A stretch of 50,896 bases of DNA from Bacteroidetes bacterium OLB12 (GTDB taxonomy: Bacteria; Bacteroidota; Bacteroidia; Cytophagales; Cyclobacteriaceae): contig LNFR01000053.1 of NCBI GenBank assembly GCA_001567185.1, positions 1 through 50,896 on the forward strand. Direction: 5' to 3'. Made by a program: the position numbers and the translations under genes. The notes below the pieces were generated by a model. It was not told where the DNA came from, made no database searches, and worked only from the letters and a program-made list of their open reading frames with translations. Positions 1 through 50,896 of this stretch are shown here, one piece after another (within the stretch, counting starts at the first letter, position 1; every line of letters begins with the position of its first letter).

Positions 1-307
1 CCTGGCCAATAGTCATATTGCTATAGTTACGCTGATAGGCAGCAATATCGTTTTGCAGACTTTGCGCCCGGTTCTGAAGATCCTGATCTAATTTTTTTCC
101 CTTCGCCTCAAGCTTTTCCACATTCGACTTGAAGAAATCATAATATTTTAAAACCGTATCAGAATTGATATAGGCTATTTTAATATCGGTGGGAATGGTG
201 CTTTCGGTTGCCGGGGTAGTTTTGCTTCCGGAGGAGAAATGCAGGAAATACAGCACAGCAACAGCCACTACCAGTATCCCGTTAAGGGCAAGAGAAACGT
301 TTTTCAT
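1..307 (-). CDS. OmpH/Skp-like periplasmic chaperone, C-terminus cut by window edge
   Basis: Reading leftwards from an ATG at 305-307, the first 102 residues are open to the window edge. A hydrophobic segment (about residues 5-22, SLALNGILVVAVAVLYFL) is followed by a short Ser/Thr/Pro-rich linker. Then comes KIAYINSDTVLKYYDFFKSN, the typical OmpH/Skp entry (IAYVNxDxLxxxYxxF), and a Lys/Glu/Gln-rich region that looks coiled-coil (EKLEAKGKKLDQDLQNRAQ). Skp-family proteins hold unfolded outer-membrane proteins in the periplasm. The hydrophobic stretch could be an uncleaved anchor rather than a cleaved signal. A -7 box lies 74 nt upstream. The family call is good; the exact client is unknown and the C-terminus is not visible. 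Confidence 0.85.
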   Translation of the reverse strand, partial: MKNVSLALNGILVVAVAVLYFLHFSSGSKTTPATESTIPTDIKIAYINSDTVLKYYDFFKSNVEKLEAKGKKLDQDLQNRAQSLQNDIAAYQRNYSNMTIGQ

Positions 308-380
308 TTGTCAGTAATTTTTAGTCACATCATGGCCTGAATTAGTGCCCGATATGAGGTTCATAATTTTGTTAGGGCGG

Positions 381-388
381 CAAATATA
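381..388 (-). promoter_or_regulatory. Bacteroidota -7 promoter box for the OmpH-like gene
   Basis: On the minus strand the bases read TATATTTG, an exact match to the Bacteroidota TAnnTTTG -7 element, followed by C. It lies in the gap between the OmpH-like gene and the 172-residue gene and gives a leader of roughly 65-70 nt. No clear TTG -33 element at the usual spacing was seen. Confidence 0.5.
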
Positions 389-433
389 GCCAATGCCCCC
401 TAATTCGGTGTATGCAGGGGCAATATTTTCAAT

Positions 434-952
434 CTACTCAAAATCGGTACTCACCTGGAAGCTGTAAAGCGTAGGATCAAGTTTAAGTGTACCCGCCCGG
501 AATGACGCAATGAACCTGGCCATCACATCGTTGGAGATTACCGGTACATTTAGCCCGGCATCTATCCCCAGGCCTACCGGATTATCGGTATCCAGTTCAA
601 GATGTTCCTGAACTTTTATTGCTTCCTCTTCTTCAAGTTCCAATAAAATTTCTGCCATCATCATCCCAATTTCTTCTTCGCGCATGGCTGCATCTGCATC
701 TTTTGATGTAAGGTATTGTTCAAATTTTTCAGCAGCCCGGGCCTCGGCTGCCTCGTGCATTTCACTTTCGTGATGAAGGCGTAAGGTGTATAACACACAA
801 TCACAAATTACCTCCTGCCCTTCCTGCATCGTTAGAAAGTAAAAGTGAACACACTCATCGGTTGGTTCGTCCTCCTCATCTATGATAAATAAATCATTAC
901 CCAACTTTTGACGGATGCGGGCAATCAACACCTTATCTTTTGAAATTTCCAT
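434..952 (-). CDS. Conserved hypothetical acidic protein (172 aa)
   Basis: A 172-residue soluble protein without signal peptide or membrane segment. The start is MEISKDKVLIARIRQKLGNDLFIIDEEDEP. A strongly acidic central stretch (AEILLELEEEEAIKVQEHLELD, about residues 99-120) and a C-terminus ending in YSFQVSTDFE are the visible landmarks. It starts 2 nt after the stop of the gamma-carbonic anhydrase gene, so the two are almost certainly co-transcribed. I do not recognise a named family. The context suggests a housekeeping rather than an accessory role, and nothing in the sequence points to an enzyme active site. Confidence 0.8.
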   Translation of the reverse strand: MEISKDKVLIARIRQKLGNDLFIIDEEDEPTDECVHFYFLTMQEGQEVICDCVLYTLRLHHESEMHEAAEARAAEKFEQYLTSKDADAAMREEEIGMMMAEILLELEEEEAIKVQEHLELDTDNPVGLGIDAGLNVPVISNDVMARFIASFRAGTLKLDPTLYSFQVSTDFE

Positions 953-954
953 TC

Positions 955-1470
955 TTATTTTGTTTTAAACCATTCCGCATACATGGGGTAATTGCGGGCA
1001 GTGCGTTCAATCACCGCTTTCATTTCATCGCCTACATCTTTTACTTTTTTGGCGGGCATTCCGGCATAAATACTTCCCGGCTCAATAATCGTTTTGGGTA
1101 GCACCACTGCACCGGCTGCTACTACCGAGCCGGCACCTACCACGGCATCGTCCATAATAATTGCGCCCATACCAATCAGTACATTATCCTCAACCGTACA
1201 ACCATGCACAATGGCATTGTGCGCAATAGAAACATTACTTCCAATTACAGTTTTCGCTTTCTGATACGTGCAGTGTATAACTGCGCCATCCTGTATATTG
1301 GTATTGTTGCCAATGGTAATAGAATGCACATCGCCCCGCACGATGGCATTAAACCATACGGTGCAATTATCACCCATCAAAACCTCACCCACCACTACCG
1401 CGGTTTCTGCCAAAAAACAGTTTGCACCAAATCGGGGTGTAAACCCTCTTACTTCTCTTACAATTGCCAT
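955..1470 (-). CDS. Gamma-carbonic anhydrase family protein (left-handed beta-helix)
   Basis: The protein is built of hexapeptide repeats (VVGEVLMGDNCTVWFNAIVRGDV, IGNNTNIQDGAVIHC, IGSNVSIAHNAIVHG, IGMGAIIMDDAVV). Three His candidates for the trimer-interface metal site are visible in VIHCTY and SIAHNAIVHGCT. Members of this YrdA/PaaY-like family are metal-binding trimers; some hydrate CO2 and many have no proven activity. The open frame extends to an ATG at 1491, but a perfect -7 promoter box overlaps that codon, so I place the start at ATG 1470 (MAIVREVRGFTPRFG), which also matches the usual family N-terminus. It is first in a two-gene unit with the 172-residue gene and divergent from miaB. 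Confidence 0.9.
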   Translation of the reverse strand: MAIVREVRGFTPRFGANCFLAETAVVVGEVLMGDNCTVWFNAIVRGDVHSITIGNNTNIQDGAVIHCTYQKAKTVIGSNVSIAHNAIVHGCTVEDNVLIGMGAIIMDDAVVGAGSVVAAGAVVLPKTIIEPGSIYAGMPAKKVKDVGDEMKAVIERTARNYPMYAEWFKTK

Positions 1471-1488
1471 AATGTGCTGATTATGGCT

Positions 1489-1496
1489 CAAAACTA
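1489..1496 (-). promoter_or_regulatory. Bacteroidota -7 promoter box for the carbonic-anhydrase operon
   Basis: Minus-strand TAGTTTTG, an exact TAnnTTTG match. Transcription would begin near 1480, giving a leader of about ten bases before ATG 1470. The box covers the alternative ATG at 1491 and therefore rules it out as the start. Confidence 0.6.
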
Positions 1497-1555
1497 ATCT
1501 ATAAAAGGATGTTTTAAACCACCTGCCAAGATGTCATTAAAGCTGGAAAATGTTT

Positions 1556-1563
1556 TAAATTTG
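1556..1563 (+). promoter_or_regulatory. Bacteroidota -7 promoter box for miaB
   Basis: Plus-strand TAAATTTG followed by C is an exact match to the Bacteroidota -7 element. It lies 19 nt before the ATG at 1583, so the leader would be very short. It faces away from the carbonic-anhydrase promoter, making 1489-1563 a compact divergent promoter region. Confidence 0.6.
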
Positions 1564-1582
1564 CACCTCGAATTTGTCAAAA

Positions 1583-3043
1583 ATGAAGAACCTGATTGAA
1601 GATATTGATGTAATAACCCCGGTTTCAGGCGAAGCATGCGAAACCATGAAAGTAACCACCGAAAACAGCAGCGGCAAAAGCCGCAAACTATACATTGAGA
1701 GTTATGGTTGCCAGATGAATTTTTCGGATAGTGAAATTGTGGCATCTATTCTTCAAAAAGAAGGTTTTGATACAACTTCAGATCTGGCGCAAGCCGACCT
1801 GGTGTTTCTCAACACCTGCTCTATCCGCGAAAAGGCTGAGCAAACCGTTCGGAACAGGTTACAGCAAATTCAATCCTTTAAGAAAAAGAAACCTGAAATG
1901 CTGGTTGGGGTTTTGGGGTGTATGGCCGAACGTTTGAAAACCAAATTTCTGGAGGAAGAAAAGATTGTGGACCTCGTAGCAGGTCCCGATGCGTACCGCG
2001 ATTTACCCAAACTAGTAGCCCAGGTAGATGAAGGAGATAAGGCCGTGAACACCTTCCTCTCGCGCGAAGAAACGTATGCCGATATTACTCCGGTTCGGCT
2101 CGATTCAAATGGAGTTACGGCCTTTATCTCCATTATGCGGGGCTGCGATAACATGTGCTCTTTCTGTGTAGTACCTTATACCCGTGGTCGAGAGCGCAGC
2201 CGCGATCCGCACTCCATTGTTGCCGAAGCTAAAGACTTATTTAGCCGGGGTTATAGAGAAGTGACTTTGCTTGGCCAGAATGTAGATTCGTACAAATGGA
2301 GCGAAGAAGAAAATAACAAAGCACGTTTAGAAAAACAGGGTATCCATCAGGTTGTAAATTTTGCCAACCTGCTGGAGATGGTGGCGTTAGTAAATCCTGA
2401 TTTACGTGTTCGTTTTTCCACCTCACATCCAAAAGATATTACCGATGAGGTGCTTGAGGTAATGGCCCGCTATGAAAATATTTGCAAATACATTCATTTG
2501 CCCGTACAAAGCGGTAGCTCGCGAATACTCGAATTGATGAATCGCGGCTATACCCGTGCGTGGTACCTGGAAAAAATAAATCGCATACGCCAAATCCTGG
2601 GGCCTCAATGCGCTATTTCATCAGATATGATTACCGGCTTTTGTACCGAGACAGAAGATGAGCACAAGGAAACACTTTCGTTGATGGATGAAGTACAGTA
2701 TGACTACGCCTACATGTTTCAATATTCAGAACGGCCCGGTACGCCTGCTGCTAAAAAATTTGCAGATGATATTCCAAATGAAATTAAAACGCGCAGACTG
2801 GAGGAAATCATAAATAAACAACGCGAGCATTCCTTGCTGCGTAACCAGCAAGATGTAGGAACCATTCAACGCGTACTTATAGAAGGTAACTCGCGCAGAA
2901 GTGATGCACACTGGCAAGGCCGCACTTCGGCCAACCGGGTAGCGGTATTTGCCAAATCAGAAAACACAAACAAGGGCCAGTACGTAAATGTTTTAATAGA
3001 AAGTTGTACGGGAGGCACCCTGATAGCACGAATAGTAGAATAA
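1583..3043 (+). CDS. miaB: tRNA-2-methylthio-N6-dimethylallyladenosine synthase MiaB
   Basis: A radical-SAM methylthiotransferase that adds a methylthio group to i6A37 of tRNAs reading UNN codons. The N-terminal UPF0004 domain carries the three auxiliary-cluster cysteines ([12 protein letters not shown]43; [22 protein letters not shown]). The radical-SAM CxxxCxxC is [10 protein letters not shown] (C188, C192, C195). A TRAM-like C-terminus follows ([20 protein letters not shown] to the end). The length of 486 residues is normal. A TTG nine bases upstream is also in frame, but ATG 1583 is preferred. It starts an apparent operon with the sigma-54 activator, whose ATG begins 1 nt after the miaB stop. 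Confidence 0.97.
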
Positions 3044-3044
3044 G

Positions 3045-4298
3045 ATGGCAATTTCAGAAGCAGATATTCAAAGTGTAAAGCAACGGTTTGGAGTAATTGG
3101 TAATTCGCCCTTGCTCAACAACGCGGTGCGGGTAGCCATGCAGGTTGCCCCCACAGATATGTCGGTATTGATTACAGGCGAGAGTGGAAGCGGTAAAGAA
3201 TCATTCTCTAAAATCATTCACCACCTTAGTTCACGCAAGCATGGCCAGTTTATTGCCATCAACTGTGGTTCCATTCCGGAAGGAACAATTGATTCGGAAT
3301 TATTCGGGCACGAAAAAGGATCCTTTACCGGAGCACACGAATCCCGCAAGGGGTATTTTGAAGTAACTAATGGCGGCACCATTTTTTTAGATGAAATTGG
3401 AGAAATGCCCTTAGGAACACAAGCCAGGTTACTTCGGGTGTTGGAGAACGGTGAGTTTATTAAAGTAGGTTCTTCGAAAGTTCAGAAAACAGATGTGCGG
3501 GTAGTAGCCGCTACCAACGTAAACCTGTTGGTAAAAGTGGAACAAGGTAAGTTTCGCGAAGATCTATATTACCGATTAAGCACGGTGCCGATTTATGTGC
3601 CGCCTTTGCGCGAACGTGGGAAAGATGTAGAACTGCTATTCAGAAAATTTGCCACAGATTTTGCTGAGAAATACAAAGTAAAACCCATTTCGCTTACTGA
3701 AGATGCCAAAAGTGTTTTGTTGAAGTACCGCTTTCCGGGCAACATCAGGCAACTAAAAAAACCTGGTAGAACAGATTTCTGTTTTATCATCAGACAATAC
3801 AGAAATTACCAGCGAAGTACTTGGACATTACATCCCCCGGGAAACAAGTTTACCTGCGCTGTATAAAGATCAGCATGGAGCTGATAATATTTCCGAACGT
3901 GAAATTTTGTATAAAATCCTGTTCGATCTCCGCAAGGATATGAACGACCTGAAAAAAATTGTACTGGAGGGGGCGAACAATCCAACCCATGCTGCACAGT
4001 TGGTTAAAGAACAATGCTGATTTTTTTATTTGAAGGCATCAATGAAACCATTACTCCCATAACAGAACCTGTTACCTATCTAAACAGCCAGGTAACCCAA
4101 ACCGAACCAGAAGAAGAAGTTCAGGACATTACGCATGAGGCCGAAGACGATTCGCTTTCTATTGTGAAGAAAGAAAAAGAGTTGATTATGCGCGCGCTGC
4201 GTAAAAACAATAACAAACGCAAATATGCGGCACGCGATTTGGGTATTTCGGAGCGAACCTTATATCGAAAAATTAAAGAGTACGAACTTGAAGAGTAA
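3045..4298 (+). CDS. Sigma-54-dependent Fis-type transcriptional activator, two frame breaks
   Basis: An AAA+ enhancer-binding protein that would activate RpoN promoters. It has no receiver or sensor domain and begins directly with the AAA+ module: Walker A GESGSGKE (45-52), the sigma-54 contact loop GSFTGA (92-97) and Walker B FLDEIGE (114-120). The C-terminus is a Fis helix-turn-helix (KRKYAARDLGISERTLYRKIKEYE). The frame breaks at an A7 run (3755-3761). With A6 it reads on as RQLKNLVEQISVLSSDNTEI until about 4018, where a missing base returns it to the original frame. The two shifts cancel and the restored protein is about 417 residues. Both look like consensus errors. Its position between miaB and lptE is typical for Cytophagales. 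Confidence 0.88.
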
Positions 4299-4812
4299 TC
4301 GGATTTTTGCCCTCGTTTTTCTGGCCGCCCTCCCGTTTATTCAGGGATGTATTACGTATTCTTTTACAGGAGCCTCTACCAGTGCCCAAACCATTCAGGT
4401 AGAAGACTTCTTTAATAACACCGATTTAGGACCCGCCAACCTGGGGCAAACATTTACCAACCGGCTGAAAGAATACCTGCAACAAAACTCCAGCCTGAGA
4501 GTAGTAAGCGAAAATGGCGAACTGCAACTGGAAGGTACGCTTACACAATATGGACTTACTCCGGTTGCACCCGTATCAGGCGCAGCCAGTAACAGTGCCG
4601 ATTTAGCTGCCCTTACCCGACTTACCATTGCCGTGCGGGTAAATTATGTTGACACCCTCGAACCCAAGAACAACTTCAAGGACAGAAATTTTAGCTTCTA
4701 TGCTGATTTTCCCAGCAGCACAGATTTTAGCTCCGTACAGGAAAGCCTCGAACGAAAAATCCTGGATCAGATTTACATCGATATCTTTAATGCCACCCTG
4801 GCTAACTGGTAA
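4288..4812 (+). CDS. lptE: LptE-like LPS-assembly lipoprotein
   Basis: A predicted outer-membrane lipoprotein of 174 residues. The N-terminal hydrophobic stretch (IFALVFLAALPFIQGC) ends in a lipobox Cys at about residue 21. The mature part starts ITYSFTGASTSAQTIQVEDFFNNT, as in Bacteroidota LptE proteins, which plug the LptD barrel and help insert LPS. I choose TTG 4288 because it puts the signal peptide at the very N-terminus. The upstream ATG (4225) would add 21 charged residues encoded inside the Fis domain of the preceding gene. The start overlaps the end of the sigma-54 activator by 11 nt, suggesting translational coupling. Confidence 0.85.
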   Translation: MKSNRIFALVFLAALPFIQGCITYSFTGASTSAQTIQVEDFFNNTDLGPANLGQTFTNRLKEYLQQNSSLRVVSENGELQLEGTLTQYGLTPVAPVSGAASNSADLAALTRLTIAVRVNYVDTLEPKNNFKDRNFSFYADFPSSTDFSSVQESLERKILDQIYIDIFNATLANW

Positions 4813-4869
4813 AGGTTGCAATAAGCCGCAAATTCAATTACATTTACTTTTCACGGTTTTATCCAATTT

Positions 4870-5725
4870 GTGGAAAAGGAAACATTTCATCAGCTCTTAA
4901 CCAATTACACAGCCCTTTCGCAAGAAGAGGCACAGGCTATTCTTAACCTGCAGCGCAATTTTCCATACAGCCAGGTATTGCATGGGTTAGCGGCACGAGC
5001 GGCCCAGGATAATAACCTTACCGATAAGGAACATCAGTTGCATTTAAGTGCCATTTACAGTACCGATCGGGCCGTGCTTAAAACTATTATGACAGCCCTT
5101 CAGCAACCCCGGGTTGCTGAAGTAAAATTGCCTGCAAAAGAAATTGCTTCGGTTGAACCTGTGCAATCAGTCGAAAACACCCCAAGTTCAATCAGGTAAA
5201 GAAAACCTGGAATCAGAAAAACTGTTTCAACCTACCAACCTGAGTGGCGATGCTTTAAACAAGGAAGTAATGCACGACATCGAAATTCTTCGTAAAAAGA
5301 AAGCGATGTTTGAAAAGATGGTGGCGAACCTGGAAAAAGGCATTCCGGTTTCTGCAGAAGCACCTAAATCTAAAAAAATAAAAGGTAGCGACCCTGATGA
5401 AGGGCTACTGAATGAAATCAAAAGCCACAAAAAGAAAATCAAACCTGAAGGCGAAAAACAAAAGGAGCAAATAGAGATTATTGATCAGTTTATTAAGGTT
5501 CAACCCTCCATACCCAAATTGAAGGTCACCGAAAATCAAACCAAGAGTGACCTTTCGGAATCAAGTGTTACCTATGGTGATAATATCGTTTCAGAAACCC
5601 TGGTTGAGATTCTGTTGAAACAAGGAAAGAAAGACAAAGCCATAGAAGTGCTTAAAAAGCTGATTTGGAAGTTTCCCCAAAAAAAGACTTACTTTGCGGC
5701 TCGAATTGAAGAACTGAAAAAGTAG
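4870..5725 (+). CDS. TPR-like conserved protein upstream of secG, one frame break
   Basis: Starts at GTG 4870 (MEKETFHQLLTNYTALSQEEAQAILNLQRNFPYSQVLHGL). The first frame stops at 5199, but the following frame continues the same protein from about 5180 (QVQSGKENLESEKLFQ). Removing one C from the CCCC run at 5180-5183 joins them into about 284 residues. The middle is highly charged (Lys-rich, KKIKGSDPDEGLLNEIKSHKKKIK). The end (ETLVEILLKQGKKDKAIEVLKKLIWKFPQKKTYFAARIEEL) is a clear tetratricopeptide-like helical pair. It has no signal peptide. It ends 2 nt before secG, so it is part of the same operon. The function is unknown; TPR units usually mediate protein contacts. Confidence 0.78.
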
Positions 5726-5727
5726 TT

Positions 5728-6063
5728 ATGTATTATTCCCTATTAATCGGCTTAGCCATTTTCTGCTCTGTATTATTAGTTTTAGTGGTTTTGGCCCAAA
5801 ATTCAAAAGGTGGCGGACTTTCTAACCAGTTTGGTGGCTCTGGAGCCAGCAATTTAATTGGTGTTAAAAAGACTGGTGACTTTTTAGAGCGCACAACCTG
5901 GGGTTTAGCTGTAGCTATTATGGTTATAGCACTAGTCACTAATTTTACCACCCCCAATGCAGCCAGCGAGAGTGAAATTCTGCAGCGGGCACGCCAGCAA
6001 GGAGGCGGTGTAAACCTCAATCAGACTGAACAACCGGCCGCACCGGCCGATACAACCAAATAA
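5728..6063 (+). CDS. secG: Preprotein translocase subunit SecG
   Basis: A 111-residue membrane protein with two hydrophobic segments (about residues 3-23 and 52-72). Between them lies the SecG signature VLAQNSKGGGLSNQFGGSGASNLIGVKKTGDFLERTTW. SecG is the accessory subunit of the SecYEG channel and helps SecA-driven export. The C-terminal tail is a soluble Gln/Ala/Pro-rich extension, common in Bacteroidota. It is the last gene of the miaB-to-secG run and is followed at once by a terminator hairpin. Confidence 0.95.
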   Translation: MYYSLLIGLAIFCSVLLVLVVLAQNSKGGGLSNQFGGSGASNLIGVKKTGDFLERTTWGLAVAIMVIALVTNFTTPNAASESEILQRARQQGGGVNLNQTEQPAAPADTTK

Positions 6064-6065
6064 AA

Positions 6066-6097
6066 CAAAGCCCTCGAGAAATCGGGGGCTTTTTGTT
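6066..6097. terminator. Intrinsic terminator after secG (probably bidirectional)
   Basis: The arms AAAGCCC-TCG and CGGGGGCTTT, separated by a short A-rich loop, form a GC-rich hairpin followed by TTTTTG. An A-rich stretch on the other side would give a U-tract for the convergent minus-strand gene that ends at 6098. Confidence 0.75.
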
Positions 6098-6814
6098 TCA
6101 GGCCGCTTTCGCCAATTCCTTTACCAACAACCGCTTGGCAACAGGCATCAGGGTTTTATCAAGCGGAAATTTAAGTCTAGACAAAATCAGGTAAACAGAA
6201 GGGTTTGGCAATTCGGAGTATTGGCTCATCAGCGTAAGCTTTAACCGCTCGTACGTATTGCTGATACTACGTGGTGCTGTAAGCAGGTATTGCGTATGAA
6301 TACCCCGCATCAACTCTGTGCTTTGTTCAAAAAGGGTAACCTGATAGCGGTACACATAGGTCTCTTTTTCAGGGGGCTGCGTTACAAACAGGTATCCTTC
6401 GTTGGCATATAATGACGTAAGCCCCACTGGTGAAATTTCGCACCGTGATTCCACATAATCGTAAATAAACGCCCCCTCATCGAGCGAAGATTTGAACTTT
6501 GGCAAGGCAAATTCCATGATTGCATCCAACTCCTGCATCACAGCATCGTCTTCAATCATGCGCTTATAGTTCAACTCCAGATTTTTCAACCCTTCCGGTG
6601 AAAGTTCTTTGGGAAATGAATTGCGCAACAGCGAATGATTATTCTTTACCTGCAACAGGTTGCGATAGTGAAAAACCAGATCGGACAGATACGGATACAG
6701 CTCCACCCGCGTAAAGGATTCTTTTACCCGTTTGAAATAGGCCAGCAATTGATATTGCTTGAACTCAAAATCAATTATCCCTTCGGTTAGCCAATTGTCT
6801 TTCAAGCTTTCCAT
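6098..6814 (-). CDS. Conserved hypothetical cytosolic protein (238 aa)
   Basis: A soluble, mixed-charge protein starting MESLKDNWLTEGIIDFEFKQ. It has no signal peptide, membrane segment or recognisable active-site motif. The N-terminal half looks helical (YQLLAYFKRVKESFTRVELYPYLSDLVFHYRNLLQ) and the C-terminal half is more strand-like (YLFVTQPPEKETYVYRYQVTLFEQ). It is convergent with secG and divergent from groES. Proteins of this type accompany groESL in related Cytophagales as far as I recall, but I cannot name a family or function. Confidence 0.75.
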   Translation of the reverse strand: MESLKDNWLTEGIIDFEFKQYQLLAYFKRVKESFTRVELYPYLSDLVFHYRNLLQVKNNHSLLRNSFPKELSPEGLKNLELNYKRMIEDDAVMQELDAIMEFALPKFKSSLDEGAFIYDYVESRCEISPVGLTSLYANEGYLFVTQPPEKETYVYRYQVTLFEQSTELMRGIHTQYLLTAPRSISNTYERLKLTLMSQYSELPNPSVYLILSRLKFPLDKTLMPVAKRLLVKELAKAA

Positions 6815-7039
6815 ACCGCTCCGTTTTCTACCTAATTATACGAAAAAACGAGGTTTTGTGACAAACTGCCATTTTGCACGGTTGTAGCCTGTTTAGTCTG
6901 TCAATTTTTTTCATCTTTGCTGCCCTTGAAGCGGAAAAAGTGTCAAAAAACTCACCCAGACAGGCTACTGGCATAGAAATCGTTAACAAGGCGGCAGACA
7001 GTTATATTAAATTGTTCAACTAAATTTTTATTAATCCAT

Positions 7040-7318
7040 ATGGCAAAAATCAACTTTAAACCTAATGAAGACCGCGTGCTTGTAGAACCAGCGGCCGCAG
7101 AACAAAAAACAGCTTCCGGAATCATCATCCCGGACACCGCAAAAGAAAAACCACAGAAAGGAAAAGTAATAGCGGTAGGCGAAGGCCTGAAAGATAAGCC
7201 TGTTACTGTTAAGGTTGGAGACCAGATCCTATATGGCAAGTATTCTGGTACCGAAATTACAATTGATGGCAAAGAATACCTCATCATGCGCAATTCCGAT
7301 ATTTTCGGAACCATTTAA
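7040..7318 (+). CDS. groES: Co-chaperonin GroES
   Basis: A 92-residue 10-kDa chaperonin lid protein, complete and of normal length. It starts [21 protein letters not shown]. The mobile loop region is [17 protein letters not shown], and the roof/core segment is [33 protein letters not shown]. It caps GroEL during ATP-driven folding. GroEL follows after 34 nt. The 225-nt upstream gap holds one imperfect -7 box (CATCTTTG, 6912-6919). I found no CIRCE-type inverted repeat (TTAGCACTC-N9-GAGTGCTAA), so HrcA control is not supported by the sequence. Confidence 0.98.
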
Positions 7319-7352
7319 TTTTTTTCACGTATAACTAACAATCAAAATCAAT

Positions 7353-8980
7353 ATGGCAAAAGAAATAACCTTTGATACCACGCCCGCGACAGAATTAAAA
7401 AGGGTGTTGATAAATTAGCTGATGCAGTTAAAGTTACCCTGGGCCCTAAAGGCCGCAATGTAATTCTGGATAAGAAGTTTGGTGCCCCAACCGTTACTAA
7501 AGACGGTGTTTCGGTAGCAAAAGAAATCGATCTGAAAGATCCGATCGAAAACATGGGTGCGCAGTTGGTAAAAGAAGTAGCCTCTAAAACTGCTGATGCA
7601 GCCGGTGATGGTACCACAACCGCTACCGTATTGGCACAAGCTATCTATGCACACGGAATTAAGAACGTGGCTGCCGGTGCAAATCCTATGGATCTGAAGC
7701 GTGGTATCGACAAGGCGGTTGAGGCTGTTGTTGAAAACCTTTCAAAGCAATCTAAAACCATTAAGGGTTCTCAGGAAATCACGCAAGTGGCTACTATTTC
7801 CTCTAACAACGACATTGAAATTGGTAAGATGATTGCCACTGCGATGGATAAAGTTGGTAAGGATGGTGTAATTACGGTTGAGGAAGCCAAAGGAACAGAA
7901 ACTGAAGTAAAAACTGTAGAAGGTATGCAGTTCGATCGCGGTTACCTCTCCCCTTACTTCGTTACCAACACCGAAAAAATGGAGGCTGATTTAGATCATC
8001 CTTACATTTTGATTTACGACAAGAAGATTTCTTCCATGAAGGAATTACTTCCTGTACTGGAAGCTACAGCACAAACCGGCAAGCCGCTTGTAATTATTGC
8101 CGAAGAAGTAGAAGGCGAAGCATTGGCTACGTTGGTGGTAAACAAAATCCGCGGTGCATTACGCGTAGCTGCTGTTAAAGCTCCTGGCTTTGGCGACAGA
8201 AGAAAAGCCATGCTGGAAGACATCGCGATCCTAACCGGTGGTAAAGTAATTTCAGAAGAAACCGGTATGAAACTGGAGGATGCGTCTTTGGATTACTTAG
8301 GCCGTGCAGAAAAAGTGAATATCGATAAAGATAACACGACCATCGTAAACGGCTCGGGCAAAAAATCTGAAATAACAGCTCGTGTTAACCAGATCAAAGC
8401 TCAGATTGAAGTAACTACCTCCGATTATGATAAAGAAAAACTACAAGAGCGTTTAGCTAAACTTTCGGGTGGTGTGGCAATTCTTTACATCGGTGCGGCT
8501 ACCGAAGTTGAGATGAAAGAAAAGAAAGACCGTGTGGATGATGCATTGCATGCAACCCGCGCTGCGGTACAAGAAGGTATTGTAGCCGGTGGTGGGGTAG
8601 CATACATTCGTGCCATTGATGCATTGAAAAACGTAACCACCGATAACGAAGATCAGTTAACAGGTGTTAACATTATCCGGTTGGCCCTTGAGGCCCCTTT
8701 GAGAACCATTGCTGAAAACGCAGGTCAGGAAGGTTCGGTAATTGTGAACAAAGTGCGCGAAGGCAAGAAAGACTTCGGTTACAATGCCCGCGATAATAAG
8801 TTTGAAGATTTCTTTGCGGCCGGTATTATCGATCCTACCAAGGTATCGCGCCTGGCACTGGAAAATGCAGCCTCCATTGCAGGCTTGTTATTGACAACAG
8901 AAGCTGTCGTTTCTGAAATTCCGGAAGAAAAAGAAGCTCCTGCCATGCCACACGGTGGCGGCATGGGTGGCATGATGTAA
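7353..8980 (+). CDS. groEL: Chaperonin GroEL, one frame break near the N-terminus
   Basis: The 60-kDa chaperonin, about 542 residues after correction. ATG 7353 opens [10 protein letters not shown], then the frame is lost because one base is missing around 7380-7382. Restoring it gives [27 protein letters not shown] and the rest is intact. Landmarks are the ATP-site loop [14 protein letters not shown], the apical-domain start [15 protein letters not shown] and the tail [11 protein letters not shown]. Loss of the only groEL would be lethal, so the break is most likely a sequence error. It is co-transcribed with groES and followed by a strong terminator at 9004-9032. Confidence 0.95.
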
Positions 8981-9003
8981 TAAAATCATGTGGATTAAAA
9001 GAA

Positions 9004-9032
9004 AGGCCGCGCGGATAGCGTGGCCCTTTTTT
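9004..9032 (+). terminator. Intrinsic terminator after groEL
   Basis: GGCCGCGC (9005-9012) pairs with GCGTGGCC (9018-9025) over 8 bp with one G-U pair and a 5-nt loop. A run of six T (9027-9032) follows. Confidence 0.85.
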
Positions 9033-9069
9033 ATTACCTTTAAACTCAGGTATTAACCCGAATGCTGTT

Positions 9070-9438
9070 ATGGTAATTCATAAAACGTTCAGTGATTTTG
9101 TACTTTACCTGTACATCCACATTGCGTATGCAGATGGTCGCCTTCATGCCGATGAAGAGCGTGTAATCTTAGAGAAGATGAACCGGCACTTCCCCATAGA
9201 AGGCGATCATAAAGCCCGGTACGATCAACGTGTGAAGGAATATGAAAACATCAATAAACCCCTGCACCACGAAATCATCAAAGCCTCATTTCTCCATTTC
9301 GATCATATCAAATTTTCGCAACGGTATAAGATCTATGCCGATATGTACGACATTATTCATGCCGATGGTAAAGTGGATGAATCCGAAACCAGAGCTGTAA
9401 ATGAATTGAAAGAAATTATCGATCTGCTGGCTCAGTAA
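9070..9438 (+). CDS. TerB-like protein (tellurite-resistance TerB fold)
   Basis: A 122-residue all-helical soluble protein. It shows the paired acidic loops typical of the TerB/DjlA fold: IAYADGRLHADEERVI near the N-terminus and IIHADGKVDESETRAV near the C-terminus. Such single-domain TerB proteins bind metal in some lineages, and their physiological role is usually unknown. Despite the name, tellurite resistance cannot be assumed. It stands alone between the groEL terminator and a convergent hairpin shared with the OPT transporter. The ATG 9070 start gives a compact protein of family length. Confidence 0.85.
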   Translation: MVIHKTFSDFVLYLYIHIAYADGRLHADEERVILEKMNRHFPIEGDHKARYDQRVKEYENINKPLHHEIIKASFLHFDHIKFSQRYKIYADMYDIIHADGKVDESETRAVNELKEIIDLLAQ

Positions 9439-9453
9439 TCCTGAACCAAAAAT

Positions 9454-9490
9454 AAAAAGTGAGCAGGTAAATCACCTACTCACTTTTTTT
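9454..9490. terminator. Bidirectional terminator between TerB-like gene and OPT transporter
   Basis: AAAAAGTGAG (9454-9463) and CTCACTTTTT (9479-9488) form a perfect 10-bp stem. It is extended by AGGT/ACCT after one mismatch, with a 5-nt loop. Both sides carry A/T tracts, so it can end transcription from either side. The stop codon of the OPT gene (9476-9478) lies inside the hairpin. Confidence 0.85.
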
Positions 9491-11518
9491 AATCGCTACC
9501 CGGTAAAGCATAAAAGCCATAGCAGCAAAGAAGAGCACACCTAAAAGGTGATACCCGCTCTGGCTAAGTACATTTACCAAACCATGCTCGGCACTAATAC
9601 CTGCAAGTCCTTTATAGACCGACTCATTCACCGAGAGCAATGCAACGGCCACACCCGCCAAGGCTCCCCCTGCAATAAGTCCGGTAGCAAACAAACTGCC
9701 CTTTCCTAAATCTTCATCGGCTTTCGCTTCCTTTCTACGCTCGGCCCGCCAGTCAACCAATCCTTTAATACCACCGCCAATTGCAATGGGCAAGGTGGTA
9801 GAAAGCGGCAGGTACAACCCAATGGCAAAAGCCAATGCTTTGATGCCACACAGTTCAATCATTACGGCAATAAACACCCCCACCATCACAAATTGCCAGT
9901 CGAGGTTGAAAGACAAAATACCTTTTGCAAGCGTGGCCATGAGTGTTGCTTGTGGGGCCGAATAACGTTCACTTCCAATCGCGTGCTCAATGCCCATGGC
10001 ACGCATATCGGGTGTAGGTGTATCTAACAGAATAACCACATACCCAATTGCAATGGATGAAACGATTGCGCCAATAAACAATGCCAGTTGTTGATAACGC
10101 GGAGTAGCACCAACAATATATCCGGTCTTCAAATCCTGCGAGGTGGCCCCTGCATTGGCAGCCGCTATACAAATCATACCTCCTACTACCAAAGCAAGCG
10201 GCTCAAAAAACTGGCCGCTCCACCCTACGGATGTAAAGATCAAACATGTTCCCATTAACGTGGCGATGGTCATACCCGATATGGGGCTGTTGCTGGAACC
10301 TACCAGGCCTACAATACGACTGGCTACTGTAACAAAGAAAAATCCGAAAATGATGATCAGCACACCAATCAAGAGTTTCTGAAGAATACCATCACCCGGA
10401 ATAATCTGGCTGGGTAGTAAAGCAATAATGGCTATTAATAGTACGCTCCCTACAATTACCACTTTAAACGACAGATCGTTTTCTGTGCGTGATACTCCCG
10501 TTTCGGTTTTTTCCTTCAATGAACCAATGCTTTCGCGGAATGAGCTAATGATGGTAGGAATGGTTTTCATTAATGTAATGAAACCACCCGCAGCAACGGC
10601 TCCTGCACCGATCTGGCGAATGTATGCGAAGTATAGAGCGCTGGAAGGATTAGCAAACGTTTTTGTTACCGGATCCCACCCTCCTTTTCCACCGGCAGTA
10701 TTGATGTCAGACAAATATCCAAGTCCTACCAACTGCTCGGCCACACTTTCGAAAGGAACCAAGGTTGAAAGCAAAGGGATAATCGCCCACCAGGCCAGTA
10801 CCGATCCTGCCACCAATACACCCCCAATGCGTGGGCCAATGATGTAACCCACACCCAGGTATTCGGGGGTAATCTCGCCATTGATGGTAGCCGATGGCCA
10901 AAATTTATTTACCTGATTCGTTACATAAGCTGGTGCTTCTGCAATTACATGAAATACTTTTTGCAATACGGCATAAACCAAAGCCACGCCCATTCCCAAG
11001 AATGCGGTCCGGGCAAATTCTCCTCCCTTTTCACCTGCTTGTAATACCGATGCACAGGCTGTGCCTTCGGGATATGGCAGCGTATCATGTTCTTTTACAA
11101 TCAACGATCGCCTGAGGGGAATCATCATCAATGTTCCGAGCATTCCGCCAAAGGCAGCTAAGATCAGAATGGTTAAATAGTTAAAGAACGCGTCCCCATT
11201 AGCCCCGGGCGATAGAAACAAAAATCCCGGCAAGGTAAACACCACACCGCCAGCAATCGACTCGCCAGCCGAGCCTGTGGTTTGAATAATATTGTTTTCA
11301 AGGATGGTTGTCTTTAAAAACTTTCGCCCCAGCGTAATAGCAATTACCGCTATGGGTATGGATGCCGATACGGTAAGCCCTGCCTTTAGTGCCAGATATA
11401 CTGTTGAACAACCGAACAGGATACCAAACAACGAACCAAATACAACCGACTTAACCGTAAACTCGGCCACATTTAGCTCGGGTGCGATGTAGGGTTTAAA
11501 CTTAGTGGTATTACTCAT
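9476..11518 (-). CDS. OPT family oligopeptide transporter
   Basis: A 680-residue polytopic inner-membrane protein with many hydrophobic segments. Family landmarks are the N-terminal ELNVAEFTVKSVVFGSLFGILFGCSTVYLALKAGLTVSASIPIAV region, NIIQTTGSAGESIAGGVVFTLPGFLFL, and LPYPEGTACASVLQAGEKGG. OPT proteins move small peptides or metal-chelate compounds using the proton gradient. The bacterial branch is taken to import oligopeptides. It is transcribed alone and divergently from the sodium:solute symporter, and it ends in the shared hairpin at 9454-9490. Substrate cannot be read from the sequence. Confidence 0.95.
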   Translation of the reverse strand: MSNTTKFKPYIAPELNVAEFTVKSVVFGSLFGILFGCSTVYLALKAGLTVSASIPIAVIAITLGRKFLKTTILENNIIQTTGSAGESIAGGVVFTLPGFLFLSPGANGDAFFNYLTILILAAFGGMLGTLMMIPLRRSLIVKEHDTLPYPEGTACASVLQAGEKGGEFARTAFLGMGVALVYAVLQKVFHVIAEAPAYVTNQVNKFWPSATINGEITPEYLGVGYIIGPRIGGVLVAGSVLAWWAIIPLLSTLVPFESVAEQLVGLGYLSDINTAGGKGGWDPVTKTFANPSSALYFAYIRQIGAGAVAAGGFITLMKTIPTIISSFRESIGSLKEKTETGVSRTENDLSFKVVIVGSVLLIAIIALLPSQIIPGDGILQKLLIGVLIIIFGFFFVTVASRIVGLVGSSNSPISGMTIATLMGTCLIFTSVGWSGQFFEPLALVVGGMICIAAANAGATSQDLKTGYIVGATPRYQQLALFIGAIVSSIAIGYVVILLDTPTPDMRAMGIEHAIGSERYSAPQATLMATLAKGILSFNLDWQFVMVGVFIAVMIELCGIKALAFAIGLYLPLSTTLPIAIGGGIKGLVDWRAERRKEAKADEDLGKGSLFATGLIAGGALAGVAVALLSVNESVYKGLAGISAEHGLVNVLSQSGYHLLGVLFFAAMAFMLYRVAIKKSE

Positions 11519-11607
11519 AGGTAGTTTTGGTTAAGTCAGGGTAATTTCAGGTGTCAACTTATAAAAAAAATCCTTACTTTTAAATCTTTCCGGCAAATCC
11601 CTTGTGT

Positions 11608-13077
11608 ATGATTTATTCCATTGTTAGCATAGCTTATCTTCTTTTATTGATAGGTGTAATCATTTATAAAAGCAAATCGGTAAAGAGTGAGGAGGATTTC
11701 ACCGTGGCAGGAAGAGGCGTACCTGTCTATTTACTTGTCGGAACGTTAATATGTACATGGATTGGCTCCGGGAGTTTGTTCGGTACTGCGGGTTTAAGTT
11801 TTCGTTCGGGATTTGGCGAGCTTTGGTTCTCGGCCGGGGCCTGGATTGGAATAGTGGTTATTTACTTCATTGCTGAACGGGTTCGCAAAATCTCAAAGAT
11901 CACCTTAACCGATCTGTTGGAACAGCGCTACAATCACACCGCCCGGATTCTTGGTACGGTAACTATCATTGTTGCTTACCTGGTTATTGCGGGTTATCAG
12001 TTTAAAGGTGGTGGTCGGTTTATTTCAATCCTTTCCAACGGAGCCATAAGCCTGGAAACCGGAGCCCTCATTACGTGTGTGGTTGTAATTGCCTTTACTG
12101 CATTGGCAGGCATGGTTTCGATTGTATCCATTGATATTTTTAATGGCATTGTCATGTTGATTGCCATGGCCCTTACACTACCCTTTGCTATCTCGGCACA
12201 TGGAGGGGTTGATGCAGTTGTTCAAACTATTGAAACCACAAAACCTGAGTACCTTTCTTTATTTGAAGGGCACGATGCCTGGTGGATATTGGGTGTAATA
12301 TTGCCCACATTCCTTCTTTTGATGAGCGAAAGCAGTATTTACCAAAAGTTTGCTTCAGCTAAAGACTCGGCCTCGGCACGCAAGGCTGTAATTGGTATGT
12401 TGGTGGGTGTTGTGTTTATCGAGTTTGTAATGTGTGCCATTGCAGTAGTGGGATATGCCATCTATGCTAAAGATCCGCGTTTCTTCCTGGCCGATGGATC
12501 CATTAACCGTGCCATGTCGGAAGAAATTATTTTACGCATTGGATTTGAGCAGGTTCCGGTACTGGTGGGCTCTATGTTATTTGCCGCGGGTGTAGCCATT
12601 ATACTTTCAACCGGAAACACATTTTTGATGGTAACCTCCACCAACTTAACAAACGATATTCTTAAACCATATTTTCTCAAATCAACGGACTCGAAAAAGA
12701 TAATCCGCATTCAACAAATAAGCATTGTTATACTTGGGTTGCTGGCCTATGCATTGGTTACACAATTTGAAACGGTATTGGAGATGGCCTTCATTTCCTA
12801 TACCATGATTGGCGCCTCGTTGGCCCCGGTATTATTAGCCAGTTTTTTCTGGAAACGTGTTACGGCCGCAGGTGGTGTGGCTTCCATTCTGGCAGGTATG
12901 TCGGTGCCGGTTATAAACAAGGTACTGGAAGTGAGTGGAACATCTTTGGGTGTTTTACCTGTGGATACTGATTATGTAGCTATCCCTTCGCTGGTTGCCT
13001 CTTTGATTATGCTGGTAGTTGTAAGCCTGCTAACCAAACCATCGCCACCTGAAAAATGGAAACCATTTTTTGAGTAA
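11608..13077 (+). CDS. Sodium:solute symporter family transporter
   Basis: A 489-residue transporter of the SSS family with about 13 hydrophobic segments. Typical stretches are SKSVKSEEDFTVAGRGVPVYLLVGTLICTWIGSGSLFGTAGLSFRSGFGELWFSAGAWIG and KISKITLTDLLEQRYNHTARILG. It should carry a small organic solute with sodium. The solute is not predictable here; urea-, proline- and carboxylate-type members look alike at this level. A TTG at 11602 is in frame two codons before ATG 11608, and I choose the ATG. A near-match -7 box (TACTTTTA) lies about 30 nt upstream. It is divergent from the OPT transporter. Confidence 0.92.
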   Translation: MIYSIVSIAYLLLLIGVIIYKSKSVKSEEDFTVAGRGVPVYLLVGTLICTWIGSGSLFGTAGLSFRSGFGELWFSAGAWIGIVVIYFIAERVRKISKITLTDLLEQRYNHTARILGTVTIIVAYLVIAGYQFKGGGRFISILSNGAISLETGALITCVVVIAFTALAGMVSIVSIDIFNGIVMLIAMALTLPFAISAHGGVDAVVQTIETTKPEYLSLFEGHDAWWILGVILPTFLLLMSESSIYQKFASAKDSASARKAVIGMLVGVVFIEFVMCAIAVVGYAIYAKDPRFFLADGSINRAMSEEIILRIGFEQVPVLVGSMLFAAGVAIILSTGNTFLMVTSTNLTNDILKPYFLKSTDSKKIIRIQQISIVILGLLAYALVTQFETVLEMAFISYTMIGASLAPVLLASFFWKRVTAAGGVASILAGMSVPVINKVLEVSGTSLGVLPVDTDYVAIPSLVASLIMLVVVSLLTKPSPPEKWKPFFE

Positions 13078-13178
13078 CCCAGAAATTCTTTGTTGGCAGA
13101 TCTTCTTTTGCCAGAGTTTCACAGGTGTGTCAGGTAGAAATACCTAACACCAAAGAGAAAAGAGAGAATGCAATACCC

Positions 13179-13487
13179 TTAATCTGCCTCAGCAATCTTA
13201 ATTTCAGGCTTCTTTATAAGTTTTATTGGCGTGGTGATATCTGCGCTAATCGCATCGGATTTCCTGGGTTTCCTTGTCACCACTTTACCGGTTACCACTA
13301 CTGTTTTCCCAACCCGATTCTTATCCCAACTTTCCAGTTTATCCAGGTAATACACCTCGTTGGTATCTGTAACAACTACTGCTCCGTATTTTGCATCTTT
13401 CGCTATTCCGCTTATTGTTGTTACCTGGCCAAACATAGTTGTGGAAGTAGTTATCAGCAAAATAAAAACGATAATAATTCTCATCAT
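13179..13487 (-). CDS. Small exported protein of unknown function
   Basis: About 102 residues with a signal peptide (MMRIIIVFILLITTSTTMFGQ). The short mature part reads VTTISGIAKDAKYGAVVVTDTNEVYYLDKLESWDKNRVGKTVVVTGKVVTRKP. The alternating strands and Gly turns suggest a small OB-like or beta-barrel fold, but that is an inference. The open frame extends upstream into the PEPCK gene. The start at ATG 13487 (or the adjacent ATG 13484) places the signal peptide first and lies just after the PEPCK stop at 13493. Co-transcription with PEPCK is likely. It is not a recognised family. Confidence 0.72.
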   Translation of the reverse strand: MMRIIIVFILLITTSTTMFGQVTTISGIAKDAKYGAVVVTDTNEVYYLDKLESWDKNRVGKTVVVTGKVVTRKPRKSDAISADITTPIKLIKKPEIKIAEAD

Positions 13488-13492
13488 CAATA

Positions 13493-15346
13493 TCAGAACC
13501 GTTCGGGTTCCAATCTCCATTTAACCGGTGAGCGCCACAAACTGGAAAGCAACAGCTCTCTCATAAAGATAAATTCCTTCGGAAGTTTATCGTACATCTT
13601 TTCAAACAACTCTACATGCTGCAATAACTCCGCTTTCCATTCCTCGCGGTCAATATCCATAATGCTATCAAACTGCTCGTTGGTAAAGTCCAATCCATCC
13701 CAGTCAATATCCTCATAGGTGGGCATCCAGCCAATCGGGCTTTCTACGGCATTGGCTTCGCCTCTTATTTTTAACACAATCCATTTCAAAATGCGCATGT
13801 TATCGCCAAAGCCCGGCCAGATAAATTTTCCTTCTGCATCTTTACGAAACCAGTTTACACCAAAAATGCGGGGCGGTGCCGGCAAGCCTCTTCCAAACTG
13901 CAACCAATGATTAAAATAATCGCCCATGTGATAACCACAGAAGGGCAGCATGGCAAACGGATCGCGTCTTACTTTTCCTATTTCGCCAAATGCAGCCGCT
14001 GTTGTTTCTGAACCCATGGTGGATGCCAGGTAAACACCATAGGCCCAGTTGCTGGACTGATACACCAACGGGATGGTGGTGCTTCTTCTTCCGCCAAATA
14101 CAAACGCGCTTACCGGAACCCCATTCGGGTTTTCCCATTCCGGATCGATTACGGGATTGTTTGCAGCAGAAACGGTAAATCTACTGTTGGGATGCGCTGC
14201 GGGTTTGCCCGATGCAGGATCCCACTTTTGGCCGCGCCAATCGGTAAGATTTTTAGGTGGCTCTTTGGTCATACCCTCCCACCACACATCACCATCTTCT
14301 GTAATAGCCACATTTGTGAAAATTGCATCGCGCGAAATAGTAGCCACTGCATTCGGATTCGTTTTTTCGTTGGTTCCCGGTGCAACACCAAAATATCCGG
14401 CTTCAGGATTGATCGCGTACAGCTTGCCGTCTTTACCCGGTTTAATCCAGGCAATGTCATCGCCTACGGTAGTTACCTTCCATCCTTTCAATGCTTTGGG
14501 TGGAATAATCATGGCAAAGTTGGTTTTACCACACGCGCTGGGAAAGGCTGCGGCTACATAATCTTTTTTACCATCCGGACTTTCTACACCTAATAAAAGC
14601 ATGTGTTCAGCCAACCAGTTTTCATCGCGACCCATTACAGAAGCAATGCGCAATGCGAAACATTTTTTACCCAGCAAGGCATTGCCGCCATAGCCCGAGC
14701 CGTATGAAACGATAGACCGCTCTTCAGGATAATGCACAATGTATTTAGTTGTTGCATTGGTGGGCCATTTCGCATCGGCCTGGCCTGGTTTTAATGGTGC
14801 GCCTACTGTATGCAAACATTTTACAAACTCACCATCGGTACCCAATACATCCAGCACGTTTGTACCTACGCGTGTCATCAGGTGCATGTTTACTACCACG
14901 TATTCCGAATCGGTAATTTCAATACCGATCTGTGCAATGTCTGATCCAACCGGCCCCATGCTGAATGGAATGATATACATGGTGCGGCCTTTCATACATC
15001 CCTGCAACAAAGGCAACAAGGTTTGTTTCATTTGTTTGGGGTCTACCCAGTTGTTGGTAGGGCCTGCATCATCCTTGCGTTTGCTGCAAATAAAGGTTCG
15101 GTCTTCCACGCGTGCCACATCGCTGGGATCAGAAAAGCAGGCAAAGCTATTGGGTCGTTTCTGAGGGTTGAGCCGGATAAAAGTACCCTTATCAACTAAC
15201 AGGTTACACAATTCATCGTACTCAGCTTTGGAGCCATTGCACCAGCGCACATGATCGGGGCTACACAAGGCGGTAACTTCATCGATCCAGGCAATTAGTT
15301 CTGAGTGATTAACAGCATTGGTCTTTGCTTGCGTTTTGGTTGGCAT
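13493..15346 (-). CDS. pckG: Phosphoenolpyruvate carboxykinase (GTP)
   Basis: Converts oxaloacetate plus GTP to PEP, CO2 and GDP, the entry step of gluconeogenesis. The GTP-type signature [12 protein letters not shown] (P-loop, near residue 270) is clear. [31 protein letters not shown] and [14 protein letters not shown] are further family motifs, and the length (617 aa) fits the GTP class rather than the ATP class. The frame extends to a TTG at 15370, but a perfect -7 box covers that codon, so ATG 15346 ([10 protein letters not shown]) is the start. A LacI-type operator-like motif sits about 30 bp further upstream, compatible with carbon-source control. Confidence 0.97.
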
Positions 15347-15367
15347 TGGAATTAAAGTTTGATGCCC

Positions 15368-15375
15368 CAAATGTA
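15368..15375 (-). promoter_or_regulatory. Bacteroidota -7 promoter box for PEPCK
   Basis: Minus-strand TACATTTG followed by G, an exact TAnnTTTG match 21 nt before ATG 15346. It decides the PEPCK start by excluding the TTG at 15370. Confidence 0.6.
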
Positions 15376-15401
15376 GTAAGCCAAAACCTCAAAATAAAGA
15401 A

Positions 15402-15412
15402 TTGCAAACGAT
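15402..15412 (-). promoter_or_regulatory. LacI-type operator-like motif upstream of PEPCK
   Basis: On the minus strand the site reads ATCGTTTGCAA, and continuing bases make it a half-palindrome centred on CG. Two related sites occur upstream of the Gfo/Idh gene (28149-28159) and the MFS gene (31813-31823). No LacI-family gene is in the window, so the regulator would have to be encoded elsewhere. Confidence 0.35.
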
Positions 15413-15429
15413 TGAAACGGTGATTTTTA

Positions 15430-17718
15430 TCAGAAATCAACGCGGTAAGCCAATACGGGTATTATTCCCAACTGGTATTTTGTGGTTTCCTTTTGCAGGA
15501 AGGTATCGTAATAGGTAAAGGCGGTATTTTGTTGGCTGGTAACGTTTTGTATATCAATTGAAAGCGTACGGGTATAGCCCGGTTTATTTTTGCGCCAGCT
15601 TACGCGAAGGTCGGTTCTGAAATAATCGGGCAACCGCAGGTAGCCGTTTTGTTCATTGTAAATGGTGGTACCCACCAGCTGCGAAACGGCCGCATCCACA
15701 AGGGCCTGCCTTAAACCACCCAGGTAGAGGGCACGGGCATGCACCCCAAACGACCGGTTTTTTTTGTTCCACTCTTTTCCAACCAACAGGCTGCTGGTGA
15801 ACTTTGTGTTGAAGCGGCCATCCGTATAAGTTGTTCCGTTGTAGTACTTCGCTTCATACCGCGAGCCCGACAAAATGAAATACAAGTTATTGTAAAACCG
15901 TTTTTCAAGACTGGCTTCTACTCCATAGTTACGGCCTTTGCCTGTGTTAACAAGTGTATCGTTCCAGATATAACCGTCCCATTGGTTAAGGGAAGAATAA
16001 TAGGGCGCATCCCGAACCACGGGTGCATTCACAATCCAATGATAAAATGCAGACGATTTTAATTTCAAATCGCCCGGTAACTGCGTTTTCCATTCTGCTA
16101 ATGCCTGATGGCTGCGTGTAAACCCAATACCCTTACTTCCTACCACTAAGTAATTTTGGGTTTGCTGCATCTGGCTGGTTGTTCCGGCCGACAGGGTGAT
16201 GGTATTTTTCTTAAAAGCTTTGCTCACACTCAATTTTGGTTCCCACGAATCAGTATTGTTATAACCGAAGCGGGCATACTGCAAGCCTGCATTCAATTGC
16301 CACGTACCCACGTACTGTGTAAACGATGCATACGGCTGCATCAGTAATCCATTTACACTTCCCTTCACGTAAGGAGTGAAAACATCAAGGTAAAGCTGGG
16401 TTACCGTTTCTGATTCCAATTGTTGCCAGTAATTATTTAAACGGATTCCGGTTTCCAGGCTTCCATACTCACCCAGCTTCCGGTTGGCTTTTACAAAACC
16501 GGATACCATGGTATTATCAGAATCATAGTGTTCGCGATAAACATGTGGAACCGGAACCAGCACACTTTGCGAATTGCGATTTTGAAGTTGGCTGGAGTAC
16601 GCCAGGCCTACGGAAAAATTCCAGGTACCCGGTTTAAAATGATTCACTAAACCTAAACCATACGTAAAGCCATCAAAAGTTATGTCGTAGCGATCTTTCT
16701 CCTGCTCCCACGCTTCTTCCGGTTTTGCTTCAAACACATTTTTGCTACTTCCCATAAAACCAAACACAGAAAGTGCGCCACCCTTTTTGTGCGGAGCGTT
16801 TACATTAAAAGTTAAATCCTGAAAGTTGATGGCTTCATCGCCAAAATCAACACCCATGCTGCTTAACAAACCAATGGTTGAATAGCGATAGTTAACCAGG
16901 AAAGAACTTCCCTTCTGTTTGTTGAGTGGCCCTTCGGCTGCCAGATCCAAACCAATAAGCGAAGCCTGCGCAGTGTACTGCATTTTATCAGAAGCACCGG
17001 CTCTTAATTTCATATCCATAATTCCCGCAAGGCCATTGCCCAACCCGGTTGGCAAGTACCCGGAGTTAAAGTCGGTACGATCCAATACCTGTGCACTTAA
17101 AATACTTACTCCACCGCCATTGGCCGTTGGCTTATCTCCCATCGTACCCGCGTTGGCTAAGTGATTTGGATTAACTACATCCAGGCCTTCTACCCGCCAC
17201 AACACATAGTTGGGCGAATAGCCTTTTACAATAATGGAGTTGGCCTGATCATTTGCAGCAATAACACTGGGATATGATGTAAGCATGCGCACCGGATCGA
17301 AAAAGTTTGCCGGCACCCGAAGTGTTTTTTCGATGGAAACAGAAGTAAGACCAGTGCCATTAACGGGCTCCGGGCTCACCACAATTTCTTCTAACTCGGT
17401 GGGAACTTCCTGAAGGGTTATGGATAAATTTGTTGTCTTGCCCGCAATTACCAACAATTCGCTTTCGCGGGATTGGAAGCCTGTGAAACTTACGATTAGT
17501 TTATACCGGCCGGGCGCCAGTTGAAGCGCAAATTTACCTGCTTCATCGGCTGCTATTCCTGCCACGGGTGATTCCACGCTTTGATAGGCCGTAACATTTG
17601 CGCCACTCAACATCTTGCCTGCGGCATCCTGAATCTTTCCGGCAATTTTACCTGTAATCTCCTGCGCCTGGATTGCACTTGCTAAACCCAACCCTATCAA
17701 CAAAATAACAACTCTCAC
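15430..17718 (-). CDS. TonB-dependent receptor with carboxypeptidase-regulatory-like N-domain
   Basis: A 762-residue outer-membrane receptor. A signal peptide (MRVVILLIGLGLASAIQAQ) is followed by a CarboxypepD_reg-like domain (about 24-105, ITGKIAGKIQDAAGKMLSGANVTAYQ). The plug follows (about 120-225, VNGTGLTSVSIEKTLRVPANFFDPVRMLTSYPSVIAANDQ, RVEGLDVVNPNHLAN), then a beta-barrel ending in the aromatic residue F (GIIPVLAYRVDF). It would take a ligand across the outer membrane with TonB energy. There is no SusD partner next to it, so a classical SusC/D pair is not supported. It starts at GTG 17718 with AAAGGA in front and a perfect -7 box at 17734-17741. It lies downstream of the ThuA/sugar-dehydrogenase gene, suggesting a sugar or glycoside ligand. 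Confidence 0.9.
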   Translation of the reverse strand: MRVVILLIGLGLASAIQAQEITGKIAGKIQDAAGKMLSGANVTAYQSVESPVAGIAADEAGKFALQLAPGRYKLIVSFTGFQSRESELLVIAGKTTNLSITLQEVPTELEEIVVSPEPVNGTGLTSVSIEKTLRVPANFFDPVRMLTSYPSVIAANDQANSIIVKGYSPNYVLWRVEGLDVVNPNHLANAGTMGDKPTANGGGVSILSAQVLDRTDFNSGYLPTGLGNGLAGIMDMKLRAGASDKMQYTAQASLIGLDLAAEGPLNKQKGSSFLVNYRYSTIGLLSSMGVDFGDEAINFQDLTFNVNAPHKKGGALSVFGFMGSSKNVFEAKPEEAWEQEKDRYDITFDGFTYGLGLVNHFKPGTWNFSVGLAYSSQLQNRNSQSVLVPVPHVYREHYDSDNTMVSGFVKANRKLGEYGSLETGIRLNNYWQQLESETVTQLYLDVFTPYVKGSVNGLLMQPYASFTQYVGTWQLNAGLQYARFGYNNTDSWEPKLSVSKAFKKNTITLSAGTTSQMQQTQNYLVVGSKGIGFTRSHQALAEWKTQLPGDLKLKSSAFYHWIVNAPVVRDAPYYSSLNQWDGYIWNDTLVNTGKGRNYGVEASLEKRFYNNLYFILSGSRYEAKYYNGTTYTDGRFNTKFTSSLLVGKEWNKKNRSFGVHARALYLGGLRQALVDAAVSQLVGTTIYNEQNGYLRLPDYFRTDLRVSWRKNKPGYTRTLSIDIQNVTSQQNTAFTYYDTFLQKETTKYQLGIIPVLAYRVDF

Positions 17719-17733
17719 TTTTTATTCCTTTAA

Positions 17734-17741
17734 CAAATTTA
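17734..17741 (-). promoter_or_regulatory. Bacteroidota -7 promoter box for the TonB-dependent receptor
   Basis: Minus-strand TAAATTTG is an exact -7 match 16 nt before the GTG start, giving a short leader that contains AAAGGA as a possible ribosome-binding site. The receptor can therefore be transcribed independently of the ThuA gene. Confidence 0.55.
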
Positions 17742-17828
17742 TCTTCCAGTCACTCAAATTAAATCTCTTGCTTTGCGGGTGTAAATAGCACAGGTTTTGA
17801 ATAATCGTATCCTGTTTATTCAAAAAAA

Positions 17829-20800
17829 TTATTTTCCTAAAGTCACCTGGCTAAAATAAAATAATACTTCTTCACCTGCATTTGCGTTCTTAAACACCAG
17901 TACCAGGTTATGCTTGCCGGTTACCGGCTTAAAGCTAATACCGGATGGCCGCATATTTATGCCGGCCTGCACTTCAATTTTGGGTGCATTGGCAAAACTT
18001 ACGGTGCCAATCTTAGTACCGTCTTTTGAATCCAGCCACACTTCAATGCTTCCGCTCTTCATATTGGCTGCTTCTGCCACTACAAAGTTCAATGAGCCTA
18101 CACCGGTAAAATCAACATCGGCAAAAGTGGCTGTATTATCGTGCTTGATGTTTTCAACTATCTGGATGCCTCCTGCATTTAATTTTCGGGCACCACCGGT
18201 AAGCACCGCATCGGTTGCTGTTAATACGGGTGCTTTCAATACAACCTGCTGTGTGGTACTAAGAGAAGGCATGCCATTGGCTCCATTATCCTCATACGTG
18301 GCCGTAAGCACATAAGCCGAAGTGGCTGCCGGACCCGGAGGTGGTACTGCCGCAAACCCTGACTTTCCCCGTAAGGGTAAACTCTTCACTTTATCTTCGC
18401 TGGCAAGCGATAAAATATATTCTACCATTTGCCCTGCCTGCTCCTTGCTTAATTGCGGGTGTGCAGCCATGGCTACTTCGCCCCAGTTGCCCGAGCCACC
18501 GTTTAGAATTTTATCGCTCAGTACTTCAACAGCGCGCACATCTTTGGCATATCGCTTGGCTACATCACGATAACTGGGCCCGGCTGACTTCTGATCGATG
18601 AGGTGACATGACTTACAATCGCTCTCTGCAATTGCTACTTTACCGGGCAACTCAGCCCGCTGATGGCCTTGCGCAATGGCCGTCATATCAAAACCCTGCG
18701 GATGATAATCCAACGTAACCTTTACCCGTTCGGCTGCAATTTTTCCATCGGCTGTGGAGCCATCTTCTTTATCGGTTACAGTAATTGCATATTCTACCGA
18801 GCCTCCCGGAAGGTACCGATCCGTATTTCCGGTTATTTCAATTTGAATGGCGGGTGGTTCATTGCCGGCAATGATGGTAACTTCGCCTCTTGCTTTGGCC
18901 CCTTTGGAATCAATGGCTGTTATCCTGGGTCTGTAAATGCCGGGCTTGTCAAAAGTAACCTTAAACTCGGGCGTAGGCGATTTTGTAACCACCCCATTCA
19001 ATTCCATTTCATAAGTTATGGCATCGCCATCCGGATCCGTTGTACCATCGGCAGTTACAGTTCCTTCCAACGGTACTGCACCGGAAATCTTACTGGCGCT
19101 AACCACAACCTGTGGCGGGCGGTTGCCTCCGTTATAATCAATTCGCGATAAGCGGGCATCCAGGTTTTGCTTAAACCACTGCGTACCATATTCCAACGTG
19201 TAGAGTTTGCCATCGGGGCCAAACGCCATATCAATGATGTTGTTGAACGGCATGTTGGGCACAAAGGGTTCTATATCCAGAATGTCGCCCTGCTTGGTCA
19301 TGGTAACCAAATGAATCCAGTTTCGCATCCAATCATAGATAATAAGTTTACCATCAAAATAATCGGGGTAAGCTTCGGGTTTGCCCTTAAAATCTTCTGC
19401 GTAATACACCGGACCAGCCATGGCATTGCGGCTACCGGTTTTCATCAAAGGGAAATCGGGCGAGGCATCGTAAGGATACCAGATAAATGGCGGGCTTACC
19501 GGAGGCAATTCGGTTTTGCCGGTATTGTTTGGCGATGTATTTATGGGTTTTGCCGGATCGTGTTTGTTGCCGGCAATTTTCTTTTCGAAATCATACCGGG
19601 CATATGGATAGTTACCACCTATAAACAACGGCCAGCCAAAATAACCGGCTTTGCGGGCCTGGTTCACTTCATCGTAACCACGGGGGCCACGCTCGGGGCT
19701 GTCGTTACCGGCATCAGGACCTACTTCGCCCCAATAGAGGAAACCGGTTTTTCTATCAATAGAAATGCGATACGGATTGCGGTTACCCATCACATAAATT
19801 TCAGGTCGTGTTTGCGCTTCACCTTTCGGGAAAAGGTTTCCTTCCGGAATGGTATAGGTGCCATCGGGCTGGGGTTTTATGCGCAGAATTTTACCTCGTA
19901 AATCGTTGGTGTTGGAGGATGAACCTTGCGCATCAAATGGCGAACGACCGGAACGTTCATCGGCCGGACTATATCCATCCGATTCAAACGGACTGGTGTT
20001 ATCACCGGTTGATATAAAAAGATTTCCATCAGGCCCAAAAGCCAGCGAGCCGCCTGTATGGCAACACGTTTCGCGTTGTGTTGCTACTTCCAGCATTTGT
20101 ATTTCGCTTGCCTGGTCTATTTTGTTATCAGCAAATACAAAGCGCGATAAGATATTAGCCGATTTTTCGGGATGCGAGTAGAAGATATAAAGCCAGTTGT
20201 TTTTCTCAAATTCAGGATCGGTTGTAATACCCAACATACCATCTTCATGTTTTGTAAATACATGAAATGTGTTGATCAGGTTGATTGAATCGGTTTGGGG
20301 GTTGTATAATTTAACAGCCCCTTTGCGTTCGATAAAAATGATCCGGCCATCCGGCAGAATGGTCATTTCCGTGGGTTCGTCAAAATTGCTGCCCAACACA
20401 GTTTTGGTAAACCGGTTCTCTTCCGGCACACGCTTAGCACTTGCTTTGGCGAAGTCGGGTTTCTTTTCGCCTATGGCATATTTAATACCCTGGTACAAAT
20501 GATCCAGGAACAACGCTTCCGTAAACGATTCGTTTGTATGGCCTAACCCGGTGTAGAACGAACGGCCGCCATCATACTCCTGGTACCAGGCAATGGGATG
20601 GTTCTCGCCATTTTCACCACCCTGGTAACTTGTTTCATCCAGGTTGTACAAAACCGTAATCGCATCCGATATGTTTTTGTAGTTGTATAGTTCATCGGTG
20701 CGAATCCATTCATCCGGCAGGTGATCTTCACCAAACGGTTTTACTTTCTTAAATGTAGCTTCCTGAATTTGTGGATGGCTTTTGAAATAGGCACCCACTA

Positions 20801-21167
20801 ATTTGCCATACCACCACCAATCGTATTCGGTATCTGCAGCGGCATGAATACCCACATAGCCGCCCCCGGCCTGAATAAACCGCATAAATTGATTTTGCTG
20901 GGCCTGATCCAACACATCGCCTGTAGTGCTCAGAAAAATTACAGCTCTGTATTTCTTCAGGTTATCTTCGGTAAATGCCTCGGAAGACTCGGTGGTATCT
21001 ACGCCAAAACCTTTTTCAGCACCCATTTTAATTAACGCTTCTTTTCCGGCTTTAATAGACTCGTGCCGGAAGGCTTTAGTTTTTGAGAATACCAGTACGC
21101 GTGGTTGCTCTTGCGAACAAGCGTAGAAAAGCGCACAACAACTTAACAGAATTACTATTTTTTTCAT
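17829..21167 (-). CDS. ThuA / PQQ-type sugar dehydrogenase / PKD / cytochrome c / CBM6-like lipoprotein
   Basis: A 1112-residue lipoprotein (lipobox ALFYAC, C17) with five modules. (1) ThuA-like flavodoxin-type domain, about 22-225 (VLVFSKTKAFRHESI, GGGYVGIHAAADTEYDWWWYGKLVGAYFKSHP). (2) Glucose/sorbosone dehydrogenase beta-propeller, about 250-680 (LPDGRIIFIERKGAVKLY, ETCCHTGGSLAFGPDGNLFISTGDN). (3) PKD domain, about 682-770. (4) Class-I cytochrome c with haem motif CKSCH near residue 850. (5) A beta-sandwich like CBM6, about 985-1110. It would oxidise a bound sugar and pass electrons to its own haem at the cell surface or periplasm. This domain order is known in Bacteroidota. It is followed by a TonB receptor and is near the DUF1080/Gfo-Idh genes. 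Confidence 0.9.
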   Translation of the reverse strand: MKKIVILLSCCALFYACSQEQPRVLVFSKTKAFRHESIKAGKEALIKMGAEKGFGVDTTESSEAFTEDNLKKYRAVIFLSTTGDVLDQAQQNQFMRFIQAGGGYVGIHAAADTEYDWWWYGKLVGAYFKSHPQIQEATFKKVKPFGEDHLPDEWIRTDELYNYKNISDAITVLYNLDETSYQGGENGENHPIAWYQEYDGGRSFYTGLGHTNESFTEALFLDHLYQGIKYAIGEKKPDFAKASAKRVPEENRFTKTVLGSNFDEPTEMTILPDGRIIFIERKGAVKLYNPQTDSINLINTFHVFTKHEDGMLGITTDPEFEKNNWLYIFYSHPEKSANILSRFVFADNKIDQASEIQMLEVATQRETCCHTGGSLAFGPDGNLFISTGDNTSPFESDGYSPADERSGRSPFDAQGSSSNTNDLRGKILRIKPQPDGTYTIPEGNLFPKGEAQTRPEIYVMGNRNPYRISIDRKTGFLYWGEVGPDAGNDSPERGPRGYDEVNQARKAGYFGWPLFIGGNYPYARYDFEKKIAGNKHDPAKPINTSPNNTGKTELPPVSPPFIWYPYDASPDFPLMKTGSRNAMAGPVYYAEDFKGKPEAYPDYFDGKLIIYDWMRNWIHLVTMTKQGDILDIEPFVPNMPFNNIIDMAFGPDGKLYTLEYGTQWFKQNLDARLSRIDYNGGNRPPQVVVSASKISGAVPLEGTVTADGTTDPDGDAITYEMELNGVVTKSPTPEFKVTFDKPGIYRPRITAIDSKGAKARGEVTIIAGNEPPAIQIEITGNTDRYLPGGSVEYAITVTDKEDGSTADGKIAAERVKVTLDYHPQGFDMTAIAQGHQRAELPGKVAIAESDCKSCHLIDQKSAGPSYRDVAKRYAKDVRAVEVLSDKILNGGSGNWGEVAMAAHPQLSKEQAGQMVEYILSLASEDKVKSLPLRGKSGFAAVPPPGPAATSAYVLTATYEDNGANGMPSLSTTQQVVLKAPVLTATDAVLTGGARKLNAGGIQIVENIKHDNTATFADVDFTGVGSLNFVVAEAANMKSGSIEVWLDSKDGTKIGTVSFANAPKIEVQAGINMRPSGISFKPVTGKHNLVLVFKNANAGEEVLFYFSQVTLGK

Positions 21168-21245
21168 CAGCTACTAATTACTATGGTAAAGATTGTGGCG
21201 GCCGCAATCTGTTTCAACCTATGCGTGTATTGCGGATGCCGGAAA

Positions 21246-21253
21246 CAAAAGTA
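21246..21253 (-). promoter_or_regulatory. Bacteroidota -7 promoter box for the ThuA/sugar dehydrogenase gene
   Basis: Minus-strand TACTTTTG, an exact TAnnTTTG match, 79 nt before the ATG at 21167. The rest of 21168-21329 shows no gene. Confidence 0.45.
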
Positions 21254-21329
21254 ACAACTACTACCGTATAGCCGCTTATTAAAATCACTTTCCTTGAATT
21301 TTAATTTGTACTTTTTACCGATGCGCAGG

Positions 21330-21718
21330 CCATTTTGTTATTGTTAGTCGCAGACCAACAAATTATTGCTCCTTCAAAATTAAATACACTTCTTAACCGT
21401 TGCGGGTCAAAAAACTTCCCAACATCAACTAAGGGATTGCGGAACGCGCAAAGGCTCTAAGATTAAAAGTTGAAGCAACGATTAATCAACACGGCTCAAA
21501 TTTAAACTCGTTCACTTGTCCGCAATGACTGTGTATTATGGGTAGCTGTGCTATTAAAACAGCCGTTGGCAACAAGACCCCGACTTTAAGGAAATAATTT
21601 CCGTATGCATGTTGGAGAAGAACTCAACATGGGCGAGGAACTACCGGCTTTAAATCGCGCAGAGTTCCTGCCTGCCGCAGGCAAGCCCGAAACGGGTAAC
21701 TCTGCGAGGAAAAAAGGC
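21330..21718 (+). repeat. Structured ~390-bp direct repeat, copy 1
   Basis: This non-coding stretch is repeated in the same orientation at 22841-23232, and in part at 24425-24620. A 106-nt core (21468-21573) is identical by eye to 22984-23089. The left end has an imperfect hairpin (TTGTTAGTC / GACCAACAA, 21341-21361). A near-palindrome GGAAATAATTTCC lies at 21590-21602, and the right end folds as a three-way junction (21658-21706). The ends are not terminal inverted repeats and no transposase is near. The hydrolase gene begins 52 nt after this copy. Short open frames inside look non-coding. Confidence 0.9.
21658..21706. other. Potential three-way junction at the right end of repeat copy 1
   Basis: The outer arms CGCAGAGTT (21658-21666) and AACTCTGCG (21698-21706) are perfectly complementary. 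They enclose two smaller perfect hairpins: TGCCTG-CCG-CAGGCA (21669-21683) and CCCG-AAA-CGGG (21686-21696). Copy 2 keeps both inner hairpins and 8 of 9 outer pairs at 23173-23221. It could act as folded single-stranded DNA, as RNA, or as a terminator-like structure. Confidence 0.75.
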
Positions 21719-21770
21719 TTGGATGTCGGGTTTGTTTTTGCTATATTCATCTGGCCAAAAAAAAACTGTT

Positions 21771-22789
21771 ATGAAAAAAATCCTCATCCTCTCCTTATTT
21801 CTTTCGTTTTTCGGTTGCGGAACTGAAAAACCAGTCGATGTCGAAAAGCTTTCGTATTACAACTTGCAAGAACCGGGGGTGAAGTCGGGGGGCATAAAAA
21901 TGATTCCAGTTCACGGAGGGAAATACAAGGTGTGGACTAAGAGAGTGGGCAATAGTCCGCGTATTAAAGTATTGTTGTTGCATGGCGGCCCTGCTGCCAC
22001 TCATGAATACTTCGAAAGTTTCGACAGTTACTTTCCACAAGAAGGTATTGAGTACTACTATTACGATCAACTAGGAAGCTACTACAGCGATCAGCCAACC
22101 GATACAAGCCTTTGGAACCTGCCACGTTTTGTTGAAGAGGTGGAAGAAGTACGCCAGGCGCTGGGCCTCGACAGCACAAATTTTTACTTATTGGGAAACT
22201 CGTGGGGCGGCATTCTGGCAATGGAGTATGCCTTAAAATATCAGCAGCACTTAAAAGCTCTGGTCATTGCCAACATGATGGCCAGTGCCCCCGAATACGG
22301 AAGGTATGCCGATGAAGTTTTAGCAAAGCAGATGGATCCAAAAGTATTGGAAGAAGTAAGGGAAATTGAGGCCAGAAAAGATTTCTCGAATCCGCGTTAC
22401 ATGGAGTTGCTGCTTCCTAATTTTTACGAACAACATCTTTGCCGTTTCCCTTCCGCACAATGGCCCGACCCTGTCAACCGGGCCTTCAAGCATTTGAATG
22501 CAACGGTATATACGCTGATGCAAGGCCCAAGCGAATTTGGCATCAGCGGCAAACTGGAAAAGTGGGACATCTCCAAACGGCTGCCGGAGATTACCGTGCC
22601 CACGCTTACAATTGGCGCCACCCACGACACCATGGACCCCAAGCACATGGAGTGGATGAGCACACAGGTAAAAACGGAAGGTTTTTGCTGTGCCCCAACG
22701 GAAGCCACATGAGTATGTGGGACGATCAGGAATATTTCTTTCCGGGGTTAATTCAGTTTATAAATGATGTGGACAGTGGTAAATTTTAA
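21771..22789 (+). CDS. Lipoprotein alpha/beta hydrolase, proline iminopeptidase-like (S33), one frame break
   Basis: ATG 21771 gives a lipoprotein signal (MKKILILSLFLSFFGC, C16). The S33 landmarks follow: oxyanion motif HGGP (71-74), YYDQLGSYYSDQP, and nucleophile elbow GNSWGG (Ser144). GATHDTMDPKHM holds the likely Asp, and the catalytic His is in CPNGSHMSMW. The last part lies in another frame. The A5 run at 22670-22674 should be A6, which restores QVKNGRFLLCPNGSH and a 339-residue protein ending at 22789. It is probably a periplasmic or surface-anchored peptidase or esterase; the substrate is unknown. It sits alone between two direct-repeat copies (52 nt and 51 nt away), which suggests it arrived as an accessory cassette. 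Confidence 0.87.
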
Positions 22790-22840
22790 GCCTTAAACTT
22801 GTAGTTGGCAGTAATGCTGTCCGACAAAAAATAGTGTTGT

Positions 22841-23232
22841 CCATTTGTTATTGTTGGTCGCTGACCAACAAATTACTGCTCCTTCAAAATCAAATGCGCT
22901 TCTTAACCGTTGAGGGTCAACAACGTACCCACCTCAACTAAGGGATTGCGGAACGCGCAAGCGCGCAAGGCCCTAAGATTGAAAGTTGAAGCAACGATTA
23001 ATCAACACGGCTCAAATTTAAACTCGTTCACTTGTCCGCAATGACTGTGTATTATGGGTAGCTGTGCTATTAAAACAGCCGTTGGCAACGAGACCCCGAC
23101 TTTAAGGAAATATTTCCGTATGCATGTTGGAGAAGAACTCAACATGGGCGAGTAACTACCGGCTTTCAATCGCTCAGAGTTCCTGCCTGCCGCAGGCAAG
23201 CCCGAAACGGGTAACTCTGCGAGGGAAACGGC
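22841..23232 (+). repeat. Structured ~390-bp direct repeat, copy 2
   Basis: Second full copy, same orientation as copy 1. Here the left-end hairpin is perfect: TTGTTGGTC (22851-22859) and GACCAACAA (22863-22871) around a 3-nt loop. GGAAATATTTCC (23106-23117) is a perfect palindrome, and the right-end three-way junction is at 23173-23221. Relative to copy 1 it carries an extra 8-bp unit in the GCGCAAGCGCGCAA stretch and scattered substitutions outside the identical 106-nt core. No coding sequence is visible in 22790-23303. Confidence 0.9.
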
Positions 23233-23303
23233 TCCGCTGTTGTTGTTACACTTGCCAATCCCGCGGTAATCTTGTTAAGTAACAGACACTTGTGAAAAAC
23301 TTA

Positions 23304-23919
23304 TTAAAAATTTAATTCTGACTTAAAGTTTTCAAGTGTCAAGAAAAATGAATTGTCAATTTTCTTTAATTCATAGCGTTCGTATTTAGGAGTATCAGAT
23401 ATACTTTCAATTAATACTCTATCCCCTAAATCCCTTATCTTTAATTCTACAAATTTAGTCGAGAGTTTTTTATACATATCTAGAGTAAATCCCTCATTAA
23501 TATCATTTAAGCTTAATTTTTTTCCAGGTAAGTAACAAATGTTAATAATATAATTTAAGCTATCAACCCTCTTTATTACTTGAATATTTTGAATATTAGT
23601 CATCGTACGCTGGCAATTTTTAATCCTTATTAGCTTATTGGTAAAAACCAAGGAGGAATCAATATAGACACAACCCGGAAATTTACTGCCCTTATTTATC
23701 ACACGCTTTGAATTATTCGACATGGCAACATGCCAAACTTTTTTTTGACTTAAGATTTGTAATTACAATATTGTTCTCATCAATCGACATTACTTTAAAG
23801 GATGCATCTCTCTTCGAAGTTTGATCTCTTCCATCAAAGTTTATGTAATCCAAGTCTTTAAAATAGCTAACCTTCTCATTAACTGAAATCAGAAAGAAGA
23901 GAAGAATAAATTTCGTCAT
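23304..23919 (-). CDS. Unknown AT-rich protein, probably one gene with a frame break
   Basis: Two overlapping minus-strand frames (23713-23919 and 23304-23723) meet at a T8 run (23739-23746). With seven bases the first frame reads on as NLKSKKVWHVAMSNNSKRVINKG into the second, giving about 204 residues. The N-terminus MTKFILLFFLISVNEKVSYF could be a signal peptide or anchor, and the rest is Lys/Asp/Asn-rich (VIKRVDSLNYIINICYLPGKKLSLNDINEGF). The sequence is visibly more AT-rich than its neighbours, consistent with recent acquisition. No family is recognised. Two separate small genes are a possible alternative. It is immediately downstream of the 143-residue unknown gene. Confidence 0.55.
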
Positions 23920-23931
23920 TTCGTTAAAAGT

Positions 23932-24363
23932 TTAAGGGTTAAACTTATCTATCAATTTTTTAATTCGATTTTTCCTGGCTTTTGTAAGCCAATTTCGATT
24001 CTTGACTTCTATCTTACCACTCATATGAACCTTTACTTTATTTGTGATTACCTTCTCAACTATACCAAAATTCGTGGACCATTTGCCTATATCTGTTAGA
24101 GTCGCTACTGACCTACCGTAGGCGAAATGATGGGTCATTCCAGAATATGTACCATTGAACAGGAGTGTGTTTGACATGGAGACACTCCTGTTTGCCAAAA
24201 TAGTTGCACCATTAAACTTCATCCCTAAACGCACAGTCAATTCCGGTTTTGTTCCCTTGCCCTTGCCGGTGTTCTTCACCGGCAAATTCTGAAACAAAAT
24301 TATTCCCCCTATTCCATCCTTCAAGGTAGCATTTTCATTTATTACAAACACAAACCAGTGCAT
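23932..24363 (-). CDS. Unknown AT-rich basic protein (143 aa)
   Basis: Starts MHWFVFVINENATLKDGIGGIILFQNLPV and ends with a very basic tail (KNRNWLTKARKNRIKKLIDKFNP). There is no clear signal peptide. An in-frame stop lies directly before the ATG, so it is either a complete small gene or the 3' remnant of something larger. It is 12 nt upstream of the second unknown gene, in the same orientation, and both sit between repeat copies 2 and 3. Base composition is AT-rich. I do not recognise the family. The pairing with a possibly membrane-linked neighbour is reminiscent of an effector/partner pair, but nothing proves it. Confidence 0.5.
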   Translation of the reverse strand: MHWFVFVINENATLKDGIGGIILFQNLPVKNTGKGKGTKPELTVRLGMKFNGATILANRSVSMSNTLLFNGTYSGMTHHFAYGRSVATLTDIGKWSTNFGIVEKVITNKVKVHMSGKIEVKNRNWLTKARKNRIKKLIDKFNP

Positions 24364-24424
24364 TTAGTTATTTCAAACGCGTAGTCCCTTTGTAAGGTAT
24401 GGAAACTGAGCAGGAATTTTAAAC

Positions 24425-24620
24425 GGGAGATTGCGGAACGCGCAAGCGCGCAAAGGCTCTAAGATTAAAAGTTGAAGCAACGATTAATCAACACAATTCA
24501 AATTCAACTCGTTTGCTTGTCCGTAATGACTGTGTATGATAATGTGGTATTAAAAAATCTATACGCAGGGTCCCTGCTACACTTTCCATCGTTTACAGAA
24601 ACCCCGCCTGAAAGGAAACC
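24425..24620 (+). repeat. Partial, diverged third copy of the direct repeat
   Basis: Bases 24427-24535 match the central part of copies 1 and 2: GATTGCGGAACGCGCAAGCG, the CTCTAAGATTAAAAGTTGAA block, CAACGATTAATCAACAC, and CTTGTCCG.AATGACTGTGTA. It shares the extra 8-bp unit with copy 2. The right part (24540-24620) is diverged and has its own GCAGGG-T-CCCTGC hairpin (24565-24577), and the end keeps only ACCCCGCCTGAAAGGAAA. The left hairpin and right three-way junction are missing. The remaining gap to 24716 shows no gene. Confidence 0.75.
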
Positions 24621-24673
24621 AGGTAATTAAAATTAATTCAATAAGATTAGCCAGCGAAGAATCTTTAAAAGCA

Positions 24674-24699
24674 AAACGCCAGACATTAGCCTGGCGTTT
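24674..24699 (-). terminator. Intrinsic terminator after the DUF1080 gene
   Basis: AAACGCCAG (24674-24682) and CTGGCGTTT (24691-24699) form a perfect 9-bp stem with an 8-nt loop. Reading on the minus strand it is followed by TTGCTTTTAAAG, a broken T tract. It lies 17 nt after the stop of the minus-strand DUF1080 gene. Confidence 0.7.
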
Positions 24700-24716
24700 G
24701 GTATTATACTTTCTGA

Positions 24717-25414
24717 TTAAAGAGGTCTTATCTTAATATTCCGATACCAGACTTTATCGCCATGGTCTTGCAGGGAAATATGGCCTTTCGAAAACTTACC
24801 AAAGCCGGGCATACTCTTAAATTTACTGGCACCTACCAGGGCATCCCATTCGGGTGTATGCATGGTAAACTCAACCGTTTTGGTTCCGTTTAGCCAAAAT
24901 TCAATTTTACCTTTATTGCTGATAAGCCTGGCTACATTCCACGCGCCCGCAGGTTTTACCGTTTCTTTCGAACAGGAAATCAAATCATACAAATCGCCTG
25001 CCCGGTGCTTGATAATTTTTGCATCCGGATGGCACTCGTTGTCCAACACCTGCATTTCGGGGCCCGTCATCCACACATACTTGTATTCGTCTGCTTCCTG
25101 TACATGAAAGATAACACCGCTGTTTCCGCAAGGTGTATTTTCCACTCCAGGTATAACTCATAATTTTCAAACTGCTGATCGGTTACCAGGTCTCCGCCTT
25201 TTTCTTCCTTGTTGGAAGTGTCGAGAAACAACGCATCTTCAGAAATCTTCCAGGCAGCACCTACCTGCCCGGATTTATAGTTATGCCAACCTTTTGTGCT
25301 TTTTCCATCAAACAAAAGTTGCCAACCGTCTTTTTTTTCTTTTGCAGTAAGCGTGTTGGGTTGGGCCTGGGCCGCCACCACCACGCTTAAAAATAGCAGA
25401 AATATTAGCCGCAT
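24717..25414 (-). CDS. DUF1080 / 3-keto-disaccharide hydrolase family protein, one frame break
   Basis: An exported beta-sandwich protein of about 232 residues. ATG 25414 opens a signal peptide (MRLIFLLFLSVVVAAQAQ), then KKDGWQLLFDGKSTKGWHNYKSG, the classic DUF1080 start. The frame is lost near 25134-25141, where one base is missing. Restoring it gives YELYLEWKI-TPCGNSGVIFHVQEADEYKYVWMTGPEMQVLDNE, followed by AGDLYDLI, W-rich strands and DHGDKVWYRNIKIRPL. Pfam names this family 3-keto-disaccharide hydrolase, and members act on 3-keto-glycosides. It is last in a tight operon with cytochrome c, the TIM-barrel protein and the Gfo/Idh oxidoreductase, the partners expected for that chemistry. A longer frame upstream (to 25474) overlaps the cytochrome gene and is rejected. 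Confidence 0.88.
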
Positions 25415-25415
25415 C

Positions 25416-25826
25416 TTAATGCTCTGTTTCACCATCCAGCGAGAGTACATACCGCGCCATCTTCTCGGCATCAACCTGCGAAATATCCGCGTGAGGTGTC
25501 ATTGGAATTTCGCCCCACACACCCGTACCGCCTTCTATTATTTTTTTGGCAAGGTAAGTAACATTGGCTGCGGTAAATTCATACTTCTTGGCTACATCGG
25601 TGTGCGATGGCCCAATCAGTTTATTGGTAGCATGATGGCAGGTTTTACAATCGCTTGCTTTTACCAAGGCATCGCCCTGGGCAATTACATCCACCGCATG
25701 AACCGGTGTTGTGGTTTCTACCGGTGCACCGTAATCTTCGGTTTGGGTTTCTGTTTTTTTAGAGCCACAGTAGGTTAATGTTACAACCATTAGTACCATT
25801 AACAACAGAGAAATTTTATTTTTCAT
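25416..25826 (-). CDS. Class-I cytochrome c lipoprotein
   Basis: A 136-residue lipoprotein with signal ending LTYC (C20) and a low-complexity Thr/Glu linker. One haem c is attached at CKTCH (C60, C63, H64). The likely distal ligand is Met109 in EIPMTPH, and the helix ends MARYVLSL. It resembles the cytochrome module of the 1112-residue ThuA/sugar-dehydrogenase protein (same VAKKY, KIIEGGTGVWGE and MTPH-type segments), so the two may share electron partners. It ends 1 nt before the DUF1080 ATG and likely takes electrons from a sugar-oxidising step in the periplasm. Confidence 0.93.
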   Translation of the reverse strand: MKNKISLLLMVLMVVTLTYCGSKKTETQTEDYGAPVETTTPVHAVDVIAQGDALVKASDCKTCHHATNKLIGPSHTDVAKKYEFTAANVTYLAKKIIEGGTGVWGEIPMTPHADISQVDAEKMARYVLSLDGETEH

Positions 25827-25855
25827 AGGGTTTGATGTTTATAAAGTTTACAGAA

Positions 25856-26914
25856 TTAATTCAGTCCTAATACTTTCTTATTTAACGAAGGATTTTTTCC
25901 TGTTGAAGCAAAATCGTCAAATGCTTTTTCAGTAACCCGAATGATGTGATCTTTAATAAATGGCGCACCTTCGGCCGCACCTTGTTCCGGATGTTTAATA
26001 CAACACTCCCACTCCAGCACAGCCCAGCCTTTGTAATCGTACTGCGCAAGTTTACTGAAGATGGATTTGAAATCTACCTGCACGCCATCGCCCAACGAGC
26101 GGAAACGGCCCGGGCGGTTTACCCAATCCTGAAACCCTCCGTACACACCACTTTTTCCGGTTGCATTAAACTCGGCATCTTTTACATGGAACATCTTAAT
26201 GAAGGAATGATAGAAGTCGATGTATTGCAAGTAGTCTAATTGCTGCAATACGAAGTGGCTGGGATCATACAGAATGTTAGCGCGTGTATGTTTGCCTGTG
26301 GCTTCCCAGAAACGCTCGAACGTAATGCCATCGTGCAGGTCTTCGCCCGGATGGATTTCATAACAAACATCCACCCCTGCTTTATCAAATGCATTCAAGA
26401 TCGGAAGCCAGCGTTTTGCAAGTTCTTTAAATCCATCTTCTACCAAACCGGCAGGGCGCTGTGGCCATGGATATACGGTGTGCCACATCAATGCACCCGA
26501 AAAAGTTGCGTGGGCATTCAATCCTAAATTCTTGCTGGCTTTAGCTGCGAGTTTCAATTGCTCTACCGCCCAGGCCGTTCTTTCTTTTGGCTTACCGTGT
26601 ACCGACTTGGGTGCAAACCCATCGAACATCACATCGTAAGCGGGATGCACAGCAACTAACTGGCCCTGCAGGTGTGTAGATAGTTCGGTTATCTGCAACC
26701 CGCAAGACTCAACCGTTTCACGAAATTCATCGGCATAGTCTTTACTCTCGGCCGCTTTTTTCAAATCGATACAGCGGCTATCCCACGTAGGGATTTGTAC
26801 TCCTGCATAACCCAGCGAGGCTACCCATTTACAGATCGACTTCAGGTTATTGAATGGAGGTTCATCGCCCATAAATTGGGCTAAAAATATTCCGGGACCT
26901 TTTAATGTTTTCAT
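25856..26914 (-). CDS. Sugar phosphate isomerase/epimerase family TIM-barrel protein
   Basis: A 352-residue TIM barrel of the xylose-isomerase-like/AP-endonuclease-2 superfamily. GPGIFLAQFMGDEPPFNNLKSICKWVASLGYAGVQIPTWD opens the barrel. Metal-binding positions are visible in CYEIHPGEDLHDG, LYDPSHFVLQQLDYL, FHVKDAEF and WAVLEWECC. No signal peptide is present, so it is cytosolic. In this setting it may isomerise or epimerise a keto-sugar. It starts 3 nt after the stop of the Gfo/Idh gene and precedes the cytochrome gene by 29 nt, so the four genes form one operon. The exact substrate is not predictable. Confidence 0.9.
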   Translation of the reverse strand: MKTLKGPGIFLAQFMGDEPPFNNLKSICKWVASLGYAGVQIPTWDSRCIDLKKAAESKDYADEFRETVESCGLQITELSTHLQGQLVAVHPAYDVMFDGFAPKSVHGKPKERTAWAVEQLKLAAKASKNLGLNAHATFSGALMWHTVYPWPQRPAGLVEDGFKELAKRWLPILNAFDKAGVDVCYEIHPGEDLHDGITFERFWEATGKHTRANILYDPSHFVLQQLDYLQYIDFYHSFIKMFHVKDAEFNATGKSGVYGGFQDWVNRPGRFRSLGDGVQVDFKSIFSKLAQYDYKGWAVLEWECCIKHPEQGAAEGAPFIKDHIIRVTEKAFDDFASTGKNPSLNKKVLGLN

Positions 26915-26917
26915 ACT

Positions 26918-28075
26918 TTAAACTTCAAATGGAGTCCATTTTTCTTTGCTCTGTCCGCTCTTCACCACATTATCAATAAATGCCATTCCACGAATGCCAT
27001 CATCCACAGAAGGGAAATCGATATGGGCAGGCACTTGCGTACCATCAATCTTTGCGCTGAGGGCAACCGCAAAATTGCGATAGAGGTTTGCAAACGCTTC
27101 AAGATAACCTTCGGGGTGGCCGCCCGGAGTGCGTGTATTAAATAATGCTTCCGGATGTAAGAATCCATTGGTACCGGCACGATAAATCTGGGTGGGTTTA
27201 TCCAGCCACTTCACCAATAACGTATTTGGTTCTTGTTGCGACCATTCCAAACCACCGTTCTCACCATACACCCGAATCTTTAATGCGTTCTCTTCACCGG
27301 CAGCAACCTGCGAGGCCATTAACACGCCTGCACCAACCGTTATCAAACTTGAGCAACACGTTGCCATCATCATCCACGCGCGGCCGGGCACCATAATGTT
27401 CAGGTCAGCACACAGGTGTGTGATCTTTAAACCGGTAATAAACTCGGCCAGGTGGGCAGCATGTGTTCCTATATCGCCCATGGCACCGGCTTTGCCGGAG
27501 CGCTTGGGGTCGGTGCGCCAGGCAGCTTGTGCATTGCCTTCGCGTTCGCTCATTTTACTAAGCCAGCCTTGCGGGTATTCTACATACACTTTACGGATTT
27601 TTCCAAAGATACCATCGCGTACCATGGCCCGTGCTTCGCGCACCATCGGGTAACCCGAATAAGTGTGTGTTAAACAAAGAAGCAATCCGGTTTCCTGAAT
27701 TTTCTTTTTTAGCTGACGGGCTTCATCTATGGTAAACGTGATGGGCTTTTCAATTACCACATGAAATCCTTTCTCCAACGCCAGCATGGCCGGTGCGAAG
27801 TGTGCAAAATTTGGTGTTACAATAGTTACAAAATCAATCCGCTTATCGGCCGGAAGTTTGCTCTCCTTTTCAATCATTTCTTCGAAGGAGGTATATGTTC
27901 TGTCTTCGGACAGAAACAACATCTTTCCACTTTCTTTGGCTACTTCCGGGTGAATGCTAAGGGCTCCGGCTACCACTTCAATAAGTCCGTCCATGTTGGC
28001 GGCCAGGCGGTGGATGGATCCGATAAAGGCATCTTTGCCTCCACCTACCATTCCCATTCTGAGTTTTCTGTTCAT
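26918..28075 (-). CDS. Gfo/Idh/MocA family oxidoreductase, internal compensated double frameshift
   Basis: An NAD(P)-dependent sugar or inositol dehydrogenase-like protein of 385 residues. The Rossmann motif is GMVGGGKDAFIGSIHRLAAN. The catalytic-domain segment EKPITFTIDEA is followed by GAMGDIGTHAAHLAEFITG, with the usual active-site D and H. Between about 27335 and 27377 the given frame reads AWMMMATCCSSLITVG, which is not family-like. The +1 frame of the same bases reads DDDGNVLLKFDNG, exactly as expected before VLMASQVAAGEENALKIRVYGENGG. One base lost near 27376/27377 and one gained near 27335-27336 explain it. It is first gene of the DUF1080 operon. It lacks a signal peptide. Confidence 0.92.
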   Translation of the reverse strand: MNRKLRMGMVGGGKDAFIGSIHRLAANMDGLIEVVAGALSIHPEVAKESGKMLFLSEDRTYTSFEEMIEKESKLPADKRIDFVTIVTPNFAHFAPAMLALEKGFHVVIEKPITFTIDEARQLKKKIQETGLLLCLTHTYSGYPMVREARAMVRDGIFGKIRKVYVEYPQGWLSKMSEREGNAQAAWRTDPKRSGKAGAMGDIGTHAAHLAEFITGLKITHLCADLNIMVPGRAWMMMATCCSSLITVGAGVLMASQVAAGEENALKIRVYGENGGLEWSQQEPNTLLVKWLDKPTQIYRAGTNGFLHPEALFNTRTPGGHPEGYLEAFANLYRNFAVALSAKIDGTQVPAHIDFPSVDDGIRGMAFIDNVVKSGQSKEKWTPFEV

Positions 28076-28148
28076 GCGATTAGGCTCGGTTTAAATTCAA
28101 ACAAGTTTAAAATGATATGGCGAAAATTAACGAAATAAATTTAACGGA

Positions 28149-28159
28149 AACGATTGCAA
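28149..28159 (+). promoter_or_regulatory. LacI-type operator-like motif upstream of the Gfo/Idh operon
   Basis: AACGATTGCAA lies 74 nt before the Gfo/Idh ATG and just past the end of xylA. It shares the core CG[AT]TTGCAA with sites upstream of PEPCK and the MFS gene. No exact -7 box was found in the gap; TAATTTTC on the minus strand is the nearest. Confidence 0.35.
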
Positions 28160-28174
28160 TACTTTTAAATGGGC

Positions 28175-29503
28175 TTAAATAAACTTGTTTATCAAGTTCT
28201 CCAGATACTCCTGTTTTCCACTCGTCTGCGCGGGCTCGCCATTCTTGAGAGCCAGTTTCCGCAACTCGCGCAAGCCAAGGTTTCCGTTTTCAAACTTCTT
28301 GCCGTTACCCCTGTCGAACGAGGCATAACGTTCGCGTTTCATGCGCACAAACTCTCCATTTTCCAAAATGGCATGTGCGGCTATCAATGCTTTGGCAAAC
28401 GTGTCCATGCCGCCAATGTGGGCATAGAAAATATCAATCAGGTCAGTTGAGTTTCTGCGGGTTTTGGCATCGAAGTTTACACCTCCGGTTTTAAAACCAC
28501 CAGCCTGTAAAATCACCAACATGGCTTCTGTTAGTTCATATACGCTGTTGGGAAACTGGTCGGTGTCCCAACCGTTCTGGTTATCGCCCCGGTTGGCATC
28601 AATACTTCCCAATGCGTTGGCATCGGCTGCTACCTGCAATTCATGATCGAAGGTGTGGCTGGCCAAGGTAGCGTGGTTCACTTCTATGTTCAGTTTAAAA
28701 TCATCCATCAGATCGAACTGGCGCAAAAAGTTGAGGCAGGTAGCGGCATCAAAATCGTATTGATGTTTGCTGGGCTCCATGGGTTTGGGTTCAATATAGA
28801 ACACACCTTTAAAGCCTTGCCTGCGCGCATAGTCGCGCGAGATTTGTAAGAAGCGCGCCAGGTGTTCTTGTTCCCGTTTCATGTTGGTGTTCAGCAACGA
28901 CATATAACCTTCTCTTCCGCCCCAGAAGGTATAGCCCATACCACCCAATTCGATGGTAGCATCAATTGCATTTTTTACCTGCGCGGCAGCGTGGGTTACC
29001 ACGTGGAAATCGGGGTTGGTAGCGGCACCATTCATATAGCGTGGATTACCAAACAGGTTGGCTGTGCCCCACAGCAATTTTACGCCTGAGTCTTTCTGTT
29101 TTTGTTTGGCATAGTCCACAATTTTACGAAGTCTTTTTTCCGATTCTGCCAATGTGGGTGCTTCATCCACCAGGTCGTAATCATGAAAACAATAAAACGG
29201 GGCACCGATCTTGGTAATGAATTCAAACGCGGCATCCATTTTATCAAAAGCGCGCTTTACCGGATCGGCATTTTGCAACCACGGAAACTGTTTAGTGCCC
29301 GTTCCAAACGGGTCGCCACCGGTTCCACAGAAGGTATGCCAGTAGGCAATAGCAAAACGAAGGTGCTCCTGCATGGTTTTACGACCAATCTTTTTGTTGG
29401 GATTGTAAAACTTAAACGCCAGCGGATTGTCTGACTCCGGGCCCTCGTAGCGGATGGCACGAATGCCTTTGAAATACTCTTGTTTTCCTTTGATTACTTT
29501 CAT
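28175..29503 (-). CDS. xylA: Xylose isomerase
   Basis: Interconverts D-xylose and D-xylulose. The 442-residue length fits the class II enzymes. The active-site His is in [63 protein letters not shown] (metal-binding Glu), [18 protein letters not shown] and [18 protein letters not shown] are the standard metal/substrate loops. There is no signal peptide. It lies 31 nt downstream of xylB in the same orientation, so the xylBA operon is driven from the promoter at 31054-31061. Confidence 0.98.
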
Positions 29504-29534
29504 GACAATTAAAATTTATTGAGTTAATCTATAC

Positions 29535-31037
29535 TTATAGTTTGGTAAGCTCTTGTGCTAAAATGCTTTTCCATTTCTGATAAACCATTTCATATTGTTC
29601 TTGCTGCCGCGAATCCGGCAGTTCATTGTGCAACAACTTTAACCCGGTAAAGGCCTGTTTAAAATTAGAATAAATGGCCGCCCCCACTCCGGCACCCAGT
29701 GCGGCACCCATGGCTCCATCGGTATCGTAAAGTTCTAACCGGGCACCTGTGGTATTTACAAACGCATGGCGAAATACCGGGCTCAAAAACATATTGGCAT
29801 GGCCGGCCCGTATTACCTGCGATTGTAACCCCATCGATTGCAGAATATCGAATCCATAACGAAGGGCAAACACAATTCCTTCCTGTGCTGCCCGAAATAC
29901 GTGGGCCTGGGTGTGCCTGTTAAAATCCAACCCGTGCCACGATGCATTGATCACTTTGTTTTCCAGGATGCGTTCCGCTCCGTTTCCAAAGGGCAACATC
30001 TGCAGACCATCGGCACCAACCCGTATGCCTGATGCCAGCTCATTCATTTGGTTGTATGAAATTGCTTCCGTGCTTTTAATATTCTTGCGCAGCCAGCTGT
30101 TTAAAATACCCGTACCGTTCACGCAAAGTAAAATGCCGTTACGCTTTTGATTGGCCTTGTTGTTTACATGTAGAAATGCGTTTACACGCGATTTTTTATC
30201 GAAGGTATTATTCTCGGTAACGCTATAAATCACACCGGATGTACCGGCAGTAGCGGCCGTCTCCCCTGGGTTCAGCACATTCAATGAAAATGCATTGTTG
30301 GGCTGATCGCCCGCACGGTAAGAAATTGGTGTGCCTGCTTTCAACCCGGTTTGTGCAGCAGCTTTCGCACTTATTACTGCCTGGATAGAAAATACCGGTT
30401 TGGAATCTGCCAACAGCCCGGCATCGATACCATACTGGTTCAACAAAGCAGTTGCAATTGTACCTTCCTGGTAATCCCAAAAAATCCCTTCCGACAAACC
30501 GGTATCTGTTGTTGTTGCTTCTCCACTCAGCTTAAAGGCAATGTAATCGCCAGGCAGCATGATCTTATGAATTCGATCATACACTGCCGGTTCATTTTCT
30601 TTTACCCACTTTAGTTTGGAGGCGGTAAAATTTCCAGGTGCGTTGAGGAAATGCTTCAGACAAAAGTCTTCACCAAGCGCTGCGAAAGCTTCTTCACCAA
30701 TCTTTACGGCCCGGCTATCGCACCATATAATGGAAGACCGCACCGGGTTACCGGCTTTATCAATACAAACCAATCCATGCATTTGGTAAGCAATGCCAAT
30801 GGCTTTAACCTGATCGCCCGCGGCACCTGCTTTTGCCAAACATTCTTTAATACAAATTACTACATGGTGCCACCAGGTTTCTGGATCCTGCTCGGCCCAA
30901 CCCGGATTTAAGGTTATCATTTCCATTTCCTCGGCTGGCGACTGTGCAGAAGTTGCCCGGGTGCCGGTAACTACATCCACTAAGGTGGCCTTTACGGAAG
31001 AACTGCCTATATCAAGGCCCAATAAATACCCTTGCAT
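29535..31037 (-). CDS. xylB: Xylulokinase (FGGY family)
   Basis: Phosphorylates D-xylulose to xylulose-5-phosphate for the pentose phosphate pathway. The 500-residue protein starts LLGLDIGSSSVKATLVDV (ATP-binding DIGSSS). It has GWAEQDPETWW, YQMHGLVCIDKAG, IIWCDSRA (catalytic Asp of the FGGY fold) and the C-terminal ATP-site segment IRAGHANMFLSPVFRHAFVNTTGA. It is the first gene of the xylBA operon and is divergent from the NUDIX-type regulator. A perfect -7 box and a palindromic operator lie in the 68-nt gap. Confidence 0.95.
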   Translation of the reverse strand: MQGYLLGLDIGSSSVKATLVDVVTGTRATSAQSPAEEMEMITLNPGWAEQDPETWWHHVVICIKECLAKAGAAGDQVKAIGIAYQMHGLVCIDKAGNPVRSSIIWCDSRAVKIGEEAFAALGEDFCLKHFLNAPGNFTASKLKWVKENEPAVYDRIHKIMLPGDYIAFKLSGEATTTDTGLSEGIFWDYQEGTIATALLNQYGIDAGLLADSKPVFSIQAVISAKAAAQTGLKAGTPISYRAGDQPNNAFSLNVLNPGETAATAGTSGVIYSVTENNTFDKKSRVNAFLHVNNKANQKRNGILLCVNGTGILNSWLRKNIKSTEAISYNQMNELASGIRVGADGLQMLPFGNGAERILENKVINASWHGLDFNRHTQAHVFRAAQEGIVFALRYGFDILQSMGLQSQVIRAGHANMFLSPVFRHAFVNTTGARLELYDTDGAMGAALGAGVGAAIYSNFKQAFTGLKLLHNELPDSRQQEQYEMVYQKWKSILAQELTKL

Positions 31038-31053
31038 ACGATTGTTTTGTACT

Positions 31054-31061
31054 CAAAAGTA
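31054..31061 (-). promoter_or_regulatory. Bacteroidota -7 promoter box for xylBA
   Basis: Minus-strand TACTTTTG, an exact TAnnTTTG match, 17 nt before the xylB ATG. The operator candidate 31068-31086 lies directly upstream, in the -15 to -33 zone, where a bound repressor would block the promoter. Confidence 0.6.
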
Positions 31062-31067
31062 TTTACT

Positions 31068-31086
31068 TATAGTCAGAATGACCATA
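31068..31086. promoter_or_regulatory. Palindromic operator candidate between xylBA and the NUDIX regulator
   Basis: On the minus strand TATGGTCATTCTGACTATA is an 8-3-8 palindrome with one mismatch. It is flanked on one side by the xylB -7 box. On the other side it touches a near-match -7 box for the regulator (TATATTAG, 31085-31092). This placement fits autoregulation plus control of xylBA by the adjacent NrtR-type protein. A related sequence occurs at 31782-31799. Confidence 0.6.
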
Positions 31087-31105
31087 TATTAGCACCAAAA
31101 TCTTT

Positions 31106-31771
31106 ATGGAAAATCCGGTTCATCCCGATTCGATCATTGAAGCGCTGTCTATCGACTGCGTGATATTTGGCTTTAAGGATGGCCGGCTGGACATACTTTT
31201 GGTAAAACATGCCGAGGGTATTAGTGCCGGTAAATGGGCCCTGCCGGGAGGCTGGATTACCTATGGCGAAAGTGTAGATGACGCGGCCAAGCGATTACTA
31301 AAATCCCTTACGGGAATTAGCGACATTTACCTGGAGCAACTGAAGGCCTTTGGCGATCCAAACCGCTATCCCTTGAAAAGGGTTGTGACGGTTGCTTACT
31401 ATGCATTGGTAAACGAAGAAAGCTATTCGCTGATTCCGGGGTTTACCGCATCGGATGCACAATGGTTCAATGTGCATGAAGTTCCGGAGTTAATCTATGA
31501 TCATAATCAGATTTTAGAGTTTGGGTACAACCATCTGAAACATAAAGTACGGCACGAACCCATCGGGTTTAACCTGTTGCCTGCAAAGTTTACCTTGCTG
31601 CAACTGCAAGAATTATACGAAGCAATCTTAGAAACCAGGCTGGATAAATCGAACTTCAGGCGCAAGCTGGGTAAAATGAAGTTGCTGATAAATTGTAAAG
31701 AGAAACAGAAGGATGTATCGCACCGGGCAGCGGCCTTATTTAAGTTCGACAAACGGATTTATGTACCTTAA
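31106..31771 (+). CDS. NUDIX-type transcriptional regulator (NrtR/AraR-like) of xylose genes
   Basis: A 221-residue protein with an N-terminal NUDIX fold (about 14-140) and a C-terminal winged-helix part (LPAKFTLLQLQELYEAILETRLDKSNFRRKLGKM). In the NUDIX box, GGWITYGE is kept, but the catalytic REUxEE residues read RLLKSL, so hydrolase activity is very unlikely. That is the pattern of NrtR-family sugar regulators of Bacteroidota, which sense a sugar or its derivative. It is divergent from xylBA and followed by an MFS transporter. The inferred role is repressor or activator of xylose use, binding the 31068-31086 palindrome. Confidence 0.88.
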   Translation: MENPVHPDSIIEALSIDCVIFGFKDGRLDILLVKHAEGISAGKWALPGGWITYGESVDDAAKRLLKSLTGISDIYLEQLKAFGDPNRYPLKRVVTVAYYALVNEESYSLIPGFTASDAQWFNVHEVPELIYDHNQILEFGYNHLKHKVRHEPIGFNLLPAKFTLLQLQELYEAILETRLDKSNFRRKLGKMKLLINCKEKQKDVSHRAAALFKFDKRIYVP

Positions 31772-31781
31772 GGCGAAACGG

Positions 31782-31823
31782 TATGGTCTTCGAATTATAA
31801 CCATTTATATAAAACGTTTGCAA
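31782..31823 (+). promoter_or_regulatory. Possible second regulator site and LacI-type motif upstream of the MFS gene
   Basis: TATGGTCTTCGAATTATA (31782-31799) resembles the xyl operator TATGGTCATTCTGACTATA with two single-base gaps. AACGTTTGCAA (31813-31823) belongs to the CG[AT]TTGCAA group. Both lie in the 105-nt gap between the NUDIX regulator and the MFS gene. No exact -7 box was seen here. Confidence 0.35.
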
Positions 31824-31876
31824 CAAAACTTTTTTCATTACATATTTCATAACCTAAAAATTAAACCTACACACAC

Positions 31877-33087
31877 ATGAGCGATAAACCCAACATCAGA
31901 TTGTTTTATGCCAGTTGTTTCGCATTGATCACAACCGCATTTTCATTTAGTATCCGCGCTGGAATCTTACCCGAGCTTGGTGCAACCTTTAACCTTACCA
32001 ATGAACAACTGGGTTTTATCAACACCATGTGGTTTGTTGGTTTTCCTATTTCCATGGTATTGGGTGGAATCTTTTATAGCTCCATCGGCCCCAAGCGGAT
32101 TATGCATTTTGCTTTTGTTGCACATACTATTGGTATCCTGCTTACCATTTTCTCGGGCGGCTATACCGGCCTTCTGATTTCTACCTTGTTTATAGGCCTG
32201 GGCAATGGTTGTACCGAAGCAGCCTGTAACCCGTTGATTGCCTCGAGCTATAGCGGCAAGCAGATGAATACCCTGATGAACCGCTTCCACATGTGGTTTC
32301 CGGGTGGTATCGTGCTGGGTAGTCTTATCTCATTTGCCATGACAAAAATGCAATTGGGTTGGGAATCGCAGATCTGGATTATTATGATTCCAACCCTGAT
32401 CTACGCCTACTTATTTTATGGCCAGGCCTTTCCGGAAACCAAAGGCGAAGCAGGTTCCCTTTCAGCCAACCTGAAAGCCATGGCTACCCCGCTTTTCATT
32501 TTCATTTGTGCTTGTATGACCCTTACCGCTATTTCAGAGTTTGGTCCCCAACAATGGACGGGTATCATTATGGCTAAGAGCGGAGCCGAACCAATGGTTA
32601 TTTTAGCCTTAGTAACCGGCTTGATGGCGGTGGGTCGTTATTTTGGTGGTGAATTTGTACACAAGTTTGATCAAACAGGTGTGTTATTGGGCTCTGCTGT
32701 TTTTACTGCCATTGGAATATTCCTGTTCAGCACCCAAACCGGAGCCATGACCTACGTAGCCGCTATCCTATTTGCAATGGGTGTTTGTTACTTCTGGCCA
32801 AACATGATTGGTTTTACCGCTGAGAAAATGCCTGCAACAGGCGCCATCGGAATGTCCGTGGTAGGAGCCTTTGGTATGTTCTCTACCTCTATCTGGCAAC
32901 CCATTATTGGTAATTGGATTGATACCGCTAAAAAAACTGCTGCTGAATCGGGTCTTACTGGCGATGAGTTAGACCTGGTGGCCGGGCAAGACACCTTAAG
33001 AACCATGGTTACCTTTCCGGTTATTCTTATCGTACTTTTACCATTTTGTTATTCTGGATGCGCAAGCGAACCAACGTTGCCGCTTAA
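31877..33087 (+). CDS. MFS transporter, C-terminus in a shifted frame
   Basis: A 12-helix major facilitator of about 403 residues. It starts NIRLFYASCFALITTAFSFSIRAGILPELGATFNLTNEQLGFI and contains GIFYSSIGPKRIMHFAF between helices 2 and 3. The uncorrected frame ends LLPFCYSGCASEPTLPLN, unlike any MFS tail. One extra T in the T4 run at 33036-33039 gives IVLFTILLFWMRKRTNVAA and a stop at 33085-33087, a normal helix 12 plus basic end. Its position after the xylose regulator suggests a pentose or related sugar as substrate, but the subfamily is not certain. A strong terminator follows at 33112. Confidence 0.88.
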
Positions 33088-33111
33088 TATTTTAACCAAC
33101 TAATTATAGAT

Positions 33112-33151
33112 AGAAAGGCTGCTTACTTTTTGTATGACAGCCTTTCTTTTT
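33112..33151 (+). terminator. Intrinsic terminator after the MFS gene
   Basis: AGAAAGGCTG (33112-33121) and CAGCCTTTCT (33138-33147) form a perfect 10-bp stem with a 16-nt loop. T-rich bases follow. Confidence 0.8.
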
Positions 33152-33193
33152 GTTCTTGTAGTAGTAACTTCACTCACCCGTTAATTCAAGCAC

Positions 33194-33994
33194 ATGATCA
33201 AAACGCTGCTCTCGCCCTTTAAACGCTTTGCGTGGTTTAAACGCCTGAATGCCAAAATAACCTACGAGTGGTTGGCAAAACATATTCCGGCTGACGACTG
33301 GCAGTTTATGAATTATGGGTACTCGCCCCATACAAATGAACCTGCCTATCAACCAGAACCAAAACCGCTGCAACTTTATCCGTTGTTAATGTATCATTAC
33401 CTGGGGTCAAAGACCGATCTAACCGGCAAGATTGTTTTGGAGGTTGGCAGTGGCCGCGGTGGTGGTGCCGCTTATCTGGCTGCGCATTTCAAGCCAGCCA
33501 GCTACACCGGTATGGACCTGGCCCAGCATGCGGTTGATCTGGCCAGCAAAATTCATTCTGTTGCAAACCTGAAGTTTATACAAGGCAGTGCCGAGGCCAT
33601 TCCTTTACCTGATAACAGCGTGGATGTGGTTATTAATGTAGAATCATGCCATGCATACGGCTCCGTGAAAAAATTTCTGAGTGAAGTAAAACGCGTACTA
33701 AAGCCAGGTGGTTATTTTTTAATGGTTGATTTCAGATATGCGCAAGACATGCATGAACTAAACCAGTTACTTGCCGAAAGCGGCCTAACCATGAAGCAGG
33801 AAGAAAACATAACCGAACGCGTGGTACTGGCCATCGAAGCAGAAGATGATGCCAAACAAAAACGCATCCGGGACCTGGTGCCGCCCAAATGGCAAAAATT
33901 ATTTGCTGAGTTTGCCGGTGTGGTGGGTTCAAAGTTCTATCGCAACCTGAAAGACGGAACGCGGTTTTATTACCGGTACGTAATGCAGAAGTAA
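33194..33994 (+). CDS. Class I SAM-dependent methyltransferase
   Basis: A 266-residue soluble enzyme with a Methyltransf_11-type core. Motif I is VLEVGSGRGGGAAYLA (about 81-96), then the acidic strand YTGMDLAQHAVDLA and FIQGSAEAIPLPDNSVDVVINVESCHAYGS (motifs II-III). EVKRVLKPGGYFLMVDFRY follows. The VESCHAY segment and overall length resemble sterol/phthiotriol-type small-lipid methyltransferases. The N-terminus (FMNYGYSP) and basic start MIKTLLSPFKRFAWFKRL suggest membrane association. It is a monocistronic gene between the MFS terminator and a convergent membrane-protein gene. The acceptor substrate is unknown. Confidence 0.88.
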   Translation: MIKTLLSPFKRFAWFKRLNAKITYEWLAKHIPADDWQFMNYGYSPHTNEPAYQPEPKPLQLYPLLMYHYLGSKTDLTGKIVLEVGSGRGGGAAYLAAHFKPASYTGMDLAQHAVDLASKIHSVANLKFIQGSAEAIPLPDNSVDVVINVESCHAYGSVKKFLSEVKRVLKPGGYFLMVDFRYAQDMHELNQLLAESGLTMKQEENITERVVLAIEAEDDAKQKRIRDLVPPKWQKLFAEFAGVVGSKFYRNLKDGTRFYYRYVMQK

Positions 33995-34035
33995 CAACCC
34001 TGTGTTTCTTTGCAGAAATACGTAAACACCACCTG

Positions 34036-34791
34036 TTAAGCAGGGCTCTTTACATTCGATGAAAGAGCGGCAATTACCACCTCCCGTGCTTCGCGGTGTT
34101 TGCAATAACTACATTGGTAATGTTCCAGCAATAACCCATCTTCGGTTTGTGTGGGCTTTTTCTCTATTTCTTCGGAGGCAATTTTCATCGTGTAGTAACC
34201 ACACTCTCCGCACTTTTCTGCATGCTGGTAGGGCATGTATTTTTCCACTTTTTTCTCTCCCGTTTTTTCATCAAACCAAACATCGTACTCTACTGAATGC
34301 AATTCACTTTGGTGTTGTTCCAGTTGGTCAGCCTCCAGGTGTACGGAGCCCTCTTCGTCCGTAAGTTTGCGCATCACATTACCAGCCGAAGATTTACGAG
34401 GCTTGTTGCGAATACGCCTGAGGCGCCCCTCTAAAAGCCGGGGGTATAAAACCCGGATCAGCCCAGAAAACAATGTATATAAAATCACAAACGAGCCTGC
34501 CAGAAAGAATATACTGACATATAACTTTACCGAATCATCAACCGGGATAAGCGGGGTTATTTTGGCTGTAGCAAAAAGCACCAGGCCCACCATAACACTT
34601 AATATGGCATACCAGAAAAATTTTATCTCATGTTGGTTTACATAGTCATAGCGTTCTTTAGGATCTGATATGGTAATCAGCTTTATTTCATGATAAATCA
34701 GGATAAGAACGGCAATAGCAAATAAAACATAAGAGCCCAGAACCAGGTAGTTGTCCCAGGTCTCAATAAACTGGCTTGCAGAAGTTTCCAT
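34036..34791 (-). CDS. Membrane protein with C-terminal zinc-ribbon-like domain
   Basis: A 251-residue protein with three predicted membrane helices (about 17-38, 58-78, 88-112). A basic juxtamembrane stretch follows (GRLRRIRNKPRKS), then a soluble domain. That domain has two cysteine pairs, CGEC (194-197) and CSYC (227-230), spaced as in zinc ribbons. The part before it (YDVWFDEKTGEKKVEKYMPYQHAEKCGECGYYTMKI) resembles proteins that bind metal or nucleic acid at the membrane face. No family name is recognised. It is transcribed alone, divergent from the YkvA-like gene with a 124-nt gap, and convergent with the methyltransferase. Confidence 0.78.
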   Translation of the reverse strand: METSASQFIETWDNYLVLGSYVLFAIAVLILIYHEIKLITISDPKERYDYVNQHEIKFFWYAILSVMVGLVLFATAKITPLIPVDDSVKLYVSIFFLAGSFVILYTLFSGLIRVLYPRLLEGRLRRIRNKPRKSSAGNVMRKLTDEEGSVHLEADQLEQHQSELHSVEYDVWFDEKTGEKKVEKYMPYQHAEKCGECGYYTMKIASEEIEKKPTQTEDGLLLEHYQCSYCKHREAREVVIAALSSNVKSPA

Positions 34792-34915
34792 ATTGGATGG
34801 GGTTAGGTACTAAAAGCATGAGAAATTTGCGAATAATCTTGTGCAGATTCAATGAAAAGCATCATATTTTTACCAGGTTTTGAAATTATCTGGCACTAAA
34901 TGACGTTTACCCATC

Positions 34916-35314
34916 GTGGAAAATAGTTTCTTTAGACTAGCCCTTCAACAAGCCGCACGCCTGCTGGGAAAACCAGGCCGTATAACCCGCATTCTTGCGG
35001 AATTAACAGCCAAAATGAGCCGGGTGGACTGGTCTGTGGAGGGTCGATTGAAGCTGAAGCACCAGCTGTTTCTGGCTGGGCGTCTTATCAAAGCCAGTTT
35101 AACCGGTGCCTATTCCCTCAAGTCGAAGCGCACCTTGGTAGCCTTGCTGGCTGCCTGTATTTATTTTATTAACCCATTCGATCTTATTCCCGATCTGCTT
35201 GCCGGTATTGGCCTGGCAGATGATATGGCCATTGTTGCATGGGTATTTAATGCGGCTGCAGCCGAGCTACGTGCATTTGAAGATTGGGAAAGGGCTACTT
35301 CCGTTTCCCTTTAA
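34916..35314 (+). CDS. YkvA-like (DUF1232) protein
   Basis: A 132-residue protein with the DUF1232 core YSLKSKRTLVALLAACIYFINPFDLIPDLLAGIGLADDMAIVAWV (about 65-109). This is a hydrophobic hairpin with the conserved Y-x-I-x-P-x-D-x-I-P-D pattern. The upstream half is basic and helical. The start is a GTG (MENSFFRLAL). Members are found in most bacteria, are thought to be membrane-associated, and have no assigned function. It overlaps the 3' end of the convergent serine hydrolase gene by 4 nt. Confidence 0.85.
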   Translation: MENSFFRLALQQAARLLGKPGRITRILAELTAKMSRVDWSVEGRLKLKHQLFLAGRLIKASLTGAYSLKSKRTLVALLAACIYFINPFDLIPDLLAGIGLADDMAIVAWVFNAAAAELRAFEDWERATSVSL

Positions 35315-37101
35315 ACACTCCAATTGGGTTGATTAAACACAACCTCTGGAAATGAGCCATTGTTTTCGATAAACTCTATCTTAAAACCTTCAAATCCTTT
35401 AATCATGAATTTGTGTTTACCAATGGATACCAATTCATATTCCGGCTGGCCCGGCACTATCAGGTGAAGGGTTGTACCCTTCACAAAAAATTTTGTAACC
35501 ACACCGGCCAGTTCATACTCGCCCGCATATTGGGCCAACGCGTCTTTACTTACATCCATTTTTATGGGAGTACGCTTAAATTCAATAGCCGAAATTGTTG
35601 GTTCAAGCTTTAATGCCACCTTCGCAATCTCGCCTGTTTCGCTTGTAAAAAACTGAAACTGGGTGGAGTTGGCATCGGTCGTATCCGGCTTTCCGTTTTC
35701 AACCAGATAGGAATTGAAGATATCGTAGTGGTGATGCCCCAACCATAACTTTACTCGCTTAAACACGGCAAAGAGTGAATCGCGTTCGTAACTAATTGTA
35801 AAATCGCCATAGCCGGGATGCGAATACTTACCCGTAAACTCGGCCAGTATATGTGAGGGCTTCGTGCCCGTTACTTTATTCGAGGTACGGGCTTTAGCTG
35901 CCGCTGCCTGGTCTTGTAATGCCTTATCTCTTCGTGACTTCAATTCTTTATTCCAATCGGTTGCCTTTACCTTTAGCATACGGTCAGAAATGATATTACG
36001 CACTACCGATGGCACACCGGAGCCATCCTGATTTACCAGCACCACAATACCCACACTATCGGTTGGAAAGAAAGACGTACTTGCTGAGAACCCATCAATG
36101 TTTCCACCATGTTCTACACGATAATGACCTTTGTAAGAGGAAAGCGCCCAACCATAACCATAGTTTGACAAATGCAGGTCGGGATTCGATTTATCCGGCA
36201 GTGCCGCTCCAATAACCATTTGCGAACTGATTGCTTCTGTTACGTAACTCGCAGGCAGAATCTCTTTGCCTTTAAACTTGCCCCCGTTTATCCAGGTAAT
36301 AACCCAATTGGACATTTCATTTACACTGCTGTTAATACTTCCGGCAGGAGCCATTCCGGCAATGTGGTAATAATCCATCTTTTTGATGGTTGTTTCATTT
36401 TCCAAACCATAACCCACCGCTATATCAGAAACCTTCTGCATTTCAGAAATAGATAAATTACTACGCTCCATCCCCAGGGGTTTAAAGAAATTTTCGCGCA
36501 CATTTTCTTCCCACGATTTACCGGTAATCTTCTCAGCTATTACCCCCTGTGCCAGAAACATAAAATTATTGTAGTACCAGTGCTCGCGCACACCGGCAAA
36601 TGGTTCCTGATACGCAATGCGTTGTACTAAACTGTCTTTTGAATCAGACGGAAACAGGTACCACGAAAAATCATGACGGGGCAAGCCGGTGCGGTGGCTC
36701 ATCAAATCACGTATCTGAATAGTGTTGTTCATCTCATCCTTAAAAAATTTCAAATCAGAAGCGTATTTGGAGGGTTTATCTTCAAATTTGAGTTTGCCTT
36801 CATTGCGTAACTGACCCAGTATGGCACAAGTGAAAGCCTTGCTGCAACTGCCAATAGCAAAAAGGGTATTGGGCGTTACCGCGATTTTCTTTTCATAATC
36901 GCTATAACCAAAACCCCTGGCATATATTATTTTATTCTTCTCTACAACAGCTACGGCAAGCCCCGGAACTTTCCAGGTATCCAACACCTTTTGCAATTCG
37001 GTATCGAGCCCTGCCAGACGCGTATCTGCAGCTGATTTCTTTTGAGAATAGGCAACAACGGATAACAGTATCAGACCTGTAAGGAAGCAACTCGTTTTCA
37101 T
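35311..37101 (-). CDS. Exported serine hydrolase of the beta-lactamase class C / PBP4* family
   Basis: A 596-residue protein with signal peptide (MKTSCFLTGLILLSVVAYSQ). The acyl-enzyme motif is S85-C-S-K88 (FAIGSCSKAFTC), the YxN element is at about 176-179 (HWYYNNFMFL), and the HGG-type third motif is in YRVEHGGNIDGFSA. After the catalytic domain (to about 370) comes a Lys/Arg linker. C-terminal DUF3471-like beta domains follow (FTGKYSHPGYGDFTISYE, QYAGEYELAGVVTKFFVKGTTLHL). Such enzymes act on D-amino-acid peptides or esters. Antibiotic resistance should not be inferred. It is 7 nt downstream of the GH65 gene and likely co-transcribed. Confidence 0.92.
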   Translation of the reverse strand: MKTSCFLTGLILLSVVAYSQKKSAADTRLAGLDTELQKVLDTWKVPGLAVAVVEKNKIIYARGFGYSDYEKKIAVTPNTLFAIGSCSKAFTCAILGQLRNEGKLKFEDKPSKYASDLKFFKDEMNNTIQIRDLMSHRTGLPRHDFSWYLFPSDSKDSLVQRIAYQEPFAGVREHWYYNNFMFLAQGVIAEKITGKSWEENVRENFFKPLGMERSNLSISEMQKVSDIAVGYGLENETTIKKMDYYHIAGMAPAGSINSSVNEMSNWVITWINGGKFKGKEILPASYVTEAISSQMVIGAALPDKSNPDLHLSNYGYGWALSSYKGHYRVEHGGNIDGFSASTSFFPTDSVGIVVLVNQDGSGVPSVVRNIISDRMLKVKATDWNKELKSRRDKALQDQAAAAKARTSNKVTGTKPSHILAEFTGKYSHPGYGDFTISYERDSLFAVFKRVKLWLGHHHYDIFNSYLVENGKPDTTDANSTQFQFFTSETGEIAKVALKLEPTISAIEFKRTPIKMDVSKDALAQYAGEYELAGVVTKFFVKGTTLHLIVPGQPEYELVSIGKHKFMIKGFEGFKIEFIENNGSFPEVVFNQPNWSV

Positions 37102-37108
37102 GTGTTGT

Positions 37109-39394
37109 TTATTTTAGTGTGGTTAATTTTCCATTCATAACTATTTCCAGGGGCTGGCCATGTTCCAATACGGTATCAACCGCTCCTCCTGCCCCTACCT
37201 TAACTTTAATTACCCGGCCTCTAAATTCCAGCCGGAAGGAATAGGATTTCCACTGCTCGGGAATGAAAGGCGTAAAATGCAGTTTACCATCGTGCACACG
37301 CATACCACCAAAACCTTTTACCACACTCATCCACGTGCCGGCCATAGAGGTTATATGGCAACCTTCTTCGGTATCGTTGTTATAATCGTCCAGGTCGAGG
37401 CGGGCTGTGCGCAGATAAAATTCATATGCCTGCTCTTTATATCCGATTTTACTGGCGAGGATTACGTGTACACAGGGCGATAAGGATGACTCATGTACCG
37501 TCATCGGCTCGTAGAAATCAAAATTCTTTTTAATGGTTGCTACATCAAAGTCGTCTTCAAAAAGATAAATACCCTGCAATACATCGGCTTGTTTAATAAA
37601 GCAGGAGCGCAGAATTCTATCCCACGACCACTTTTGGTTTAATGGTCTTTCGCTGGCTGGTAAATCTTTCACGTTCATCAACTCCTTATCCAGAAATCCA
37701 TCTTGCTGAAGAATTACACCGCGTTTTTCATCTTTCGGATAATACATCTTGTCGGTAATATCCTTCCATCGCGAAGTTTCATCCGATTCCTTAAATGCAG
37801 TTTTAGAAACAATTTCGGAATACCGTTGCGGGTGGTTCGACTTTACAAAATCAATTGCCTGCATGGTAAAGCGGAGTGTCCACGCACCCAGGTAATTGGT
37901 GTACCAGTTGTTGTTCACATTGTTCTCGTATTCGTTCGGGCCGGTTACACCCAGAATTACATATTTATTTTTGTCGTTCGACCAGTTAACCCGTTGCGAC
38001 CAGAAACGGGAAATTCCAATCAGCACTTCCAGGCCGTATTCTGCCAGATAATTTTTATCGCCTGTATAGTCGATGTAATCGCGCATAGCATAAGCCATGG
38101 CACTGGTTCGGTGAATTTCTTCGAAGGTAATCTCCCACTCGTTGTGGCACTCTTCGCCGTTCATGGTTACGAACGGGTAAAATGCAGCGCCATCTTTAAA
38201 CCCTAACTTCTTTGCGTTCTCAATGGCTTTGCTCAAATGTTTGTACCGATAGACCAATAAATTTCGCGCCACGTTCGGTTCTGCGGTACCTAAAAAGAAA
38301 GGCAGGCAGTATGCTTCCGTATCCCAATAGGTACTTCCGCCATACTTCTCGCCTGTAAAACCCTTGGGGCCAATGTTTAGCCTTTCATCCTCACCGGTAT
38401 AGGTTTGGGTTAACTGAAAAATATTAAACCGGATTCCCTGCTGGGCAGCCACATCGCCATCGATAGTAATATCACATTCCTCCCACTTATGAGCCCAAAC
38501 TTTTGCGTGCGCGTCAAACAATTTTTCAAAACCTGTTGCAACGGCTGTTGCTAATTTTGACTTTGCATTTGCAGCCAGTTTATCTTTCGCATGATTTTCA
38601 GAAGATAATACCACCGCATATTTATAAATTGTAAGTGCGTTTCCTTCGGTAAGCTCAGTTGCCACTACATTATCTGCATACTTTTCGCGTTGGTTGGTTG
38701 TTACTTTTCCAGTCACCTCTTTTCCATTTACCTGAAGCCGGTATTGCATGGCCGTACACACATGAAAATGTGTTTTTTTGGTTTGTGCCGTTACCAATGC
38801 CAAACCGGGTTCTGCTTCCCGGTAAACCTCTTCCCAAAATTTTTCATCGTAATTCGAGTCTTTATTTACCACATCGGCATCAACCGGAAGTGTAAGAGTT
38901 ACGGGTGCAGAAAAATTCAATGCTTTAATTTCATACCGGATCGCTCCTATCTCGCCATCAGCCATAGAGCAAAAACGTTTGGAATCAACGCTTATCTTCT
39001 TACCATCTGCAAGTGTAGCTGTAACTGTGCGTTGCAGCAATCCTTGTTTCATATCCAGCACACGTCTGAACGACTCTACTTTACATTTAGCCAGATCCAG
39101 CACCTGGTCGCCAATCCGTATTTTAATCTCAATCCAGCTTGGCGCATTTAATACTTTTGCGAAGTATTCGGGGTAACCATTTTTCCACCAACCCACACGG
39201 GTTTTATCGGGGTAATAAACTCCGGCCACGTAACTTCCCTGGTGGGTCTCCCCTGTATAGTCCTCTTCAAAAGTGGCGCGCTGCCCCATGCGGCCGTTGC
39301 CCAGACTAAAAACACTTTCTGAAATTTTATTGTAGTGAGGATTTAAACCTTCTTCAATGATGTGCCATTCGTGATGTTTGAGATATTGCTTCAT
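37109..39394 (-). CDS. Glycoside hydrolase family 65 disaccharide phosphorylase
   Basis: A 761-residue cytosolic enzyme. It has the GH65 N-terminal beta-sandwich (EEGLNPHYNKISESVFSLGNGRMGQRATFEEDYTGE), then an (alpha/alpha)6 barrel and a small C-terminal sheet. The general-acid Glu lies in VTGPNEYENNVNNNWYTN (about residue 488). The phosphate-binding His-Ser-Ser-type motif is MTVHESSLSPCVH. GH65 phosphorylases split maltose, kojibiose, nigerose or trehalose with phosphate to beta-glucose-1-phosphate plus glucose. The exact bond is not readable here. The next operon genes (beta-phosphoglucomutase and a ROK kinase) use precisely those two products. Confidence 0.93.
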   Translation of the reverse strand: MKQYLKHHEWHIIEEGLNPHYNKISESVFSLGNGRMGQRATFEEDYTGETHQGSYVAGVYYPDKTRVGWWKNGYPEYFAKVLNAPSWIEIKIRIGDQVLDLAKCKVESFRRVLDMKQGLLQRTVTATLADGKKISVDSKRFCSMADGEIGAIRYEIKALNFSAPVTLTLPVDADVVNKDSNYDEKFWEEVYREAEPGLALVTAQTKKTHFHVCTAMQYRLQVNGKEVTGKVTTNQREKYADNVVATELTEGNALTIYKYAVVLSSENHAKDKLAANAKSKLATAVATGFEKLFDAHAKVWAHKWEECDITIDGDVAAQQGIRFNIFQLTQTYTGEDERLNIGPKGFTGEKYGGSTYWDTEAYCLPFFLGTAEPNVARNLLVYRYKHLSKAIENAKKLGFKDGAAFYPFVTMNGEECHNEWEITFEEIHRTSAMAYAMRDYIDYTGDKNYLAEYGLEVLIGISRFWSQRVNWSNDKNKYVILGVTGPNEYENNVNNNWYTNYLGAWTLRFTMQAIDFVKSNHPQRYSEIVSKTAFKESDETSRWKDITDKMYYPKDEKRGVILQQDGFLDKELMNVKDLPASERPLNQKWSWDRILRSCFIKQADVLQGIYLFEDDFDVATIKKNFDFYEPMTVHESSLSPCVHVILASKIGYKEQAYEFYLRTARLDLDDYNNDTEEGCHITSMAGTWMSVVKGFGGMRVHDGKLHFTPFIPEQWKSYSFRLEFRGRVIKVKVGAGGAVDTVLEHGQPLEIVMNGKLTTLK

Positions 39395-39454
39395 AACAAT
39401 TTGAAGTTAGAGTTCATTAATCGTTGACCGGTAACTAGTAATTCGAGTTGATTA

Positions 39455-40097
39455 TTATTCCGTTAATAAATTAAAATCAAAATCGGCTGTCTGTTTCACT
39501 ATAAAATTTGCTTTGCCCAGTTGCCCGGGCGAGCCAACACCTACACATTTCATTCCGGCTGCCAATGCGGCTTCTACTCCTGCCCCGGCATCTTCAAACA
39601 CCACACACTTTTCAGGTGAAACACCCAGTCGTTTGGCAGCGAGTAAAAAAAATTTCAGGATCGGGTTTGGTGTGTGTTATCATTGTGCCATCCACCATCG
39701 TATCGAACAAGTTTGCTATATCCAGTAGCTCGATTACACGTGGAGCATTTTTGCTGCTTGATGCCAATGCCACTTTCAAACCTTTCTTTCGGCAAGCAAC
39801 CAACATTTCTTTAACGCCCGGAAATATCTCTTCAGGCCGGATGGATTCGATGTACTCCATGAACCATCTGTTTTTCTTGTCTGCTAAAGTTTCCATTTCC
39901 TGTTCAGACAACCGGATATTGGCAAGCGACAATATTATTTCCAGCGACTGCATCCGGCTTACACCCTTCAATAATTCGTTATGTTGCGGGGTTAGCGTAA
40001 TACCAAATTCACTTGCCAATCGCTTCCAGGCGATGTAATGATAGTGGGCCGTATCTACAAGTACACCATCCAAATCAAAAATTACAGCTTGAATCAT
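39455..40097 (-). CDS. pgmB: Beta-phosphoglucomutase (HAD family), one frame break
   Basis: Converts beta-glucose-1-phosphate to glucose-6-phosphate. About 213 residues after correction. The HAD nucleophile motif FDLDGVLVDTAHYHYIAW (Asp8, Asp10) and GVSRMQSLEIIL are typical of beta-PGM. LASSSKNAPRVIELL (motif II) and [34 protein letters not shown] (motif III) complete it. The frame is lost at an A8 run (39645-39652) that should hold seven bases. The continuation ends at the stop 39455-39457. It lies 60 nt before GH65 and 9 nt after the PfkB kinase. Confidence 0.93.
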
Positions 40098-40106
40098 TTT
40101 AGGTAA

Positions 40107-41076
40107 CTAAACATGCCCGCGGGCAATAATATTATTGGTTTCTTCCAGCGACTTAAATACATCAAATGTTTTTCCCTGTGTTCGCAATGCACCAAAGGCA
40201 TTGGCATATTGTGCCGCGCCTATGTAATCGCCCGGGCTTTGTACCAATCCATAAGAAAGACCACCGGCAAATGAATCGCCACAGCCCGTGGTATCAATCA
40301 CTTTATCCACTTTAATGGACGGAACAAGTTCTTCAACAACCTTACCTCGTTTCTTAAAGTAGGTAAGACAGCCGCGTGAATCGAGCGTTACATACACACA
40401 CTTAACCCCTAAGGAAAGACAGTGTTCTGCAAATGCCCGGATTTCTTCCCGGTCCAATTCCGCTGCATTTAAAATCCTGGCTTTCATATTCTTTTTTAAA
40501 CCAACTGGCATGGGCTTCTTCCAAATTCATCTTCAATACATCAATAAACGGTAGCCATTGATCGCGGTCGATCCAGAATTTACGCTGCCTTTCTCCATTT
40601 ACCAGGCATGCCGTGGTTGGGCCGTGTGCATCAAAGATTATTTTACCCTTACTTTTCTTCTTGAGATACTTTAATGTTTCAAGAGAGATTTCATAATCGC
40701 TGATGGGGATAAACACAAATGCATCGCAGTCCAGCAGGTTGGTCATATCGGCCGGTAAGATCGGATCCATAAATCCGGTTTGGCGCTCTAACCGGTTATT
40801 CTGATCGACAAACCGAAGGCTGATGATATCGCCCTGATCATTTGCCGTGGTAATGTGTTTTGTATTTATTCCTTTATAGCCTGTAAAAACTTCTTCTACG
40901 TTATCATGATCAACTGTGCGTACATGGCATACCGGAATAATTTCGAGCTGATCTCCTGCCAACACAGATAATGCAATTACGGGGTGTGTTACGCAGCCCC
41001 ATTTTTGAATCAGATCACCGGTATGGGTAACAATGTGATCTCGGGGTATTGGGCCAACTACTGCAATTCGTTTCAT
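40107..41076 (-). CDS. PfkB/ribokinase family carbohydrate kinase, one frame break
   Basis: About 322 residues after joining two frames. It starts KRIAVVGPIPRDHIVTHTGDLIQKWGCVTHP, a variant entry without the usual G-G pair after the first strand. It contains ITTANDQGDIISLRFVDQNNRLERQ and KIIFDAHGPTT. The frame changes in the TTT/AAAA stretch at 40468-40474. One base fewer gives KKEYESQDFNAAELDREEIRAFAEHC. The C-terminal signature DTTGCGDSFAGG (about 260-271) carries the catalytic Asp of the anion hole. It phosphorylates a sugar or related compound; the substrate is unknown. It sits between the ROK kinase and pgmB in a tight operon. Confidence 0.87.
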
Positions 41077-41103
41077 GTCAGGTATATTTAAAATCTACTT
41101 TTT

Positions 41104-42015
41104 TCAGGTAACCAGAAATGCTGCTCCAAAAACTCCGGCACTATCGCCCAACTTAGGTTTTAGAATTGGAGTCTCCAACCGTTTGTTATTAAAAATATGC
41201 TGCCGCAGGGAATTTATCCCCTCGGTATAAATGGAGTCAATGTTCCCCACACCTCCGCCAATAACCACAACGTCTGGGTCTAGAATGTTGAGTACCACAC
41301 TCAACGCAACGCCAAAGAAATGATGCAGGCGCTCCATGGTTTGGGTAGCAAACGGATCGGTTCCTGATTTATAAGCTTCGTAAACCTCTTTCAGGCTTTT
41401 TGAAACCCCACTTATGCTTGCATAATACTTTTCCAATGCAGGGCCGGCCAATACCTTTTCCACACAACCGCTTTTACCACAATAACAGGAACCACCCGAT
41501 ACATCCAGAAAATTATGGCCCCATTCGCCACCAATGCCATGTAATCCATTTATTACCTTACCATCCACTACTACACCCCCGCCCACACCGGTGCCCAGAA
41601 TAACTCCAAATACAACCTTTGCATCCGGGTATTTTTCATGTGCTACACCCATGTTGGCTTCGGCTAATGCAAAACAATTTGCATCATTGGCCATGGCCAA
41701 CTCTACACCCAACAAATTCTCCAGGTCTGCTTTAATTGGTTTACCATTAAGGCTTGTGGAATTACTATTCTTCATTAAACCCGTTGAAGGATCGATGGTG
41801 CCCGGGGTGGCAATGCCAATTCGCTTCGGTTTATAACCATGCGCGGCCTCCATCATATCAACAACTTTCTTTATCTGTCCTAAAATATGCTCGTACCCTT
41901 TGTGGCCTTCGGTGGGCAGGCGGTCGCGGAAAAGAACCTTGGGTTCCACCGGAGATTTCAGAACCACGCCTTCCACCTTTGTACCACCCAGATCGATACC
42001 CCATAAATTATTCAT
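41104..42015 (-). CDS. ROK family sugar kinase, probably glucokinase
   Basis: A 303-residue ROK protein without a DNA-binding domain, hence an enzyme rather than a repressor. ATP-site motif GIDLGGTKVEGVVL (5-18), GTGVGGGVVVDGKV and the zinc signature GEWGHNFLDVSGGSCYCGKSGCVEKVLAG (CxCGxxGCxE) are all present. The sugar-binding E-x-x-H pair is in GGEWGHN. With GH65 phosphorylase downstream in the same operon, phosphorylation of the released glucose is the natural role. It is the first gene of the five-gene run 42015-35311. The 167-nt upstream gap shows only a near -7 box (TATCTTTC on the minus strand). Confidence 0.92.
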   Translation of the reverse strand: MNNLWGIDLGGTKVEGVVLKSPVEPKVLFRDRLPTEGHKGYEHILGQIKKVVDMMEAAHGYKPKRIGIATPGTIDPSTGLMKNSNSTSLNGKPIKADLENLLGVELAMANDANCFALAEANMGVAHEKYPDAKVVFGVILGTGVGGGVVVDGKVINGLHGIGGEWGHNFLDVSGGSCYCGKSGCVEKVLAGPALEKYYASISGVSKSLKEVYEAYKSGTDPFATQTMERLHHFFGVALSVVLNILDPDVVVIGGGVGNIDSIYTEGINSLRQHIFNNKRLETPILKPKLGDSAGVFGAAFLVT

Positions 42016-42182
42016 AGATAAAATCAGGATTTAGTAATACTTTTTATGAGCAAAGCCCATCGGTTCATCTTTGGGAAAGATAATAACGTCATGAGAAAAA
42101 TTACGAACAATCAACGATTTTTATTGATCCTGATTGGGAAGTGCAAGCATGACCGCCAGGTACTTACACTTGACAATTTGGA

Positions 42183-43373
42183 TTAATCCTGTACAGGTTT
42201 GTACGAAAGTGTGGTTGGATGGAACATAACCCAGGAATGCCAAAACTCCTGGTAGGCCTGAACATACTTCAACTGCGAACCCTGAAGCGGCCCTTCAATA
42301 CATTTGCCTTGCCAGTTCCACTTGGAAGAGGTTTGCACATCTCGCAACTCGTTGTTTTGAATTTCAAAATGTAAGCTGTCCCGGTTCCAGGCATGGAACG
42401 AGATGCTGTCACTTTCCAGCGCAATTAAGAGCGGTGTTTGACCGATCTCATCGTGTATTACCCGGGCACGGAGTAAATCATTCCAATCGTATGCCTTTGC
42501 TATTCCATCCTGCCTGATTCCTACCACCCACGACTTTTCCTGCCAGGATGTACTGTCGCGTTTTTCAAGGCTGCTTTCCATGCTTCCTTCATCGTATTTA
42601 TCGAGCACGGCATAGGCATCTTTAAAGATACTATCTGGCTGAAGAATTAATGTATTAGGATGTTGATTTACCCAGGCGCGCAAACTCATTTGTTCGGAAG
42701 GTAGTTCTTCGAGGGTGGTACCTTTCAACGGCCCGGCTATCGCTTCTCCATTTGCCTGGCGCCACCAGCTTTTTGTTCGGCTATCTTCAAACATGGCATT
42801 AAAATGATCCATCCCTACCAACCTGAAATCTTCCGGTTCATTATTTACCAGCGGCCTGAAAACTCTGCCCGATCTGCAAACCGTGCAATACGTAACCATA
42901 ATTGGTTCTCCGCCAATTGTATCGCGCACCTGGTGATGATAGCCGATAATCTCAATAGGATAAGCTCTGAACTGTTCGTTTACACTAACTCCTAACACCA
43001 GTTTATCACTTTCTACCTTATTCTCACTTACATTCAACAAGGTGACTGTGCGTGGTTGCTTAAACATGGCATCGGCCCGCATGCGGTAGTTAACCTGATA
43101 AAACACAATCAGGTATAATAAGAACAAGGAAATAAGCATTACACGCTGGCTGGTGGTGCCGGAAATCACAAATACAACCACCGGGTAAGCCAACAAACAC
43201 AAACCCGCAATACGAAAGTACTGCGCATGGCTAACCAGGAAGTAGGCCAGGTCGATGGATTCCTCCCGTTGACTTCCCGGAAAGGGCATGATGTAATAAA
43301 TACTGGCTATCTCAAAACCAAACAGCACGAAAATTCCTATTACCCCAAGTATGTATAATATTGCCTTCTTCAC
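42183..43373 (-). CDS. DUF3179 domain membrane protein
   Basis: A 396-residue protein with three hydrophobic N-terminal segments (about 5-27, 50-70, 75-93) and a large soluble domain. The DUF3179 signature is YPIEIIGYHHQVRDTIGGEPIMVTYCTVCRSGRVFRP, with MDHFNAMFEDSRTKSWWRQANGEAIAGPLKGTTLEELPS and a C-terminal repeat of the fold. The YCTVCRS cysteines and the downstream DNA-W residues are conserved in the family, whose function is not known. It begins 7 nt after the glpD stop and may be transcribed with the glycerol genes, although a functional link is unproven. Confidence 0.85.
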   Translation of the reverse strand: MKKAILYILGVIGIFVLFGFEIASIYYIMPFPGSQREESIDLAYFLVSHAQYFRIAGLCLLAYPVVVFVISGTTSQRVMLISLFLLYLIVFYQVNYRMRADAMFKQPRTVTLLNVSENKVESDKLVLGVSVNEQFRAYPIEIIGYHHQVRDTIGGEPIMVTYCTVCRSGRVFRPLVNNEPEDFRLVGMDHFNAMFEDSRTKSWWRQANGEAIAGPLKGTTLEELPSEQMSLRAWVNQHPNTLILQPDSIFKDAYAVLDKYDEGSMESSLEKRDSTSWQEKSWVVGIRQDGIAKAYDWNDLLRARVIHDEIGQTPLLIALESDSISFHAWNRDSLHFEIQNNELRDVQTSSKWNWQGKCIEGPLQGSQLKYVQAYQEFWHSWVMFHPTTLSYKPVQD

Positions 43374-43380
43374 AGCATAC

Positions 43381-45003
43381 TCAATTAAATCTTATTACCT
43401 CTTCCAACGCTTTATTCACCTGCAACACCTGCTCACCCGTTTTCTCATCGTTCCATTCAAACTCCTTTGCAAAGTAGTGCACTATCTGCGCTGCATATTT
43501 GCTGATCTTCGGATGATTGAAGTATAAAAGTCCGCTTCTGCGATTAATCAAATCAACAGGGGTTAATGCCATTTCGTGATGAATGGCAAACCAGGCCTGG
43601 GCTAAAAGCAAATCCAGATCAGGATCACCAGTTTGATGTCCTTCCAGGTGTTTCACAATCTGCAGCGATTGCGTGCCATACAAGTGAACGAGATTGGTGG
43701 CTTCATTGCCGCTAAGATGCAATGCCCCCAGTTTACCCGCCAGTTCGGCCTCCAGTTTTTTTACATCCAGGTAATCGTTAAAATCACCACCCGGTAAAAT
43801 CATGGCCCCGGTTGTGCAGGGTTTAAATTCAGAAGAATCAAATCGTTCTTCAATTACCTTATCCACCACACGCTCAGCCATTTTCCGATAGCCAGTAAGT
43901 TTACCACCGGCAATGGAAATCAACCCGGTAGGTGATTCAAATATCTCGTCCTTACGGGATAGTTCCGAAGCTGATTTTCCTTCTTCATGTATCAAGGGGC
44001 GCAACCCTGCCCAACTCGATTCCACATCGGCCAGGGTAAGCAACACCGATGGAAAGGTTTCATTAACGGCCTGCAAAATATAATTCACATCTTCGCGGGT
44101 AGCTAACACCAATTCTTTCTTTCCATGATAATCCGTGTCGGTTGTACCCACATAGGTAATGCGCCCCCGCGGAATCGCAAAAATCATTCTGCCATCGGGC
44201 ACATCGAAATAAATAGCCTGCCGCACCGGCAACCGGTGAAACGGTACTACAATATGAACTCCTTTGGTAAGATGCAGTTGCTTGCCCACGCGCGATTGGT
44301 TAATGATGCGAAGGTCATCCACCCAGGGGCCTGTAGCATTCACAATTACTTGTGCATCAATTGAAAACGTCACTCCAGCAACCCGATCCACCACCATAGC
44401 ACCAGAAATTTTATCGTTGGTATAGTTAAAATCCGTAAGCTCAGAATAGTTTGCAATGCAGGCACCTTTTTGTGCTGCGAGTTTTATGATTTCTATGGTG
44501 AGCCGGGCATCGTCTGTCCTGTACTCTGCATAAATAGCTCCGCCTTTTACATCATCTTTCTTTAGTAAGGGTTCGTGATTTAATGTTTGTAAACGCGTAA
44601 GCATTTTGCGTTGATCTTCGGGTTTTACTCCAGCCAGCCAATCGTAAATTTTTAACCCGATGGAGGTGAGCCAATACCCAAGTCCGCGCCTTTCATATAG
44701 GGGAAGCAACATTTTTTCAGGAACTACCAAATGGGGTGCAAGTTTGTGAACAATGGCCCGTTCGCTACCAACTTCCTTTACCAACGCAAATTCCAATTGC
44801 TTGAGATACCGTAATCCACCATGAATCAGTTTGGTTGATCTACTGCTGGTTCCGGATGCAAAGTCTTCTCTTTCAACTAAGGCAGTTTTCAATCCACGGG
44901 AAGCAGCATCCAACGCTATTCCTGCACCGGTTATTCCTCCACCAATCACCAACAGGTGGAACGGTTCACTTTGAAGTTTGGAAAGATTTCTTCCTCTATT
45001 CAA
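43381..45003 (-). CDS. glpD: Aerobic glycerol-3-phosphate dehydrogenase
   Basis: A 540-residue FAD enzyme oxidising glycerol-3-phosphate to dihydroxyacetone phosphate at the membrane and feeding electrons to quinone. The FAD dinucleotide motif is LLVIGGGITGAGIALDAASRGLKTALVE. SGTSSRSTKLIHGGLRYLKQLE is the family signature, and VGTTDTDYHGK plus ISIAGGKLTGYRKMAERVVD complete the FAD/substrate site. A C-terminal GlpO-type extension follows. It lies 100 nt downstream of glpK, separated by an AT-rich inverted repeat. It completes the glpF-glpK-glpD route. Confidence 0.97.
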   Translation of the reverse strand: MNRGRNLSKLQSEPFHLLVIGGGITGAGIALDAASRGLKTALVEREDFASGTSSRSTKLIHGGLRYLKQLEFALVKEVGSERAIVHKLAPHLVVPEKMLLPLYERRGLGYWLTSIGLKIYDWLAGVKPEDQRKMLTRLQTLNHEPLLKKDDVKGGAIYAEYRTDDARLTIEIIKLAAQKGACIANYSELTDFNYTNDKISGAMVVDRVAGVTFSIDAQVIVNATGPWVDDLRIINQSRVGKQLHLTKGVHIVVPFHRLPVRQAIYFDVPDGRMIFAIPRGRITYVGTTDTDYHGKKELVLATREDVNYILQAVNETFPSVLLTLADVESSWAGLRPLIHEEGKSASELSRKDEIFESPTGLISIAGGKLTGYRKMAERVVDKVIEERFDSSEFKPCTTGAMILPGGDFNDYLDVKKLEAELAGKLGALHLSGNEATNLVHLYGTQSLQIVKHLEGHQTGDPDLDLLLAQAWFAIHHEMALTPVDLINRRSGLLYFNHPKISKYAAQIVHYFAKEFEWNDEKTGEQVLQVNKALEEVIRFN

Positions 45004-45043
45004 GGGTATTTAAAATTCAAAGATTTAAGATTCAAGATTTAAG

Positions 45044-45096
45044 ATTCAAAATTTAAGATTTATGAAAGACTCACTATTGAATCTTAAATTTTGAAT
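45044..45096. repeat. AT-rich 17-bp inverted repeat between glpK and glpD
   Basis: ATTCAAAATTTAAGATT (45044-45060) pairs perfectly with AATCTTAAATTTTGAAT (45080-45096) around a 19-nt loop. The left arm continues a short imperfect tandem array of AAGATTTAAGATTCA-like units from about 45015. The stem has almost no G/C and no T tract, so it is a poor terminator. It may be an mRNA-stability hairpin or one of the simple AT-rich repeats common in this phylum. Confidence 0.7.
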
Positions 45097-45103
45097 TATT
45101 GAA

Positions 45104-46597
<1,494 letters not shown>

Positions 46598-46601
46598 CTA
46601 C

Positions 46602-47306
46602 TCAAAAAATTAACTGATATAAAACGGCACCCAATATGCCACCGGCAATGGGCCCCACAACCGGAATCCACGCATAACTCCAATCTGAAGAACCTTTACC
46701 TGCAATGGGCAGAATAGCATGAGCGAGGCGCGGGGCAAAATCCCGGGCAGGGTTAATAGCAAAGCCGGTAGTGCCACCCAAACTCAAACCAACAGAAACG
46801 ATGATCAACCCAACGATGAGAGGCTTAAGCCCCTGGGTAAACTCATTCACGCCAATGAATAAAATTGCAAAAACAAGTACTGCAGTTGCCACCATTTCGC
46901 TTATCAGATTTGAAAGGTTATGACGGATGGCCGGAGCTGTTGCGAACACGCCCAGTTTGGCAGATGCATCGGTTGTCGCTTTCCAATGGGGCAAATAAAA
47001 AATCCAAACTAAAGCGGCACCACAAAAAGCACCCCCTACCTGCGCGAGGCAATAACCGGCAACAAGGTTCCAGTCAAATTCGCCAATAACTGCAAATGCA
47101 ATTGTAATAGCCGGATTAAGATGAGCGCCCGTAAACTCGCCCACTGCATAAATACCAAGGGTAACTGCAAGCCCCCAGGCAATACACACCGTAAGCCAAC
47201 CGGCATTTTCGGCTTTTGTTCCTTTTAAAACTACGCCTGCCACTACACCTTCACCCAGTAAAATGAGCAGCAGGGTTCCTAAAAATTCTCCGAGATATGG
47301 ATTCAT
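46602..47306 (-). CDS. glpF: Glycerol uptake facilitator (aquaglyceroporin)
   Basis: A 234-residue MIP channel with six membrane helices and both half-helix motifs: AHLNPAITIAF (NPA 64-66) and GFAINPARDFAPRL (NPA 185-187, then R188 and D189). The Asp after the second NPAR is the usual mark of glycerol-conducting members over pure water channels. It is the first gene of glpFKD. The 224-nt gap upstream holds no gene. It has two direct AATTTGAGGTT repeats (47315-47325, 47339-47349) 24 nt apart close to the start, which could be regulatory, and a near -7 box (TAACTTTC). Confidence 0.96.
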   Translation of the reverse strand: MNPYLGEFLGTLLLILLGEGVVAGVVLKGTKAENAGWLTVCIAWGLAVTLGIYAVGEFTGAHLNPAITIAFAVIGEFDWNLVAGYCLAQVGGAFCGAALVWIFYLPHWKATTDASAKLGVFATAPAIRHNLSNLISEMVATAVLVFAILFIGVNEFTQGLKPLIVGLIIVSVGLSLGGTTGFAINPARDFAPRLAHAILPIAGKGSSDWSYAWIPVVGPIAGGILGAVLYQLIF

Positions 47307-47530
47307 AGAAAGTTAATTTGAGGTTTTGAAAATTCGGCAATTTGAGGTTCTAAACAAAACACTAACTGTGGAACGGGAGCTAATGAGGTTGCCGGAACGT
47401 CTGTCTTTTCAAAATCGCAACTGGAAGATTACCAGCCTATGGCAATCTCTGAAATTTAAACAAAGGGAAATCCTGCCCCTATTGAATGGTTAGGCCATCC
47501 GTTTCAGATCGCAGGAAGTAAATCTTGGTA

Positions 47531-48850
47531 TTACTTTTTTGTAATAAGTTTCTTCCGGATAAACGCTGACAAAGCAGTTCCTTCCTTTTTGCCAATTTCA
47601 CAAGCAGGCATGTAATGGATTCCTCCATAAAACCGGCTTATCGCTGCCTCATCAGCAGCATGCTTAAAGGAAGTGAATGAGCGGGGCGCTAAACCAAATT
47701 CAATTTCGGTTGAGTCTGTAAATGCAAATGATTCACCAAATACACCTGTTAACGCATCCGCTGCTGCGGCCGAAATTACACTATGCCCGCTGGTATATTC
47801 CGGAAATGGCGGGGTTTGAAGCGTGGGTACCCAATTCTCGTCTATATATTGATTGATATAGGTTTCAGGGCGGATTAATACACTCCTGTATTTTTCGTCC
47901 CAGCAACTGATAAATCCATCGGCCAGCACTACTGCAACCCGCGCATACGCTTCGGCCGATTTCACCACATTTGCTTTTGAGTTACGGCAAGCTGTGGCCG
48001 TAATGTTAATCCAGTGGCCACCGGGCGATATCTTTTTGGTTGCGAACATCACATGGCCTTTTACATTCATCATAAAAGGATTACAGTCCCAGAAAAAAGC
48101 TATTTCTCTTTGTTCTGCCGTTTGATTCTTGCCCACCTCATAAACCGCAAAAGCCTCGTTGTAAAACTTGCTATCCTTCGCAGTGGAAAAAGGCGTTGGT
48201 GGTGGTGGTGCGAATTGAGCAGCCGAATCAATTGCAAAGGGGCGTATCTTATTCCAATGTGGTTCAATAGCATCCATGTATGCGGGCGGTGTGGGTTTCC
48301 ACGTACCGGGTTCATTGGAAATCGAGTACTTGGGGAAGGAGCGTGATTGTTTATAGTTGTCTTTGGATGACCAGGCAAGAATATGGTCGGCAACTACATT
48401 ACCATATTCGATTGAACGGTCTAACACCTCATCCGGTATCTGGGTTTCCACAATCTCTTTCATAAGTTGATCGTAGTAAGCATCCATTTTATCTTCGGAG
48501 AATACCATGGTACGGCCTACCTTAAACATAGCCTGCATGGAAGCTATTGGAAAGCAATACTCCAAGCCTGCTTTTGGTTTGGGTACTTCTGTTAATCCGT
48601 TCAACTGGCCGGCTAATGAAACATAGCTGCTATCCTGGTGAATAACGGCTTCGTAGGCGGCCACCGTTGAGTATGCATAAATGCGACTTGCGACTGTTGG
48701 CGAAAAAATATCATGAACAATAACATCCGTAATCTGCTTAAGGGTACGGTGCAAAAATTCGGGTTCCTGAACTTTAGATTTGTACTCAGTAGTGTTGCCG
48801 AAGCATGAAAGCACTAAACTTGCCAATAGTACGAACTTAACAAATCTCAT
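47531..48850 (-). CDS. Vanadium-dependent haloperoxidase/PAP2-like lipoprotein
   Basis: A 439-residue lipoprotein. ATG 48850 opens MRFVKFVLLASLVLSCFG with a lipobox Cys. An upstream in-frame start at 48901 would bury the signal and is rejected. The phosphate/vanadate pocket shows PPFPEYTSGHSVISAAAADAL (family SGHS with the catalytic His) and ISRFYGGIHYMPACEIGK (Arg and second His). LIRPETYINQYIDENW lies just upstream. Bacteroidota proteins of this type are called vanadium haloperoxidases, but many have no tested halogenation, and phosphatase-like activity is equally possible. It is downstream of an FG-GAP/ASPIC protein, a pairing often seen in this phylum. Confidence 0.87.
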   Translation of the reverse strand: MRFVKFVLLASLVLSCFGNTTEYKSKVQEPEFLHRTLKQITDVIVHDIFSPTVASRIYAYSTVAAYEAVIHQDSSYVSLAGQLNGLTEVPKPKAGLEYCFPIASMQAMFKVGRTMVFSEDKMDAYYDQLMKEIVETQIPDEVLDRSIEYGNVVADHILAWSSKDNYKQSRSFPKYSISNEPGTWKPTPPAYMDAIEPHWNKIRPFAIDSAAQFAPPPPTPFSTAKDSKFYNEAFAVYEVGKNQTAEQREIAFFWDCNPFMMNVKGHVMFATKKISPGGHWINITATACRNSKANVVKSAEAYARVAVVLADGFISCWDEKYRSVLIRPETYINQYIDENWVPTLQTPPFPEYTSGHSVISAAAADALTGVFGESFAFTDSTEIEFGLAPRSFTSFKHAADEAAISRFYGGIHYMPACEIGKKEGTALSAFIRKKLITKK

Positions 48851-48923
48851 TTTAAGTGTTTTTTTGATGCAATTTATAGGTTCTGTTGTGAGATACACCA
48901 TGATTTATATCAAGATTTTACGA

Positions 48924-50896
48924 TTATTTAAAAGCCAGCACGGTACTATTGTTTCTTGCAACCAAGATCAGTTTTTCGGAAGTTTTAGTTCTCAGGAATT
49001 TAATGGAACGGCCCTCACCCAACGTTACAAAGCCAGATTCAGAAGGTGAAAGTGCTTTAAAGTTCCCCAATCCATCGCCTTTAAGCACCAATCCAACACC
49101 TGCATCATACGATCCAAAATCGGGTTGTGTGGCGCTGAAATTTCCGGTCAGGAGTATATCCTTATTCTTATCCTGATCAATATCAGCAATACTAATTGCA
49201 TAAATGGGAAAGTATTGGGCATCGCGGGGTAGTTCTACAACCCGAAAGGACTCTGCACCCGATAAGAGCAGAACCGATTTGAGTTCATCAATTTCCATTA
49301 ATGCCGAATTACCTTTTTGCACGGGCGTAATTATATCTTCCAACCGCACATCGCGATAAGCTTTATAGGTAGGGAATTTTTTCTTTAAGGATGGAATTTG
49401 TTTCAAAAGTTGATCGCGCGAAGGAAAAGGATAACTTGATTCTCCATTATAATAAACCAAAATATGATCCGAGCCGCCATTCGAATCAAAATCGCCCAGG
49501 TACATTTGCAGGGGTTTGGTTATTGATGCCCTTATTCTTGAGTTTAACCCCAGGTTCCCTACTACAAAATCCGGCTTACCGTCTCCATTCAGGTCATCTG
49601 CCTCGATTGTGTTCCACATTCCATTCGTGTTGTTCAACCCATATTCCGTTGTCTGGTTTTTAAAACTATGATCGGGCTGTTGCATGAGTACGGTTATCGG
49701 CATCCACTCTCCTACCAGAATCAAATCAGGAAGTTGATCTCCGTTAAGGTTAGTCCAAACTGCATCTTTAACCATGCCCGGACGCACGCGTGTTGGATTA
49801 TTAAACTCACTGTTGCCCAACCAGTTTTTAACATTCTCAAAAGTGCCTTTCCCGTTATTGCGCAATAAAAAACTTACCGGACTCATACCATACAGAAACG
49901 GCATTACCGATGCGCCAATAAACAAATCATTATCGCCATCCAAATCGTAATCACAAACCTTCACACAAGATGCATTTACAAAAATATCCTCAAACGCATT
50001 GGCTGCGTATTTGAATACTCCACCGTTGTTTAAGTAAAGTCTTGGAACAAGCCTGTCGCGCTCATCTTTTGCTTCATGTCCACCAGAAACTACAATCAAA
50101 TCCAAATCCCTGTCGCCATCGGCATCAAAGAAGGCAGCATCCACATCTTCCGAAAACTTGTGCTTCTCAAAATCATTTATCAACAAATTATAAAAACTCC
50201 CATCGGCTTTCTGTATGAAGAGCCTGCCCGCCTGGCCTTTTGCACCGCCAATAAAAAAATCATCGAGGTTATCTCCATTAATATCACCTACCGCGAATGC
50301 CGGGCCTTCTGTTGTTAGCATGTGTGGTATCAACTGCTCGCGGTTAAACGCATTAAAATCATCTTCTTCATGTGCAATATGAGTAAGCAAATACGGTTTT
50401 AAAATTCCATTGCCGGGTGGGCTTACCTGCGGCTTTGTGTTGGGGCGATAGGATATGGTAACTATCCCGCTGTGCACTACGGTGTCTTGCTGAGCACCAT
50501 CCGGCCAGGTAATTGCAATAGGAATTGAATCATGCTTTGCAGATGGTACTGCGAAAGTCAGTGCGTAATCAGAAGAGGAACACCAACCGCGAGTCGGAAA
50601 CAACTCTTGTGTTTGCGTTGACGCTGACCGTACTGTTACTTTAGATCCAATGGCCCACGTATTGCCTTTTGGAAAGCCCTCAAGCTTAACTTTTACATAC
50701 TTTGCCGGATCTAAATTATTTTTATACACCAGCGCTTCGCCATTAATCTGATTTATAACTAAATCGAGGTCGCCATCATTGTCTAAATCTCCATAGGCAG
50801 CGCCATTGGAAAAACCCGGCTCATCAAGCCCCCAATCAAAAGGCCTTGTTTCGAAATACCAGGTCGCCTTCATTCTTGAAAATATAATTGCTTACC
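48924..50896 (-). CDS. FG-GAP/VCBS repeat protein with ASPIC/UnbV domain, cut by window edge, one frame break
   Basis: The C-terminal part (about 656 residues) of a large secreted beta-propeller protein. Calcium-binding FG-GAP loops recur (YGDLDNDGDLDLV, VGDINGDNLDDFFIGG, FFDADGDRDLDLIVVSGG, VCDYDLDGDNDLFIG, ADDLNGDGKPDFVVGNLG, IADIDQDKNKDILLTGN). An ASPIC/UnbV domain sits between repeats (VKVKLEGFPKGNTWAIGSKVTV to WPDGAQQDTVV). At the edge the frame changes at an A4 run (50838-50841). With three bases the protein reads VSNYIFKNEGDLVFRNKAFDWGLDEPGFSNGAAYGD. The N-terminus lies beyond 50896. Such proteins (CRTAC1-like) are surface or secreted adhesins or binding proteins of unknown ligand. Confidence 0.9.

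Follow-up and report, generated by a model that had tools for sequence, protein, structure and literature searches.

How do whole accessory genes come to be lodged between long direct repeats in a gap that is short in most relatives, and by what route could they be exchanged? This question is raised by a 50,896-nucleotide stretch of DNA from Bacteroidetes bacterium OLB12 (contig LNFR01000053.1; hereafter the window, meaning the whole stretch that was analysed), in which a 3.5-kb insert, split by two ~390-bp direct repeats and a partial third, has a ThuA-type gene on one side and a DUF1080 gene on the other. A preliminary description of this DNA took the locus for an insertion site of accessory genes and proposed a search for empty sites in close relatives, and the comparison bears this out. 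The flanking genes are adjacent in 14 relatives, of which 13 lack a large insert, with at most 1.42 kb between these genes; in 8 of the 11 relatives fetched, 50-140 bp separate the ThuA block from the DUF1080 block. The sister species SSA6 has a 3.66-kb insert at the same site, with cargo (HicB, an HTH-like regulator and RDD) that is wholly different from that of the window; the insert-bearing species are these two only.

Cargo of the insert

The plus-strand gene at 21723-22712 was identified by domain scan as a hydrolase of the S33/proline-iminopeptidase family (TIGR01250, 311.9 bits against a cut-off of 167.65). By eye, its start is of lipoprotein type and lies about 50 nt from the first repeat, as originally described, and its frame is shifted near 22.68 kb relative to a homologue, because of which the listed open reading frame ends early. 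The second segment holds two unknown genes, P0002 (23304-23723, 139 aa) and P0003 (23932-24363, 143 aa), which do lie on the minus strand as described; of the AT-richness attributed to both, only that of P0002 is strong (27.6% GC, versus 38.4% for P0003 and 44.5% for the window). P0003 is matched in one of 62 genomes of the genus, its own; considered as a possible Rhs C-terminus, it gave no family match, and no Rhs core is detectable in the window. The position of P0002 would suit an immunity gene. A PADLOC scan of six cargo proteins yielded no match, so that a role in anti-phage defence was rejected. As the preliminary description held, the insert appears to carry no transposase: the domain is absent from the three insert reading frames scanned and, given also that the repeats contain no reading frame of at least 100 aa, the insert does not qualify as a transposon or a composite IS.

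Composite repeats built of REP-type hairpins and module B

The two long repeats, copy 1 (21330-21718) and copy 2 (22841-23232), both on the plus strand, are real and show 94.2% identity outside gaps; 36 of the 396 alignment columns differ, 14 of these being gaps. The identical core reported at 106 nt is an exact run of 108 nt (21466-21573), the longest shared by the two copies, and a run of this length is improbable under random placement of the 26 difference events (P = 0.0042, 20,000 shuffles), which suggests that the two copies have recombined or undergone conversion. The partial third repeat, originally drawn at 24425-24620, is genuine as far as one module is concerned: the match is limited to module B (about 24429-24543, plus strand), and the remainder to 24620 has none. 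Known RNA families were rejected as the identity of the repeat, since the five Rfam matches over 20600-25400, at E up to 5, all score far below gathering. A viral or plasmid origin was likewise rejected: an exact search of viral contigs with a 49-nt core, comparison of copy 1 with plasmids, and comparison of 21168-24720 with phages all came back empty.

So what are these repeats? Each of the two long ones is a composite of REP-type hairpins of three kinds and module B, in the order A (21330-21435 in copy 1), B (21433-21545), linker X, C and D, which copy 2 repeats. The hairpins, one with GTTGGTC..GACCAAC arms, one with an AAGAA loop and one with GCAGAGTT..AACTCTGC, resemble those that adjoin genes for REP-associated tyrosine transposases (RAYTs) in genomes of the same genus. 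The A hairpin, of the GTTGGTC..GACCAAC type, is imperfect in copy 1 (21341-21361, assigned by type comparison and position) and perfect in copy 2 (22851-22871; 9-bp stem, 3-nt loop). The C hairpin (21608-21631), with its AAGAA loop, misses a perfect stem by one base and belongs to REP type C/E, as does a hairpin with a 9-bp stem inside P0003 (24263-24285; its loop reads AAGAA on the minus strand). The D hairpin (21657-21706) is the 31-nt hairpin of contig C1 of the same genome with 19 additional nested bases. Strict REP patterns thus match neither the D copies of the window, with their 19 extra bases, nor the C copies, one base short, and module D was assigned from the exact 31-nt match to C1 and side-by-side comparison. 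No GT[AG]G tetranucleotide occurs in the 12 bases to the left or right of seven window hairpins. Among hairpins with a 5-nt loop and a stem of at least 8 bp in 42 sources, 28 of 60 have the loop AAGAA/TTCTT (perfect stems only were admitted), and these carry four different inner stems.

At the left boundary of the SSA6 insert the repeats (A and B) are orthologous to those of the window; synteny stops just past B on this side and, on the right, restarts 10 bp beyond a D-type REP. At the right breakpoint of the window there is no recognised REP nearby: the nearest is the hairpin within P0003, the B of copy 3 ends about 115 bp away, and a further hairpin, terminator-like on the minus strand, lies just within the conserved right flank (24674-24699).

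Association of the hairpins with RAYT genes

Short palindromes beside a cognate RAYT are what defines a REP; in relatives the hairpin types are so placed, and the copies in the window itself are not. Of 19 group-I RAYT loci, 16 have D-type hairpins in their flanks (201 and 260 bases); the other loci fetched, which overlap in part, gave 4 matches over 332.6 kb. Among 11 more distant RAYT loci, A-type hairpins flank three (background, 2 matches in 332.6 kb) and C/E-type hairpins two, one on both sides and one on a single side (background, 1 in 332.6 kb); at six of the 11, A, C/E and D are all absent. When 24 of the 30 RAYTs were placed in a tree, the A-type loci, three in number, grouped in a single clade (support 0.998) and the two C/E-type loci, the only ones, are not sisters; the D type goes with RAYTs similar to P0006, and one D match is found also at L222. 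The scan of RAYT proteins took in P0006 and 10 of the 30 loci, and all 11 match the NCBIfam model REP_Tyr_transpos, two above and nine below the cut-off, and Pfam Y1_Tnp matches only 3 of 10.

What remains of this system in the genome itself? Contig C1 holds group-I remnants, namely a 25-residue 5' remnant of a RAYT with D-type hairpins and, by eye, a 3' remnant, while C33 has a distant relative and C39 a Y1_Tnp gene. An intact close RAYT was not found in this draft and, since the assembly is 92% complete and broken into 118 contigs, an intact group-I gene may be missing from it.

Module B, an element apart

Module B is an unnamed element of ~110 bp that ends in the 8-bp inverted repeats ATTGCGGA/TCCGCAAT, of which 8 of 12 aligned copies have both exact, and that has no other stem. 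It was rejected as a RAYT-flanking REP, as it was found at none of 30 RAYT loci and 53 sources gave two matches, both of them the window's own copies; it was also rejected as a structured RNA because the copies show no compensatory base pairs. In genome contigs the exact-ends pattern occurs in the SSA6 chromosome only, a search from which records of the own genome were possibly left out. Over 15 copies, identity averages 85.6% within loci versus 71.3% between them, a difference reached in none of 20,000 permutations. The four copies at the thuA site, from both species, form one clade (support 0.84); the exceptions to within-locus grouping are a C52 copy (C52c) closest to C64 and C12, closest to a copy of the SSA6 array.

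In the two genomes, B copies of the same orientation separate one to a few genes at a spacing of 0.8-2.7 kb, apart from one 0.15-kb gap on C67. Away from the site, B divides Rhs-core fragments, a ParE pair and an IS3-type transposase; in SSA6 it separates Rhs-core fragments, effector-type domains and small lipoprotein-like genes. Cargo is bracketed by B alone on C52, on C67 and in the SSA6 array, and C64 has a solitary B without cargo. At C52 and at the SSA6 array, the two flanking stretches are not neighbours in the other relatives searched, or one of them has no match there, so that neither site gives a clean view of an empty state. On C76, REP-ended repeats of 160 nt, 99% identical and 3,246 bp apart start to start, bracket three genes; the composite repeats of C53 and C76 are different mosaics.

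Comparison with known systems

The preliminary description knew of no named element of this form, which is true of module B and fails for most of the repeat, as mosaics of REPs with RAYTs (REP, BIME, REPtron-RAYT or TnpA-REP) are named. The likeness lies in recurring short palindromes beside a gene for a Y1-HUH transposase and in mosaic clusters, and the lack of a GT[AG]G foot at the window hairpins recalls the Bacteroidetes REPs of subclass 2.6, which lack it as well according to PMC6006769. Unlike that system, the window strings three REP kinds together with an unrelated 110-bp element around whole accessory genes, and its genome yields only a group-I RAYT remnant. Neisserial mosaics of dRS3 and RS are, according to PMC3898611, also intergenic and close to variable genes, and the small repeats in them end in short inverted repeats; however, the dRS3 20-mer ATTCCC(N8)GGGAAT has no match in the window, where ATTGCGGA/TCCGCAAT end the ~110-bp element. 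The minimal mobile element, as defined in PMC3898611 and PMC3082526, is a conserved gene pair with different whole-gene cassettes, or none, between genomes, the cassettes being taken up through homologous recombination alone; the cassette pattern is what is found here, except that the variation is between species rather than strains and that internal repeats bracket the cassettes. Arrays of orphan Rhs C-terminal cassettes resemble SSA6 in its B-separated Rhs-core fragments, effector-type domains and small lipoprotein-like genes; for the window, without a detectable Rhs core, P0002 and P0003 are similar in position only. An integron cassette array shares the direct repeats between single genes, and that reading is disfavoured by the attC and integrase tests considered below.

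How could the cargo be exchanged?

The reading that we favour, as probably correct, is that of a variable site resembling a minimal mobile element with resident repeat mosaics. Under this scenario the mosaic of three REP hairpin kinds and B would mark the ThuA/DUF1080 gap as variable, the REPs having been placed by RAYTs since lost or unlinked, and cargo would enter, leave and duplicate when repeats of the same orientation, both those at the site and those that incoming DNA carries, undergo RecA-type homologous recombination; the S33 segment and the P0002/P0003 segment may have been acquired separately. That cargo turns over by homologous recombination we infer from sequence comparison. A competing view, unlikely yet the most credible of the rivals, is passive accumulation at a tolerated intergenic site, where REPs, B and genes piled up independently, copy 2 is a segmental duplication and the repeats have no part in exchange. 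The lone B on C64 fits this view, as do the known occurrence of REPs in intergenic clusters and the likeness of B copies within loci, which local duplication would also produce; however, cargo that is wholly different beside an orthologous A+B repeat, the 108-nt identical run, and bracketed cargo recurring on C76 and, with B alone, on C52, C67 and the SSA6 array all speak against it.

Could a dedicated enzyme be at work instead? IS200/IS605 transposases move their elements through single-stranded DNA, and a gene with REP hairpins at its two ends might be moved likewise by a RAYT that works on these in trans. REP-type hairpins at cargo edges, the REP-ended repeats around three genes on C76 and an S33 homologue directly beside a D-bracketed RAYT in one relative (G026) speak for this possibility. 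Nevertheless, we consider it quite unlikely: in the passages of PMC8266576 and PMC6006769 considered, the transposase is described as cutting and rejoining REPs, and no cargo gene is said to move; an intact close RAYT was not found in the genome; and, 13 relatives having an S33 homologue, canonical REP patterns flank it at one of 11 loci examined and are absent at the other 10, so that S33 as habitual REP cargo was rejected. Site-specific exchange, in which a recombinase encoded elsewhere would move single genes between attC-like repeats, appears still less probable. It could draw on the same-orientation B copies between genes in two genomes and on six tyrosine recombinases in the genome, one of which, on C108, scores 213.9 bits against the 220 required for NF040815, a family whose description includes integron integrases. 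Yet copies 1-3 contain no same-strand RYYYAAC/GTTRRRY pair (R'' and R' of the attC consensus), module B, with its terminal stem of just 8 bp, is devoid of compensatory pairs, none of the six recombinase reading frames in this draft genome, one of which runs off its contig, exceeds the TIGR02249 cut-off (best, 199.1 of 265 bits), none of the six lies on a repeat-carrying contig, and the C53 and C76 repeats differ as mosaics. Of the non-autonomous single-gene cassette-exchange site originally proposed, the structured repeats and the lack of a local recombinase are supported, and a dedicated site-specific system is not supported; the idea of a recombinase in trans retains some content in the three REP-type modules, as seen beside the RAYTs of relatives, and in the RAYT remnant of the genome.

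Implications

At this locus, mosaics of three REP-type kinds lie where swapped accessory genes begin and end. In the boldest version, which we regard as very unlikely, the REP hairpins serve as cassette borders, and whole accessory genes are cut out and put back by RAYTs that act in trans on the REP-ended repeats. If this were true, toxin-antitoxin pairs, orphan toxin/immunity pairs and hydrolases would be the cargo of RAYT/REP borders, and Bacteroidota would possess an integron-like cassette economy run on single-strand HUH transposases. If the association described here is general, REP mosaics would help to locate the variable sites of Bacteroidota and their orphan toxin cassettes, and RAYT-REP systems could serve gene turnover, beyond their own spread.

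A variable site between ThuA-type and DUF1080 genes

The gap between the ThuA-type and DUF1080 genes (the thuA site) varies between genomes. Both flanking proteins were searched for, with a strict E-value, in 57 relatives of the same genus: 14 of these have the ThuA-type and xylose-isomerase-like proteins at most 6 kb apart, G063 has them 2.6 Mb apart, and the remaining relatives lack one or the other or have it on another contig. Comparison with close relatives, as the preliminary description advised, did reveal sites without a large insert: 13 of these 14 have no more than 1,417 bp between the two proteins. Only in the sister species SSA6 is this distance large (5,254 bp; the window has 4,691 bp), and its cargo is different. 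Among the 11 of these loci fetched for alignment, 50-140 bp separate the ThuA and DUF1080 alignment blocks in eight, a DUF1080 match was not seen in two (G026, G073), and SSA6 is the relative with an insert. The left flank common to SSA6 and the window runs through ThuA, the intergenic stretch and modules A and B of the repeat (see below) to window position 21557, and the right flank is common from 24660; in between, the two share short repeat matches only (modules B and C and the hairpin E). The SSA6 cargo includes an HTH-like regulator (weak NCBIfam matches), a HicB antitoxin, an RDD protein and, by eye, a lipoprotein-like gene. On its right side, synteny takes up again 10 bp past the end of a D-type REP; no recognised REP lies at the right breakpoint of the window.

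The DUF1080 gene, one frame in the eight syntenic relatives fetched, is split in the window (24717-25474) into overlapping frames at 24717-25145 and probably 25067-25474, reflecting sequencing error or decay. The frame of the S33 hydrolase (21723..22712, plus strand) is lost shortly before its end (22660-22789), judged by eye against a homologue.

Composite make-up of the repeats

Sequence comparison bears out the two long direct repeats (copies 1 and 2, 21330-21718 and 22841-23232); the partial third (24429-24543) is present as well and holds only module B. The alignment of copies 1 and 2 has 396 columns, 36 of which differ (14 being gaps), with 94.2% identity outside gaps and an exact common run of 108 nt, a length reached in 0.42% of 20,000 shuffles in which 26 difference events were placed at random. 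This core had been taken as constrained or recently homogenised; homogenisation between the two copies appears likelier, because part of the 108-nt stretch is different in the B copies found at other loci of the genome.

A BLAST search of the own genome with copy 1 gave 14 matches, including the three copies of the window, and these matches split the repeat into pieces with independent distributions: modules A (positions 1-109 of copy 1), B (104-213), C (about 265-311) and D (about 321-391). On contig C76, the three modules A, C and D form a set that lacks B. The B copies of C52, C64 and C12 have none of these three directly attached; one of those on C52 has an E hairpin about 55 bp away, and around the B copies of C67 strict REP patterns are absent from the 15 kb fetched. 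Judged by their sequence, modules A, C and D are REP-type hairpins: that of A is perfect in copy 2, that of C has an AAGAA loop and a stem one base short of perfect, and that of D is a 31-nt hairpin with 19 extra nested bases. An AAGAA hairpin related to C, denoted E, lies in the interior of the minus-strand gene P0003. Strict REP patterns miss the D and C copies of the window itself; a 31-nt exact match to contig C1 and direct comparison tie D to canonical D, and loop and stem tie C to the REP type C/E.

REP-type hairpins beside RAYT genes

Passages of PMC8266576 and PMC3733652 define REPs, BIMEs and REPtrons. An SSA6 repeat array encodes a Y1-type protein, P0006, that scores 70.3 bits against NCBIfam REP_Tyr_transpos (cut-off 80) and has no match in a Pfam scan; of 62 genomes in the genus, 46 have matches to it. 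Passages of PMC6006769 describe the subclass 2.6 RAYTs of Bacteroidetes as having atypical flanking secondary structures copied elsewhere in the genome and the motifs NH[LIV]H and YIH[QN]NP; those of P0006 (NHLH, YIHDNP) are close but not exact, so P0006 is not assigned to this subclass. Ten further RAYT proteins scanned all match REP_Tyr_transpos (two over the cut-off), and three of nine match Pfam Y1_Tnp (two over the cut-off).

The P0006 search returned 30 loci, the flanks of which were surveyed. D-type hairpins flank 16 of the 19 loci with at least 47% identity (the flanks of L206, L208 and L209 lack them). Of the 11 more distant loci, three (L213, L215, L222) have A-type hairpins and form one clade (support 0.998; tree of 24 of the 30 RAYTs), L222 with one D match besides; two have C/E-type hairpins (on both sides in L219, on a single side in L220), and six have none of the three types. 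A background of 332.6 kb, made up of the other loci fetched, some of which overlap, yielded four D, two A and one C/E matches, both A matches and the sole C/E match lying at the thuA site in the own genome and SSA6. The AAGAA/TTCTT loop occurs in 28 of 60 hairpins with a 5-nt loop and a stem of at least 8 (42 long sources, some overlapping), and over all loci the hairpins with this loop comprise 13 distinct sequences and four kinds of inner stem. Since the scan demanded perfect stems, what is informative is that a single loop is enriched among hairpins whose stems vary. In the own genome, an intact close RAYT copy was not found; C1 carries a 25-residue 5' RAYT remnant with D-type hairpins and, by eye, a RAYT 3' end. 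RAYTs would be the source of the hairpins.

A ten-kilobase array of REP doublets in SSA6 (3.942-3.952 Mb; L188 4100-14200), between ftsZ-like and dnaE-like genes (by eye), contains unknown genes and, besides a single intact RAYT, several fragments of RAYTs.

Module B and its loci

The sole pairing common to 12 aligned copies of B is a terminal stem of 8 bp; eight copies have both of its sides exact, and compensatory changes are absent across the 12. Under strict filters, the B model finds 11 copies in the own genome and six in SSA6 (four strong), with weak matches in six further genomes of the 62 in the genus, some inside 244-247-bp tandem arrays; B is absent from all 30 RAYT loci examined. 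The layout of Neisseria NIMEs, as described in part of PMC3898611, resembles module B, but NIMEs have dRS3, which a pattern search did not find in the window. Among 15 strong copies, where the thuA sites of the two species count as a single locus, identity is 85.6% within loci vs 71.3% between (0 of 20,000 permutations). The four thuA-site copies of both species form a clade (support 0.84); the exceptions to local grouping are C52c, nearest C64, and C12, nearest an SSA6-array copy.

Tandem arrays with a period of 244-266 bp occur in G026 (L175 1019-1594, 3410-4081 and 5699-6438; L180 6208-6790), in three of which B-like elements alternate with GTCATTCCGG- or GTCATCGCGG-type inverted repeats.

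The same architecture recurs elsewhere. In an SSA6 array at 808-816 kb, adjoined by HipA genes, B separates a ParE toxin, lipoprotein-like genes and Rhs-core fragments, the last with effector-type domains (Peptidase_M91, DUF6973). In the own genome, B surrounds an IS3-type transposase and unknown genes (C52) or two genes without Pfam matches (C67), adjoins an HTH/Gp49 pair (C12) and stands alone between two convergent genes (C64). On C76, three genes (DUF6134, short-chain dehydrogenase, epimerase) are bracketed by 160-nt repeats, 99% identical, which end in a D module that has nested bases of the same kind.

Several further regions were noted. A biotin-carboxylase-like gene (by eye) occurs both on contig C78 (L187) and in the flank of the SSA6 array; C78 has an Rhs-core fragment about 16 kb away and is perhaps the counterpart of the SSA6 Rhs array. 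At L118 10171-11563, an Rhs-core fragment fused to a DUF6973 domain precedes a lipoprotein-like gene in an orphan-cassette layout. By tblastn, repeat-rich regions hold four more Rhs-core fragments at 583-603 kb of SSA6 (L189, with RAYT copies too) and one more in G009 (C24; L190). The sdhB-like and uxaA-like genes (by eye) are 27.5 kb apart in SSA6 (3.961-3.988 Mb; L191-L192) and 5 kb apart, with three B copies, in the own genome.

Proposed exchange of cargo

So what mechanism could account for a composite repeat with REP-type hairpins, for empty sites and different cargo, and for the local likeness of B? Site-specific cassette exchange by a recombinase elsewhere, one of the two routes envisaged in the preliminary description, is disfavoured, because an attC pair was not found in copies 1-3 and none of six recombinase ORFs exceeds the integron-integrase cut-off (the best reaching 199.1 of 265 bits), even if one of the six comes to 213.9 of 220 bits for the broader NF040815. 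Movement of the cargo by RAYTs, which the G026 S33 homologue directly adjoining a D-bracketed RAYT would fit, seems improbable, being weakened by the 10 of 11 S33 loci without the canonical REP pattern. The exchange step would rather be homologous recombination between repeats.

Minimal mobile elements are defined in passages of PMC3898611 and PMC3082526. Searches of an open-licence library gave no paper on Rhs orphan cassettes with intergenic repeats in Bacteroidetes, none linking REP to an insertion hotspot and none linking a tyrosine transposase to Rhs. A search there for RAYT and toxin-antitoxin found PMC3390384, in part of which atypical regions of Pseudomonas are described as REP-poor, the opposite tendency to the REPs at the variable site of the window. 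On balance, the repeats look like old residents of the thuA site that have been copied or homogenised locally while the cargo changed.
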